From NCBI GenBank assembly GCA_010279815.1, contig QEOQ01000378.1, positions 621,906 to 685,905 on the forward strand: DNA of 64,000 bases, read 5' to 3'. Source of the stretch: Brachionus plicatilis. Its lineage: Eukaryota > Rotifera > Eurotatoria > Ploima > Brachionidae. The position numbers and the translations under genes were made by a program. The notes below the pieces were generated by a model. The model saw only the letters and a list, made by a program, of their open reading frames with translations, had not been told where the DNA came from and did no database searches. Each line of letters starts with the position of its first letter. Within the stretch, counting starts at the first letter, position 1. Below are positions 1 to 64,000 of this stretch, piece by piece.

Positions 1-2672
1 TTGACATGTCATGTCAAATTTATTTTCATATTTAAAATTTTAAAATGTCCTTTTTTTTTAACTTTAATAGATTTAAATATTTTAATTGATTTTGATGAAA
101 ACTTACTTTTTAAGACAAAAAAAATTTACTTAAAATTTGTTAAAGTGGAAAAATAAAATTATTTAAGTTTGAATGAATGGATATAAAAGTTAAAAAATTG
201 AATTTTTGAATTAACTTAACCTGGATTATTTAAATTATTGTCTGTTTTTGTTAAATAAATTAGAGATTAATCATTTTGATGTTAATTTGATAATGAACCA
301 TCATTAGAAATATAACGTTCAGTATTTGTTTTTTAAAAATTAAAATCAAAATCATTAGATTAATTAGGTTTTAAAATTTTAAATGATCGTTTTGATATTG
401 AAATTTTATCTGAAACTTCAATTTGTCTCTTTTATTTGAATTTTAGTCTCGTTTTATTTGTTTTTTTTATTAAAAGTTTATCTTTTTTGGGGGAAAAATT
501 GATCAAAAAGGCGACCAATCCAGTCAATTTTTTTTTCAATTATAAAATTTGATAAGCAGTTGGTAAAATCTAATGTACTTTTTTCGCCATGGAATCTTTA
601 ATAAGAGCATAAAAATATCTATTTTGAAATAAACGTAAATCTTATTAAAAATGAATGATCAAATTAATCAAAAATTTTTTCTATTTTATTTTTGTGTTAA
701 AGTCTAAATTTTTTATGAGTCTGAATGATGTCATTTTATTTTTCTCAAAAAAACGCTTCTAATACCTCTTGTTATGTTTTATTTGAGTTATACATCTCAA
801 AACCCAATCACACACTCTATAAAACACATAAATAAAATTAATATGAGTTAAGAAATTTTTTGTTTAAAAGTGAAAAAAGTAAAAAAAAAATACAAAAATA
901 TCGATATGGTCTTTTGGTTAAAGTTTTCACAAAGTTCCAAAAAGTTTTAAAACCTGAGGTACCTTGCAAACATTAACAGTCTATATAGATTTTTTAAAAA
1001 CTCAAAATATTTAACTTTACTTGATATGTGTTTAGAAATAAACCATGTTTATTTGTCAACTATAAGGCAAAGAAATAGTGAAAATCTATAGCTTTTATTT
1101 AGATATACAAGGTTTTCAAATAAATTTATTCTATTAGTAAATCAATCATAAAACAGTACTTGCATTTTCCTGATTAAGTATTTAAATAAATTAAGTTTTA
1201 ATTATTCTGATAAATTGTTTTGCATTAAATTTATTTTCTCTAATAATAAATTTTCCAATTTAGAGCCGTAATTAAGAAAGCAGTTTTTAACTCAATTAAA
1301 CAATTTAATTTTGGTTAAATATTTGTAATTTAATAATTTGATAATCCATTGTTTCGATTACTTACCATTTTTAATGTAAATTTTCGTATAATGAATAAAA
1401 AAGCCTAAAAAAGAACGATTTTTGAAATTACAATTTTCGAAATTTTTTTGAGTCTTGGAATAACTTATTTGAGAGATACAGTTTTTGGATCATCTCTAAA
1501 TTTCTAGATACTCACATTTTAAAATGCACAATAAAATTTAATCGCTTTAAAGCTTTATTTTTAAATTTTTTAAAAGGGATTGTAATTTGCTAAAAAACAC
1601 TTGAAATTTAACTCAAAATATTTCGATCATATTTGAAAAATGAAATTGAAAATAATCAAAAATTTTACTCTGTGATATTTATTTAAAAATTTTCAATAAA
1701 TTTAAATTTATAAATTATTTGCATTAATGATTTAAATTATACATTGACTGGTTTTGTTTCATATTTAAAATACAGATTTCTTCAAAAAGTAATGATCACT
1801 ATATTCTTTTGTATTTTGGCATTTGCATTGTAACCAATTTCAACCCGAATCTTTATTTGCATCTCCAATATTATTGAACATAAATAATTTTTATATTTGT
1901 TTAATATTCAGTGGTAATTTGATGCTTTCAATTTACTTAATTTTAAAATAATTCACGTAAAATATCGGGAAAACTGGAATTTATGAGAGTTTTCTAAAAT
2001 TATCGCTATTTTACAAGAATTTCGGATTTTTTGTGTAAAAATCAAGAATGACAAAATTTCAAAAAAAATCCTTTTTTTAAATTTTCTAATTGTTTTATTT
2101 AGAAAATTGCATTTCAAAAAATTGCAGATTTTTTTATTAAAATTTAGTAAGACTTTGAAAAAAAGGTTTTTTTAGTAAAATATTCAAAAAATTTTTTATT
2201 TTGTTTAAATTTTTTTTGAAAATGGAAAATGAATTTTGGACACATTACCTTAAATTTTTTAACTCATAGTGTAACCTCATTATTAAATACAGATAAATTT
2301 AAAAAATTTTTTGATAACGACAAAAGATGAATTTTTAAATTTTATCAATAATAAAAATTATCTAAAATTTTTTTTTAACAATAAAATGTTTTTCCAATAT
2401 TAAAAAAAAATTAAAATATATAATAAGTTTTGTTTCGTAATTGATTGTATAGTTATTTGTATGATTGAATACATTTTTTAATTTTTAAAAATCATTTAAA
2501 ATAAAAAAATTTATTTTGAATAAAAAATTATTTAAAATTAGTTAAATTTAATTTTGCAATTTTTTCAAAAATTCATTTGACTAAGTTTACGGCTACGCTT
2601 TTTTCTCATAATCTTTGCAAATAAATAATTAAAAAACCCAAATCTTGTGATTTTATATTTTAAACTTCAAAA
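1..2672. other. AT-rich intergenic DNA, no gene seen
   Basis: No open frame with protein-like composition and no tRNA-like fold was found on either strand. The sequence is dominated by A and T runs. It must contain the promoter of the downstream SNAPIN/FRA10AC1 cluster, but I cannot point to a specific core element. Confidence 0.5.
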
Positions 2673-3247
2673 ATGAGTGAAGATAGTCAGCCAAAACAAA
2701 AAGAAACGGAAGAGTTGGCCAATCTGAGCGAAGAAATTCGTCAAAATATGAACATATCCAGAGCCAAAATTAATGAGAACTTGCTTGTCACCAATTTTGT
2801 TGCCTTTTTCGAACCATTGATTCAAAATTTAGACTCAAACGTTCAATCACTCAGGTAAAATTAAACAAAAATTCCAAATTTTAATCTTTTTTGACAGACA
2901 CAGCCAAATCGACCTCCAGGACCAAATAAAGACACTTCTAAACCGTAATAAAAAATAATTTAAAAAAAAAAAACTTAATCCACTCTTTTGTTTTGAGAAG
3001 AAATCGGAAAAATTTATGAAGATGAAAAAAAAAGAATAGACTTGGACGAACACACAAAACGACTGGTTCTTACCAAAAAAAAATTGAACTCAGTTCAGGC
3101 AACCATTTTAGCTGTACAGGTAAATTTAGTCCTTAAAAAATAAATAAAAAATACTAAAAAAATATTCTAAAGGAACGCCTAAATCGCATTTATACTGCCG
3201 TTCACAAAGACCCTAATTTTAAGTCCAAACAAACAAATATTGAATAA
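2673..3247 (+). CDS. SNAPIN: SNAPIN (BLOC-1 / BORC subunit), four exons
   Basis: Exons 2673-2854, 2898-2944, 2998-3119 and 3173-3247 join in frame to 141 residues; human SNAPIN is about 136. The introns are 43, 53 and 53 nt with GT..AG ends. After an acidic N-terminus the protein reads like SNAPIN throughout: an FFEPLIQNLDSNVQSLR block, SQIDLQDQIKTLL, EIGKIYEDEK, LDEHTKRLVLTKKKL and the terminal QERLNRIYTAVHKD coiled coil. Known role of the family: a small helical subunit of BLOC-1 and BORC, acting in lysosome-related organelle biogenesis, endosomal transport and synaptic vesicle priming through SNAP-25. The stop codon is embedded in an AATAAA polyadenylation signal (3243-3249). The next gene starts 104 bp downstream, suggesting a shared transcription unit. 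Identity is from motif recall, not an alignment run here. Confidence 0.88.
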
Positions 3248-3340
3248 AATTTTTAATAAAATTTTGCTTTATTTTTTAAAAAAATTTTAGCTTTTAACCA
3301 AGTTAATTTAATTTAAATCCAAAATTTAAAATTTAAAAAT

Positions 3341-3351
3341 TTTATTTAGTT
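3341..3351 (+). promoter_or_regulatory. Putative trans-splice acceptor before FRA10AC1/PIGL
   Basis: A T-rich tract ending in TTTTATTTAG lies two bases before the FRA10AC1 start codon, 93 bp after the SNAPIN stop, with no upstream exon to splice from. This is what a spliced-leader acceptor in an operon looks like. Outron-style addition is inferred; the leader RNA itself was not found in this window. Confidence 0.55.
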
Positions 3352-5128
3352 ATGTCTTTTAAGCCGCCTGAATCTCCGAAATCATCCAAGGTAAACAATG
3401 CTGCATTTACTAATCCCGTTCGTGATCATACTCTATCTAAGCTTGACCATTGCTATCTCATTTTTTCACACGAAAAATCCTAAGATCGACTTTAGAGGAA
3501 AAAATATTTGTTTATTGATTGCTCATCCGGACGATGAGTCCATGTTCTTTGGACCACTGCTTTGCCATTTGTCCAAAATTGATTGTCAAATCTTCATTTT
3601 GTGCATGACCACTGGCAATTATTACAACCAAGGCTCTCGGAGAGTGCAAGAGATGCACTCGGCATGTAAACACATGTTCAGTAGATACAATTTGAAGATA
3701 GTTGACCAAGGGGACAGAATCCCTGACCATGCAAGCAAAAAATGGGATGAAGAGCTCACAAAAAACATAATTTCAGCTTATTTGCAGCAAAATTCCATCC
3801 AAACAGTGGTAACTTTTGACCAATTCGGAATCAGTGGACATGCCAATCATTGCTATCTGAATAAAATAGTGAAAAAATATTTTTCTTTTATGGAAGTTTG
3901 GCAATTGGTGACAGTGAACCGAGCCAGAAAATACATACCTCTGATTGACATTTTGTTTAGCCTAAAAGAAAACCATTTGATAGTCGGCTCTTTGCGCGAC
4001 TATTTTAGAATATTCGGCATGATGCTGGAACACAAGAGTCAATTGGTCTGGTTTAGATGGCTGTATTTGATCACCTCTAGATATATGCTTATAAATTCAT
4101 TTAGAAAAATTTATTGAATAAAAATTTTATTTTAGTAAATTTTTTGTTTTAAAGACCCCGCTGTTTGATGACTACGAGGGCTCGGAGTTCGAATATTCGG
4201 CCAAAGAGCCGCGGTCCGATGACATTCCAAAAAAACCAGCGACCAGAGCCGCTAGTCTGCCGTCCAAGGCTCATTTGAGCAATGAACAAATGAAGAATGA
4301 ATCACAGATCCGGTCTTTGCATTACAGAAGCATGAATGCCTATGCCCGCCATGTAAAATTGGTCAACGACTATCTAATCTATTACAGTGGGGGGAAAACG
4401 CTCAAGGAAGTGTTTGAGCGCGACGTGTCCAAAGACAAGACAGATTTGGATGTAATAAGGGAAGAAATGAGGTTTATTTGGGACGAGCAGAATGAGCCTA
4501 GCACTTGGGAGCAGAGATTGGCAAAAAAATACTATGACAAGCTGTTCAAAGAGTACTGTATATGCGACTTGACGCTTTTTGACCAGAAAAAAATAGCAAT
4601 GAGGTGGCGAGTTGAGAAGGAAGTGTTGACCGGCAAGGGCCAGTTTGTTTGTGGTGATAAACGGTGTTCAGTGCGTGATGGACTCAAAACTTGGGAGGTC
4701 AACTTTGGTTATGTGGAGCATGGTGAGAAAAAAAATGCTCTTGTTAAGCTAAGGCTGTGTCCTGAATGTTCTGTTAAATTAAATTTTCATCATAAGTATA
4801 AATTTAAGCAGGTTTTGTATTGGGTTTTTATTTTTTTGCTAGAAAAAAGGAATATGTTAAGCCGGCAAAGGTTGAAAAGAGAAAAAAAAAGCATACAAAA
4901 TTGGAGGAGTCCGAGTCCGAAAGCGACAAAGAGGAGACCAAAGAGGAAAAAAAGATAAAAACAGAAGAAGTGGTTGACTCTAGGGAAAAAATAAGTGCTG
5001 ACGGCAATATGATTGTTTTGGAATCGGACGATTCTATGTGGAAATCGACTGGTGTTTCCGAAAAACATAACGAGGATAAAGCCAGAGAAGAGGAATTCGA
5101 AGAGTATCTGGAAGATTTATTTTTTTAG
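3352..5128 (+). CDS. FRA10AC1: FRA10AC1 homologue, three exons, hosts PIGL in intron 1
   Basis: Exons 3352-3390 (13 codons), 4155-4795 and 4843-5128 join in frame to 321 residues; human FRA10AC1 is about 315. Recognition rests on the conserved core: NDYLIYYSGGK, DKTDLDVIREEMRF, LAKKYYDKLFKEYCI, WRVEKEVLTGKGQFVCG, WEVNFGYVEHGEK, LVKLRLCPECSVKLNFHH, with paired cysteines that look zinc-binding, then a Lys/Glu-rich tail ending EEEFEEYLEDLFF like the human C-terminus. It is a nuclear protein associated with spliceosomes (family knowledge). Intron 2 (4796-4842) is 47 nt and starts GTATAA; the tempting donor at 4812 gives a stop, so it was rejected. Intron 1 (3391-4154, 764 nt) contains the whole PIGL gene on the same strand. 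An AATAAA lies at about 5140. Confidence 0.9.
3398..4117 (+). CDS. PIGL: PIGL, GlcNAc-PI de-N-acetylase, nested in FRA10AC1 intron
   Basis: A single-exon frame of 239 residues. It removes the acetyl group from GlcNAc-phosphatidylinositol, the second step of GPI-anchor synthesis, on the cytoplasmic face of the ER (family knowledge). Visible features: an N-terminal hydrophobic anchor (residues about 4-23), the metal-binding AHPDDE motif (42-47), TTGNYYNQGSRR following it, a DQFG block and the second metal ligand motif SGHANH (146-151). Length is close to the roughly 250 of animal PIG-L. Its ATG is only 7 nt downstream of the 5' splice site of FRA10AC1 intron 1, so that splice junction lies in its 5' UTR. 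The stop codon overlaps an AATAAA. An upstream ATG at 3352, out of frame, opens a 43-codon reading frame that overlaps the PIGL start and ends at 3483. Intron-retained or internally polyadenylated transcripts would encode it. Confidence 0.9.
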   Translation: MLHLLIPFVIILYLSLTIAISFFHTKNPKIDFRGKNICLLIAHPDDESMFFGPLLCHLSKIDCQIFILCMTTGNYYNQGSRRVQEMHSACKHMFSRYNLKIVDQGDRIPDHASKKWDEELTKNIISAYLQQNSIQTVVTFDQFGISGHANHCYLNKIVKKYFSFMEVWQLVTVNRARKYIPLIDILFSLKENHLIVGSLRDYFRIFGMMLEHKSQLVWFRWLYLITSRYMLINSFRKIY

Positions 5129-5420
5129 AAATTTAAATATAATAAATGATGTAAATAAATTTTTTTTTTAAATATTTTTATTAATGAAAGATTTATGTAA
5201 AGCCATGATCAGTCGATCTCAAAAGTTCTAGGCCAAGCAGCCGCAGAAATATGATTTAATAAAGTTTTTGATGAGTTAATTTACCAATTTGTCTGTCAAT
5301 TTATTCATCTGCCAGTCATTGCAAAGTTTTGGAAAAAAAGATAAAAAAAATAAAAAATTCTGTGTAATTTTGCGTTCATATTTAAAAAAAAAATTTGATT
5401 TTCATTACAAGTTTAAAATG

Positions 5421-6460
5421 GGGTATTATTAATCGATCTCTTACATTACTTAAACGATCACTTAATAAAATATATTATTTTATTTTTTCTATCTATAATA
5501 TTATTTATTCGATTAATTTGATTAATTAACTGTCTCTAATAATAAATATTTATGTATCCTGAGTTTTTTTGTCACTAAATTTACTGAAGATGAGTATGAT
5601 TATGATGAATATAGCCCTTAACTTAATTAATGAACAGTTGAAATTATCTCTTGATTTAATTTAATTATCTCCTGTAAGAGTTTTTTTTTGTGGATATTTA
5701 AAGATGATCTAATGTGATCTAAGTTTTATCAAAGTATTGAAATGTCTGATAGTGAGTATCGAGTAGTTGATGACTATGTAACTTCTGAATCAGAATCTGA
5801 AGACGAGGTTCAAGAATCCAATAAAAAGAAAAGAACCAGGAAGAACTGGATCTATGAGAGAACATTCAACGATCAAGAAGCATCCAAAGACTGGTTAGAT
5901 AATGAAAAGATTTGGTATTCTCTGAAAAGTAGTGAAACTGAGGCCGGTTTAAGAGTTGATTATCGATGCAACCTAGTTAAGAGAAAAGGACCTCAATGCG
6001 CAGCTGCAATTTATTTACTTTATAAAAGTGAAAATCTATCAGTGGCTTTAATTAAAACAAAGGATCAACACAATCATGATGAAATTGCCAACACTGGGCA
6101 TGGAACAAAAAAACAAAAAACCAATTTATAAGGAAGCTGAAAAAGTAGTGCAAGCATCAACCAGCAGTGATATAAGTAAGAAAGTAGAAGCTCCACTAAA
6201 GAGAGGTAGAGGTAGACCAAGAAAAAACTTATAATAAGATATTATTTTATTTGAAATTTTTTGAAATTTTTTATAATTCTTTTTTTTTTAAATCAATTTA
6301 ATAAATAAAAATAAGAGATACTTTAAGTAAAATTAGTTGCTGTTTTATTTAATTTAGGAGACAGATTAATAAATATAAGTTAAGGGTATTTAGTAAAATA
6401 AGAGATAGAAAAATATTAGTGATCGATTAAGTAATTTTAGAGATCGATTAAATACCTCCC
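5421..6460 (+). mobile_element. MULE-type DNA transposon with 10-bp target duplication
   Basis: The element is flanked by a perfect 10-bp duplication GTTTAAAATG (5411-5420 and 6461-6470). Its ends are inverted: GGGTATTATTAATCGATCTC at the left and, read inward from the right, GGGAGGTATTTAATCGATCT, followed on both sides by iterated ATTACTTAAtCGATCA-like motifs. A target duplication of 9-11 bp and long, internally repetitive terminal repeats are typical of Mutator-like elements. It is only 1040 bp and carries one short zinc-finger gene and no transposase core. Confidence 0.85.
5742..6234 (+). pseudogene. MULE zinc-finger plus AT-hook ORF, broken by one frameshift
   Basis: The main frame runs 5742-6131 (129 residues) and contains an acidic Ser/Glu start, a basic KKKRTRKNW patch and a C..C..HxH zinc finger (YRCN, then QC about 13 residues later, then HNH near the end) of the WRKY/GCM1-FLYWCH class used by MULE transposases to bind DNA. 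It stops just after two A-runs (6106-6120). In the +1 frame the coding character continues to 6234 and ends in an AT-hook, RGRGRPRKN. One missing or extra A restores one protein of about 160 residues, so this is either a real frameshift or a homopolymer error. The catalytic DDE domain is absent. Confidence 0.7.
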
Positions 6461-6470
6461 GTTTAAAATG

Positions 6471-7379
6471 ATGAATATTTAAAATTTGATTTATTTGAAA
6501 ATCTCAAATTTTAATTACAAAATTTTTCTTAAAACTATAATTATTCACTAAAAACTGAAAAATTACAGAATATTGGTTTAAATTAAATTCATTATCATCA
6601 AAAAACACTTAAAATTTTTCTTAAGGAGACGGTATCAAATGGCGACTAGATATTTTTTTTCAATTTTGTTCTTATTAAAAGACAAAATTAGTTTAAAGGA
6701 AGACCTTGTTGATTTAAGAAATGCTTTGTGTCTTAATTTATATTGATTTTATTTTTTTTTGTTATTTTGATCAATTCAATATTTTTTAAAAATCAAAAAA
6801 CAACATCGAACAAAGTAATTAATTCATATTAAACTTTATTTGAAATTCAAGAAAAAGATTCTGTTCGATAATTATCTTAAATTTTGTTCCCAAAATCTCG
6901 ACCAAATAAAGATATTTCAATTTTTAAAAAAGATAACCAGAAAAATATCAAATAATTTAATTTTATAAAAAGAGATTTTTTGAATTTTATCCTGTTTGTT
7001 TTTTTAATAATAAAATCAGTTCTATTTTGGCCTTTTTTACTTAAAGATTTAAAGAAAAATATCTTGCTAATAAGAAAAGACAAGAATAATTAAGCCTTTG
7101 AAAATCAAATTTAAGTTATTGAGTCGGAAAACGTCAGACACTAAGAAAACATACTAGTACTCCAGAAATAGTAAACATTTTAGGGTATGTGATTTGGATT
7201 TTTATCTGAAGTTTAAACAATTTCTTTACTCGAAATTTTCAAGACAATACATAATATTATACTTATTTATACTTTTTTTTTAATCCCATTTTAATATTTT
7301 TTTTTATTTTTTTTTATAATAAAAAACCAGTTTTTTTTGGGCTTTTTTTACTGAAAGGTTTAAAGAATAATGTAAGTAG
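6471..7379. other. AT-rich stretch, nothing identified
   Basis: No gene or bounded element was recognised between the MULE and the decayed LINE. The short open frames here are built of A/T runs. Confidence 0.4.
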
Positions 7380-9960
7380 TAGTAGTTTTGACTGTAGCTG
7401 GCTAGCCAGCGAGTGTGCTGACAAAGCACACTAAGTTAGCTGACGTGTTTGATTGCTGATCATCCAGCAATCAATTCCTTCTTTAAAAGTGTTAACATTG
7501 AGGCCTTCAACTAATTCATTTAGCAGCGAGTTCCATATGTTAGCTGTTCTGTTGAAAAAAAAGTTATCTCTATGTTGGAGCTTCGAAATTTCTGTGTGTT
7601 ATTTGAAGCAGTGTCCTCTTCCTTGGTTTTATGTGACATTTAAATTGTTGTTTTTTTCAACCAATTCTATTCCATGCATGAACTTGTATAGTTGAATTAG
7701 ATCACCTTTTTTTCTTCTTTCCGCCAGATTTGAAATGTTCAAAGCCTTCAATCTGCTTCATACGGATTGTTTCTAATTGAAAAGACAATTTACGTAGCTC
7801 CGCGTTGAATCCTTTCAACATTCTCAGAGTCAGATTTAAGAATTGGAGACCATACAGGCACCGCAAATTCAAAAAGAAGACGAACGAATGTTAAATAAAG
7901 AGATCTTAGTAACTAATGTTAGGTCGCATCAGGAAATCAAAACGAGCAAGTGATGTCCTGATGCGACCTAACATCTGATTTGCTTTGTTTGTAGCCTCTA
8001 TCACTTGATTTTTCCATTTAAGATTTGTATTGAAAATAATTCCAAGATTTCTTTCGGTTGCGGACGTTGATAACTGCTTACCACCAATAAAATAAGGAAA
8101 ATCTTTATTTTTATGACCATAATGCATAACCACACATTTTGTTGTGTTGAAGAGAAGAAGCCAATCTTGGGTCCCCTTGAAAATTAAATCTGTTACCCAC
8201 ACTTTAAGCACTCATTTACTTGATGATCAACTCGTGTTTAAATCATATTTATGGAATACGTGACTATGTTATTAAAGTTATTCATGTTACTCGCAATACT
8301 TCTAGAATCAGAATGGAATTCTATTCAAGAAGATTCATCATTTCTAACAAGAAACAGATGTCAACGCCATATATAAGAAGCGAACTCAACCCTTATAAAA
8401 GACATTATATTATATTATTGCAATAAACTATTAAACAACTATCCTTGTTATTCTTCCAGTAACAAATCTAAATTTGATTGTATTTTCGCTGCACTTATTT
8501 CTGATACCGTTTGCGAGAACATTTTGGTTTCATCTGCATATATATTGACAATATTCTCTATTTCTTTTGGTAGATTTGACCAATCACTGACCCTTGTGGT
8601 ACACCGCTAAAAATCCCAACCCAATTCAACAAAATTTCACCTTGGACAACTCGTTGTGTTCTTCTATTAAGAAACCTTCAATCCATTTTAGTGTTAGACC
8701 ATCAAAGCCATACGCTTTCAATTTAGCTATTAGTCGTCTGTGCGGAACGGTATCAAATGCTTTCGCAAAATCCAGCAAAATAACATTAACAGCAATACTT
8801 TTGTTTTAGACTCATTAAGATGAAATCTAGAGTTTCCAGAAGATTAGATGACAATTTCTTGACAAACCCATGCTGTTCTTTTGATGTAATATTATTCCAT
8901 TTTTGTTCTTATTATTTATTTTTTATTTAATAAATAATTTGGGGTAAACCTCAGGCCGCATAGAATGGAACTAAGTCCTTCTTTTCAGCCTAGCGATTGA
9001 AAAAATAAATATCAAAAAAGCACAAAATTGAGCAAAATAAATTAAAAAATAAAAAATATTGACATATATTGATTAAATAATTAGTGTTTTTTATCGGATA
9101 AGATCATTTAATAAAAGAAAAAAAGAGAAAAAGAAGAAAAATAAAAAAAAAATAAAAAAAAATTGTGATTTGGCAGTTTAAAGGATCAGCTATTACTATT
9201 TTGAGGTTCTTATTATGCTTTCCATTATTTTGTGTGGAATTGAAGTTAAAGACACAGGACGATAATTGCTGGCCGTTGATTTATCACCTTTTTTAAAAAA
9301 TGGAATAGTATTTGCTTATCTGAATTTTATTGAAAGCTTACTATTGGATAAAGATACTCTGAAATCAAAATTAAAGGAACAGTAAGGGCTTCTACACAGT
9401 TTTAAAGCTATAACGGATGAAGCTTGTCTACACCACATGATTTATTTTGGTTTAGGTCTTATAATTTTTCAAATACCATTTCATTCCTAATATCATTTGG
9501 TTCAATGTCAATATATTCTGACTTGTTTTCATTAAATTCAACTTCAAAAAAAGGGAAGCTCACCATCTTTTTTCTATAACAAAAACATCTTGAAAACATT
9601 TATTAAGAAGATTTTATATCTCTTTCGGTTCTTGCGTTAATTCATTGTTTGACTTTTTAATGCTTTGATTGATTCTTTGACTATTTTTTGATGATTTAAG
9701 TATTTGTATTTAAGTAAAAACATTTTAGGATTTTTCTTAGCTCTTTCCGCTAAATTTTGTTTATATGTTAATCTGACTCTTTTAATTTCTGATGAAACAT
9801 ATTTACAGATAGATTTGTAATCTTTATATAAATTCATATCCTTCCAGTTACATGAACAGTTCCTGTATCTAAGATTCCTCTTAATTCTAATTAAGATTTT
9901 AATATCATTTTTAATCCAAGGTTTTTGAAATGCTTTTCGTTTTAGAGCCATCCTTCACTG
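7380..9960 (-). mobile_element. Decayed non-LTR retrotransposon (CR1/Jockey-like), 5' truncated
   Basis: Read on the minus strand, several frames together give the order expected of a LINE ORF2: the linker after the endonuclease (9951-9637, PWIKNDIKILIRIKRN and KKNPKMFLLKYKY), NYRPVSLTS near 9255, EQHGFVKKLSSNLLETLDF near 8870, a decayed FAKAFDTVPHRRLIAKLKAYG block near 8760, GTQDWLLLFNTTKC..MHYG and RNLGIIF (8211-7906), and a C-terminal RGDLIQLYKFMHG..GRGHCFK..WNSLLNE tail down to about 7450. Frames are interrupted by many stops and indels. The endonuclease and ORF1 are missing. Dead copy. Confidence 0.8.
8916..9205. mobile_element. Insertion of unknown class inside the LINE, 11-bp TSD
   Basis: The reverse-transcriptase reading is interrupted between the KIMESII and EQHGFV blocks by about 290 bp of A-rich DNA. 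An 11-bp direct repeat GTTCTTATTAT flanks it (8905-8915 and 9206-9216), as for a target-site duplication. Part of the insert (about 8941-8998) is GC-richer than its surroundings and has a weakly similar stretch near 38350. No RNA polymerase III box or coding frame is evident. Confidence 0.6.
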
Positions 9961-10512
9961 GAGTGTCAAAAATAAAAAAATCGTGCCATATCTAAAAATC
10001 TGAAGCATTTAATAAAAAATGCCTAAATTAGATTTATTTCTCAAATAAAATCTTGTGATTTATTATTTACAAACCAAAAATTAATGAAGATAATAGACTG
10101 AAAAATTTTAATTTCAATTTTATTAAAAGTGAAAATTAAAACATAAAATCTTTGTTATTCAAAAAAATTGCTAAAACAAAGAATTATTTATAAAAAAAAA
10201 ATTCTAAGGGAAATAATTCAATCCGAAAGAAGGAAAAACATTTAATAAAATAAAATTTTTTATTTAGATTTTTTATGAAATAATTAATGTTGATGATCTT
10301 TTTTTTTCAATTTTTTCCACCATTTTTTTAAATAAATTTTTACTAGATTAGTTGTTTAAAACAACAATTAGAAAAAAAAATTTTAAATTAAATTTGATGT
10401 TCTCTATTATCAATGTTATAACATTAACAAATAATTTTTTTTGCAGAATAAAAAACATTAATTGAAAATTTCTTTTGTAACTAATTGATCTTATTTTATT
10501 TAAAATACATTT
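9961..10512. other. AT-rich intergenic DNA, no gene seen
   Basis: Nothing beyond A/T runs; it contains the 3' untranslated region of the DEG/ENaC gene at its right end. Confidence 0.4.
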
Positions 10513-11943
10513 TTATAAGGGCTTTTCCAAAATTTCTACTTTAGTTTTACAGTTATTTTTAAAATCTAATTTTTTGTAATTTTGAAAAAAAATGAACAAA
10601 AATTGAAACAAAATTTCGAATAATTCTGCAAAAGTTAAAAAGCTCACACCTAAAAAAAGTCCGAGCTGACCGCCCAAGTTACCAAGCAAAGAGCCAAAAT
10701 CGGACTCGGGCAGTTCTTCAATTTTTTGAAAACTACTCGAATCAAAATAAACATTCAGCGACACCACGCTGTCCCTCAATTGCTCCATAGTTACATTGTC
10801 ATACGGAAATTTTGACATAAATGGTTTATTTGATAAAAGAAAATTTGCATATGAGTAACTGGGAAAACTTGAGGCACTTGTGAAAATATTGAAGTATGAA
10901 TAGTCACATTCAATGGGACATTCGTGTGAGCATAAACCATAAAAATTAGTCACATTTTGCAAGTTATTCAAACAAAGTGTTCTTTCCAAAGAGGAAGCTA
11001 AGTCCAAAGCTTCACAAATTGGAATATTTTCCTCCATTACTTTTGAAACAGAGCAATTTAAAATGCACCATTTTTGTGTATACTTTCCGCTAAAATCAAA
11101 TGAATTTCTATACCAAACTGAGTCTAACTCGTTTCGGTTTGAAACATTGGCAACACAATTACTATACGGACTAACCATTTTATTGATAGTTACTTTGTTC
11201 AGAACAAAGTTGGTTTCAGCTCCAGGTTGGACGAAAAGTCCTTCTTGAGCAAATACAGGCGGTGATGTTTGATTATGGACCACAATCAAAGCGCCAAATC
11301 TATGCTCCCAACAAGGCTGATATTCAGGTGCACCAATAAAAAGCTTAAGTGTTAAGCCATTAATAATTCCAGTTCGCTTGGCATTTTGAATAGGTATTGA
11401 TTGACCAGTTGAATTTTTTCCATAATTAAAAGTGTAGCAGTTTCTGTAATAGAATGTTCTTTGAGGAAAAAAGTTGTTTGGATCACACGGTTTTTCATCA
11501 AATTGACATGAAACCAATAACTTTTCCAAAGTGAAGCCTTTCAGATTGGGCAGCGCATTGTTTAGCATGCCAGTCATTTGAGAGTTACAGATTTTGCTTT
11601 TTAAGTCATTTCGGTAAAGAAATGACTCATTAAGCAAGAGAGATACCATTTTAAAATTTTCCTCAATTGTAAAATCAAAGGGGTTTATGTTACAAAATGT
11701 GACTGCAGGAAATTCCGACTTATAAGATTCGACTATTTTCATTCTGACAATAACATTATACTGAAAGTATTTAATGATGATCAGAACAACTGAATAAGTG
11801 GAATATGAAAAAAAGCTTAAAATGATTAGAATCCAAAAAATTCGAATTACGGTGCTTTTGGTTCTTATGACGTTTGGGATGCCATGCATGGAGCTTGATT
11901 CGACGATCTCTTTAAGCTTTTGAGTGTAACTTAATTTGGTCAT
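10513..11943 (-). CDS. DEG/ENaC (ASIC/FMRFamide-gated-type) sodium channel subunit, intronless
   Basis: One uninterrupted 476-residue frame. Family role: trimeric, amiloride-sensitive sodium channels in the plasma membrane, gated by acid, peptides or force. Visible in order: the conserved gating His-Gly (residues 20-21), TM1 at about 34-58, FPAVTFCNINPF just outside it, a large Cys-rich extracellular domain with the CSHECPIECDYSYF block, then GNLGGQLGLFLGVSFLTFAELFE entering TM2. GVS stands where most members have the G-x-S selectivity filter, and LTFAELFE matches the conserved post-filter segment. Both ends look complete. The short cytoplasmic tail ends EKPL. The ATG is well supported because the HG motif follows it at normal spacing. 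No introns, unlike its neighbours. Which stimulus opens it cannot be told from sequence. Confidence 0.9.
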   Translation of the reverse strand: MTKLSYTQKLKEIVESSSMHGIPNVIRTKSTVIRIFWILIILSFFSYSTYSVVLIIIKYFQYNVIVRMKIVESYKSEFPAVTFCNINPFDFTIEENFKMVSLLLNESFLYRNDLKSKICNSQMTGMLNNALPNLKGFTLEKLLVSCQFDEKPCDPNNFFPQRTFYYRNCYTFNYGKNSTGQSIPIQNAKRTGIINGLTLKLFIGAPEYQPCWEHRFGALIVVHNQTSPPVFAQEGLFVQPGAETNFVLNKVTINKMVSPYSNCVANVSNRNELDSVWYRNSFDFSGKYTQKWCILNCSVSKVMEENIPICEALDLASSLERTLCLNNLQNVTNFYGLCSHECPIECDYSYFNIFTSASSFPSYSYANFLLSNKPFMSKFPYDNVTMEQLRDSVVSLNVYFDSSSFQKIEELPESDFGSLLGNLGGQLGLFLGVSFLTFAELFEILFQFLFIFFQNYKKLDFKNNCKTKVEILEKPL

Positions 11944-13367
11944 TTTTTGAGAAAATTTCTTGAAATCTTGTTGTTTTTTTTTTAAGTTTAACTCTTGTTT
12001 TAACGGCTTTTTAATGTTTTAAAACTTTCAAAAAGATTTTTAATTTTTAAGTGAAAAAAAATTTAATGTTTTATTCATGAATTTTTTATTATTTTTTCTG
12101 TATTGATTGAAGAACTAAGAAAATAAAATTGTTTAGATATAATGTTTTTTTTATTAAAAAAATAATAATTTTTTTAATTTGTTTGGAATGAATGGAATTT
12201 AAATAGTTGATAAGCTTGATCGTACAGAAAATTTTTATTTAAGCTTTAAAAATTGATTTATTATGTGTTAATTGTGTTTATTTTTCAAAAAATAAATTTA
12301 TAAATTGTAAAAATTTATTTCAATAATTTAAAAGGGATTATTGATTTTTAATTTTCAAAGATTACCTGAAAAGATTAGTTGTTCAACATTCAAGAATGTT
12401 AAACTGGAAAATTAAAAATCATTAAAAGATTATTCATAAACAGAGTTGAAACAAAAAATTTGAAAAATTTTATTTTTTATTAAAAGATCAATGTTGAAGT
12501 TTTCAACATTTAAGCCTTCAATTTTAAATAACATCAATTTGATTTTTTTAGAATTTATTGGAATTGTTTAACTTAAATATCTTTTTGTAAAATATTTTCA
12601 AATAATTTTTGATTCAAATCTTTTAAATGAATACTTTTATTTAGAATTTAAATAAATGAAGTGTTAATCAGTCTTAAAGATAAAAAATAATTAATTAATT
12701 CAAATATTTTAAAAATTACTGAGTCTGAGGACAAAATTAGTGAAAAACATTACAAAATTTTTGACAAGTCTAAAAAAACTTTATGGATCTGAATGTTAAT
12801 TTATTTTAATGTTGTTTAATTGTTAATATAATTAAATATATTCAAAAAATTATATTATCTTTTTGATATTAAATTAGGGTGAAAAATTTCGATTATTTTT
12901 GTTGGATTTTTATTTAATTTAACTTTTAAAAAAGTGAAAAAAATTTTGAAAAACTTCATGGGTCTTGTAGTGCTAAGGCTATCAAACATTAATTATTGAT
13001 CATGAAGACCACGAATTAAAAAAAATTAAGTCTGCACCATATGTGCCTCATTTATAATTTAAATCAAATTCTGAATTATGTCATTAAATAAAAATTGTTT
13101 GTATTGTTGTAAAATTGGACTCTAAAATAAAAAAATTTTTATTTTTTTTTAATTTGAGAAATTCCCATTTTTTCTGCTCAGAACCTTGGTATCAAAATCC
13201 AAAAATAAATATACAAAATGAAGAACCTTAGCATCAATGATGCAAATTTGAAAAAAAATTAATTTAATTTTAAAAAAATGTATCCAAGCTTTAGTTAGTT
13301 ACAAATTTTTTTAATCATTAAATTTTACGAATTAGAAATTTAGTTTTTTAAATTTTATTTTATTTAC
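11944..13367. other. AT-rich intergenic DNA, no gene seen
   Basis: Contains the divergent 5' flanks of the channel gene (minus) and the small basic gene (plus). No element or RNA gene was recognised. Confidence 0.4.
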
Positions 13368-13378
13368 TAGTAAAAAAA

Positions 13379-13825
13379 ATGGAACATTGTGGACCCAACA
13401 CTCGATCCAAATCGGCAAAGCGTTCGACTTTGAAATCTGATTCATCCAAGCAAGCGGAAACGATTGCTATCCCCACAAATCATATACACATACTGAACCG
13501 AATTGAAAAAGACTTGGAAAAAATTAAAGCTAGCAAAACCAGCAAGAACACTTCAATAAGTGATCAGTCTCTCCAGGAAGCTATTGATCCAAAAAATATA
13601 ATGCGTGAGACCTTGTTTGAGCTTAAACAACTTAAGTATTTGCCGAAAAGAAAAAGAGATGATCTAAGTGAAAAATTGCACTGCATGGACGATTTGAGTC
13701 TTATGCATGAATTTGAAATGGAAATTGCTCGCACTCAATTTGAAAATAATATTGATGAGTTAAATCAAAAATATTCAATGTTCAGAAAAACATTGAGAAA
13801 AATTAAAAAAATTCGACAATGTTAA
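13379..13825 (+). CDS. Hypothetical basic coiled-coil protein, 148 aa
   Basis: I do not recognise the family. The protein starts with a Ser/Lys-rich segment (TRSKSAKRSTLKSDSSK), then has predicted helical, charged segments from about residue 37 (ILNRIEKDLEKIKASK) and two probable coiled coils around residues 75-105 and 110-145, ending in a Lys/Arg cluster. Codon content differs clearly from the surrounding A/T-run DNA, so it is probably real. A T-rich tract ending TTTACTAG lies 10 bp before the ATG and could be a spliced-leader acceptor. A nuclear or chromosome-associated role would fit the composition, but that is a guess. Confidence 0.6.
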   Translation: MEHCGPNTRSKSAKRSTLKSDSSKQAETIAIPTNHIHILNRIEKDLEKIKASKTSKNTSISDQSLQEAIDPKNIMRETLFELKQLKYLPKRKRDDLSEKLHCMDDLSLMHEFEMEIARTQFENNIDELNQKYSMFRKTLRKIKKIRQC

Positions 13826-13908
13826 TTTTTTTGTTTTAGCTTTAAATAAATTTTAAAATTTTCACTTTCTAAAGAATATTCTGAGAATTTTAAACGGCAA
13901 TTTAAAAT

Positions 13909-14157
13909 TCTTATTGAAGTGAGATATTTCAAAATATTTAATTATTCTTTTATTTTTGGAGTAAAAGAAAAGGTAACTTTTAGCATATGGCAACTTTTAT
14001 TTTTATCTTTTAAACTAAAATTAAATAAGGCAATAAAAAATTTTATAATCTTTAAAAGATAAAACTAAAAGTTGCCATATGCTAAAAGTTATCTTTTCTT
14101 TTACTCCAAAAATAAAAGAATAATTAAATATTTTGAAATATCTCACTTCAATAAGAA
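13909..14157. mobile_element. Foldback element (near-perfect hairpin)
   Basis: Two arms of about 105 nt, beginning TTCTTATTGAAGTGAG and ending with its complement, are almost perfectly complementary and separated by roughly 40 nt. No coding capacity. It resembles a MITE or foldback transposon; I could not find a convincing target duplication. Confidence 0.7.
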
Positions 14158-14627
14158 CAGTCATCTTTTTCTTATTTGAAATGTCCTTCATTTAATTAAA
14201 TAAGAATTTAATATTTTTTGAAGCTAATAAATATCTTAAAATTTAAGAAAATAATATTGGTTTATTTAAAGAATCTATCAAAATCTTATTTATTTTCTTT
14301 TGACCTTCTAAATTAAAAAATTCGTACATTAGTCTATCTGTTAATTATTTACGGCTCCTATTTTTTTTAGCTATCATTTATTTTCTTTGTATCTAGTCTT
14401 CGTTTTTAACATAATTTTTATTGTTTTAAAATCCTGGACCAAAAAATAAACCAAAAATAGCTCAAGATTAAAAACTAAAGGAAAAGATAAAAAAGGAATC
14501 ATTAACTACCCACAAACAAAAAATTCTACAGAACAAACACGTTTCACATCAGCACAAAATTTTTGTATTTATGAGAAATATCTATTTTTAATTTTGCTTT
14601 TATTTAAAAAAAAAATTGATTTAAAAT

Positions 14628-14761
14628 CAGTTTTTTAAAAGTCTAAAGTCATGTCAAATCCGGACTTTTTTTTTTTCAAAAGTCCGATCAAAGACTTTAA
14701 TTTTTTTTTTCAAAGTCCAAGTCCGGACTTGGACTTATTTTTGGGACTTTAAACATCTCTG
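14628..14761. mobile_element. 'AAGTCC' hAT-like MITE, copy 1
   Basis: Short element with terminal CAG..CTG ends and internal AAAGTCCAAGTCC repeats, flanked by a perfect 8-bp duplication TTTAAAAT (14620-14627 and 14762-14769). An 8-bp duplication and CAG ends are typical of hAT elements. Related copies lie at 25235-25500, 51001-51316 and 52916-53103. Confidence 0.75.
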
Positions 14762-15090
14762 TTTAAAATCATCAATAAAATTATTTTAAGACAAATTTAG
14801 ACTTGAATAAATGATTACTATATTTAAAATTATTCTATGAAAAACCATTTTTCTGAGTCTTTTGGTCTACCTTTCTTTGGCTTATTTACAAATTCTTCGT
14901 CATTCAATAACCCCTTAAAAGCTAACTGATGAAAACAGTCTTTTAATGAATTATTATGAATTTGCGACAGTATGTTTTTTATGGACATATTAGCGTTTTT
15001 TCTCTTTGGATAGTTTATGGTCAGAAATTTGAAAGTTTTTCTTGTTTTTGAGCTCCATTGGCATCTTTACAAATATTGTGGTGATTTGCC

Positions 15091-15816
15091 ACTAAGATTT
15101 TTAACGTTTTTTACGTAAATTTTCGTAATTTTACACTTGTAAGGACTGGTAAATTTACGTAATTTTACAATAATAATTAATTATGTTTTGAGTCAATTTT
15201 TTTAATACCTTTTTTAAATGACTTATACATGATAAACATTTTTAGGTGTAAAATTTTAAAATATGGTAGATTCAAATTATATCGCTTTATATCAAAAAAA
15301 GTGCTGTAAATTCAATTTTATTTTTTAAGGATAAAAAGAAAATTTTTTTTTCAATTTATATTTAAATCTCTATCTTTTAGTTCATCAGACTTTACTTAAA
15401 TATACTACTTAAATAAACAAAAAAAGTGATTTAAAAAAGGTTTTATTAAAAAAAATTTGGCTTTAAACGAAATTCAATTTTTTTAAGGTTATCCCAATTG
15501 AGATTCAAAATAACGGAGACTGACAAAGTCATTTTTTTCCATTTAAAATAAACTGATTTTTTAAAATAAAAATTTTTACATTATTTTTCCATTTTTAAGA
15601 AATTTTTACAATTACAAAATTCAGTTTTACGTAAAATTGCGTTAAAAGAATGTAAATTTTTGGATTTTTTGAAAATTTCCAAACATTCTAAGAAATTTCT
15701 TGAAAATTGGCTTTTTATTGGCCCTTTTGCTTCTAACCAGTTTTTTGAAAATTATTGTAAAATTACGTAAAAGTCGTAATTTTACGAAATAAACGGTAAA
15801 AACTAAAAACCCTAGT
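15091..15816. repeat. Element with ACGTAAAATTACG-type inverted ends
   Basis: Left CACTAAGATTTTTAACG and right (complement) CACTAGGGTTTTTAG bound a region whose subterminal parts contain repeated TTTACGTAA / AATTTTACG motifs in inverted orientation. No coding frame. The same motif family recurs near 44860-45180, 50080, 51330, 52030 and 59950-60250. No clear target duplication, so the boundaries are provisional. Confidence 0.5.
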
Positions 15817-16034
15817 GTAAAATCAACACAGTAAATTTAATTTGTAAATTTAAAAAAAAATTTTCTTTTTATGCCTTTGCTTTTATTAGCAAATATTTTG
15901 CTAATATTTTGAAAATGTTTTGTAATAAATAAAAAATGAAATTTTTTGTGCTAAAGATCTTTTGAATTTGTGTTGAAGAGTTTTTTTAGAAATTTATAAT
16001 TTGTGTGCTCAAAAGTTTAAAATGGGTCTTACCT

Positions 16035-16600
16035 TTTCAACACAAAAAAATAACCATTCAACACAAATTCAAAACGCTCAGCACAAAATGATTTCTTCTC
16101 AACACAAAAATTTGAAAAAATACTTTTAGCACAAAAATTAAAAATAAAATAAATGCATTCAACACAAAAATTAATGGCTTGATGATTATTGTGCACATTT
16201 ATTGGCATTAAAAGAATTTTTTTAAAAAAAGGACCAATTTGTCAATAAACCTAAAAGAGGTAGAGCAAAAAATGCGAGAAAATGGTTTTCTAGAGACTAA
16301 TTTTTTTAATTTCTTTCTTAAAGCTTCGAAATTTACTTTATTTATTTACCTAACTTCCACTTATAAATATCATTAAATAAAATTTAAAATTAATAAAAAA
16401 TTAATTTTTTTATAAATATTTTTGTGTTGAAAAAAAATTTCTTTTAAGAATTATTTTCAAACACAATTTTTTTGTGTTAAATGTTTTTTTTTTTAAATAT
16501 AATTTTTTGTGCTTAGAAGAAATCGAATTGTGTTGAATGTTTTTTTCATTGTGCTGATCAGAAATTGATTGTGCTGAAATAATATTCCCGTGTGTTATTT
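16035..16600 (+). mobile_element. MULE remnant with iterated CAACACAAAA ends
   Basis: Both flanks contain many copies of CAACACAAAAA or CAGCACAA in opposite orientation (about 16035-16175 and, complemented, 16420-16595). Between them a short frame ending at 16300 reads KPKRGRAKNARKWFSRD, the kind of basic tail that ends MULE transposases. The rest of the transposase is deleted. I infer an internally deleted Mutator-like element. Confidence 0.5.
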
Positions 16601-16994
16601 AGCAATCTATTTGTGGAGATGAGGTGGATCCAATAAAATATAAGACAAAAATTTATTAATTTCTTACTCTCTTTCCTGTATTTTCCCTCTTTTAAATTGA
16701 ATAATCAAAAAAAATCGATATATTTTTAATAGATAGACTAAAAATTTAGATACTAAATATTCTGGTAGCTTATTTCTTCATACGAAAAAAAATAAGAAAT
16801 GAAAATATAATATTCATTATTCAACAATTAACTTTTTAATTTAAGGGTTCAATGGTAATTTGTGGTGCTACAGGACCCAAAAATTAAAAAAAAAATTAAT
16901 TAAAATGAGTAATGAGTCAATTTCAGTAACTGGATGAGCCCGAATAAATATGACCTTGACTTAAACACTTTAGGAAACCTTGGAAATAAGGAAA

Positions 16995-17484
16995 TAAGTC
17001 TTTGATTGGATCTATTCTAGATTATTCTTTTCCTTGTCTTAACTCTCTTTCAGAAACTAATATCAAAAGGTTAGAAGTAATCCAAAATTCAGCAGTTCGT
17101 TCTATACTTAAACTAAGATATGATACTCCCTCCAACATATCACATCATGAGGCATATAATAAACTTAAACTACTAACAGTCTCAAATCGACTTTTTGAGT
17201 TGAGTGAGAGATATGTTAGGTCAGGACTGAGCCATTCTGTTCCATTAACTGTTAGACTAGTGAAAGAATATAACAAAGGTTTCGAATCAAGATACATTGA
17301 GTACCCAACTCCATTGTGTAATTGCTACCTTACTATTTCTTCTTTTTTTCCTGAATCATCAAATATTTAAAAATGTGTATTCTGTTACTCTCTATCAAAA
17401 TTTATCTAATTTTAATTTTAATATTTATCTCCTTTTTAACTTATATTATTTTAAATTATTTTTTTCTTATTTTTTATTTTTATT
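16995..17484 (+). mobile_element. 3' fragment of a non-LTR retrotransposon, runs into the gap
   Basis: The frame 17002-17370 reads LIGSILDYSFPCLN..NIKRLEVIQNSAVRSILKL and later a typical thumb/C-terminal segment (NRLFELSERYVRSG), the region after the reverse-transcriptase palm in Jockey/CR1-type LINEs. The same peptide, decayed, occurs on the minus strand right after the gap (about 18150-18090), so the two copies belong to one family and lie tail to tail. Confidence 0.7.
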
Positions 17485-18081
17485 NNNNNNNNNNNNNNNN
17501 NNNNNNNNNNNNNNNNNNNNNNNNNNNNNNNNNNNNNNNNNNNNNNNNNNNNNNNNNNNNNNNNNNNNNNNNNNNNNNNNNNNNNNNNNNNNNNNNNNNN
17601 NNNNNNNNNNNNNNNNNNNNNNNNNNNNNNNNNNNNNNNNNNNNNNNNNNNNNNNNNNNNNNNNNNNNNNNNNNNNNNNNNNNNNNNNNNNNNNNNNNNN
17701 NNNNNNNNNNNNNNNNNNNNNNNNNNNNNNNNNNNNNNNNNNNNNNNNNNNNNNNNNNNNNNNNNNNNNNNNNNNNNNNNNNNNNNNNNNNNNNNNNNNN
17801 NNNNNNNNNNNNNNNNNNNNNNNNNNNNNNNNNNNNNNNNNNNNNNNNNNNNNNNNNNNNNNNNNNNNNNNNNNNNNNNNNNNNNNNNNNNNNNNNNNNN
17901 NNNNNNNNNNNNNNNNNNNNNNNNNNNNNNNNNNNNNNNNNNNNNNNNNNNNNNNNNNNNNNNNNNNNNNNNNNNNNNNNNNNNNNNNNNNNNNNNNNNN
18001 NNNNNNNNNNNNNNNNNNNNNNNNNNNNNNNNNNNNNNNNNNNNNNNNNNNNNNNNNNNNNNNNNNNNNNNNNNNNNNNNN
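17485..18081. other. Assembly gap (597 Ns)
   Basis: Unknown bases. The gap sits between two inverted copies of the same retrotransposon 3' end, which explains why assembly failed there. Open frames spanning the Ns are meaningless. Confidence 0.99.
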
Positions 18082-18193
18082 TGAAAATAAGTTTAGACAG
18101 GGAAATGAATAGTCTAATATCGAGCCTATTAATGATTTGTAGAGATTACTTAATGTATAAGTATTTAAGCCCCATTTTTTGTTTGATAATATT

Positions 18194-18800
18194 TTAATTA
18201 AATTTAATCTTGAGCTGCAGCGTTTTTATATCTTCAACCATAGAGTTAAAGGTTAATTTTGGGTCAAACTTAATGCCAAGAAATTTTACATTTTGTTGAC
18301 TTTCGAGTTTATTCCCATATATCTCTAAGTTAAGATTTGAATTTTCCTTACTATACTTGGAAAATACCATAAAGCAAGACTTCTCTAATGATAATTTCAT
18401 TTTCCACTTGCAGAGCCATTTTTCTAGTTCTTTTAGATATTTGTTTATCTTATTTTCTAGATTACCCTTTTTTTTATAAATAAAAAAAGTCACTAGATCA
18501 TCTGCAAATAAGAGAGAGTATTCACTATTAGTTTTATTTCTCTTTGGAATATCATTAATGAATATACTGAACAGAAGAGGACTAATTACTGAACCTTGGG
18601 GGACACCTGCAGTTATTAAATATTCATCACTTATATGACCATTTACATTTACTTTGAATGATCTGGAATCAAGAAATGATTTTATCCAGTGGATAAGATA
18701 GTCAGGCAAGTTCATTTTAATTAGTTTATAAATTAATCCGTCATGCCACACCCTATCAAAAGCTTTTGAGATATCAAAAAATAAGGCCTGCTGGATAAGG
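18194..18800 (-). pseudogene. Reverse transcriptase fragment of the LINE
   Basis: Contains FDISKAFDRVWHDG (block with the first catalytic Asp), LPDYLIHWIKSFLDSR, the AGVPQGSVISPLLFSIFIND block, the catalytic FADD motif (LLFADDLV) and the KCK-like ..LEKSCFMVFS and VKFLGIKFD segments. The N-terminal RT blocks are deleted, so it cannot be active. After about 18194 the frame decays but is recognisable in another frame up to the gap. Confidence 0.85.
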
Positions 18801-19018
18801 GATTCTTGCCCATTTTATCGATAAAGTCAGACCAATTTTTGTCCCAAAATTTTTTTAAAGAGATTTTTAACTGAGAGGTTAGAAAGTTGAATTTTTGCTT
18901 TGCTAATTGGGAACGAGTTCTTTGAAAATACCTGGTTTTCCTGCGTTCTTTTATTAAGTTTACAATTTCATGCGGTAGGGTAGTTTTATATATTTTCCCT
19001 GACTGTAATGGGATACTT

Positions 19019-19984
19019 TTATGGGCAGCACTTATTATTTTTTTTTGAGATTATATTATTATAGTCGTCAACACTATCTGGGTTTAAAATCGGAACACTA
19101 AGAATTTCTTGAAAATATGACCAATTTGCTTTTTTGAAATTTAACCTTCTTGAAATCAATTCAGAAGTCATAATATGCTCAATTGATATGCAAGCTTCAA
19201 TAGGGAAATGATCACTTGTCATATCATGTTTTGACAAAACCCTAAAATCACTGATTTTGTCTAAGAGATCGGATGAGACTAAAAATATATCAAGTAATTC
19301 ATAGTATTCTCTACTAAATATGCTAAAAGTGGGTGACTTGTCATTTATAGTTGACATGTTTAACTTATTTATTATATTCTCTAAAATATTTCCATTTTCG
19401 TTTTGACCAAAACATCCTATTTGCTTGGACTTAGCGTTTAAATCACCGCCAAGAATAAAGTTTTTACAGTTTTTACTGATTTGTTCAAAAAGCTCAAAAT
19501 TTAGAATCTTATTAGGTGGGTTGTATAGGCTAAAGATAAACAAGTAGTCATTTTTTATTTTTATTTTGATGCAAAGTAGCTCTGCTGAGAAGTTTTCAAA
19601 TGATAAGTCTTGAGCAAAATCGAGTCCTTCCTTAACTAAAATTGCTACACCGCCGCCATATTTATTTCTAGGTTTGATTATTGATAGGTAATTTTTGTAG
19701 TTCAAAAAAATATTTTCTTCATTTGCATCTATTTTTATTTCATTTAGCAACATAATATCTGGGGAATTCTGAGCCAAAAAATTTTGCAATAGTAACACTC
19801 TACTGGGAAGATGAGAACAGTTCCAATGTGTAATTACTAACCTTTTTTTTGATAAAGCTGATGATTTTTTTTTGTTCATTTTTATTTTGTGATGCTGATT
19901 GAGCCGTAGATCTATGGATTGAATGAGTGACTTTCTACGTAGGTTTGACTGCGAAAGAAAATCTCCTGTTTTTGTTTTTTTCAT
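19019..19984 (-). pseudogene. LINE apurinic/apyrimidinic-type endonuclease domain
   Basis: 321-residue frame. Endonuclease/exonuclease/phosphatase-fold motifs are intact: VITHWNCSHL (metal-ligand Asn), MLLNEIKID (catalytic Glu), YGGGVAILVKEG, FSLYNPP, LGGDLNAKS (GDxN) and TSDHFPI (terminal catalytic Asp-His). In the active element this domain nicks the target DNA to prime reverse transcription. The frame ends at an A-run (about 19037-19050), and the linker continues in another frame, indicating a frameshift. Confidence 0.85.
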
Positions 19985-20414
19985 CTATTTTTGACTGCTG
20001 TATTTGAGTTTTTGTCGGATTTTGTTTAGGATGTTCGTTTTGTAGTGAGAGTTGTGTATTGGCTTGTTTTTGATCAGTTTTTGTCTTTGAAATTGGAATT
20101 TTTGTGATTTCATTTTTATGTTCTGTTTGCTTAGTTGTATTTGGAATACCTGAGTTACCATTGTTTTGGATATTAACATTATATTGCAAATTCTCAAAAC
20201 CATGTCCGATACTTAGGCGGCCATTTTTCGAGTTGGTATCGTCAGTTACCGATTTATCAAGTGCATCAATGTTACGCTTGTAACTTGTATTATCACAAGT
20301 TATCATTTTGTTCACTTCAGCAAACGACTTCTCGATTTCCTCGTTAGAGAAGAAACCAGATAGAGGATTTTCGTTTGTTTTTTGGCAGATTACTTCAGCT
20401 CCTTCACGATCAAG

Positions 20415-20850
20415 ATATTATGTCAATTAATATTTATATATGTCAATTAAAAAACAAATATTTGTCAATTAAAACTATCAGTTATACTAGTGACTAGTAT
20501 AACTGACAGTGTCAATCTGAAAAAATAAATGTCATTTAAATAAATGTTTTGTCAATTAGTTTTTATATTTGTCAATTAAAAAAAATATTTGTCAATATAA
20601 AAAAATAAAATGAAAGAAAATATAACAAAAATTATTTTTGCAATGCTTTTGACATATTACGTGGTCGTCCAACACTCGCAACTTGACCAAGTCCTACTGT
20701 CAAGGCCTCTTTTGGAAATTCTGTAAATAATCTATCTCGAAAGGCAATTCCTATTATGTGCTTGCACATGTAATGTTTAAACCACGATGGACAAGTACAT
20801 GTGCTCAAACGCCAATTGTCTTCCTGATAAATAAATAATAATTTTTAGTC
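20415..20850 (-). mobile_element. MULE remnant: SWIM zinc finger and iterated TGTCAATTAA end
   Basis: The minus-strand frame 20823-20632 reads STCTCPSWFKHYMCKHIIGIA, a CxC..CxH SWIM zinc finger, then VASVGRPRNMSKALQK and a stop: the C-terminus of a Mutator-like transposase. It begins right after a TTTATCAG acceptor, so an upstream exon is lost. Beyond the stop (20600 down to 20420) TGTCAATTAA is repeated about six times, the element's terminal repeat. It encloses a 27-bp near-palindrome with arms CAGTTATACTAGT (about 20479-20506). Confidence 0.75.
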
Positions 20851-21413
20851 AAATAGCTTTTCTAATTATTCTTTTTTCGGTGAAACAAAAAATAATCATT
20901 GGTATACCGAGTCATTTTCGCAAAGTCAAAATTAAATGAAATTCGTTTTTTAAAATTTTTGATATTTTCAACGAATTTAAAATAACTTTTTAAAAATAAA
21001 ATTTAAAATTTAAAAATATAGTATTTTTCGTTATTTTCCTTTCAAGTTTTATTTTTCTTGAGTTTGAATAAAAAATTAATTAGATTTCTTTCTTTGAAAT
21101 CAAAAAATAGATTTGTATTCAAATGGCACAATTCTTAGAATGGTTTAACATGGTTTGTTAAACATGGAAATATGTCTCTTCATTTTAATTAAAGATGCTT
21201 AAAACCTTTTTACAGGATAATTTTTAACAAGATCGTCTTCTTAAATTTAACTTGTTTTTGCATGTTTTGTTTGACAATTTCTGTTTAATTAAAGATATTT
21301 TAGTTTTGTAAAAAAGATAACCGGAAAAGCTATCAAATTATTTAATAATTAATTTAATTTTATGTTGTTTGATTTTTAATATTAGATGAGTTTTTTTTGT
21401 TTTTTTTCTTAAA
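20851..21413. other. AT-rich DNA, no gene seen
   Basis: Probably decayed transposon DNA upstream of the SWIM fragment; no frame or RNA gene supported. Confidence 0.4.
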
Positions 21414-21421
21414 GTATTATT

Positions 21422-22008
21422 TAGTGTTGGCAATCGATTATCAATAATCGATTCAATAATCGACTAACTTTAAATTGACTAATTTTTTTAAGTCGACTAT
21501 TAAATCGATTAATTTTTTTTAGTCGATTATTATTTTAGTCGACCATTAAATCGAATAATATTTTCTAGATGACTATAATACTTCTAATTTATCTCGAAAT
21601 TAAAAGTTAGGAAGGCAAAAAATATTATTTATAAAATATTTTTTTATTTTTTATTAAAAATATTTTTTATTTTGCTTTAAATCTTAAATTTTAAATCAAT
21701 TAAAAAACCTTTTTTATTAAAAAATAACATTTTTTGCCTTCCTAAATTTTAATTTCGAGAAAAATTAGAAGTATTATAGTCATCTAGAAAATATTATTCG
21801 ATTTAATGGTCGACTAAAATAATAATCGACTAAAAAAAATTAATCGATTTAATAATCGGCCAAAAAAGTTAATTGATTTAATAATCGACTAAAAAAAATT
21901 AATCGATTTAATAATCGACTAAAAAAATTTAATCGATTAAATAGTCGACTAAAAAAATCAATCGATTTATTAAATTTGTGAATCGATTGTAGTCGATTAC
22001 CAACACTA
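21422..22008. mobile_element. hAT-like foldback element, 8-bp TSD
   Basis: Bounded by the 8-bp duplication GTATTATT (21414-21421 and 22009-22016). Left end TAGTGTTGGCAATCGATTA, right end (complement) TAGTGTTGGTAATCGACTA. The TAGTG start and 8-bp duplication fit hAT. The arms are built of iterated AATCGACTAAAAAAA / TTAATCGATT units, followed by a unique inverted block containing GCCTTCCTAA. The 76-residue open frame here merely translates the iterated units. Confidence 0.85.
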
Positions 22009-31934: not shown

Positions 31935-34900
31935 CTATTCTTCATCTGAATTTCTCGACTTGTAGTCGTCGTAGAGCAAATTGGTTATTGACGTACTAGA
32001 GCCTTGTTCATTAAGGCGTCGCAAGTCCCGCTTGATTACCAACAAAGTGAGCAAGAATAGCGCTGAGCCGATCACATACTCGCCAGGAAAAAATATATAT
32101 AAAGCTCCTAAAATTAAAGTTTAAATTTTTAAGGACTTTTTGCAGAAAAAAACACTAGAAATCGGCTAAGATTATTAAAATTGAAAATACATTACTAACT
32201 ATAAAAAAATTAATTTTACTTAAAGATATTTAATAATTGTCAGAATTTTTTTTTAAGTTAATTAAGAATCTAAAAATTAAATAATTAAAAAAAATTTATT
32301 TTTCTTTATTTTTTAGCTAGTAAATAATTTAAATAATTTGCTAATTATCGAAAAAAAAAATTTCTAGATTTTTTATCTTTAAATGATATTTAAAAAAATT
32401 TCAAAATTAAAATTTTTTTTTGTTTATTCATTAGATAAAAAACTTTAAAAAAAATTCTTTTTTTTTAATTTTTTAAATTTTAGATTCTTAATTAACTTAA
32501 AAAAAAATATGTTTATTAGATTTTTAATCTTTAAAAGATATTTAAAAAAATTTCAAAAATCAAAACTTTTTTTTTCTAGTGTCAAATTTTGTTTTCTAGC
32601 AAAAATTACCTCTGAACGCTTGCAGGTCTGTCAAATTGAACGCATTCTTGATTGCACTTTGAACTGATGGCACTATTGTCTGCATGTTTCCGCCAATGTT
32701 AGAAATAATAAAAAAGTAAAGACCAATGCCGGTGGTGCGCAGTTTTTCTGGCACAAGCTCGACCACAACACTTAGGCACACGCCAACCCACATTTCGCCT
32801 TAAATAAAAAAAACACTTGAGCACAACTTTCAGAGGGGGGGCATGCTGAGATAAGATCATTAAGGTGGTGGCCAAAAAGCAATCACTTCAAAGTAGCTCT
32901 AAAGGTGTCTAAATGAGGAAATGGTTGTTTATAAAAAAAAATTTTTTAAGTGTATTTTTTTCTTTATTTTTTCAAGAAGGACTTTTTGCTCAGACGCAAT
33001 TATCTTTTACCTTGATATTTGTTTTTAGAAATGTTTTAAATTTTTAATAGCTTAGGAAAAAAGTGCAAGTGATGTCATCTAGCAACAATTCGAAGCCGAC
33101 TGAGCAGAGAATAAATCTTCCATATCTGACTTTGAGCGGGGTGTCGGCGCCGCGTCAGCCCATTCCCGTGATCTACGAGGACTCGAGCAAACAGCAGTCG
33201 CTCAGCAGCTCGGCGTCCTCGCTTGGCCCGCACTCTTTTGTAAATAGCTATGTAAATATGAACAAGCTGCACCAGCTGCACGAGTCAGAGAGCGCGCCCA
33301 ACCTGCTGCCACTGATCAACCACCAGGAAAAGAGCAGGACCAAGCCGGTGCCAGTGGTGATCAAGAGCGATGTGCACAACAGCATCTCGGCGCTTGGCAA
33401 ACCGGCCTCTCATTACATGAAAAAAAGATTCAGTGACATCACCCAACTAGAGTCCATATCCAAAATAAACGAGGAGAAAAGCTCCAGACTGAAAGAGTTC
33501 GAGCTTTTGCAGACAATTGGCACTGGCACTTTTGGCCGCGTCATGCTCACCAAAAACCAGGCGGGTGACTACTTTGCGCTCAAAATAATGAGCATACCGG
33601 AAGTGGTCCGGCTCAAGCAGGTGGAACATGTCAAAAATGAAAAACTAATTTTGTCCACCATCAAGCCCCATCCGTTCATAGTGCGCCTTCTCTGGACCCA
33701 TCACAACAACCAATTTTTGTACATGCTCATGGAATACTTGCCCGGTGGCGAAATGTACACACTGCTCAAGCAAAAGCAAAAATTTGATGTCAAAACGTCC
33801 ACTTTTTACACTGCCGAGATTGTGTGTGCCCTGGAGTATTTGCACTCCATGCAAATTGGATACCGGGACCTGAAGCCCGAGAACATTTTGCTGGACTCAG
33901 ACGGCCATGTCAAATTGACCGACTTTGGTTTTAGTAAGAAAATAGCCAACAAAACTTATACCATGTGTGGCACGCCGGAGTATTTGGCGCCAGAAATTAT
34001 ACTGCTCAAAGGCCACGACTTGACCAGCGACTGGTGGTCGCTGGGAATTTTGATTTACGAGTTTTTGGCCGGAGCGCCCCCCTTCTACGAGGACAACCGG
34101 AGCAAAGTGTACGAAAAAATTCTCATGGGCAAGTATGAGTGGCCCCGCCACTTCGACTCTGTCTCCAAGGACATTATCAAAAAATTGCTCAACCCCGATC
34201 CGACAAAAAGACTCGGCAGCGGCAATTGCGGGGTGGTCAAGAGCAATTTTGTTATCAAGGAGCACGATCTCAGCGAGTCGGTGAACGGAGTTGTTTTTTT
34301 GACCGAGCCAGATCTCGCTTTGCCGGACATAGATGCGGCCGAGTCTACCGCAAGCAGCTCCAACTCCAAGACAAACAGCAATGACAGTTTGTTCGGCGAG
34401 TCGGGCTTCAATTTCAAGAGGAGCAAGATAAACATGGGAACAGAAGAAGTGAAAAGACACAGGTGGTTTATTTCGATTACCAACTGGACTGAGGTGAGTG
34501 AGAAAAAATTGGTGCCTCCGTTCTTGCCCGAAGTTAGCCATCCCGGTGACACCAGAAACTTTGATCACATTGAAACACCTGATTTGAGCAAGGCGCCTGC
34601 AGCAACTGATAAACAACTAGACTTCTTCTACAATTTTTAACCTTTTTTTCTATTTATTATTATTTTTTCATCCCGGTCATTGGATATATGAATTTTTTTA
34701 AATAAATTATAAAATTATGAGTTTGAATTTGTTTTTTAAAAGTTTTTTCTAACAAGTTAATTCAATTGAAAAAAAAATGAGGACATATTAAAACGTATTT
34801 ATGTACTGCTTTAGTATCAGATTTTCTATAAATTTTTTTTTTAATTTTGGTAACTAAATAATTTGAAAGAGTTTTTTTTTTCTGAAATATTGCACAAAAA

Positions 34901-37900
34901 ATTTAAAAATATGAAAATGTAAAATTATTTTCATTTTGCCGACACATTTAAAAATATAATTCAAAACTTTGTGTTATATACTTTAATATATAAACTCTTT
35001 TAAAAAATAAAACTAAAATTTTTTAAAATGAGCCAAAATTTTCCATTAATTTCAAAATTGAGATCAAACAAAAATTGCCATGCTTCTAAACTAACTGAAA
35101 CAAGAAAAAGGAGGAATCAATGTATTTATTTATTTCTAGACAAAATTATATTTAAAATAAATAGTTCTTTAAAAATTAATCATTGAGTCTACCTTTTTTT
35201 ATACCAATTTTCGGTTCTACTTTTTTTTTATTCTATGTTTCGAGTGGCCCCCAAAAAAATTGTGATTTCGTGAGCTGAACTATATTTAAGAAATTTGACC
35301 AAAAAATCTTAAAAAAATTTTTTCTCTGATAAAATTTTCATTTTAATTAACAGTTTGAAATTTTTTAAAACAAAATTTAGCTTTGTTTGACTTTAATTTA
35401 TTTTAACAAATATTTAAATATTGTGTAAGAATCAATTAAAAATTAATTTAATAAAAAGATATCTTTATGCTATTTGACATATCAAACATTTACTTTTTTG
35501 ATTAAAAAAAACCAACACAAAAAGCTCAAATCATCATTTTTATTGAGACCTTAATTTATTAAGTGTTGATCATGTGATCATGATCATGAGCATCAACATT
35601 AAGTTTCCATCAATGATAGCAGTTTTTTTTTAAATAGTATTTTCTAAATTTATATAAAGCTTGATATCTTTAATATTGGTAAACTCAAATTTTATATTAT
35701 GCATTTAAAAAAAACATCTGACAGGATCACTTTTTTGCAGAATTTTTCAGCATACATTTTTGCTTTATATTTGTTCTTTTTTTAAATAATAAATGTAAAA
35801 ATTTGAAAAAAGAAAGCTATTTTGTGAGAGATGAAGTTGTCATTGTTTTTTGTGGAATTTTAAGCTCTAATAGATAAAATATATTTTAAAATATTCTAAT
35901 AATATACACCTTGCAATATTAAAAAAAAAAATTCAACTTATTAATTCTTGAAAATATAATTTTATATTTAATTTTGTGATTAAATTAAAAATCTGAAATC
36001 GTTTTGGATAAATTTTAAAATAAATAACATAAATCATATTCCAAAAATTTTATCTATGTTTTTTATTTTAAATTATTTAAGTATTAATTGAAATAATTTA
36101 TGTAAAAAGTTTTGTCTTTGATTTAGCATTAATCTTCGATGAAAAAAACTTTTTTCACTTTAAATGAGCAAGTCTTGTTTGACTAAAGCTTTCAATTAGC
36201 GACATAAACTTAATTTTTCTTGCTCAAAATTTTTGATAAAAAAAATATTTAAATTTTTAATTTAATATAAAAGATTTCAGTCGAATGGAAGAAACTGATT
36301 TTTTTTAAATTCACAAAATTTTTGCTTCAATTATTTTTTCTATGTAATGATAGACGTCAATTTAAATTTAGTATGTCAAATTTACTTAACTTAAGGAAAG
36401 TAATAAAGCAAAGTAATAAAATAGATTCTTTTGACAATAAAATGATAGGTAAAAGCATTAAATTATCTAAAATTAATAAAACCATTGAAATTCTTCAAAA
36501 GTATCGAAGTAACGATGTAAATCCTTTTGATACTTTTCTTAAAATAAAAACTTTCTATAATAAAAAAATTTCTTAAAAGAGTTTTCGTATTTTTCAAAAC
36601 GATTTTAAGTACAGTTTCGATATCTGATACCATCAGAAAAAGAAAATTTTGCATCCTTAATTTAGATTCCAGGAATTTGAAGTTTTTCTGAAAAAAATTG
36701 AAAATATTTGAAGCATTTGCTCATAATTTAAAAATATAAATCAATTTAAAAAAGGTGTTTATAAAAAAATTAATTAAAAATAAATATTTAAAATCTAAAT
36801 TTACAACTAGGATTTTTTTTTTATTTGTTAAACATAATTTTAATTTTCCAATAAGCACATTATTTTAAAAGAGTTGAATTTTTATCTTTTATAATTTGCA
36901 TTTGTTTGTCGCTAAATATTCATGTGCAAATTATTTTTGTTAGTTGATTGAAGATAACATAGAAATGTTTAAAGTAAAAATAATTAATGTTTGTTTCTAA
37001 ATTTTATAAACAATCAATAAATTTTTTATTTACCTTTAAAATTTTAATTTAAAAATTCAATTCAAATTCTAAATGAGTGGCTTAAAATTATTAATCTTTT
37101 GAGTAAGTGACAAAAGTTTTTACTCAATGTTCCATTATTTCAAAGTTCTTGAATCTTTGATTTTTAAACATTTTGAGAGTATTAGCTTGGAAATATCGCT
37201 TAAGTTTTTTACATTGATTTATTTAATCAATAAATTAAAAATACTGACGAATTAATGAAAAAAAAACTTCATAAATTAAAGATTCACAAATAAAATCTAA
37301 ATTTTTAGAATGCTTTAAAATAAAAATTACTCAAATGGATATTTTTTGAAAGAGAGCAGAATATTTCTTTCAAAAAATTTGATATTTTTTTCATTTAAAA
37401 TTTATTTTTTAAATTAAAAAAAAGAAGAAAATATATTTAAGTATATAACAGAATTTTGTAAATTGAAATACCTTTAAAATTTTAATAATTGTTTCCTAAA
37501 TTTTTTAGGATTTAAAAATAAATTCATGTTCTAAACTTCATCGGCACATTTTTGTTTAAATAAAGTCTATGTTTCATAATGCAATAATCTTATATTTGTA
37601 ATTGTTTATAAAATTTATCTCTATATATTTTAGTCGAACACAAATATTCTGAATAGTTAAAAAAGAAAAATTTTTCTTGACTAATATTAAATTTTAAAAT
37701 ACTGATGGGAAAAAATACGATCAAAAATTGAGAATTTTTTGGATAAAAATTTTTTAAATATAATATTGGAATTTAACTTAGAAATTTATCTTATAAGTAA
37801 GACATAATTGACGAGTTAGGTCTCTCCTTTAGGAGAAATAGAATAAATAAAAATAAAAATCTTGATTTTTTTAACAAAATTTTTTTAAAACAATACAAAT

Positions 37901-39961
37901 TTTAAAGAATTAAAATTTAAAAATTTTTCTCTATACTCTATTGAATTGATATAAATTATAAAATATTATTTAATTTTTTGATCTTTATTTTGCTTTTTTA
38001 AAAAAATCTTTTTAAGCATCTGCTAAATACAAAATTCCAATTTTCTCAAAAGTTTAAAAATTGAATACTTGTGAATTCAACTAAGGAATTTTAATTTTCA
38101 AATGAAAAATTTATTTAAAATATTATATCTTCTAAAAATAGTTTCCAGTTAACAAACATATTTAGAAAATTTTTAATTAATTTTGATTATGATTTGAGCT
38201 TATCTAAATAACTTAAAAATAAAAATTTTCAATTGAACTTAATTAAATTTTTTTTTAATTATTTGAAACAGAAAAATTTATTTTATTTAATTTTGAGGTT
38301 TAATTAATTATGGGCCGGACTTTATGAATTTATTTAGAATAAATATTTTTATCTATGAGAACCCCATCAGGCTAAAGTTGATTCCTTCTTTTCTTGGCAT
38401 CGAACTTGTCAAAACAAATTGTCTCGTTGAAAAAAAATAATAATTTTAATGAAAATTAAAATTTATGCTTTTTACAAAAATATGATTTTTTTTTTCACAA
38501 TAAATTTTTAAGTTTTACAATACCTAATTACTCAGAGGTCTCGATAGTTCTAATTTTAGCCTAAAAGATTTATTACTAGATAATTTAAGAACAATATGGA
38601 TTAAGACAAATTAAAAAAATTTGGGAAATGATATAAAAATCTTAACTTCTACTTACCGAAAATATAAGAGGGTATTAGAAAATAATACGAATATGGTGGG
38701 TCAAAAAAAAGTACACCAAATGTGAACGGAGCAGCAATAATCTTAAAGAAAAATAAAATAAAAATCATGCTTAGTACTTTATTAGATGAAAATACCTGAC
38801 TGAGAACCAGTACCCAAATACGAGTCCAAGGCTGAGCCTTTTTGGCCACTCGGTCTGACACAAAACCTCCCACAAACGAACCAATAATTCCAAACACAAG
38901 CGGAATCACTCCGAGATATGAAGAAATCTGATCTGCTGTTTGGCCCAACTGTTTATAATAAGTATTATTATTGTATCCCCATACATATCCTGCTGCATTT
39001 CTGATCGAACCAGCAAGACAAAGCAGCAACAAAGTAGGCTTCAAAAATTCCTTGGCAGCTTTGACCAATTTTTGGGTGTTCGATTCATCTTCAATTTGCG
39101 AAGAAGACGATGGCTCTGTTTCTTCATACTTTACTTCTTTCTTAGGCTCTTTGACACTCAAAAAAACCAATGGTCCCACCAACAAACCTGGAATACCACA
39201 TAGAAAGTAAACCCATCTCCAGCTCAAGTGCTTCAAAATTTGATTTCCGATGGCAAATGCCAGTGAATATCCGGTGTAAATACCCCAGTTGTAAATGCCC
39301 AGAGCAGCACCTCTAAGCTCTAAGCTAAAGTAGTCCGAAATTAAGCCAGTGGCCAGAGGATTACAGCCAGCTTGGCCGATGCCTAGACCAAATCTGAGAA
39401 TCAACAATTGCCAATAGCTGTTTGTGAGCCCAGTAAGAATTGTCATCACAGACCACCAAATAAGGCAAACAGATAAAATGAGAACTCGGCGATTTTGGAA
39501 TTTATCCGCAAACAGAGATATCACAATGCCGGTAAAAGTAAATATTAAAATAAAAGCCGGACCAGCAACAATCTATAAATTAAGAAAAATAAGTTTTTTT
39601 TATTCAATTTTTATTTTTAATTTTTTGGAGTTTATTTTACTTGGTATTCAATTCCTTGGCCATTGTAGTCATATTTGCAAACATGCTCAGCAGTACCATT
39701 GGTGCCATTGACTACAAACTGTTCGCAAGTAGCTTGGGTCAAGTTTTTGCACAAATTTGAAGTTTCTTTGGAAACTCCGGGTAATGACAAGCAAGATTTG
39801 TCACCGTAATGCAAAGACTGAGCTGTTTCCACACTGGTTATGGATAAAGCGTATCTATCAAGTTGGTTCAGCATGTATACAACAAGCATTGTGAACAGTA
39901 TGTACAATGAATATGCATTTGCTTGTCGAAATACTTGGACATATTTTTGAACAATATTCAT
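31935..39961 (-). CDS. Spinster-like MFS transporter, five exons
   Basis: Minus-strand exons 39961-39641, 39572-38796, 38741-38657, 32798-32610 and 32107-31935 join in frame to 514 residues with GT..AG introns (68, 54, 5858 and 502 nt). Major-facilitator fold of the Spinster family, which exports lysosomal or sphingolipid solutes. Visible: TM1 with MLNQLDRYALS (Spinster-type N..DR), an extracellular Cys/Asn loop with NLT and NGT glycosylation sites, ADKFQNRR (the conserved D-R-x-x-R loop 2-3 signature), LRFGLGIGQAGCNPLATGLISDYF (TM4-TM5), an acidic Ser-rich central loop, YLGVIPLVFGIIGSFVGGFVSDRVAKK (TM7-8), and final exons with VGVCLSVVVELVPEKLRTTGIGLY and a last helix. The frame could extend upstream, but the Met at 39961 (MNIVQKYV) is the plausible start. 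The third intron contains a kinase gene on the opposite strand. Substrate unknown. Confidence 0.87.
33072..34640 (+). CDS. PKA/PRKX-like AGC protein kinase, intronless, nested
   Basis: 522 residues from the ATG at 33072. A Ser/Pro-rich N-terminus of about 140 residues precedes a full catalytic domain: GTGTFGRV glycine loop (150-157), ATP-binding Lys171 in ALKI, Glu190, YRDLKPEN (catalytic Asp266; the Tyr is PKA-like), DFGFSKK (Asp284), TYTMCGTPEYLAPE with activation Thr297, and DWWSLGILIYEFLAG. It ends FFYNF, the FxxF hydrophobic tail of PKA and PRKX. Role: cAMP-dependent-type Ser/Thr kinase. Odd: about 70 extra residues, Ser/Asn/acidic, between RLGSGN (381) and EVKRHRWF (459), where PKA has about ten. 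GC content and codon use are strikingly higher than anything around it, and there are no introns. A TTTTTAATAG tract shortly upstream may be a leader acceptor. It lies antisense inside intron 3 of the MFS gene. Confidence 0.92.
   Translation: MSSSNNSKPTEQRINLPYLTLSGVSAPRQPIPVIYEDSSKQQSLSSSASSLGPHSFVNSYVNMNKLHQLHESESAPNLLPLINHQEKSRTKPVPVVIKSDVHNSISALGKPASHYMKKRFSDITQLESISKINEEKSSRLKEFELLQTIGTGTFGRVMLTKNQAGDYFALKIMSIPEVVRLKQVEHVKNEKLILSTIKPHPFIVRLLWTHHNNQFLYMLMEYLPGGEMYTLLKQKQKFDVKTSTFYTAEIVCALEYLHSMQIGYRDLKPENILLDSDGHVKLTDFGFSKKIANKTYTMCGTPEYLAPEIILLKGHDLTSDWWSLGILIYEFLAGAPPFYEDNRSKVYEKILMGKYEWPRHFDSVSKDIIKKLLNPDPTKRLGSGNCGVVKSNFVIKEHDLSESVNGVVFLTEPDLALPDIDAAESTASSSNSKTNSNDSLFGESGFNFKRSKINMGTEEVKRHRWFISITNWTEVSEKKLVPPFLPEVSHPGDTRNFDHIETPDLSKAPAATDKQLDFFYNF
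34641..38656. other. Remainder of the MFS third intron, no other gene
   Basis: About 4 kb of A/T-run DNA. Small open frames near 36322-36654 overlap each other antisense and show no motif. A short palindromic ATGATCATGATCAT-like run lies at about 35570-35590. Confidence 0.45.
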
Positions 39962-41170
39962 GGCGGGTCTTGATTGATTTAAGCGAATAAAATAAAAATA
40001 TAAAAAATTTCTTAATTTTATTTTTATCCTACAAAAACACATGATCTATGATAGCTAGTAATATCTTTGGCTTTTGTTGTGTAAGTGATTAAGTTTGAAA
40101 AACGTGGATAGTTTGTTCAATTGGTCTTAGATCTAGTTTAGTTTTTACAAATTTAAATTTTTTTTAAAGTCTTTTGTTTTGGTCATTCAGTTAAGACATT
40201 TGGTTTTGAAAATATTGACAAAAATATTGTTTTTTATGACAAGAGAAGCAAATTTTTTCTAAAAAGTATTTATTATTGAAAAAAATAATAATTTATGGCA
40301 AATTAATTTTCAGAGTATATATTCAATATGTATAATTAGGATAGAAAGTTTATTTGTGTTACAAATTATCTTAAGAAATTTTTGATTTATTGAATAAATT
40401 TTTTTTTGGTGTCTCCTATTACAAATTTAAATTTTTTTAAAATTTTTAAATTCTTCTAATAGATGAAAAATTTAATCAATCTTTAGTGAACGCAATGTTT
40501 TTACTTTTGGACAAAAAGTTCAAAAGTAAAAGCATTGTCCTTTTTAATCAGAATAGCATTAAGAAACAAAAATTCATTCATATTAATATTTTTAAGTATC
40601 AAAAAAATTTTATTTTTTTTGTAGTGGATCAAAAAATCAACATAGAAATTAAAGACTAAAATTTATTAAAAAAATTTTTCTAAAAGTCTTTAAAAAATTT
40701 CATAATCCGATTCAATGCATCACCTGAATTTAGTTAATGATATTAGAGACTTTTGTTTCAGCATTCATTTTGAACACTAGAAATAGGGTTAGTAATTTTT
40801 CGACATGATTATCAAATTCAAAAATTCAAGATATCAATCTAATTTAAGTTTTCAAAAAATATGTTCTTTCAAAAAAGAGGTTAAAAGGGAGAAATAGGAT
40901 CCATTCAAAGCTGCATCTAAATTTAAGTATGATTAACAAAGATTAACATACATGCCTTTGAAAAATTCAATCTTTAAACGCTCAGTTAAAATATTATATT
41001 ATATTTTTAAATTTACTTATTTAAAATAGGCTTTAAAAAAATTAAATTAAACTAAATTAAAATTAAATTTTAAAAGCCTTTTTATTTAAAATCCTAAAAA
41101 GATTCTGTTATTTTCATATTGAAAATTTTTTGATAAAAAAAATACAAAACAAAACAAGAATTTTGAATAA
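39962..41170. other. 5' flank of the MFS gene and AT-rich spacer
   Basis: No coding or RNA gene supported. An in-frame Met further upstream (40042) exists but the sequence before 39961 is T-run-like and not protein-like. Confidence 0.4.
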
Positions 41171-41175
41171 TCGAA

Positions 41176-41359
41176 GCGGTAAAATTAAGTTTTTAAGGAA
41201 AAAAAAACATTTTTTAAAAAAAGAAAAAAATTTAAAAAAGTTGGTTTTGCAATTTTTCTTTTTTCTTTTTTTCTACGCTTTTTTTTTGAACCAATTTTTA
41301 TTAAATTATTTCTTTTTTTAAAAAATGTTTTTTTTTCCTTAAAAACTTAATTTTACCGC
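41176..41359. repeat. Short foldback
   Basis: Arms GCGGTAAAATTAAG..AAGGAAAAAAAAACATTT (from 41176) and their complement (to 41359) form a hairpin with about 55-nt arms. The 63-residue open frame over it translates the A/T arms only. Confidence 0.6.
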
Positions 41360-41513
41360 ATGCGGTTGTTTCGAAACTTTTAAATTAAAATCGACCTATA
41401 AGGACATTTAAATGCTTATTTTAATTTTTTTTTCGCGGTTATGAATCAGTTTTTGGTGCGGTAAAACGACAAATTCCTGGGTTTACCACATGGTAAATCC
41501 CGGATCCTGTCTT

Positions 41514-43263
41514 GGTAGTCAGACCTATCCGACAAAGTCACTTCCGACAAGTCACTTCCGACAAGTCATTTCCGACAAATCACGATCCGACAATGCTTAT
41601 TCCGACAAAATAATTTCCGACAAGTCATTTCCGACAAATCACGATCCGACAATTTTTTTTTTTTTACAATTAATTAAAAAGGTAATTAAGTAAAAATTTT
41701 ATTGTCAAAGTCACTTCCGACAATTTTTTATTTAAAAATCAATTAAAAAGGTATATAAAGTCATTCTCTTTTAAGTAATGTCATTTTAAAATTGTCCAAA
41801 AATAGTAAATAAATAAATAAACAAAATAAATAATAGTATTGTCAACAAATTCATTTCATGTCTCAAAGTCAAGATAATACTTTTTTTGAGTTTAAAACCA
41901 CTAAAGGGAAACTTTGTATTGGTTACTTAGGTGAAAAGTATCGATTTAAATATGAATCGAAGATAACAGGATATAAATCTTGGATTTGTTGTGAAAACGA
42001 ATCTTCTGGTTGCTTAGCAACCATAAAAACATATGAAAACACTATCATCAAACAACCAAATACCCATTTTGGTCACCAAATAGGCAATGAAAATTGCATC
42101 AGAGCCGCTATTATATCTTCTAATATAAAGGAATCAGCATCCAATTCACGTAGTGCTCCATCGACAATTGTAAATACAGAAACTCGTGGACTTCCATTAG
42201 AAATATTGTCTCTAATGCCGACCGACAGCGCAAGTCAGAGCTATCATATACCAGGGTTTACGAAAAACTTTTAGAAATTAAACCAGATCTTAAACCAAGG
42301 ACGATTATGACTGATTTTGAAAAAGGTGCAATGAATGCTGGACGTTCGGTTTTCACACAATCAAATATAAAAGCGTGTTTATTTCATCTTACGCAAAATA
42401 TATGGAAGCATATTCAGTTACTTGGTCTCTCTAGTCTATATAAAGCTCCAGTGTCAAATGAAGAATCAACTCAACAATTCAATGACAACTGCAAAAAGCA
42501 TATGAAATATTTGTTTGCCATTGCTTTTGTACCAGTGAACGACGTAGTCAATGTTTTTGAATTAATCGAGAAAGATATCCCTTCCGAATTAGACCCACTT
42601 TATGACTATTTTGAGACCAACTACATCGGAGAAGTTGTTCCTCAGGAAGGCGCAGGTCGTCGACGGAGAAAAAAGGACCGTAAAGAACCATTATTTGCCA
42701 TCAATGTCTGGAACATGTACGACAATGTTCTATCCGATTCATCGAGAACTATTAATTGCTTAGAAGCTTGGCATCGTGTTTTCAATAAGAGAGTAGCAAT
42801 TTCTCACCCTCAAACACCAGTTTTTATTCAGCATTTGGTTTAAGTACAAGATAAAGTGGAACGTGATCTAAATCACATCGATAATGGCGTACCGAACACC
42901 CAAAGAAAGAATCAACGCATTCGTGATCAAATAATCAAACGAATAGTCGAAAAATACAACGATTCCGATCACATTCAATATCTTAATAGTATAGGCAACT
43001 ATTTCGATTTTATTCATAATTAACATTATAATACAAATTTAATTATTTTTATTACTTCTTTTTTTAATCAACCAATAAAATTTTTATTATACCAAAACCT
43101 TTTTAATTAATTGTAAAAAAAAAATTGTCGGATCGTGATTTGTCGGAAATGACTTGTCGGAAATTATTTTGTCGGAATAAGCATTGTCGGATCGTGATTT
43201 GTCGGAAATGACTTGTCGGAAGTGACTTGTCGGAAGTGACTTTGTCGGATAGGTCTGCCAGCC
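41514..43263 (+). mobile_element. MULE DNA transposon with long iterated TIRs and 8-bp TSD
   Basis: Terminal inverted repeats of about 140 bp, nearly identical at both ends, start CAGACCTATCCGACAAAG just inside the ends and consist of repeated TTCCGACAAGTCA / CGATCCGACAA units. The 8-bp direct repeat CCTGTCTT flanks the element (41506-41513 and 43264-43271). It encodes FLYWCH and MULE-transposase segments but has lost the middle of the gene. Near-identity of the two TIRs suggests recent mobility, presumably using a transposase supplied in trans. Confidence 0.9.
41858..43023 (+). pseudogene. FLYWCH + MULE transposase gene, internally deleted
   Basis: The first frame (41858-42274) begins MSQSQDNTFFEFKTTKGK and contains a FLYWCH zinc finger: WICCENESSGCLATI then NTHFGHQ supply the C..C..H..H ligands. 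At about 42220-42250 the frame changes; from there YTRVYEKLLEIKPDLKPRTI continues into MTDFEKGAMNA, the second catalytic-Asp block of MULE transposases, then CLFHLTQNIWKHIQ, and INCLEAWHRVFNKRV (the conserved W-H block). The segment with the first catalytic Asp is deleted. An in-frame TAA interrupts at 42841-42843, and coding resembles transposase again up to 43023. Not functional as a transposase; the DNA-binding part is intact. Confidence 0.85.
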
Positions 43264-43755
43264 CCTGTCTTAGGCGCGAAAAATCTTTTTAATTCAATTT
43301 TATTTTTTTTTTACATGAAATGACTGGGATTAGCCGCATTGCGGTAGTTGTAGGGCCTGGTATTAACTGCTGCGCCTATGCGCAAGGGCTTACGGTATGA
43401 ATATTTTTGACAAATAATAAATTTAGTGAGTATTTCAGTTTAAAAAAAGCAATATAAATACAGATAATAAAAAAATTTTAAATAAAAAAATTAAAATTCC
43501 ATATTCTTATTTGTATCCTATTACTTTTCTTTTCTTAAACTTTTCTTTGAGAAATTAATATACTTTTACTTTAAATGTCTTCTTTAAATGTTTTGTTGGT
43601 TTTTGAAAATTTAGTAATGAAAACATAATGTAAGTGATAATTAAAAAATGAAAAAAATTCAAGCGTATTCAAAAAAACTTAAAATCAAATAAATAAATCA
43701 AAAAATAAGTCGAAAAAGCAACAAAAAATCGAAGGAAGACTTTCAGGGTATTTAG
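43264..43755. other. AT-rich spacer with a GC-richer patch
   Basis: A patch at about 43315-43400 (GATTAGCCGCATTGCGGTAG and following) is GC-richer than its context but has no tRNA boxes or frame. It may be the DNA into which the MULE inserted. Confidence 0.35.
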
Positions 43756-44556
43756 ATGCCAACCTCCAATGAAACAGTTCATATAACCAATTCTGACAGG
43801 TATTTCATCAAAAAAATATAATTTTTAAAATCTAAATTTATGTATCCTAGACACTAAATTAGTCTTTATTTTATGCAGTTCAGAAAGGGTAAATAGTAAA
43901 ATCATCCCGTTTTTTTTTCATCCCCAAAAAATTATCCCGTTTTTATAATAAAGAAATTCATCCCCTTTTCTTATTTAAGAAATCTATCCCGTTTTTATAA
44001 TAAAAAAATTCATCCCGTTTTCTTATTTAAGAAAACTATCCCGTTTTTACAAATAAGAAAATTGTTCCATTTTTTTTAATCCCAAAAAGAAAAAAGGAAA
44101 ATTATCCTGTTATTTTTTTATACCAAAAAAAATAAGAATATACGCATTTTTGGTTCCACATTTGCGGTGAACATTTGCGGTTTATTATCATCTTTCCATC
44201 TATATAAATTAATAATTTTTTAAACCCTTTTTAAGACGTCCAAAAAGATTTCACTGAGCAATTTAGGATTAAAATCAGGGAAAATTTCGCTCAAAACCCA
44301 AATGAAACGATTGGTTTCTATTATTGGTTAATAATTAGATCAGCAGATAAAAGAAAATTTCTTGGGATAAAAGGTATTTATTCTTACTCAATTTACTAAT
44401 TTAAATAGTATTCTAACTTTTTATAATAAAGAACACTTGGCACGATATGTACCTCATGACAGAACATTTGAAAAAGCCTTTGAAAAAGCAAGCAATTCAT
44501 TGAAGACGTCCCGCTCAGTTGTTAACACTTCAGCTAAAAAACAACCAGAAAATTAG
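43756..44556 (+). CDS. Orphan multi-exon gene, splicing unresolved
   Basis: Family not recognised. A TATTTAG acceptor directly precedes an ATG at 43756 that opens MPTSNETVHITNSD up to a GACAG|GTATTT donor at 43799. Two clearly coding segments follow: 44236-44373 (DVQKDFTEQFRIKIRENFAQ, NETIGFYYWLII, RKFLGIK) and 44432-44556 (HLARYVPHDRTFEKAFEKAS.. to the stop). They join in frame across a 58-nt GT..AG intron. The link between the first exon and 44236 does not keep frame directly; a microexon near 43879-43888 may be involved, or the gene is broken. A tandem repeat (43900-44060) sits in the intron. Confidence 0.5.
43895..44100. repeat. Tandem repeat, unit about 54 bp
   Basis: About three to four degenerate copies of a unit containing TATCCCGTTTTTATAATAAA followed by TTCATCCCGTTTTCTTATTT. 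No coding content. Confidence 0.7.
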
Positions 44557-44607
44557 ACAAAATTTTGAATTAAAATTTATTAACTAATGAAATTTTTAAC
44601 ATGCTTC

Positions 44608-44823
44608 TGTAAAGTCTCAAGTTTGGACTTTAGGGATTTAAGCCAAGAAATAAACAAAACAATTTAATTTAGTAAATAGTTTATTAAATGGAATCCAAAG
44701 TTATAACAAGTAGTTAGTGGTATATATAGTGGTAAGTACATGTGCTTAAGCTGCAGTCAAACTTAACATTTATAAGAGGACTAGAGAGAAGAAAAGAGTG
44801 ATGTCAAGACACGGGTCTTAACA
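44608..44823 (-). mobile_element. Solo LTR
   Basis: 216 bp with TGTAAAG..CTTAACA ends (TG..CA) and a 4-bp duplication CTTC on both sides (44604-44607, 44824-44827). Read on the minus strand it starts TGTTAAGACC and has a TATATATA box followed by AATAAA, the order expected of an LTR. Not similar to the LTR at 25641. Confidence 0.65.
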
Positions 44824-45126
44824 CTTCCAATAATTTTTTTTAATTTTAACTTTTTTACGATTTTTTATAACTTTTTACGAAATTTTACCACTTTAAACTC
44901 AAATTTTACGAAATTTTACGTAAAATATCGTAAATTTTTTTCTCGAGTTTGAAACTTTGATTTTGTTGAATTTGAGCAAAATTATTAAAAAAGTACTAGA
45001 AAACGGCGAATTTTTGGCCTTTTAGTTTTTACCCTTTTTAACGTAAAATTACGTAAATTACCAAATTCTACGATTGTAATTTTACGTAAAAACCCACATG
45101 TCAAATCATCACTTTTACGTGATTAA

Positions 45127-45413
45127 TTCGTGAAATAAATGAGGTTAATTTTGTAAACCTCATTTATTTCACGAAAATTTACGTACCGTAAACTCGTGTT
45201 TACGACTCTAAGAGTTAAGGCCAAAACCTCCGCTTTTACTCTAATTGAAATTGTATTTTACTCTTTATGGCCAAAGATTGAGTTTTTGGAAAAAAATTTA
45301 AAAAAAATAAAAAATCCCATCCTTTGCCATATAGAGTAAAAGACAATTTCAATTAGAGTAAAAGCGGAGGTTTTGGCCTTAACTCTTAGAGTCGTGAACA
45401 CGAGTTTACGGTA
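45127..45413. mobile_element. Two adjoining foldbacks
   Basis: A hairpin with arms CGTGAAATAAATGAGGTT (about 45133-45176) abuts a larger one, 45184-45413, that begins TACCGTAAACTCGTG and ends with its complement, with about 85-nt arms containing AAGGCCAAAACCTCCGC. The larger one is flanked by TA. No coding capacity; MITE-like. Confidence 0.7.
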
Positions 45414-45844
45414 TTTTACAGTAAGCTTATATAGCGTATTAAATAATTTATTAAAAGCAAACTATGACTGTGGATGACCAATTTGTGTTTTTTTTCAATT
45501 GTGAATATTTTTGTGTAACTCAAATTTATTTTGTAATTGGAATTATTTTATTAATTAAAGTCTCTTATTTATTTTATATAGATAACAAAATTGTCAATGT
45601 GACTTAAACTTTAGATAAATAAAAAAAAATAATAAATATCTAATTTGAACTTAAATAAAAATTGATTGAAAACAAATTTACCCAACACTCAGAAGCTGAA
45701 AAAAAAGCGAAAAAAATCTTCAACAATTATTGTCTTTATTTAACAAATGTAAAATACAAAACTAAAAAACCTTCTTTTTTATTTTCACTCTGACTGCTTT
45801 TACTCCAAGCAAAACATCACTTTAAAAAAAATATAGGAAAAAAT

Positions 45845-45915
45845 AAATCGCCACGAACGTGCAGCTTAGTTGTGAGCTGAACGGTCCTAATCGACAGCCA
45901 CGTGTTTGTCTAAAA
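45845..45915. other. Unexplained GC-rich island
   Basis: About 70 bp (TCGCCACGAACGTGCAGC.. to ..GACAGCCACGTG) of clearly higher GC than its surroundings. On the minus strand it follows a TTTGGTTTTAG acceptor and lies 3' of the PCGF polyadenylation signal. It contains a small CAGCT..AGCTG stem. All frames are short. It could be a small RNA, an untranslated exon or a transposon end. Confidence 0.4.
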
Positions 45916-46010
45916 CCAAACAAAAAATACTTCAAAAAATAGTTTATTAACTATTATATTACACTTCTAATTATAATCACAATACCGGGCGTAAACTCTA
46001 TCTCGATGGC

Positions 46011-49000
46011 TCAAAAGACCAACTTGGGCCGAAAGTTCAGTCTCATCGGCATTTCCTAAAATAAAAAAAATTAATTTTATTTTTAAATTTGAATTTTATT
46101 TCTTAAATTAGAAAAGAAAATAATGAAAATTTTTTTTTTCGTAAATTTGAAATAAATAAAAAATAATGGCAAGTTGAAGTTTATGATCAATTTTTGATGC
46201 TCAGAATGATCAAATCAAACTAAAACTATAAAATAAATTTAAATTTTTAAATAGAATTAGTGCAGAGGTAAATTTTTGGTTTCAACATACTTTGTTAAAT
46301 CTAAAGATAAAATCTGCAAAAGTTTGAAAAAAATTATCCACTTAAAATATCATCATTTGGGTGGTGTGCACTCTGCATTGTGTATTTTGATATTGCAGAG
46401 CTTATTTTTTCATATAACATAGAATGTTAAATCCAAAAATGTATCTCTGCATTATTTCTATTAAGAATTGACAATTTATTTAATAGTTTTAGTTTGATTT
46501 GATCATTTTGAGCATCTAAAATTGATCATAAACTTCAAATTGCCAAAATAATGAAAATTTATTTTTCGTAAATTTGAAAAAATAAAAAATAATGAAATTT
46601 TATTTTCTTAATTTATAAAAAAAAACAATGAAATTTTTTTTCAAAAAATTAATGAAAATTTTTTTTCATAAATATGAAAAGAATGGCTTATAATTTCGCT
46701 AGTAGTAAAATTATTTTAGTAGCGTGGCGCTACTAAATAAAAGAATTTTAATTTCTTCACAACTTTATTGAAAAAACTAAAAAACTCAACTTCAAATTAA
46801 AATAAAACAAATATATATAGAAAATAAAAGGGAGCAGAGACCCAGGAGGAAGGGGCTGGGGTAGAGGGGGTGTTACATTATGATTATCACGTATGAGTTG
46901 TTTTAATCTTATGAGACATTAGTAGATTTTCTTAGAGAACTTAATTCAGGTTTAATTGAGAATGTTACATTGCGTGCAAAGGAGGTTTAGAAAATGAAAT
47001 GGATGGGAAGCGCTATTTCAGCTTCACTGAAAAGAGCCTAGATTTGCATGATTGATACATCGTGCAAATCTCAACGTTATTCTTTATATTCAAAATGACA
47101 CTAAGAAATGGCTTCGAAACAACATAATCAATGAATATCCCAGAGTAACTTAAGAGCGTGAAAAATTAGTGAAAAAAACCTCAAATTTGGTTAAAAAATT
47201 GACTGGGGTGAAGTTTTGACATGAGTTAATTAATTAAATGAATTAGTTATTTTGCTAACTCATTTTTTTTAGTAACTCATTTTTTTAACTCATTTTTTTC
47301 TGCTTCAATACTTTGATGGTTACAAAATAAAATCAGAATAAAAAAAAAGAATCGTTTTTGAAAGGCAGAAAATAGACACAAAAGTTATTTCGGTTTAGTT
47401 TTCAGAGAAAAAAGAGTCTATGACAAGGTAGCAATTACTCAATGGAGTTCGAAAGTTAACAAATCTAGATTCGAAACCTCGTCTGTACTCATTTACCAGT
47501 CATAGAAGTAATGGGACAGAATTTGTAACTCCAACCCTGACATATCTTTCGCTTAATTCAAAAAGCTAGTTCACACTTGTAAGAATTTTTAATTTGTTTT
47601 GGGCCTCGTGGTATAAAATGCTTGAGGGGGTATCAAACCTTAGTTTAAGAATGGATCGAACTGCTATGTTTCTGCTCACTGCTCATTTTTTTTTAACTAA
47701 TGTCAAAACTTCAAGCCAGTAAAAAATTGTATATTGAAGATAATAAATAAAAATAGCTTTTGTTGAAAGTGATAAGCGTTTTTTTATGAAAGTTTACCGA
47801 AAGCTACAAGGACATATGTTATCAACTTTATTGAAGGATTGAAAATAAATTCTTAATTAATACGATTTCTTAATTAATTTTTTTAAATCTGAAAAAAAAT
47901 TAATAACAATGAATTTTTTTTCCTTAAATCTGAAAAAAAATAAAAAACAATGAATTTTTTTTCTGAACATTTGAAAATAAAATAAAATGTAATGATTTTT
48001 TTTTCCTTAAATTAAAAAAAAAAATAATGAAATTTTTTTTCTTAAATTTGAAAATAAAATAAAATGTAATGAAATTTTTTTTTTTAGATCTAAAAAAAAA
48101 TTAATAACAATGAATTTTTTTTCCTTAAATCTGAAAAAAAATAAAAAACAATGAATTTTTTATTATTAAATTAGAAAATAAAATAAAAGATAAAAAAGTT
48201 TTTTTTTTCTTAATTCTGGAAAAAAATAAAAAACAATTAAAATTAATAGATATATTATGCATTATTAGAATTTTCCTGTTCTTTGTACAGGACAATTCAT
48301 TGAATCATTTTGAATATAAAGAATAACGTTGAGATTTGCACGATGTATTAAAATCTAGGCTCTTTTCAGTGAAGCTGAAATAGCGCTTCCCATTCATTTC
48401 ATTTTCTAAACCTTCTATGCACGCAATTTAACATTCTCAATTAAACCTGAATTAAGTTTTAGAATAAGAATAAAAGATAATGAAAAATAATCAAAATAAT
48501 TTTTTCTTAAATTGGAAAAAAAAAAAGGAAAATGAAAAATAACGAAATTTTTTTTTCATAAATCTGAAAAAAAATAAAAAACAATAATTTTCATTTCTTA
48601 AATAAGAAAAAAAATAATGAATTTTTTTTTTCTTAAATTTGAAAATAAAATAAAAGGTAATGAAATTTTTTTTTTCTTAAATCTGAAAAAAAATAAAAAA
48701 CAATAATTTTTATTTCTTAAATTAGAAAAAAAATAATGAAATTTTTTTTTTCTTAAATCTGAAAAAAAATAAAAAATAATGATTTTTTTTTTCCTTAAAT
48801 TAAAAAAAAAATAATGAATTTTTTTTTCTTAAATTTGAAAAAAAAAATAAAAAAATTATCTCAATTACTTTATCTTTCCATTTGGTGACGAGAATAAATT
48901 TAAGAGTGTGGTCCTTGCCCAGTATTTCATCATTGCACACAATGTCCAGTTCTTTGTACAGGTCGATGTTGGAGTAGATTTTGTGGGCGACAAATTTTTT

Positions 49001-49594
49001 CAAATGGTTTATGGTCGAGTGGCACGAGCACAAGATGAATTTTCTTTCCAAGTGTTTGAGGCCGTCGAGCGGCTCGAGACTAAGCGCTATCTGTTCATCG
49101 TCGCGGTGAAAGTTGTTCATGTCTGTCTTGGCTTCGCCATTGCTCTCGGCTTTTTTATCACAGTTTATGGAGCCTAATTTTAGATCAGTTAGCAGGTTGA
49201 ATTGTTCGAGTTTTTCCTTGAGCTCGCGTGGATACTCGAGCTGGTTGTCGTCAAAGTACTTTAGTTGACGCTGCAGCTCGGCCCGCTCCAAATCGGGCAC
49301 TAGTTTGTAGACTATTGACTGGAGGGTGCGATCATGGGCAATGTAGAGCAGCGGATGAGACTGGTGCAGAAGAGTGTCGCATATGGGACAGTTGGTGTTC
49401 TCTTCGAGATACTCGACAATGCATTTTTTACAAACTTTTTGGGCAAAAATTAAGAGAAAAATTTTTTTGTCAAGGGTCTTACAAGTATGCAGACATTCTG
49501 TGATCGTGGTGGCGTCGATCAGATAGCCTTTGCATAATACACATGTTATAAAAGTGTTTACGTCTGTAAGCAAAATTTTTTTGTCACTTTTCAT
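46011..49594 (-). CDS. Polycomb group RING finger protein (PCGF3/5-like), three exons
   Basis: Minus-strand exons 49594-49483, 49434-48869 and 46055-46011 join in frame to 240 residues; human PCGF3 is 242. Role: RING partner of RING1 in PRC1 histone H2A ubiquitin ligase complexes in the nucleus. Visible: LTDVNTFITCVLC..CLHTFCKKCIVEYLEENTNCPIC, a complete C3HC4 RING, then HQSHPLLYIAHDRTLQSIVYKLVP as in PCGF3/5, and a C-terminal RAWUL domain with ILGKDHTLKFILVTKW. The first intron (48 nt) is in phase with no stop, so a naive frame adds 16 false residues in the RING; removing it restores CLHTFCKKC. The last exon encodes only EMPMRLNFRPKLVF, matching the family's APLxLHYRPK ending, and lies behind a 2813-nt intron full of repeats. 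The start is taken at the first ATG (49594). AATAAA follows near 45940 on this strand. Confidence 0.88.
46150..46550. repeat. Inverted repeat in the PCGF intron
   Basis: Arms with TTGAAGTTTATGATCAATTT and ATGATCAAATCAAACTAAAA (about 46160-46230) are repeated in inverse orientation at about 46490-46550. MITE-like; a diverged relative may lie at 61410-61440. Confidence 0.65.
46945..48455. repeat. 1.5-kb element with about 160-bp inverted ends
   Basis: The left arm (46945-47102) contains GGGAAGCGCTATTTCAGCTT and GTGCAAATCTCAACGTTATT; the right arm (48300-48455) is its close complement. The interior has no recognisable transposase. It lies wholly in the PCGF intron. Class unknown. Confidence 0.65.
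47870..48850. repeat. Degenerate A/T tandem repeat array
   Basis: Many copies of a 40-45 bp unit of the form CTTAAATCTGAAAAAAAATA followed by AAAAAACAATGAA and a T-run. Similar units occur at 46060-46140 and 46555-46680. It occupies the 5' half of the PCGF intron around the right arm of the inverted element. Confidence 0.7.
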
Positions 49595-50990
49595 GATTTT
49601 GCAGCTGAGTAGATGGCTCACTTTTGAAGTCTATCTTCTCTCAAAGATATTGACTTAGTTTTAGAAATAATTATCGTCGATTTGCATTTTTTCTAGTTTA
49701 ATTTAGGGGCTATTTTAATATTCGTTTCAAATGTAAATTTGACTCGACACTTTTTTTGTCTTTACTGTTGCTATGAGTTTTTTTTCTTCTTTTTTTTTTT
49801 CATTTTTTATGCCAAGGATTAAATTAAATTTCAAAGCAAATAAAGATTTAACAAACATTTTTTTCATGCTTTATTAATTATTTAAATACTAAATATTAAG
49901 TTGCTGAATGAGTTTTTTTTGGTGATTAAACAAAAATTAATCTGCTGAATAAACATTATGTTGAGAAATTTTTCAAAAAGGAAGAAAAAATAGTAAAAAA
50001 TTAATGAAATTGTACCACATGGCTCTTAGCTAAATGTGCACAATTTTTGATATACACTGCTGAATTGATACTAGGGTTTTGCCAAATTTACGGAATTTTT
50101 ACGGAATTTATTTTTCACGTCATTCAAAAGAAAAAGTTAAAGAACATTTGAGAATTTCAGACAATCTTTTGAATTGTTGAAATATTTAATTGTATTACCT
50201 TAAGTAAATTAATATTATTTATTAATACTATATATCATTTTGTAGAGGAAAAAATTCTAAGATCAACAGTATACAACATTATATAGGTTTCTTGTATAAT
50301 AAAGGAGATATAAGGCTTTAAAGAATTGTTTGGCTTTTAGAGTATATTCGATAAATTTGAATATCTCAGGCTTGGTAAATGCGATTTACAAATTTTTTTT
50401 TTTAATTTTTACAGAAAAATGGTTATTTTATTAGATACTGGATTTGATTTCGACAAGTTCTATTTTTTGTGTCCACAATCGTCCTTGACCCTTATTTTTT
50501 TGACCAATACCCGAAAGTGTCTTATAACTCAGCCATAGTAGGTCCTATAATCTTAAAACTAAAAAATTTGAATACCTTAGTAATTTTTACTTGTGGCTGT
50601 AGAGAGTTTTTTTTATTTTCTCTTTTATTTCTCTTAAAAAAAGTGCTCAAAATGAGGCATTTTTAAAAAAATTGAAAAAAATAAAGTTTATTGAAGTTTT
50701 TAATCAAAATTTGTATCAAAATCTTTTTCTTTTTGATTTTGTTTGGGGGTATTCGACCATGCTGAGTTTAAAAATATTTTGATTTAATTTTTTTAAGCTT
50801 TAGTTAAGAATATATTTTTATATATTTTTTAAAGAAATTAAAAAACATCACCAGAAAACAAATGTGGACAAATGTGAGTGTAAAAGAAACAAAAAATTTT
50901 TATATTAATATATAATTTACTCAGATTAATTTTCCAAAAAAAATTAATTTATTTCAAAAAATTTCAAACTTTCAGTATTGCTATGATAAA
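49595..50990. other. AT-rich DNA, no gene seen
   Basis: 5' flank of PCGF, then unassigned sequence. The open frame at 50469-50666 has no motif and is not trusted. Confidence 0.4.
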
Positions 50991-51000
50991 CTGTTTTTAC

Positions 51001-51316
51001 CAGAGTTGTTCAAAAGTCCCAAACAAAGTCCAAGTCATTAAAAAAAAGTCCAAGTCCAGACTTTTTCTTTTAATTTTCTAGATCAGGCTTTATATCAAAA
51101 AATTTATATACTCCTGGGTTGTCTAATGCAAAAGATTTGCCATATATCAGAATTTTGTTGCAATTTTAGCATAAATTTTTTTTCAGTATTCAAAATTTTA
51201 AAGTCTTGACTTGGACTTTAAAAAAAAAAAAATTAAAGCCTTTGGTTGGACTTTTGAGAAAAAAAAAAGTCTGGACTTGGACTTGACTTGAGACTAGTGA
51301 CTTTTAAACAACTCTG
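51001..51316. mobile_element. 'AAGTCC' hAT-like MITE, intact copy
   Basis: Ends CAGAGTTGTTCAAAAGTCC and, complemented, CAGAGTTGTTTAAAAGTCAC. A perfect 8-bp duplication GTTTTTAC lies at 50993-51000 and 51317-51324. 316 bp, non-coding, best-preserved member of its family here. Confidence 0.85.
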
Positions 51317-51554
51317 GTTTTTACAAAATTTTACGTAATTTTACGTAAATTTTTATTAAAAAAAACTGGAAAAATGGTAAATTTTATTAAATTTTAGTAA
51401 AAAAAAACGAGAAAAAAAAATCGTTAAAAAAACATAACTGTGATGCAATTATTAATGATCCGACCAGTCACTATTTTTTTCAATGACTATTTTTTTAATT
51501 CCCTAAGAATTAAAAACTTTTAAAGGAATATAAAACAAATATCTTTTCATTAAA

Positions 51555-51949
51555 TAATACCTTTTTTAAGTGATCAATATATCTTTTGCATTTAAATGGC
51601 GTGATTGTTTTTTCAAATTCTCTAATAGCAGTAATCGAATCACAATCGGATAAGACCATTTTTTTTCTTACAAAAACTTATAGCTCATTCCATAAAAATT
51701 CAATTGAGTTAATATCTGGTGATTTCGGAGGTGATTTTATCTCTTTAATCCTAGATTATTTATCTTTATGATGAATTTTAGTAAATAAAGTACCCAACTT
51801 GTGTTATTTGTTTTTAAAAAGGATGAACATAACAATGAGTTATGTTTTGGGTCATTGTCTTGGTGTAAATTGAACTCATTATCAAACTTTTTTACACCAA
51901 AAGGCATCAAATAATCACCGAGAAATTCTCTATATAACTCTGAATTCAT
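51555..51949 (-). mobile_element. Tc1/mariner transposase C-terminal fragment
   Basis: The minus strand reads YREFLGDYLMPFG, FNLHQDNDPKHNS (second catalytic Asp block), then in another frame KSPDINSIEFLWNEL (third catalytic block, the PDxNxIExxW signature) and a tail with ITAIREFEKTITP. Frameshifts and stops separate the parts, and the N-terminal half is absent. Dead copy. Confidence 0.8.
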
Positions 51950-52069
51950 GTTTTCCTTAATTCAGAGTTATATAGAGAATTCAGACATATATTCTTTTAA
52001 AAATCATCAATTCTTAGGTAATTAAAATAAGTTTGCGTAATTTTACGTAAATTTACGTAAATTTGAATA

Positions 52070-52315
52070 AATAAATGTTTAACTATGAGTCTAAAAATTG
52101 TTCTGCAAGATGTATCCACTGATACAAAATTTGTGCCACCCAAATTTAGTCTGTGCAATAATTCTGCAATTTAATTTTAATGATTTTCTAATACATTTAG
52201 TGTTTTGCAAACTTGCAGAGTTTTTGCGAAGACTTAATTTGGGTGGTACAAAGTTTGTATCAGCTAATACATTTTGCTGAAAAATTTTTAGACTTATAGT
52301 TAAACATTTATTTCA
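52070..52315. mobile_element. Foldback MITE
   Basis: Arms of about 85 nt starting AAATGTTTAACTATGAGTCT and containing GCCACCCAAATT pair with the right arm (about 52231-52315). Immediately left is a TTACGTAAATTTACG motif cluster. Confidence 0.7.
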
Positions 52316-52614
52316 TTTTAAGATTTTTGTTATTGTTCTTTGTACCAAAATTCACAATGCCAAAATTAAAATCATTCAAATATTTTTTCTGTTTTTTCAT
52401 TATTTTCCTCTTTTTGTCTTTTTGTCTTTTTTTCTTAAAACTAAATTTTTCACTTTATTTAAATTATTTTGTCTCTAAAAAGATTTTGAAAAAAATTTTT
52501 TGTTAGAGGTAAAATATTAAACTGAATACGAAAAAAATAAAAGAAACTATCATAATCTTCTTTTTTGTCAATTTTTTTTGGTTTTGATTTCTCACGTATG
52601 TATTCTCACATGTA

Positions 52615-52745
52615 TTCCCATAGGTATCCCATAATTTATTATTTCAAAATTGATTAATGGGATTTATCAATACCCAGTAATTATTCATTTTGTCACGTAT
52701 GTCTAAAACGCTTTTTTGAGAAAAAAATCTCTTTTGTGTCAACAA
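52615..52745 (+). repeat. Segmental duplication, outer part of copy A
   Basis: GGTATCCCATAATTTATTAT and ATTGATTAATGGGATTTATC recur at about 56135-56215, upstream of the second tRNA-Sec gene. Copy A carries about 550 bp of extra DNA between this block and the tRNA flank, including an AAGTCC MITE. Confidence 0.7.
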
Positions 52746-52915
52746 ATTTGAATTTAAATTTTGTTAAAAAATATTTTTGGATGTTTTTTTTTGATCATGA
52801 TAATGTATCGCTGGCGTTTTATCTTTATTAATAAAGTCTCCTATTTTTAGCTGCGAGAAAAGCATTATAAAAATAATAAGATACTCCTTGGACATTTGGC
52901 CCTTTTAGTTTTTAT

Positions 52916-53103
52916 CAGAGTTATTTAAAGTCTCAAAATAAAGTCCAAATCTAGAGTTTTAAATTAAAAAAAGTCCGAAAAACATGATTTTTTGTTCCAG
53001 GTAGTTAATGTTGCGGCCTAGTTAAAATCAGTCACTAAAATTAGAAAACAAAAATTTACAAATTCCGGACTTGGACTTGACTTGAGTCTTTTAAACAACC
53101 CTG
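52916..53103. mobile_element. 'AAGTCC' MITE, short copy
   Basis: Left CAGAGTTATTTAAAGTCTC and right complement CAGGGTTGTTTAAAAGAC ends. The flanks GTTTTTAT and GTTTTCAC look like a diverged 8-bp duplication. It inserted within the copy A duplication, so copy B lacks it. Confidence 0.65.
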
Positions 53104-53423
53104 GTTTTCACCTTACACTTAAATGGCTTTGGGCTAATAGAGCTAGTAATTAAATTTTCAAAATTAAAATAGAATGCTTAAAATTACCAGATCTAAGTTT
53201 AAAAATTTTGACCTCAAAATTTAAGCTGTCAGAAAAAATAGCAAATTTTATTAGAATAAAAAATATCTTATAATTAAATCCTAGGAGCCAAGCAAAAGAT
53301 CAAGAAGTATTAATTTAATTTAATTTTAAAAATAATCAAATTAAATTTATTGCTCTGCCATCTTTATGAGAATATATTTTTAAAAAATTTTTTACTCTAT
53401 GTTAAAAACTAGAAGCAGTTATC

Positions 53424-53430
53424 TATAAAA
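53424..53430 (+). promoter_or_regulatory. TATA box of tRNA-Sec copy A
   Basis: TATAAAA centred about 28 bp before the tRNA start, with a conserved TTACTCTATGTTAAAAACTA block (about 53395) where a proximal sequence element would lie. Metazoan tRNA-Sec genes use such upstream, U6-like pol III promoters. Both elements are conserved in copy B. Confidence 0.6.
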
Positions 53431-53454
53431 GAAAAAAAAAATCTTAATATAAAT

Positions 53455-53541
53455 GCCCAAATGAACTTCGGTGGTCCGGTGTGCAGGCTTCAAACCTGTA
53501 GCTGTCTAACGACAGAGTGGTTCGATTCCACCTTTTGGGCG
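53455..53541 (+). tRNA. tRNA-Sec (TCA), copy A
   Basis: 87 nt without CCA, the length of the animal gene. Anticodon arm CAGGCTTCAAACCTG with TCA, the near-invariant GTAGCTGTCTAaCGACAGAG long variable arm, B box GGTTCGATTCC, and a long acceptor stem GCCCAAATG against CCTTTTGGGC. Discriminator G, and CCA is genomically encoded next to it. It inserts selenocysteine at UGA together with SECIS factors. A T-run follows as terminator. Confidence 0.96.
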
Positions 53542-53721
53542 CCATATTTTTTACCAAAAAATATTCAGTAAAATTTTTTTTTCAGTAAAAATGTGCATAG
53601 AAAAAGATGTTTAAAAAAATTTATGCCGGAAATAAAAATTATTATTTGAATATATTTTTTTAAAATAAAATTTTATTTCAAAAAGCGTGTTATTATTAAA
53701 GCAAAAAATTTTGTCTTTGTT

Positions 53722-54120
53722 GGTTTTAAATTTTATTTTGGATAATGGTAATTTAGCTGTCCTGTGCACAATTGCTCTCTCTTTGGGGCCTTGTCAAAAT
53801 TTGTCCCCTCACCATCTTCTGATTGTTTGTAGAAACAAATCCAATTTGACAAGACATATTTAGATCAGCTCAAGGCGCCTAGCGATGACTAATTTAAAAA
53901 ATCTCAAAGTTGATGAATCGAAAATAAATAAACATAAATTCTGCTGCAAATTCTATTCAATACATAATTTCAAATGCGTCCCGTTCAAATCTTGCCTCTC
54001 TCTCATCTCTTGCAATAATCTTTTTTTTTTTCTATATATGCAAATTACACTTTAATTATAGATTCACTTCAGTATTTCGTTTTTTACTTTCATAAACCAA
54101 AATTATAATCCCAATAAAAG
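53722..54120. other. 5' flank of KIAA0319-like gene
   Basis: Probable promoter and leader. GC is slightly raised at 53755-53890. A TTTAATTATAG tract ending at about 54061 could be the leader acceptor for the gene starting at 54121. No other gene. Confidence 0.4.
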
Positions 54121-57100
54121 ATGAAACTCATATTTTTTGTGTGCCTTTTGATTCCCTTTATGAGCACCCAAGGTAACATTTGTTTTTCTTCCAACTTCTC
54201 TTAAATTCTTCCGAAGCAATCTCTGTAGACATTTGCAATCCGAGTGTAAATCTTGAACAGTATCCGCCAGGCTTAGTGAGTTCCAACACAAAAATTCTCT
54301 CTGGCATAACTGGCACAAAGAACTTTTTGAATACAAGCTCGCTGCAAGAATGTGTCCTTTCGTGTTGCCAAGATGCGGCATGCAATTTTGCCTACCTGCA
54401 AAATTCAGCAATTTGTTTCCTGATCACATGTTCTGGCGCGAAAAATTCGTGCCAGATTGGAGTCAACCCCAAGAAGTCTTCCAAAGACCCCATTGATTAC
54501 TTGGTCAATGTAAAGTCGAGACCAAATATCCAAAATGGTCTATTGGAAAGCCTGATCAGCAAAGAAAAGGAAGACTTGGAATCTTTTTTGACCAACAGAG
54601 ACAACCAGGACGAATGTTCACCAGAAGAAAGCTCTTGCCAGCCATATGAAATATGCCGACTGAACAAAAACATGAATGTGTATGAGTGCGTTTGTCCTAG
54701 TGAGTATGGTTTTCATGTAATTGATGGAAGATGCCGCGAGTTTTTGCCAGATACAAAAGGATGCGAGATGTACATTGATCCATGTCCCAAGAATGAAGAG
54801 TGCCTGATCCGAAACAACTACAGAAAGCATGGAACTTGTCAATGTGAGATTGGCACTAGACGCAACATGAAGACTTTTAAGTGTGAGTCGGACAATGATC
54901 TGGCGAAGAGCCGCAGGCGTCCAGCGCCACTTGCGCAAGAAGAGGCCGAAGAAGATGAAGAGTCATTTTGGGAGAAAATTTGGAAAGAAATCGGATTTAG
55001 AAGTAAGAAATTTGAAAAAGATGGCACAACTTTGGCAAGCACTAGAGTTACTGATCCGCCAAAAATTTTTACTAGCAATTTACAAGCTAATGCTGGGCCT
55101 AGTTTAAATGTTTACTATCCGTCGCGTTTGTGTGTACTTAATGGAACTTTGACCAATTTGTTGCTGGAGAAACATATTAGTAAATGGGAATGGAGCAAGG
55201 ATCCGTCAAGTCCTGCCTTTGGTGTAAGTTTTTTTTTTTTATTTAGAATTAAAAATTTATTGAATATTAAAAGTAAAAAAAAATTATTTTTCTGAAATCA
55301 AAACAAAAGAATTCTAGGACAAATTTTGTACAATTAAATTGTTTTTAAGATTTTTCTTAGGATAATAAAGGTGAACGTTCAATTCATTGAATTTTTTTAT
55401 GGAATAAAATAAAGAATAGATGATTTAGAGGACATATATAAAAAAAATTTTTTTGAGAAAAATAAACTCTCGTAATTGTTCATAGACAATAAATTTTACA
55501 AAGTATTAAAAATTTTCCATTAATCTATAAACATGAAAATAGTAATTGAAAAAAATTTATTTCAAGAGTTAATAAAACGCAAATACATTAAAAATTTGTT
55601 CTGAAAATAACTTTAATTAATAAAATCAAAAATTACATGAGATTAAGTAAAAAAAATGTTTTTACCATGTTTTATTTAAGATGAATCACAGTAATTTGTT
55701 TGCAATTTTTCCTCGGTAAAAATTACTCTTCGAAATATAATTTTAAATAAATCAATGCTAAAAAAGAAAAAAATAGCAGCTAGAAATTGAATCGAATGTT
55801 TTTATTTTTTTTTGCTTTTTTTGTTGTAAAAAAATAAATTTAAAATATTTTATTTTTTAGTTAATTTAAAATATTTTGTCAGCAATATTTTTTTGAAAAA
55901 ATTAATTTGTCAGCAGAAAAAATAAACTTAACATTAAAGAGTAAAAGAAACTTTCAAATTAATTTCATAAATAATTAAATCTAATGAAAATTAATCTAAA
56001 TACAATTTTTTTACAAACTAATTTAAAATTTTTCGGATCTTCTGATCCAACTAGACGTAACCAACGGCTTATAGCCTTCCCATAGCCTTCTTTTTTCCAT
56101 TTTTATTTTGATAATGATTTTTGACATTTGTATTCCCAATGGTATCCCATAATTTATTATTTCAAAATTGATTAATGGGATTTATCTATACCTAGTAATT
56201 ATTCATTTTATCACGTAAGCCTAAAACAATCTTTTTCAGAAAACGTCTGTTATGCGTGTGCTGAATATTTTAAAATAATTTTTTTTTTAAATTTGATTAA
56301 AAAAATAATCAAATTAAATTTTTATTGTTCTGACATCTTTATAAGAATATATTTTTAAAAAATTTTTTACTCTATGTTAAAAACTAGAAGCAATTATCTA
56401 TAAAAGAAAAAAAAAATCTTAATATAAATGCCCAAATGAACTTCGGTGGTCCGGTGTGCAGGCTTCAAACCTGTAGCTGTCTAACGACAGAGTGGTTCGA
56501 TTCCACCTTTTGGGCGCCATATTTTTAACCAAAAATATTGAATAAATTTTTTTTTCAGTAAAAATGTGCATAGAAAAAGATGTTTGAAAAAATTTATGGC
56601 GGAAATAAAAATTATTATTTGAACATATTGTTTTAAAATAAAATTATAATTCAAAAAATTTTCAAAAAGCTTGTTATTATTATAGAACAAAATTTTTTTG
56701 TTCATTGCTTCAATTTTTTTAACTTTCCGGTATATAAATATATAAGTATTCAATTTGGAGTTTAAATTATAAAAAAATGGGACCCAACAGCCCAAAAATT
56801 TTGAAAAGTATTCATCAAAAATTAAGGCATATACATTTTGTAATCCCTTATTTAACTTCATCAGTATAAATCTACTTATATCTGTGTAAAATTAATTTAT
56901 AAAGACATAAAATTGATTTATAAGATAAATAGATTTTATAAAGACAAAAATACTTTTTAAATATTAAAGATTTTTTCATTATAAAAAAACTTTTTCAGTG
57001 TAAAACTACAATTAATTTAAACATCTTAAAATGACTTTTGGACTTTATCTTTATCTAGCAATTGCTTGAGCTTTTTGAGTGTTCATTCTTTCAAGAAAAC

Positions 57101-60100
57101 TACTATTGGTTTCACTGTTCAAATCAAGCATTGAGATTATGGTGAAAAAATTTGTTATAATTTTGGAAATAATTCTAAGCTAAAAAAAGCTTTTTATATG
57201 AAAAAATTTTTTTTTCAATCAAATAAGTTTTTATTTTATTAAAAATTCAAATTCATGTAGCATTTTTTTAAAGTAAACTTGTTAGTGATAAAAAAATTAA
57301 TTTTAGTTACAAAAACAATTTTTAACCAAAAATAAAAAAAAATAAAAAAAATAAAAAAGAAAAAAGAAAAAAGAAAAAAGAAAAAAGAAAAAAGAAAAAT
57401 ATTTTTTTTAAAAGAGTTTTAATCTTTTTGAATGTTCCATTGAAATCATCAAATTCTTTATTAAAAATAAAATTATTTGATAGAGATTTGCTGGTACAAA
57501 TGAAGCACCAGTGGTGGTGTATGAAAACATGGTCGAAGGCGAGTATAGATTTGTGCTAAAAGTGTGGTCTAGTGAGGGTGAATTTAGTCAAGACTTTGTG
57601 CATGTGTTCGTACATGGCTCAACTAATGAAAATGTGTCAGCCCAAGCTCATAATCCGGCTCACATAAACCAAAACATGATCGAAATTGAGCTTGATATTG
57701 AGCCAAGTTTGCTTTCAGAGGGCCTTAAAATCGAATTTCTGAACAAATTGCAGAATTTTTTGCTCCAAAACAAAGAGTTTAAATTAACTAGTCCAAAATT
57801 AGTGCTAATAAACTCGCGATTATCATACCTAGAAAAAAAAAGCAGTGTTGTCCTCGAGCTTTTGGTAACTGACTTGGTAAATTCGAGTATACCAAGCGGA
57901 ATCAGTGACGATTTGGTCTTGGGCGACAAAAATCGCCACATTTGCCCCAGTGCGCCTATTGTGCTCCAATTGAGAAAAAAACAGAAAAGTTTCAAAAATC
58001 TTCTTGACTCCATCCAAACCATAATCGAACGAATTCAATCCAATGGACTCAAAAACCAAACTTTGATGGGCACAATCGAGCAACTGGACAACAAAAAGAA
58101 CCAGGTGCTGGACTTTTTGAACGTAAAAATATTAAGCATCAGACAAACAACATGTTTTGATGATAGACTGTTTGACCAAAGCTTAAACCACACTTATTCT
58201 TGCTCAGGTCATGGCACATGTGACATGCATTCCAGAAAATGCATTTGTAACAAATATTGGATGCCTAATTATTCAAGATATTTTTTGAACTATGAATCAG
58301 ATTTGACAGATGGAAACAATTGTGGTAATTTAAAAAAATTGAAATTAAATTAAAATTTTATAATAATTTTGAAAAAATTTTATTTAGAATACAACATTCC
58401 GTTGACTGTTTTGGTACTTGTGCTAATCGGGTTCCTGGTCTATTTAACGCTTAAAGTTATCTTTAAATACTTTTTTTACTATCTGTGCTGTTGTTGTTTG
58501 TGCTGTCGTCGAATTAAAATAGACAAGCAAAGGTCTAAGAGGCTTTTGGGAAATTCAGGTCTAGATGAAAGCTATTTGAATGACAGCATTGATATGGAAG
58601 ACTATGACAACAAATATAAAAAGTAAGTGAAGCATTTTTTTGTTTTTTCCTTAATATTAAACATCATCTCTAATATGATTCAATTAAAATCAAAGATAAA
58701 ATTTAAAAAAATTTCCAAAAATTTGGGAGATTCTGACGGAAGTAATAAGACCTAAAATTTATGTCTGACTAAAGTTTACAGAGATTTAGGGGCACTTGAA
58801 GTTCATGATCATGATCACATAATCAAAACTAATTTAATTAAAATATCAATAAAATTATGAAATAATCCTTTTTTATTTCTTTTTTTAATTAAATATTAAA
58901 TGTTCGAATAAGAAAAAATCTTTTATTTTTCTAATTGATTTCTTATTGAAAAATTTAAAGACAAAATTAAAATCCAGATTGAGTTATCCAAATTTTGGCT
59001 CAAGTAAACGCTTTAAATGATAGTTTAATATTGAATAAAATATATTAAAGCGAAACAAAGATAAATTTAGTATTCAAAAATTTCAAAATATTGATTAATA
59101 TTTAGAGTGGCACTATTGACACAAAATGTGTCAATAAAATTGGAATATTGATACATTATGTTCCATTAAAAAAAATTATATTGACACAATAAATAAAAAA
59201 TGTTGAATTATATTACAAAAATATATATTTAATACAAATTAATAACAAGAAATTTCATTTTTAACCTAATTTAATTCTAATCTAACAAAAAAAATATGGC
59301 AGCTTTTTTTCATTAGATTTTTTTTTTCAATTTTTGTCTCATTAAGTCCAAAGAGAGGTTTTCATTCTGTTGAACCAAATGAAATCAAATAATTTGCTTG
59401 GATTTATTTAGATTAAAGGCAAAAAATCATTTGTACTTCTAATTTATTTTTAAAATTTTTAATTAAAAAAATAGATTTTTCCTATTTTGGTGCATTTAAG
59501 TTCAAAAAATAACAATTTTCAAAAAATAATCAGTAGTATTATAAATTCTATATTCCTAATTGTTGTATTTTTTTATTTGTACATTTCTTTGCTTTTTAAT
59601 TAAAACAATGCAAAATTTAAATCTTAAAGAAAAAAAGTTGTCATTTATAAAATATACTAACTTTAGTTAGCTTTGGATAGTGATGAGGTTTTTTAGAAAA
59701 AGACGAAGAATGAAATTCTAAGATCAAATTTTTTTAAAATTCAATATTTAGATATTTAGGTATAAAATTTTGATGATACAAGATTGATAGTTCAAAATTT
59801 ATTTTTATTCAAAAAAGAAATAAGTAACAATTTTTATCAAATATGATATTCACTGTGTCAATAAAATTGGAACATTGACACACTATGTTCTAATAAAAAA
59901 TTTATATTGAGACATACTGTGTCAATAGTCACTTCGTAATATTTAATTTAGTTGATGAGAAATTTACGTAAATTTACGTAAAATTGCCAAAATAAAATTA
60001 AGTAAATTTACGGTATTTTCGTAAATTTACGATATTATACGTAAAATATAGTAAAAATAGTAAAAACCAAAATGTACAAAAAAAACCTTTATTTTAAATA

Positions 60101-62469
60101 GATTAAATATTTTGTTTAAAAAAATCAGTTAAAAATGTATATAAGTTTTTTTAAAAAAATTTTCGTTATTTTCCGTATTTTTACTCTTTTTAATTAAAAT
60201 TTACCAAAATTTACCATAATTTACGTAAAAAAAGGGAAAAAAAAGTAAAACTTACAAAATTTTTTTTTCTTTAAAAATAATAAACAAAAAATTTTTAAAA
60301 AATGTCAAAATTTTGGTTTTTTTTGGACATTCTGGTTTTTACTATTTTTTACTATATTTTTGAAATAATAAATTTTTAAAATATAAAATATAGTAAAAAA
60401 TAGTAAAAACCAGAATGTCCAAAAAAAACCAAAATTTTGACATTTTTTAAAAATTTTTTAAAAAATCCCTGTAGACCACCACTAATGAAATCCATCCAGT
60501 TTGATTTCGTATCACCAAGTACTACCCTTTATACGAAATCAAACTGGATGGATTTCATTAGTGGTGGTCTACAGGAATTTTTTAAAAATTTTTTTAAAAA
60601 AATTCGTATCACCAAGTACTACCCTTTAAGAGCCCGCATAGCCGAATGGTTTGTGTGTTAGTCATGCAAGCAGAGGATCGAGGGTTCGAAACCCGCTGAG
60701 GGTGAAAAAATCTTCAAAATATCTCTGCAGTACGGGACGAATGTTTAAACCCCTTTCATCATTAAAATAGGGGTACCGGTTTCGACTGGGTAATAATAGC
60801 GGTGTAGATGACCAACTCGATGCAGTTACCTCTGTGTCAGGTCGGAGCCGTTGCTCAAAAAAAAAAAAGGTACATGAAAAGGAGATGAGCGCCTCCCCAT
60901 TATCCACTAGGATAGAAAGGGACATAAAAAAAAAAAAAAAAAAACTACCCTTTGAGACTGATCTGTTAGAAAACTTCTTTTCCATTTAATTAAGCATTCT
61001 CCTAAGCCGTAGTACTTAAGCTTGTAGATTAGTTTACTTGGTTTGATTATATATGTATACTCGTACAAATGAAATGTATACGATTATATTTTTACTTGGT
61101 TTATAAAAAATACAAAATTTTATTTTTGCTTTAACCAAAATCAGTATTTTTTATATTTTTTTTAAATCTTATTGACAAAATTAAATTTAACAGAAAATTA
61201 ACAGAGCTGAAATTACAAAAATAAATTAAAAAAAAAAATGCAAAGTGAAAATTTTTTTGATTGTTTTTTTTTATTTTTAATTAAGATAAAAATTAATAAA
61301 ATTTTTTTTTTATTAAAAAAATTATGCTTAATAAAGTTAATCTTTTGTTGTTAAAAAAATGATTAAAAATTTTTTTTTTTAAATCTAAAACTTAAAATTT
61401 TGAATTAAAATTTGCATTTGATCATGAACTTCAATTTGTCAGATTTAGAGCACTTTATCTAATCATTATATCTTCAGACCAAAATTAGAATTATTGAAAT
61501 CTTTGGGCTTTCATGTAAATCATAAATTAAAAAATTGATCTAAAATTTTTTTCATCACATTTTTTTTAAATAAAAAAAAATTTATTTTGGAAAATTTTAC
61601 ACCAAAAAGGTTAGATGGTGAAAAAATAGAAAATTTCAGGATTCTAAAAAAATGATTTCGGTAAAAAAAAAGATTCCAAAGTCAATTGTAAAAAAATACT
61701 TATTTTTTTGTAGAATCTTGATCATTTTTTTTATTGTGCCCCAGATATAATATTATAAATAATTATAAATCATAGAATTTAGAAAAATTAATTTAAAATT
61801 TTTTTTATTGAGATGGAGAATTCTCTTAAATTCTTTGAGGGTATATTTTTAAATTAAATTTTTTAATCCGAATTAGACTTTCAAGATATTAATTTTTGAA
61901 TTGCGATATACTTTTATTTATAGCACTCGGTTTTGTTTTTTATTGCTCTAAAAATCTAAATACAAATAATCAAGTTTTTATTTTTCAAAAAAGAATATTA
62001 AATTATTAATTTATTTATTGATTGTTTTACATTTGAATATTCGTTTTTGAAATTTTTGAAATTTTTTAATTTAATAATAAATAAAATGCCAGTAAAAAAT
62101 TGAATTGTCTGCAATAATACCTTTGATTGTAATATGTTACGGCAAATTTTTCAAAAAAGTTTTTTCATTATTCTAAATTTTTAATTTAGAAAGCCAAAAG
62201 GATTTCTGGACCGACTTAGACTTGTGCCAGGTTCAGGTTCAAAGCGCCTGAAGCATAAGTACGCACTATTGCAGTCGGATGAAAATGATTCAATAAATGA
62301 TTCGGAAAAGTTTTTTAAGAAAAATGGAATTTTAAGTGACGAGCAACTCGGCGCTCAACTTGATTTGAATGACGATGAGGAAGTTGTATATGAAGAAACA
62401 ATGATAAATGATGCCAAAAAGAGAAAAGCAAACAAGGAAGATTCCATCAAAAAATACAATCTCATTTAG
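54121..62469 (+). CDS. KIAA0319-like type I membrane protein, five exons
   Basis: Exons 54121-54172, 54217-55223, 57484-58324, 58388-58622 and 62190-62469 join in frame to 804 residues. Family: dyslexia-associated KIAA0319/KIAA0319L, plasma-membrane and endosomal glycoproteins in neuronal migration and adhesion. Visible: signal peptide MKLIFFVCLLIPFMSTQ; an N-terminal Cys-rich MANSC-type domain (LQECVLSCCQDAACNFAYL); EGF-like Cys segments (EYGFHVIDGRCRE, HGTCQCEIGTRR); a single recognisable PKD-type repeat spanning the exon 2/3 junction (KWEWSKDP.., VEGEYRFVLKVWSSEGE); a membrane-proximal domain ending CSGHGTCDMHSRKCICNKYW as in KIAA0319; one TM helix in exon 4 followed by a CCCCLCC cluster likely to be palmitoylated; and a polar tail. 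Human KIAA0319 has five PKD repeats, so this protein is shortened. Intron 2 holds a tRNA-Sec gene; intron 4 (3.6 kb) holds transposons and a SINE. Confidence 0.85.
56125..56690 (+). repeat. Segmental duplication copy B around tRNA-Sec
   Basis: Counterpart of 52615-52745 plus 53312-53720, without the extra 550 bp. It lies entirely in intron 2 of the KIAA0319-like gene, on the same strand. Confidence 0.85.
56430..56516 (+). tRNA. tRNA-Sec (TCA), copy B
   Basis: The 87 nt and the adjacent CCA are identical to copy A. The upstream TATAAAA and the further-upstream conserved block are also kept, so this copy should be transcribable. Intronic position in a protein-coding gene. Confidence 0.96.
57330..57402. 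repeat. (AAAAAAG)n simple repeat
   Basis: A-rich run passing into about seven copies of AAAAAAG, inside intron 2 of the KIAA0319-like gene. Confidence 0.9.
59105..59936. mobile_element. DNA transposon with GTCAATA-rich TIRs, 9-bp TSD
   Basis: Flanked by TAATATTTA (59096-59104 and 59937-59945). Left end GAGTGGCACTATTGACACA, right end (complement) CGAAGTGACTATTGACACA, each followed by iterated TTGACACA / TGTGTCAATA motifs. 832 bp, no transposase. It sits in intron 4 of the KIAA0319-like gene. TSD length and iterated ends resemble the MULEs of this window. Confidence 0.7.
59950..60580. repeat. Nested hairpins with TTTACGTAA motifs
   Basis: A TTTACGTAAATTTACG cluster at 59950-60060, a hairpin at about 60301-60446 with arms CCAGAATGTCCAAAAAAAAC, and a perfect hairpin at 60470-60576 with arms CTGTAGACCACCACTAATGA.. 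around a loop CACCAAGTACTACCCTTT. The loop sequence recurs at 60606-60627. MITE-like material. Confidence 0.65.
60628..60943 (+). mobile_element. tRNA-derived SINE with poly(A) tail
   Basis: The head (60633-60705) has a pol III A box TAGCCGAATGG and B box GGTTCGAAACC at tRNA spacing but does not fold into a normal tRNA. A GC-rich body follows and an A-run ends it (60926-60943). A 10-bp duplication ACTACCCTTT flanks it (60618-60627 and 60944-60953), extended by near matches. This is the structure of a short interspersed element mobilised by a LINE. It lies in intron 4 of the KIAA0319-like gene. Confidence 0.85.
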
Positions 62470-64000
62470 AAAAGACTCAATTAATCACTTTTATCCTCTA
62501 GTCAAAGGATAGCGAATCTTAAATCGATTTTAATCATACTTAATAGCATTAAACATTTTTTACTTAAAATATTATTTTTTTAAAGTTTTCGTTTATTTAA
62601 TGAAACCATTTATTGTTAAAAATTTTTAAGAAATAAAAATTTTAAATTCGAAAAGTAATAATTTAATTATTTTATTTAGAATATATTTATGGGGATTTCC
62701 CCAGGGCAGCTGCGAATGAATCAGGCCTAATTTTCAAAATTTACTTTTTTAGAAATGAAAAAAAATTAACAAACAAAAATCGATTTTCACGAGTAATTAG
62801 ATAAAATTTTTGCAATGTTTAAATTGAATTAAAAAATAATTAAAATGAAAGAGCAGATTGGAGATTTTAGAAAAATAAAAAAATAAACGTAATTTCTAAT
62901 TATTACTAATTTACTTTTATTTTTTTAAATTTTTATCACCGACAAAATTTGCCTAATTATAAAATTAATAATAATAAAAATATTACAATTTTTTTGTTTA
63001 TTATAAAAAAACAATATATTGATTAAAAAATACAATTATTTGTTTTCAAGTTTTAATTTTGTTTTATTTTATAATAAAAAAATAGTTTTCGGTGTGAAAA
63101 CCCAAATCAGTTCCAAGTGGTAAAATACTTTTATCCCTAATTTAAAAAAAAATATATAAATAGAAATTTAATGCCTTTTCGAAAAGGTTTAATTTTTCCT
63201 CTAAAGGAAAACTTAAATTATTTCTTAAGCGCTTTTTAGAAATAAAAATAAAGATTTAATTAGCTTTAAAAAATATTGCCAAAAGCTTAAAACTTAGTTG
63301 CTAAATTAAATAAAAGAACCAATGGCTTATAATGTGTTTTTGAAAAAAAAATTTTTTTCTAAATATTTAAAATTCTAATTTAATTTCTTCTTAGATTTTT
63401 AATTTAATTTGACAAATATCATATCTTTAACCCCAAAAGGAATTCTAGTCAATTGTTTTATTAATCGTTTTACTAAATTTAGCACATCCAAAATAATGAA
63501 ATGTCCTTTTTTTTATTGTTTTTAATTTTTAGCATATTCCATCGAGAAATATTTTTAAATCAAACTAAATAAACAATAAAGTTGATTAAAAAAATATTTT
63601 CTAATGATTCTCTTTTAAATTGTGTGCATTATTAACGCAATGAAATTAAGAAAGTATCTATATAGAATTTAATTAGCGCTTAAAAGTTAAAAAAAGTCAC
63701 CAAATATTGTAAAAAATTTCGAAATTAATAAGATATTTACAAAAGTAAATTTGTTCATATCGGGTTTGATTTGTGTGTAGCTTTCTATTTAACTCGGCAC
63801 TTTTATTGACACAGTCTAATCTTAAATCAAAACCCTTAATCTCTTTAATAAAGAAAAATATTCAAATTTCTATTACATTTAAGGTTTTTGATTCATATTT
63901 TAAGGCAATGAATATTTTTTGCAAGTTTTCTATTTTTCTTTGTAAATTGATTCGTTTTAAATTTAAGAGAAATAGACTCTTGGCGGGGTCAGGAAGTCAT
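62470..64000. other. 3' flank of KIAA0319-like gene, no further gene
   Basis: AT-rich. A GC-richer patch at about 62690-62730 (GGGGATTTCCCCAGGGCAGC) has no frame or RNA box. Nothing else supported to the window end. Confidence 0.4.

Follow-up and report, generated by a model that had tools for sequence, protein, structure and literature searches.

The window analyzed here, a 64,000-nt stretch of contig QEOQ01000378.1 of the rotifer Brachionus plicatilis, contains a tight row of three genes that lie on the forward strand within 2.5 kb: a SNAPIN-like gene, PIGL and FRA10AC1 (Table 1). Judging from the predicted gene structures, PIGL is inside intron 1 of FRA10AC1, on the same strand as its host, and fills nearly all of the intron, whose 764 nt are made up of 7 nt, the 720-nt PIGL ORF and a further 37 nt. 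By coordinates and splice-site comparison, both made on DNA only, the ORF falls wholly between the donor and the acceptor of its host, as in other same-strand nested genes. The ATG at which translation of the host probably begins lies in exon 1, which makes the arrangement one of the first-intron type known from the cholinergic locus, though a non-coding exon may precede exon 1. The initial annotation had named both proteins and had proposed the nesting, the 13-codon first exon with its GTAAAC donor and the PIGL ATG (at 3398) 7 nt beyond it, the 3' splice site leading into exon 2, and the out-of-frame ATG at 3352 as the start of an overlapping upstream ORF (uORF); all of these agree with what is presented below, and intron 2 of FRA10AC1 is an addition to that model.

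Table 1. Features of the SNAPIN-PIGL-FRA10AC1 row, in positions of the window
Feature	Positions	Strand	Remarks
SNAPIN-like gene, upstream neighbor	2673..3247	+	exons 2673-2854, 2898-2944, 2998-3119, 3173-3247
AT-rich gap	3248..3351	+	GC 10% over 3247-3351
FRA10AC1 exon 1	3352..3390	+	13 codons, translation MSFKPPESPKSSK; GC 44%; on a PIGL mRNA, would be out-of-frame leader and uORF start
FRA10AC1 intron 1	3391..4154	+	764 nt; AAG/GTAAAC ... TTTGTTTTAAAG/ACC; phase-0 join of exon 1 and exon 2
PIGL (GlcNAc-PI de-N-acetylase), intronless, nested in intron 1	3398..4117	+	239 aa; PF02585
AATAAA, candidate intronic poly(A) signal	4117..4122	+	overlaps the PIGL stop TGA (4115-4117)
uORF on the unspliced (PIGL) transcript	3352..3483	+	43 codons, out of frame, overlaps the PIGL start; stop 3481-3483
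FRA10AC1 exon 2	4155..4795	+	PF09725, E 1.4e-51 on 4155-4808
FRA10AC1 intron 2	4796..4842	+	47 nt
FRA10AC1 exon 3	4843..5128	+	ends EEEFEEYLEDLFF-stop; placed by alignment with relatives

The protein obtained by splicing the SNAPIN-like gene by hand matches the Snapin_Pallidin family (PF14712, E 3.6e-12); the gene has three introns of 43-53 nt each, and its end is separated from the FRA10AC1 ATG by 104 nt. This gap must contain the 3' end of SNAPIN, and it probably also supplies a putative promoter and a leader common to FRA10AC1 and PIGL.

Elsewhere in the window, a close direct repeat (stretches of 235 nt at 94% and 114 nt at 95%) contains two tRNA-Sec genes that score equally in Rfam (53455-53540 and 56430-56515, both on the + strand). 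The second is flanked by ORFs whose KIAA0319-type matches are weak (54177-55292 and 57484-58350) and is perhaps located in an intron of a KIAA0319-type gene. A tRNA-Cys/tRNA-Phe pair occurs twice, at 29005-29232 and 31289-31516, as a 228-nt inverted repeat with 99% identity, and a masked stretch (N) at about 17450-18090 lies near ORF pieces that by eye look reverse-transcriptase-like (about 16990-20417). A kinase encoded in the window shows 69% identity over its full length to a protein of Brachionus calyciflorus and 87% to another protein, while the B. plicatilis protein listed covers only 51% of it, at 59% identity; by this likeness the animal is a probable monogonont rotifer. A search for COX1 gave no match.

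The nested ORF matches PF02585 with an E of 5.4e-21 and 75.9 bits, against a curated cut-off of 28.2. The HPDDE and HxNH motifs, which we take to be the active-site motifs of PIGL, are kept in all 10 aligned PIGL rows, namely the window and 9 of the 121 matches from the search for relatives. The protein is 77% identical to the relative P0001 over 97% of its length, which points to a maintained gene. P0001 starts 8 residues further in than the PIGL of the window, and the distance between donor and ATG may therefore be different in that relative. Six-frame profile searches of the genome of this animal (102.9 Mb) reported one match for PF02585 and one for PF09725, the FRA10AC1 family; in these searches only the best candidates were scored, exon by exon, and a copy that had diverged strongly or was broken into small exons could escape them. 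The same genome contains PIGA, which also acts early in GPI synthesis. Since there is a single PF02585 match alongside PIGA, the PIGL of this animal should come from this locus, and the nested ORF is most likely its working PIGL rather than a dead copy.

The spliced FRA10AC1 model specifies a protein of 321 aa, which aligns end to end with its relatives and matches PF09725 with 174 bits, against a curated cut-off of 27. Close to the start of exon 2 it shows the YEGSEF motif common to the relatives P0121, P0122 and P0123, and the join across intron 2 restores HHKKKEYVKP (HHKKKEYIKP in P0122) together with the conserved C-terminus, up to the stop at 5128. The relatives differ at their ends. P0121 is 85% identical, starts with MFDDYEG and has C-terminal residues that find no alignment, as if its frame ran on into intron 2; its appearance is that of an ORF taken from genomic DNA without splicing. 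P0122 is a single 342-aa protein, 65% identical, on a 45.6-kb contig. If its ORF is uninterrupted, as the case of P0121 suggests for proteins from this source, intron 1 would be absent, and so nesting of this form would be absent too. Hence, intron 1 seems to be missing in the species of P0122, and the nesting of PIGL in FRA10AC1 may be lineage-restricted. Viral contigs and bacterial and archaeal genomes were scanned as well and yielded no confirmed relative.

Intron 1 was compared with nine other introns of the same genome. Five of these were placed in kinase loci by protein alignment; the remaining four, of which SNAPIN contributes three and FRA10AC1 one, were positioned by eye on the basis of frame and homology. 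The kinase introns came from ten stretches chosen from 119 kinase matches, of which five gave an intron with at least 18 votes, one gave a single-vote intron and four gave none; single-vote placements were dropped. All nine start with GTA and end in AG after a mostly T-rich stretch (5-13 T in 17 bases), where GT and AG were required for the kinase introns and sought by eye for the other four, so that the observations proper are the third base of the donor and the T-richness of the ends. Intron 1 has splice sites of the same type, with 11 T in the last 17 bases, and across its acceptor TTTTAAAG, which ends at 4154, GC rises from 8% (4118-4154) to 55% (4155-4284). It is longer than all nine others (764 nt versus 43-177 nt). 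With the PIGL ORF taken out, 44 nt of it remain, the same size as the adjacent small introns (43, 53, 53 and 47 nt), and this remainder may be a trace of how the nesting arose. The intron calls of a gene finder trained on 264 kb of this genome were discarded for over-calling introns and drifting to GC-rich motifs, and a short-intron scan of the 264 kb was discarded as being dominated by GC-rich shadow frames.

The geometry of the PIGL start bears directly on how the gene could be expressed. As its ATG stands only 7 nt past the donor, the PIGL mRNA must begin within exon 1 or before it, unless it is nearly leaderless, and with 7 nt before the ORF and 37 nt after it the intron offers no space for a promoter of its own and an ordinary leader. 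To be free of the donor, a PIGL transcript could begin no earlier than 3392, and its leader would not exceed 6 nt, as against a mean of 52 nt (SD 35) given for putative 5' UTRs of B. plicatilis (PMC1925144). Most likely, then, the start of PIGL transcripts lies within exon 1 or before it, so that they include the donor, and a promoter region shared by the two genes appears close to forced by the DNA geometry. The initial annotation had suggested a leader common to both, and the 7-nt gap strengthens that suggestion. The bases of the donor double as the start-codon context of PIGL (GTAAACAATG); position -3 is an A at the PIGL ATG and a G at the ATG at 3352.

We propose that one promoter region, lying just upstream of or overlapping exon 1, drives both genes. 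Removal of 3391-4154 by splicing would give the FRA10AC1 mRNA and destroy the PIGL message, and a transcript that is not spliced and is cleaved in the last 37 nt of the intron, between the PIGL stop and the acceptor, would become the PIGL mRNA, so that the two outcomes would be mutually exclusive for any one transcript. We think that PIGL transcripts would mostly arise by one of two routes. In one, transcription would start inside exon 1, which would leave a first exon too short for good splicing and omit the FRA10AC1 ATG; short first exons tend to be poorly spliced. In the other, the same start as for FRA10AC1 would be used, splicing would fail, and ribosomes would reach the ATG at 3398 by leaky scanning past the one at 3352; the overlapping uORF would be expected to lower PIGL translation from any start upstream of 3352. 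In Drosophila, hosts are described as ignoring the poly(A) signals of nested genes while their 5' splice site is present, and deletion of the donor restores use of the signal (PMC3890989). By this behavior, a PIGL transcript that carries the donor should be spliced and not cleaved unless its splicing is weakened, which weighs against plain intron retention and makes starts inside exon 1 an attractive route.

We give the model as a whole, with nested PIGL, one putative promoter region and a presumed decision between splicing and cleavage that sets the product from either mode of start, a probability of about 0.6. It is favored because each family has a single reported match, the intron has no promoter space, the splice sites are of the local type, exon 1 weakly resembles the N-termini of P0122 and P0123 in combination and PIGL is maintained. 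Against it stand the behavior of Drosophila hosts, the background frequency of AATAAA, the overlapping uORF, the length of intron 1, beyond that of all nine others, the likeness of exon 1 to P0122 alone, which is not significant, and the occurrence of similar exon and donor patterns at other ORFs. A more pointed version, in which U1 at the donor at 3391 would decide between FRA10AC1, a protein of the spliceosomal C complex, and PIGL, is a long shot; as FRA10AC1 belongs to the splicing machinery, the capacity for splicing could then feed back on the choice between the two products.

The AATAAA at the PIGL stop contributes little to this model. The initial annotation had pointed it out, and it is indeed present at 4117-4122; its worth as evidence for a poly(A) site is weakened by its frequency. 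An AATAAA starting within 45 nt of the stop is found for 12 of 48 ORFs of at least 150 codons (PIGL included; many of the 48 probably end in introns) and for 25.6% of 5000 stop triplets outside ORFs. As its frequency equals the background of this AT-rich genome, the motif is uninformative, and we rejected it as evidence for a PIGL poly(A) site.

The alternative that survives best, though we consider it rather unlikely, is that of independent overlapping promoters, with PIGL having a start of its own in exon 1 or in the first bases of the intron and being regulated apart from its host; the nesting would then be mere packing, with no link through splicing. Drosophila offers a precedent, as the nested transcript there is described as using its own exonic poly(A) signal, which the host with its 5' splice site ignores (PMC3890989), and the A at -3 of the PIGL ATG (AAACAATG) also speaks for it. 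The position of the donor tells against it from both sides: a start beyond the donor meets the 6-nt limit on the leader, and one in 3353-3390 retains the donor, so that splicing must still be avoided.

A second alternative, which we regard as improbable, is that exon 1 does not belong to FRA10AC1. The true first exon would then lie elsewhere, the 13 codons would be no more than a uORF of PIGL, and PIGL would be the middle gene of a compact row, placed either within an FRA10AC1 intron that is longer than modeled here or ahead of a different start of FRA10AC1. The peptide is indeed short, and its match to P0122 alone is weak, being reached by 13.6% of residue shuffles, or 26.7% with MS kept, and hence not significant. 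Codon log-odds, from a table built on 264 kb of this genome, are 4.1 in the frame of the exon, yet 2.0 in a neighboring frame. The bare pattern is also not rare: among ORFs of at least 100 aa in the 264 kb, 12 of 61 (PIGL included) are preceded, at no more than 60 nt, by a GTA donor that ends an ATG exon of any phase. In the background, formed by 4927 ATGs outside ORFs of at least 100 codons, a phase-0 ATG exon of at least six codons with a GTA donor within 60 nt upstream occurs at 260 (5.3%), and some of these background exons may be real.

The case for exon 1 rests on the conjunction of its features. Scored against the N-termini of P0122 and P0123, it is the best of four phase-0 candidates (ATG to GTA, 4-60 codons) in positions 1-4110 of the window, and its phase fits. 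Its combined similarity to the two is reached by 0.8% of 20,000 residue shuffles (1.9% with MS kept), and that to the MSFRSPKS N-terminus of P0123 alone by 1.4% (2.6% with MS kept). The exon stands out at 44% GC behind a gap with 10%. When an exon GC of at least 40% is added to the background requirements, 27 of the 4927 ATGs (0.55%) remain, and with a donor within 10 nt and at least 10 codons as well, six (0.12%). What sets the PIGL locus apart is its distance, phase, GC and protein identity taken together, and exon 1 is likely, on these sequence features, to belong to FRA10AC1. One other ORF, upstream on the same contig and within the same 264 kb, of 126 aa (window coordinates -139704 to -139327, +), has a similar set-up, with a 26-codon phase-0 exon of 38% GC and a donor 8 nt before its ATG; it is either a chance occurrence or a second nested case.

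The weakest alternative is a spliced-leader operon, in which SNAPIN, PIGL and FRA10AC1 would be cotranscribed and trans-spliced at AG sites such as 3349 (TTTTATTTAG/TTATG) and 4154 or 4135. Three tightly packed genes on one strand, and an acceptor-like TTTTATTTAG 2 nt before the ATG at 3352, would suit it, and bdelloid rotifers are reported to trans-splice a 23-nt leader (PMC1925144, PMC3795323). That leader has no match in the B. plicatilis genome at up to three mismatches, a search that an unrelated leader would escape, and B. plicatilis ESTs are described as showing no leader among 68 transcripts with a likely 5' end, with rare use left possible by the authors (PMC1925144). Moreover, in a FRA10AC1 mRNA trans-spliced at either 4154 or 4135, the first Met in frame would come at 4290, and the conserved DDYEGSEF would be lost. 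Hence, spliced-leader processing at PIGL and FRA10AC1 is unlikely.

Among known systems, the cholinergic locus is closest in architecture, with a single-exon ORF in the first intron of its host; the comparison, already drawn in the initial annotation, holds at this level. VAChT and ChAT lie on the same strand and have a common 5' exon in worm and fly. Unlike PIGL and FRA10AC1, for which we know of no common pathway, both act in acetylcholine signaling. The rotifer pair, known here from DNA alone, further differs in that PIGL fills 720 of the 764 bases of the intron, with its ATG after 7 intron bases, and in that the FRA10AC1 start codon sits within the would-be shared leader. Another GPI-synthesis gene, PIGY, is carried with the unrelated PYURF on one transcript, as two ORFs of a single mRNA; at the locus described here, in contrast, splicing removes PIGL from the FRA10AC1 mRNA.

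Same-strand nesting itself is a known kind of arrangement. VAChT is described as a single-exon ORF in the first intron of ChAT that is kept in nematode, Drosophila and mammals (PMC3053374), and in Drosophila 727 of 1,651 nested genes are given as lying in the direction of the host (PMC3890989). In that report, same-strand Drosophila pairs such as nop5 in xl6 resemble the rotifer pair in that a host intron contains a gene with a poly(A) signal of its own, a candidate one in the case of PIGL. They differ in being made as separate transcripts, the one of the host being marked by its 5' splice site, whereas a PIGL transcript that avoided the donor would lack the space for a leader of normal length. 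Mouse H13/Mcts2 likewise couples a nested gene to polyadenylation in a host intron, but Mcts2 has its own intragenic promoter, which is silenced by DNA methylation, and the pair is imprinted (PMC13309782). Same-strand overlaps are reported as under-represented in five animal genomes (PMC2330155). In the literature searched (both gene names, and rotifer nested genes, by titles and the starts of abstracts), we found no description of the PIGL/FRA10AC1 pair, in line with the initial annotation; the papers naming both genes, as judged from their listing, are not about gene structure. The pair and its tightness thus appear new in that literature.

Should the nesting prove to be packing only, it would be an attractive example of how genes are compacted in a rotifer. 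If confirmed by RNA, the locus would place two unrelated conserved genes, each having a single reported match in this genome, under one promoter region and make them depend on the same splicing decision. With only 7 intron bases ahead of the nested start codon, the coupling would then be tighter than in the nested pairs of the papers cited above, and the locus would offer a simple animal test of the competition between splicing and intronic polyadenylation.
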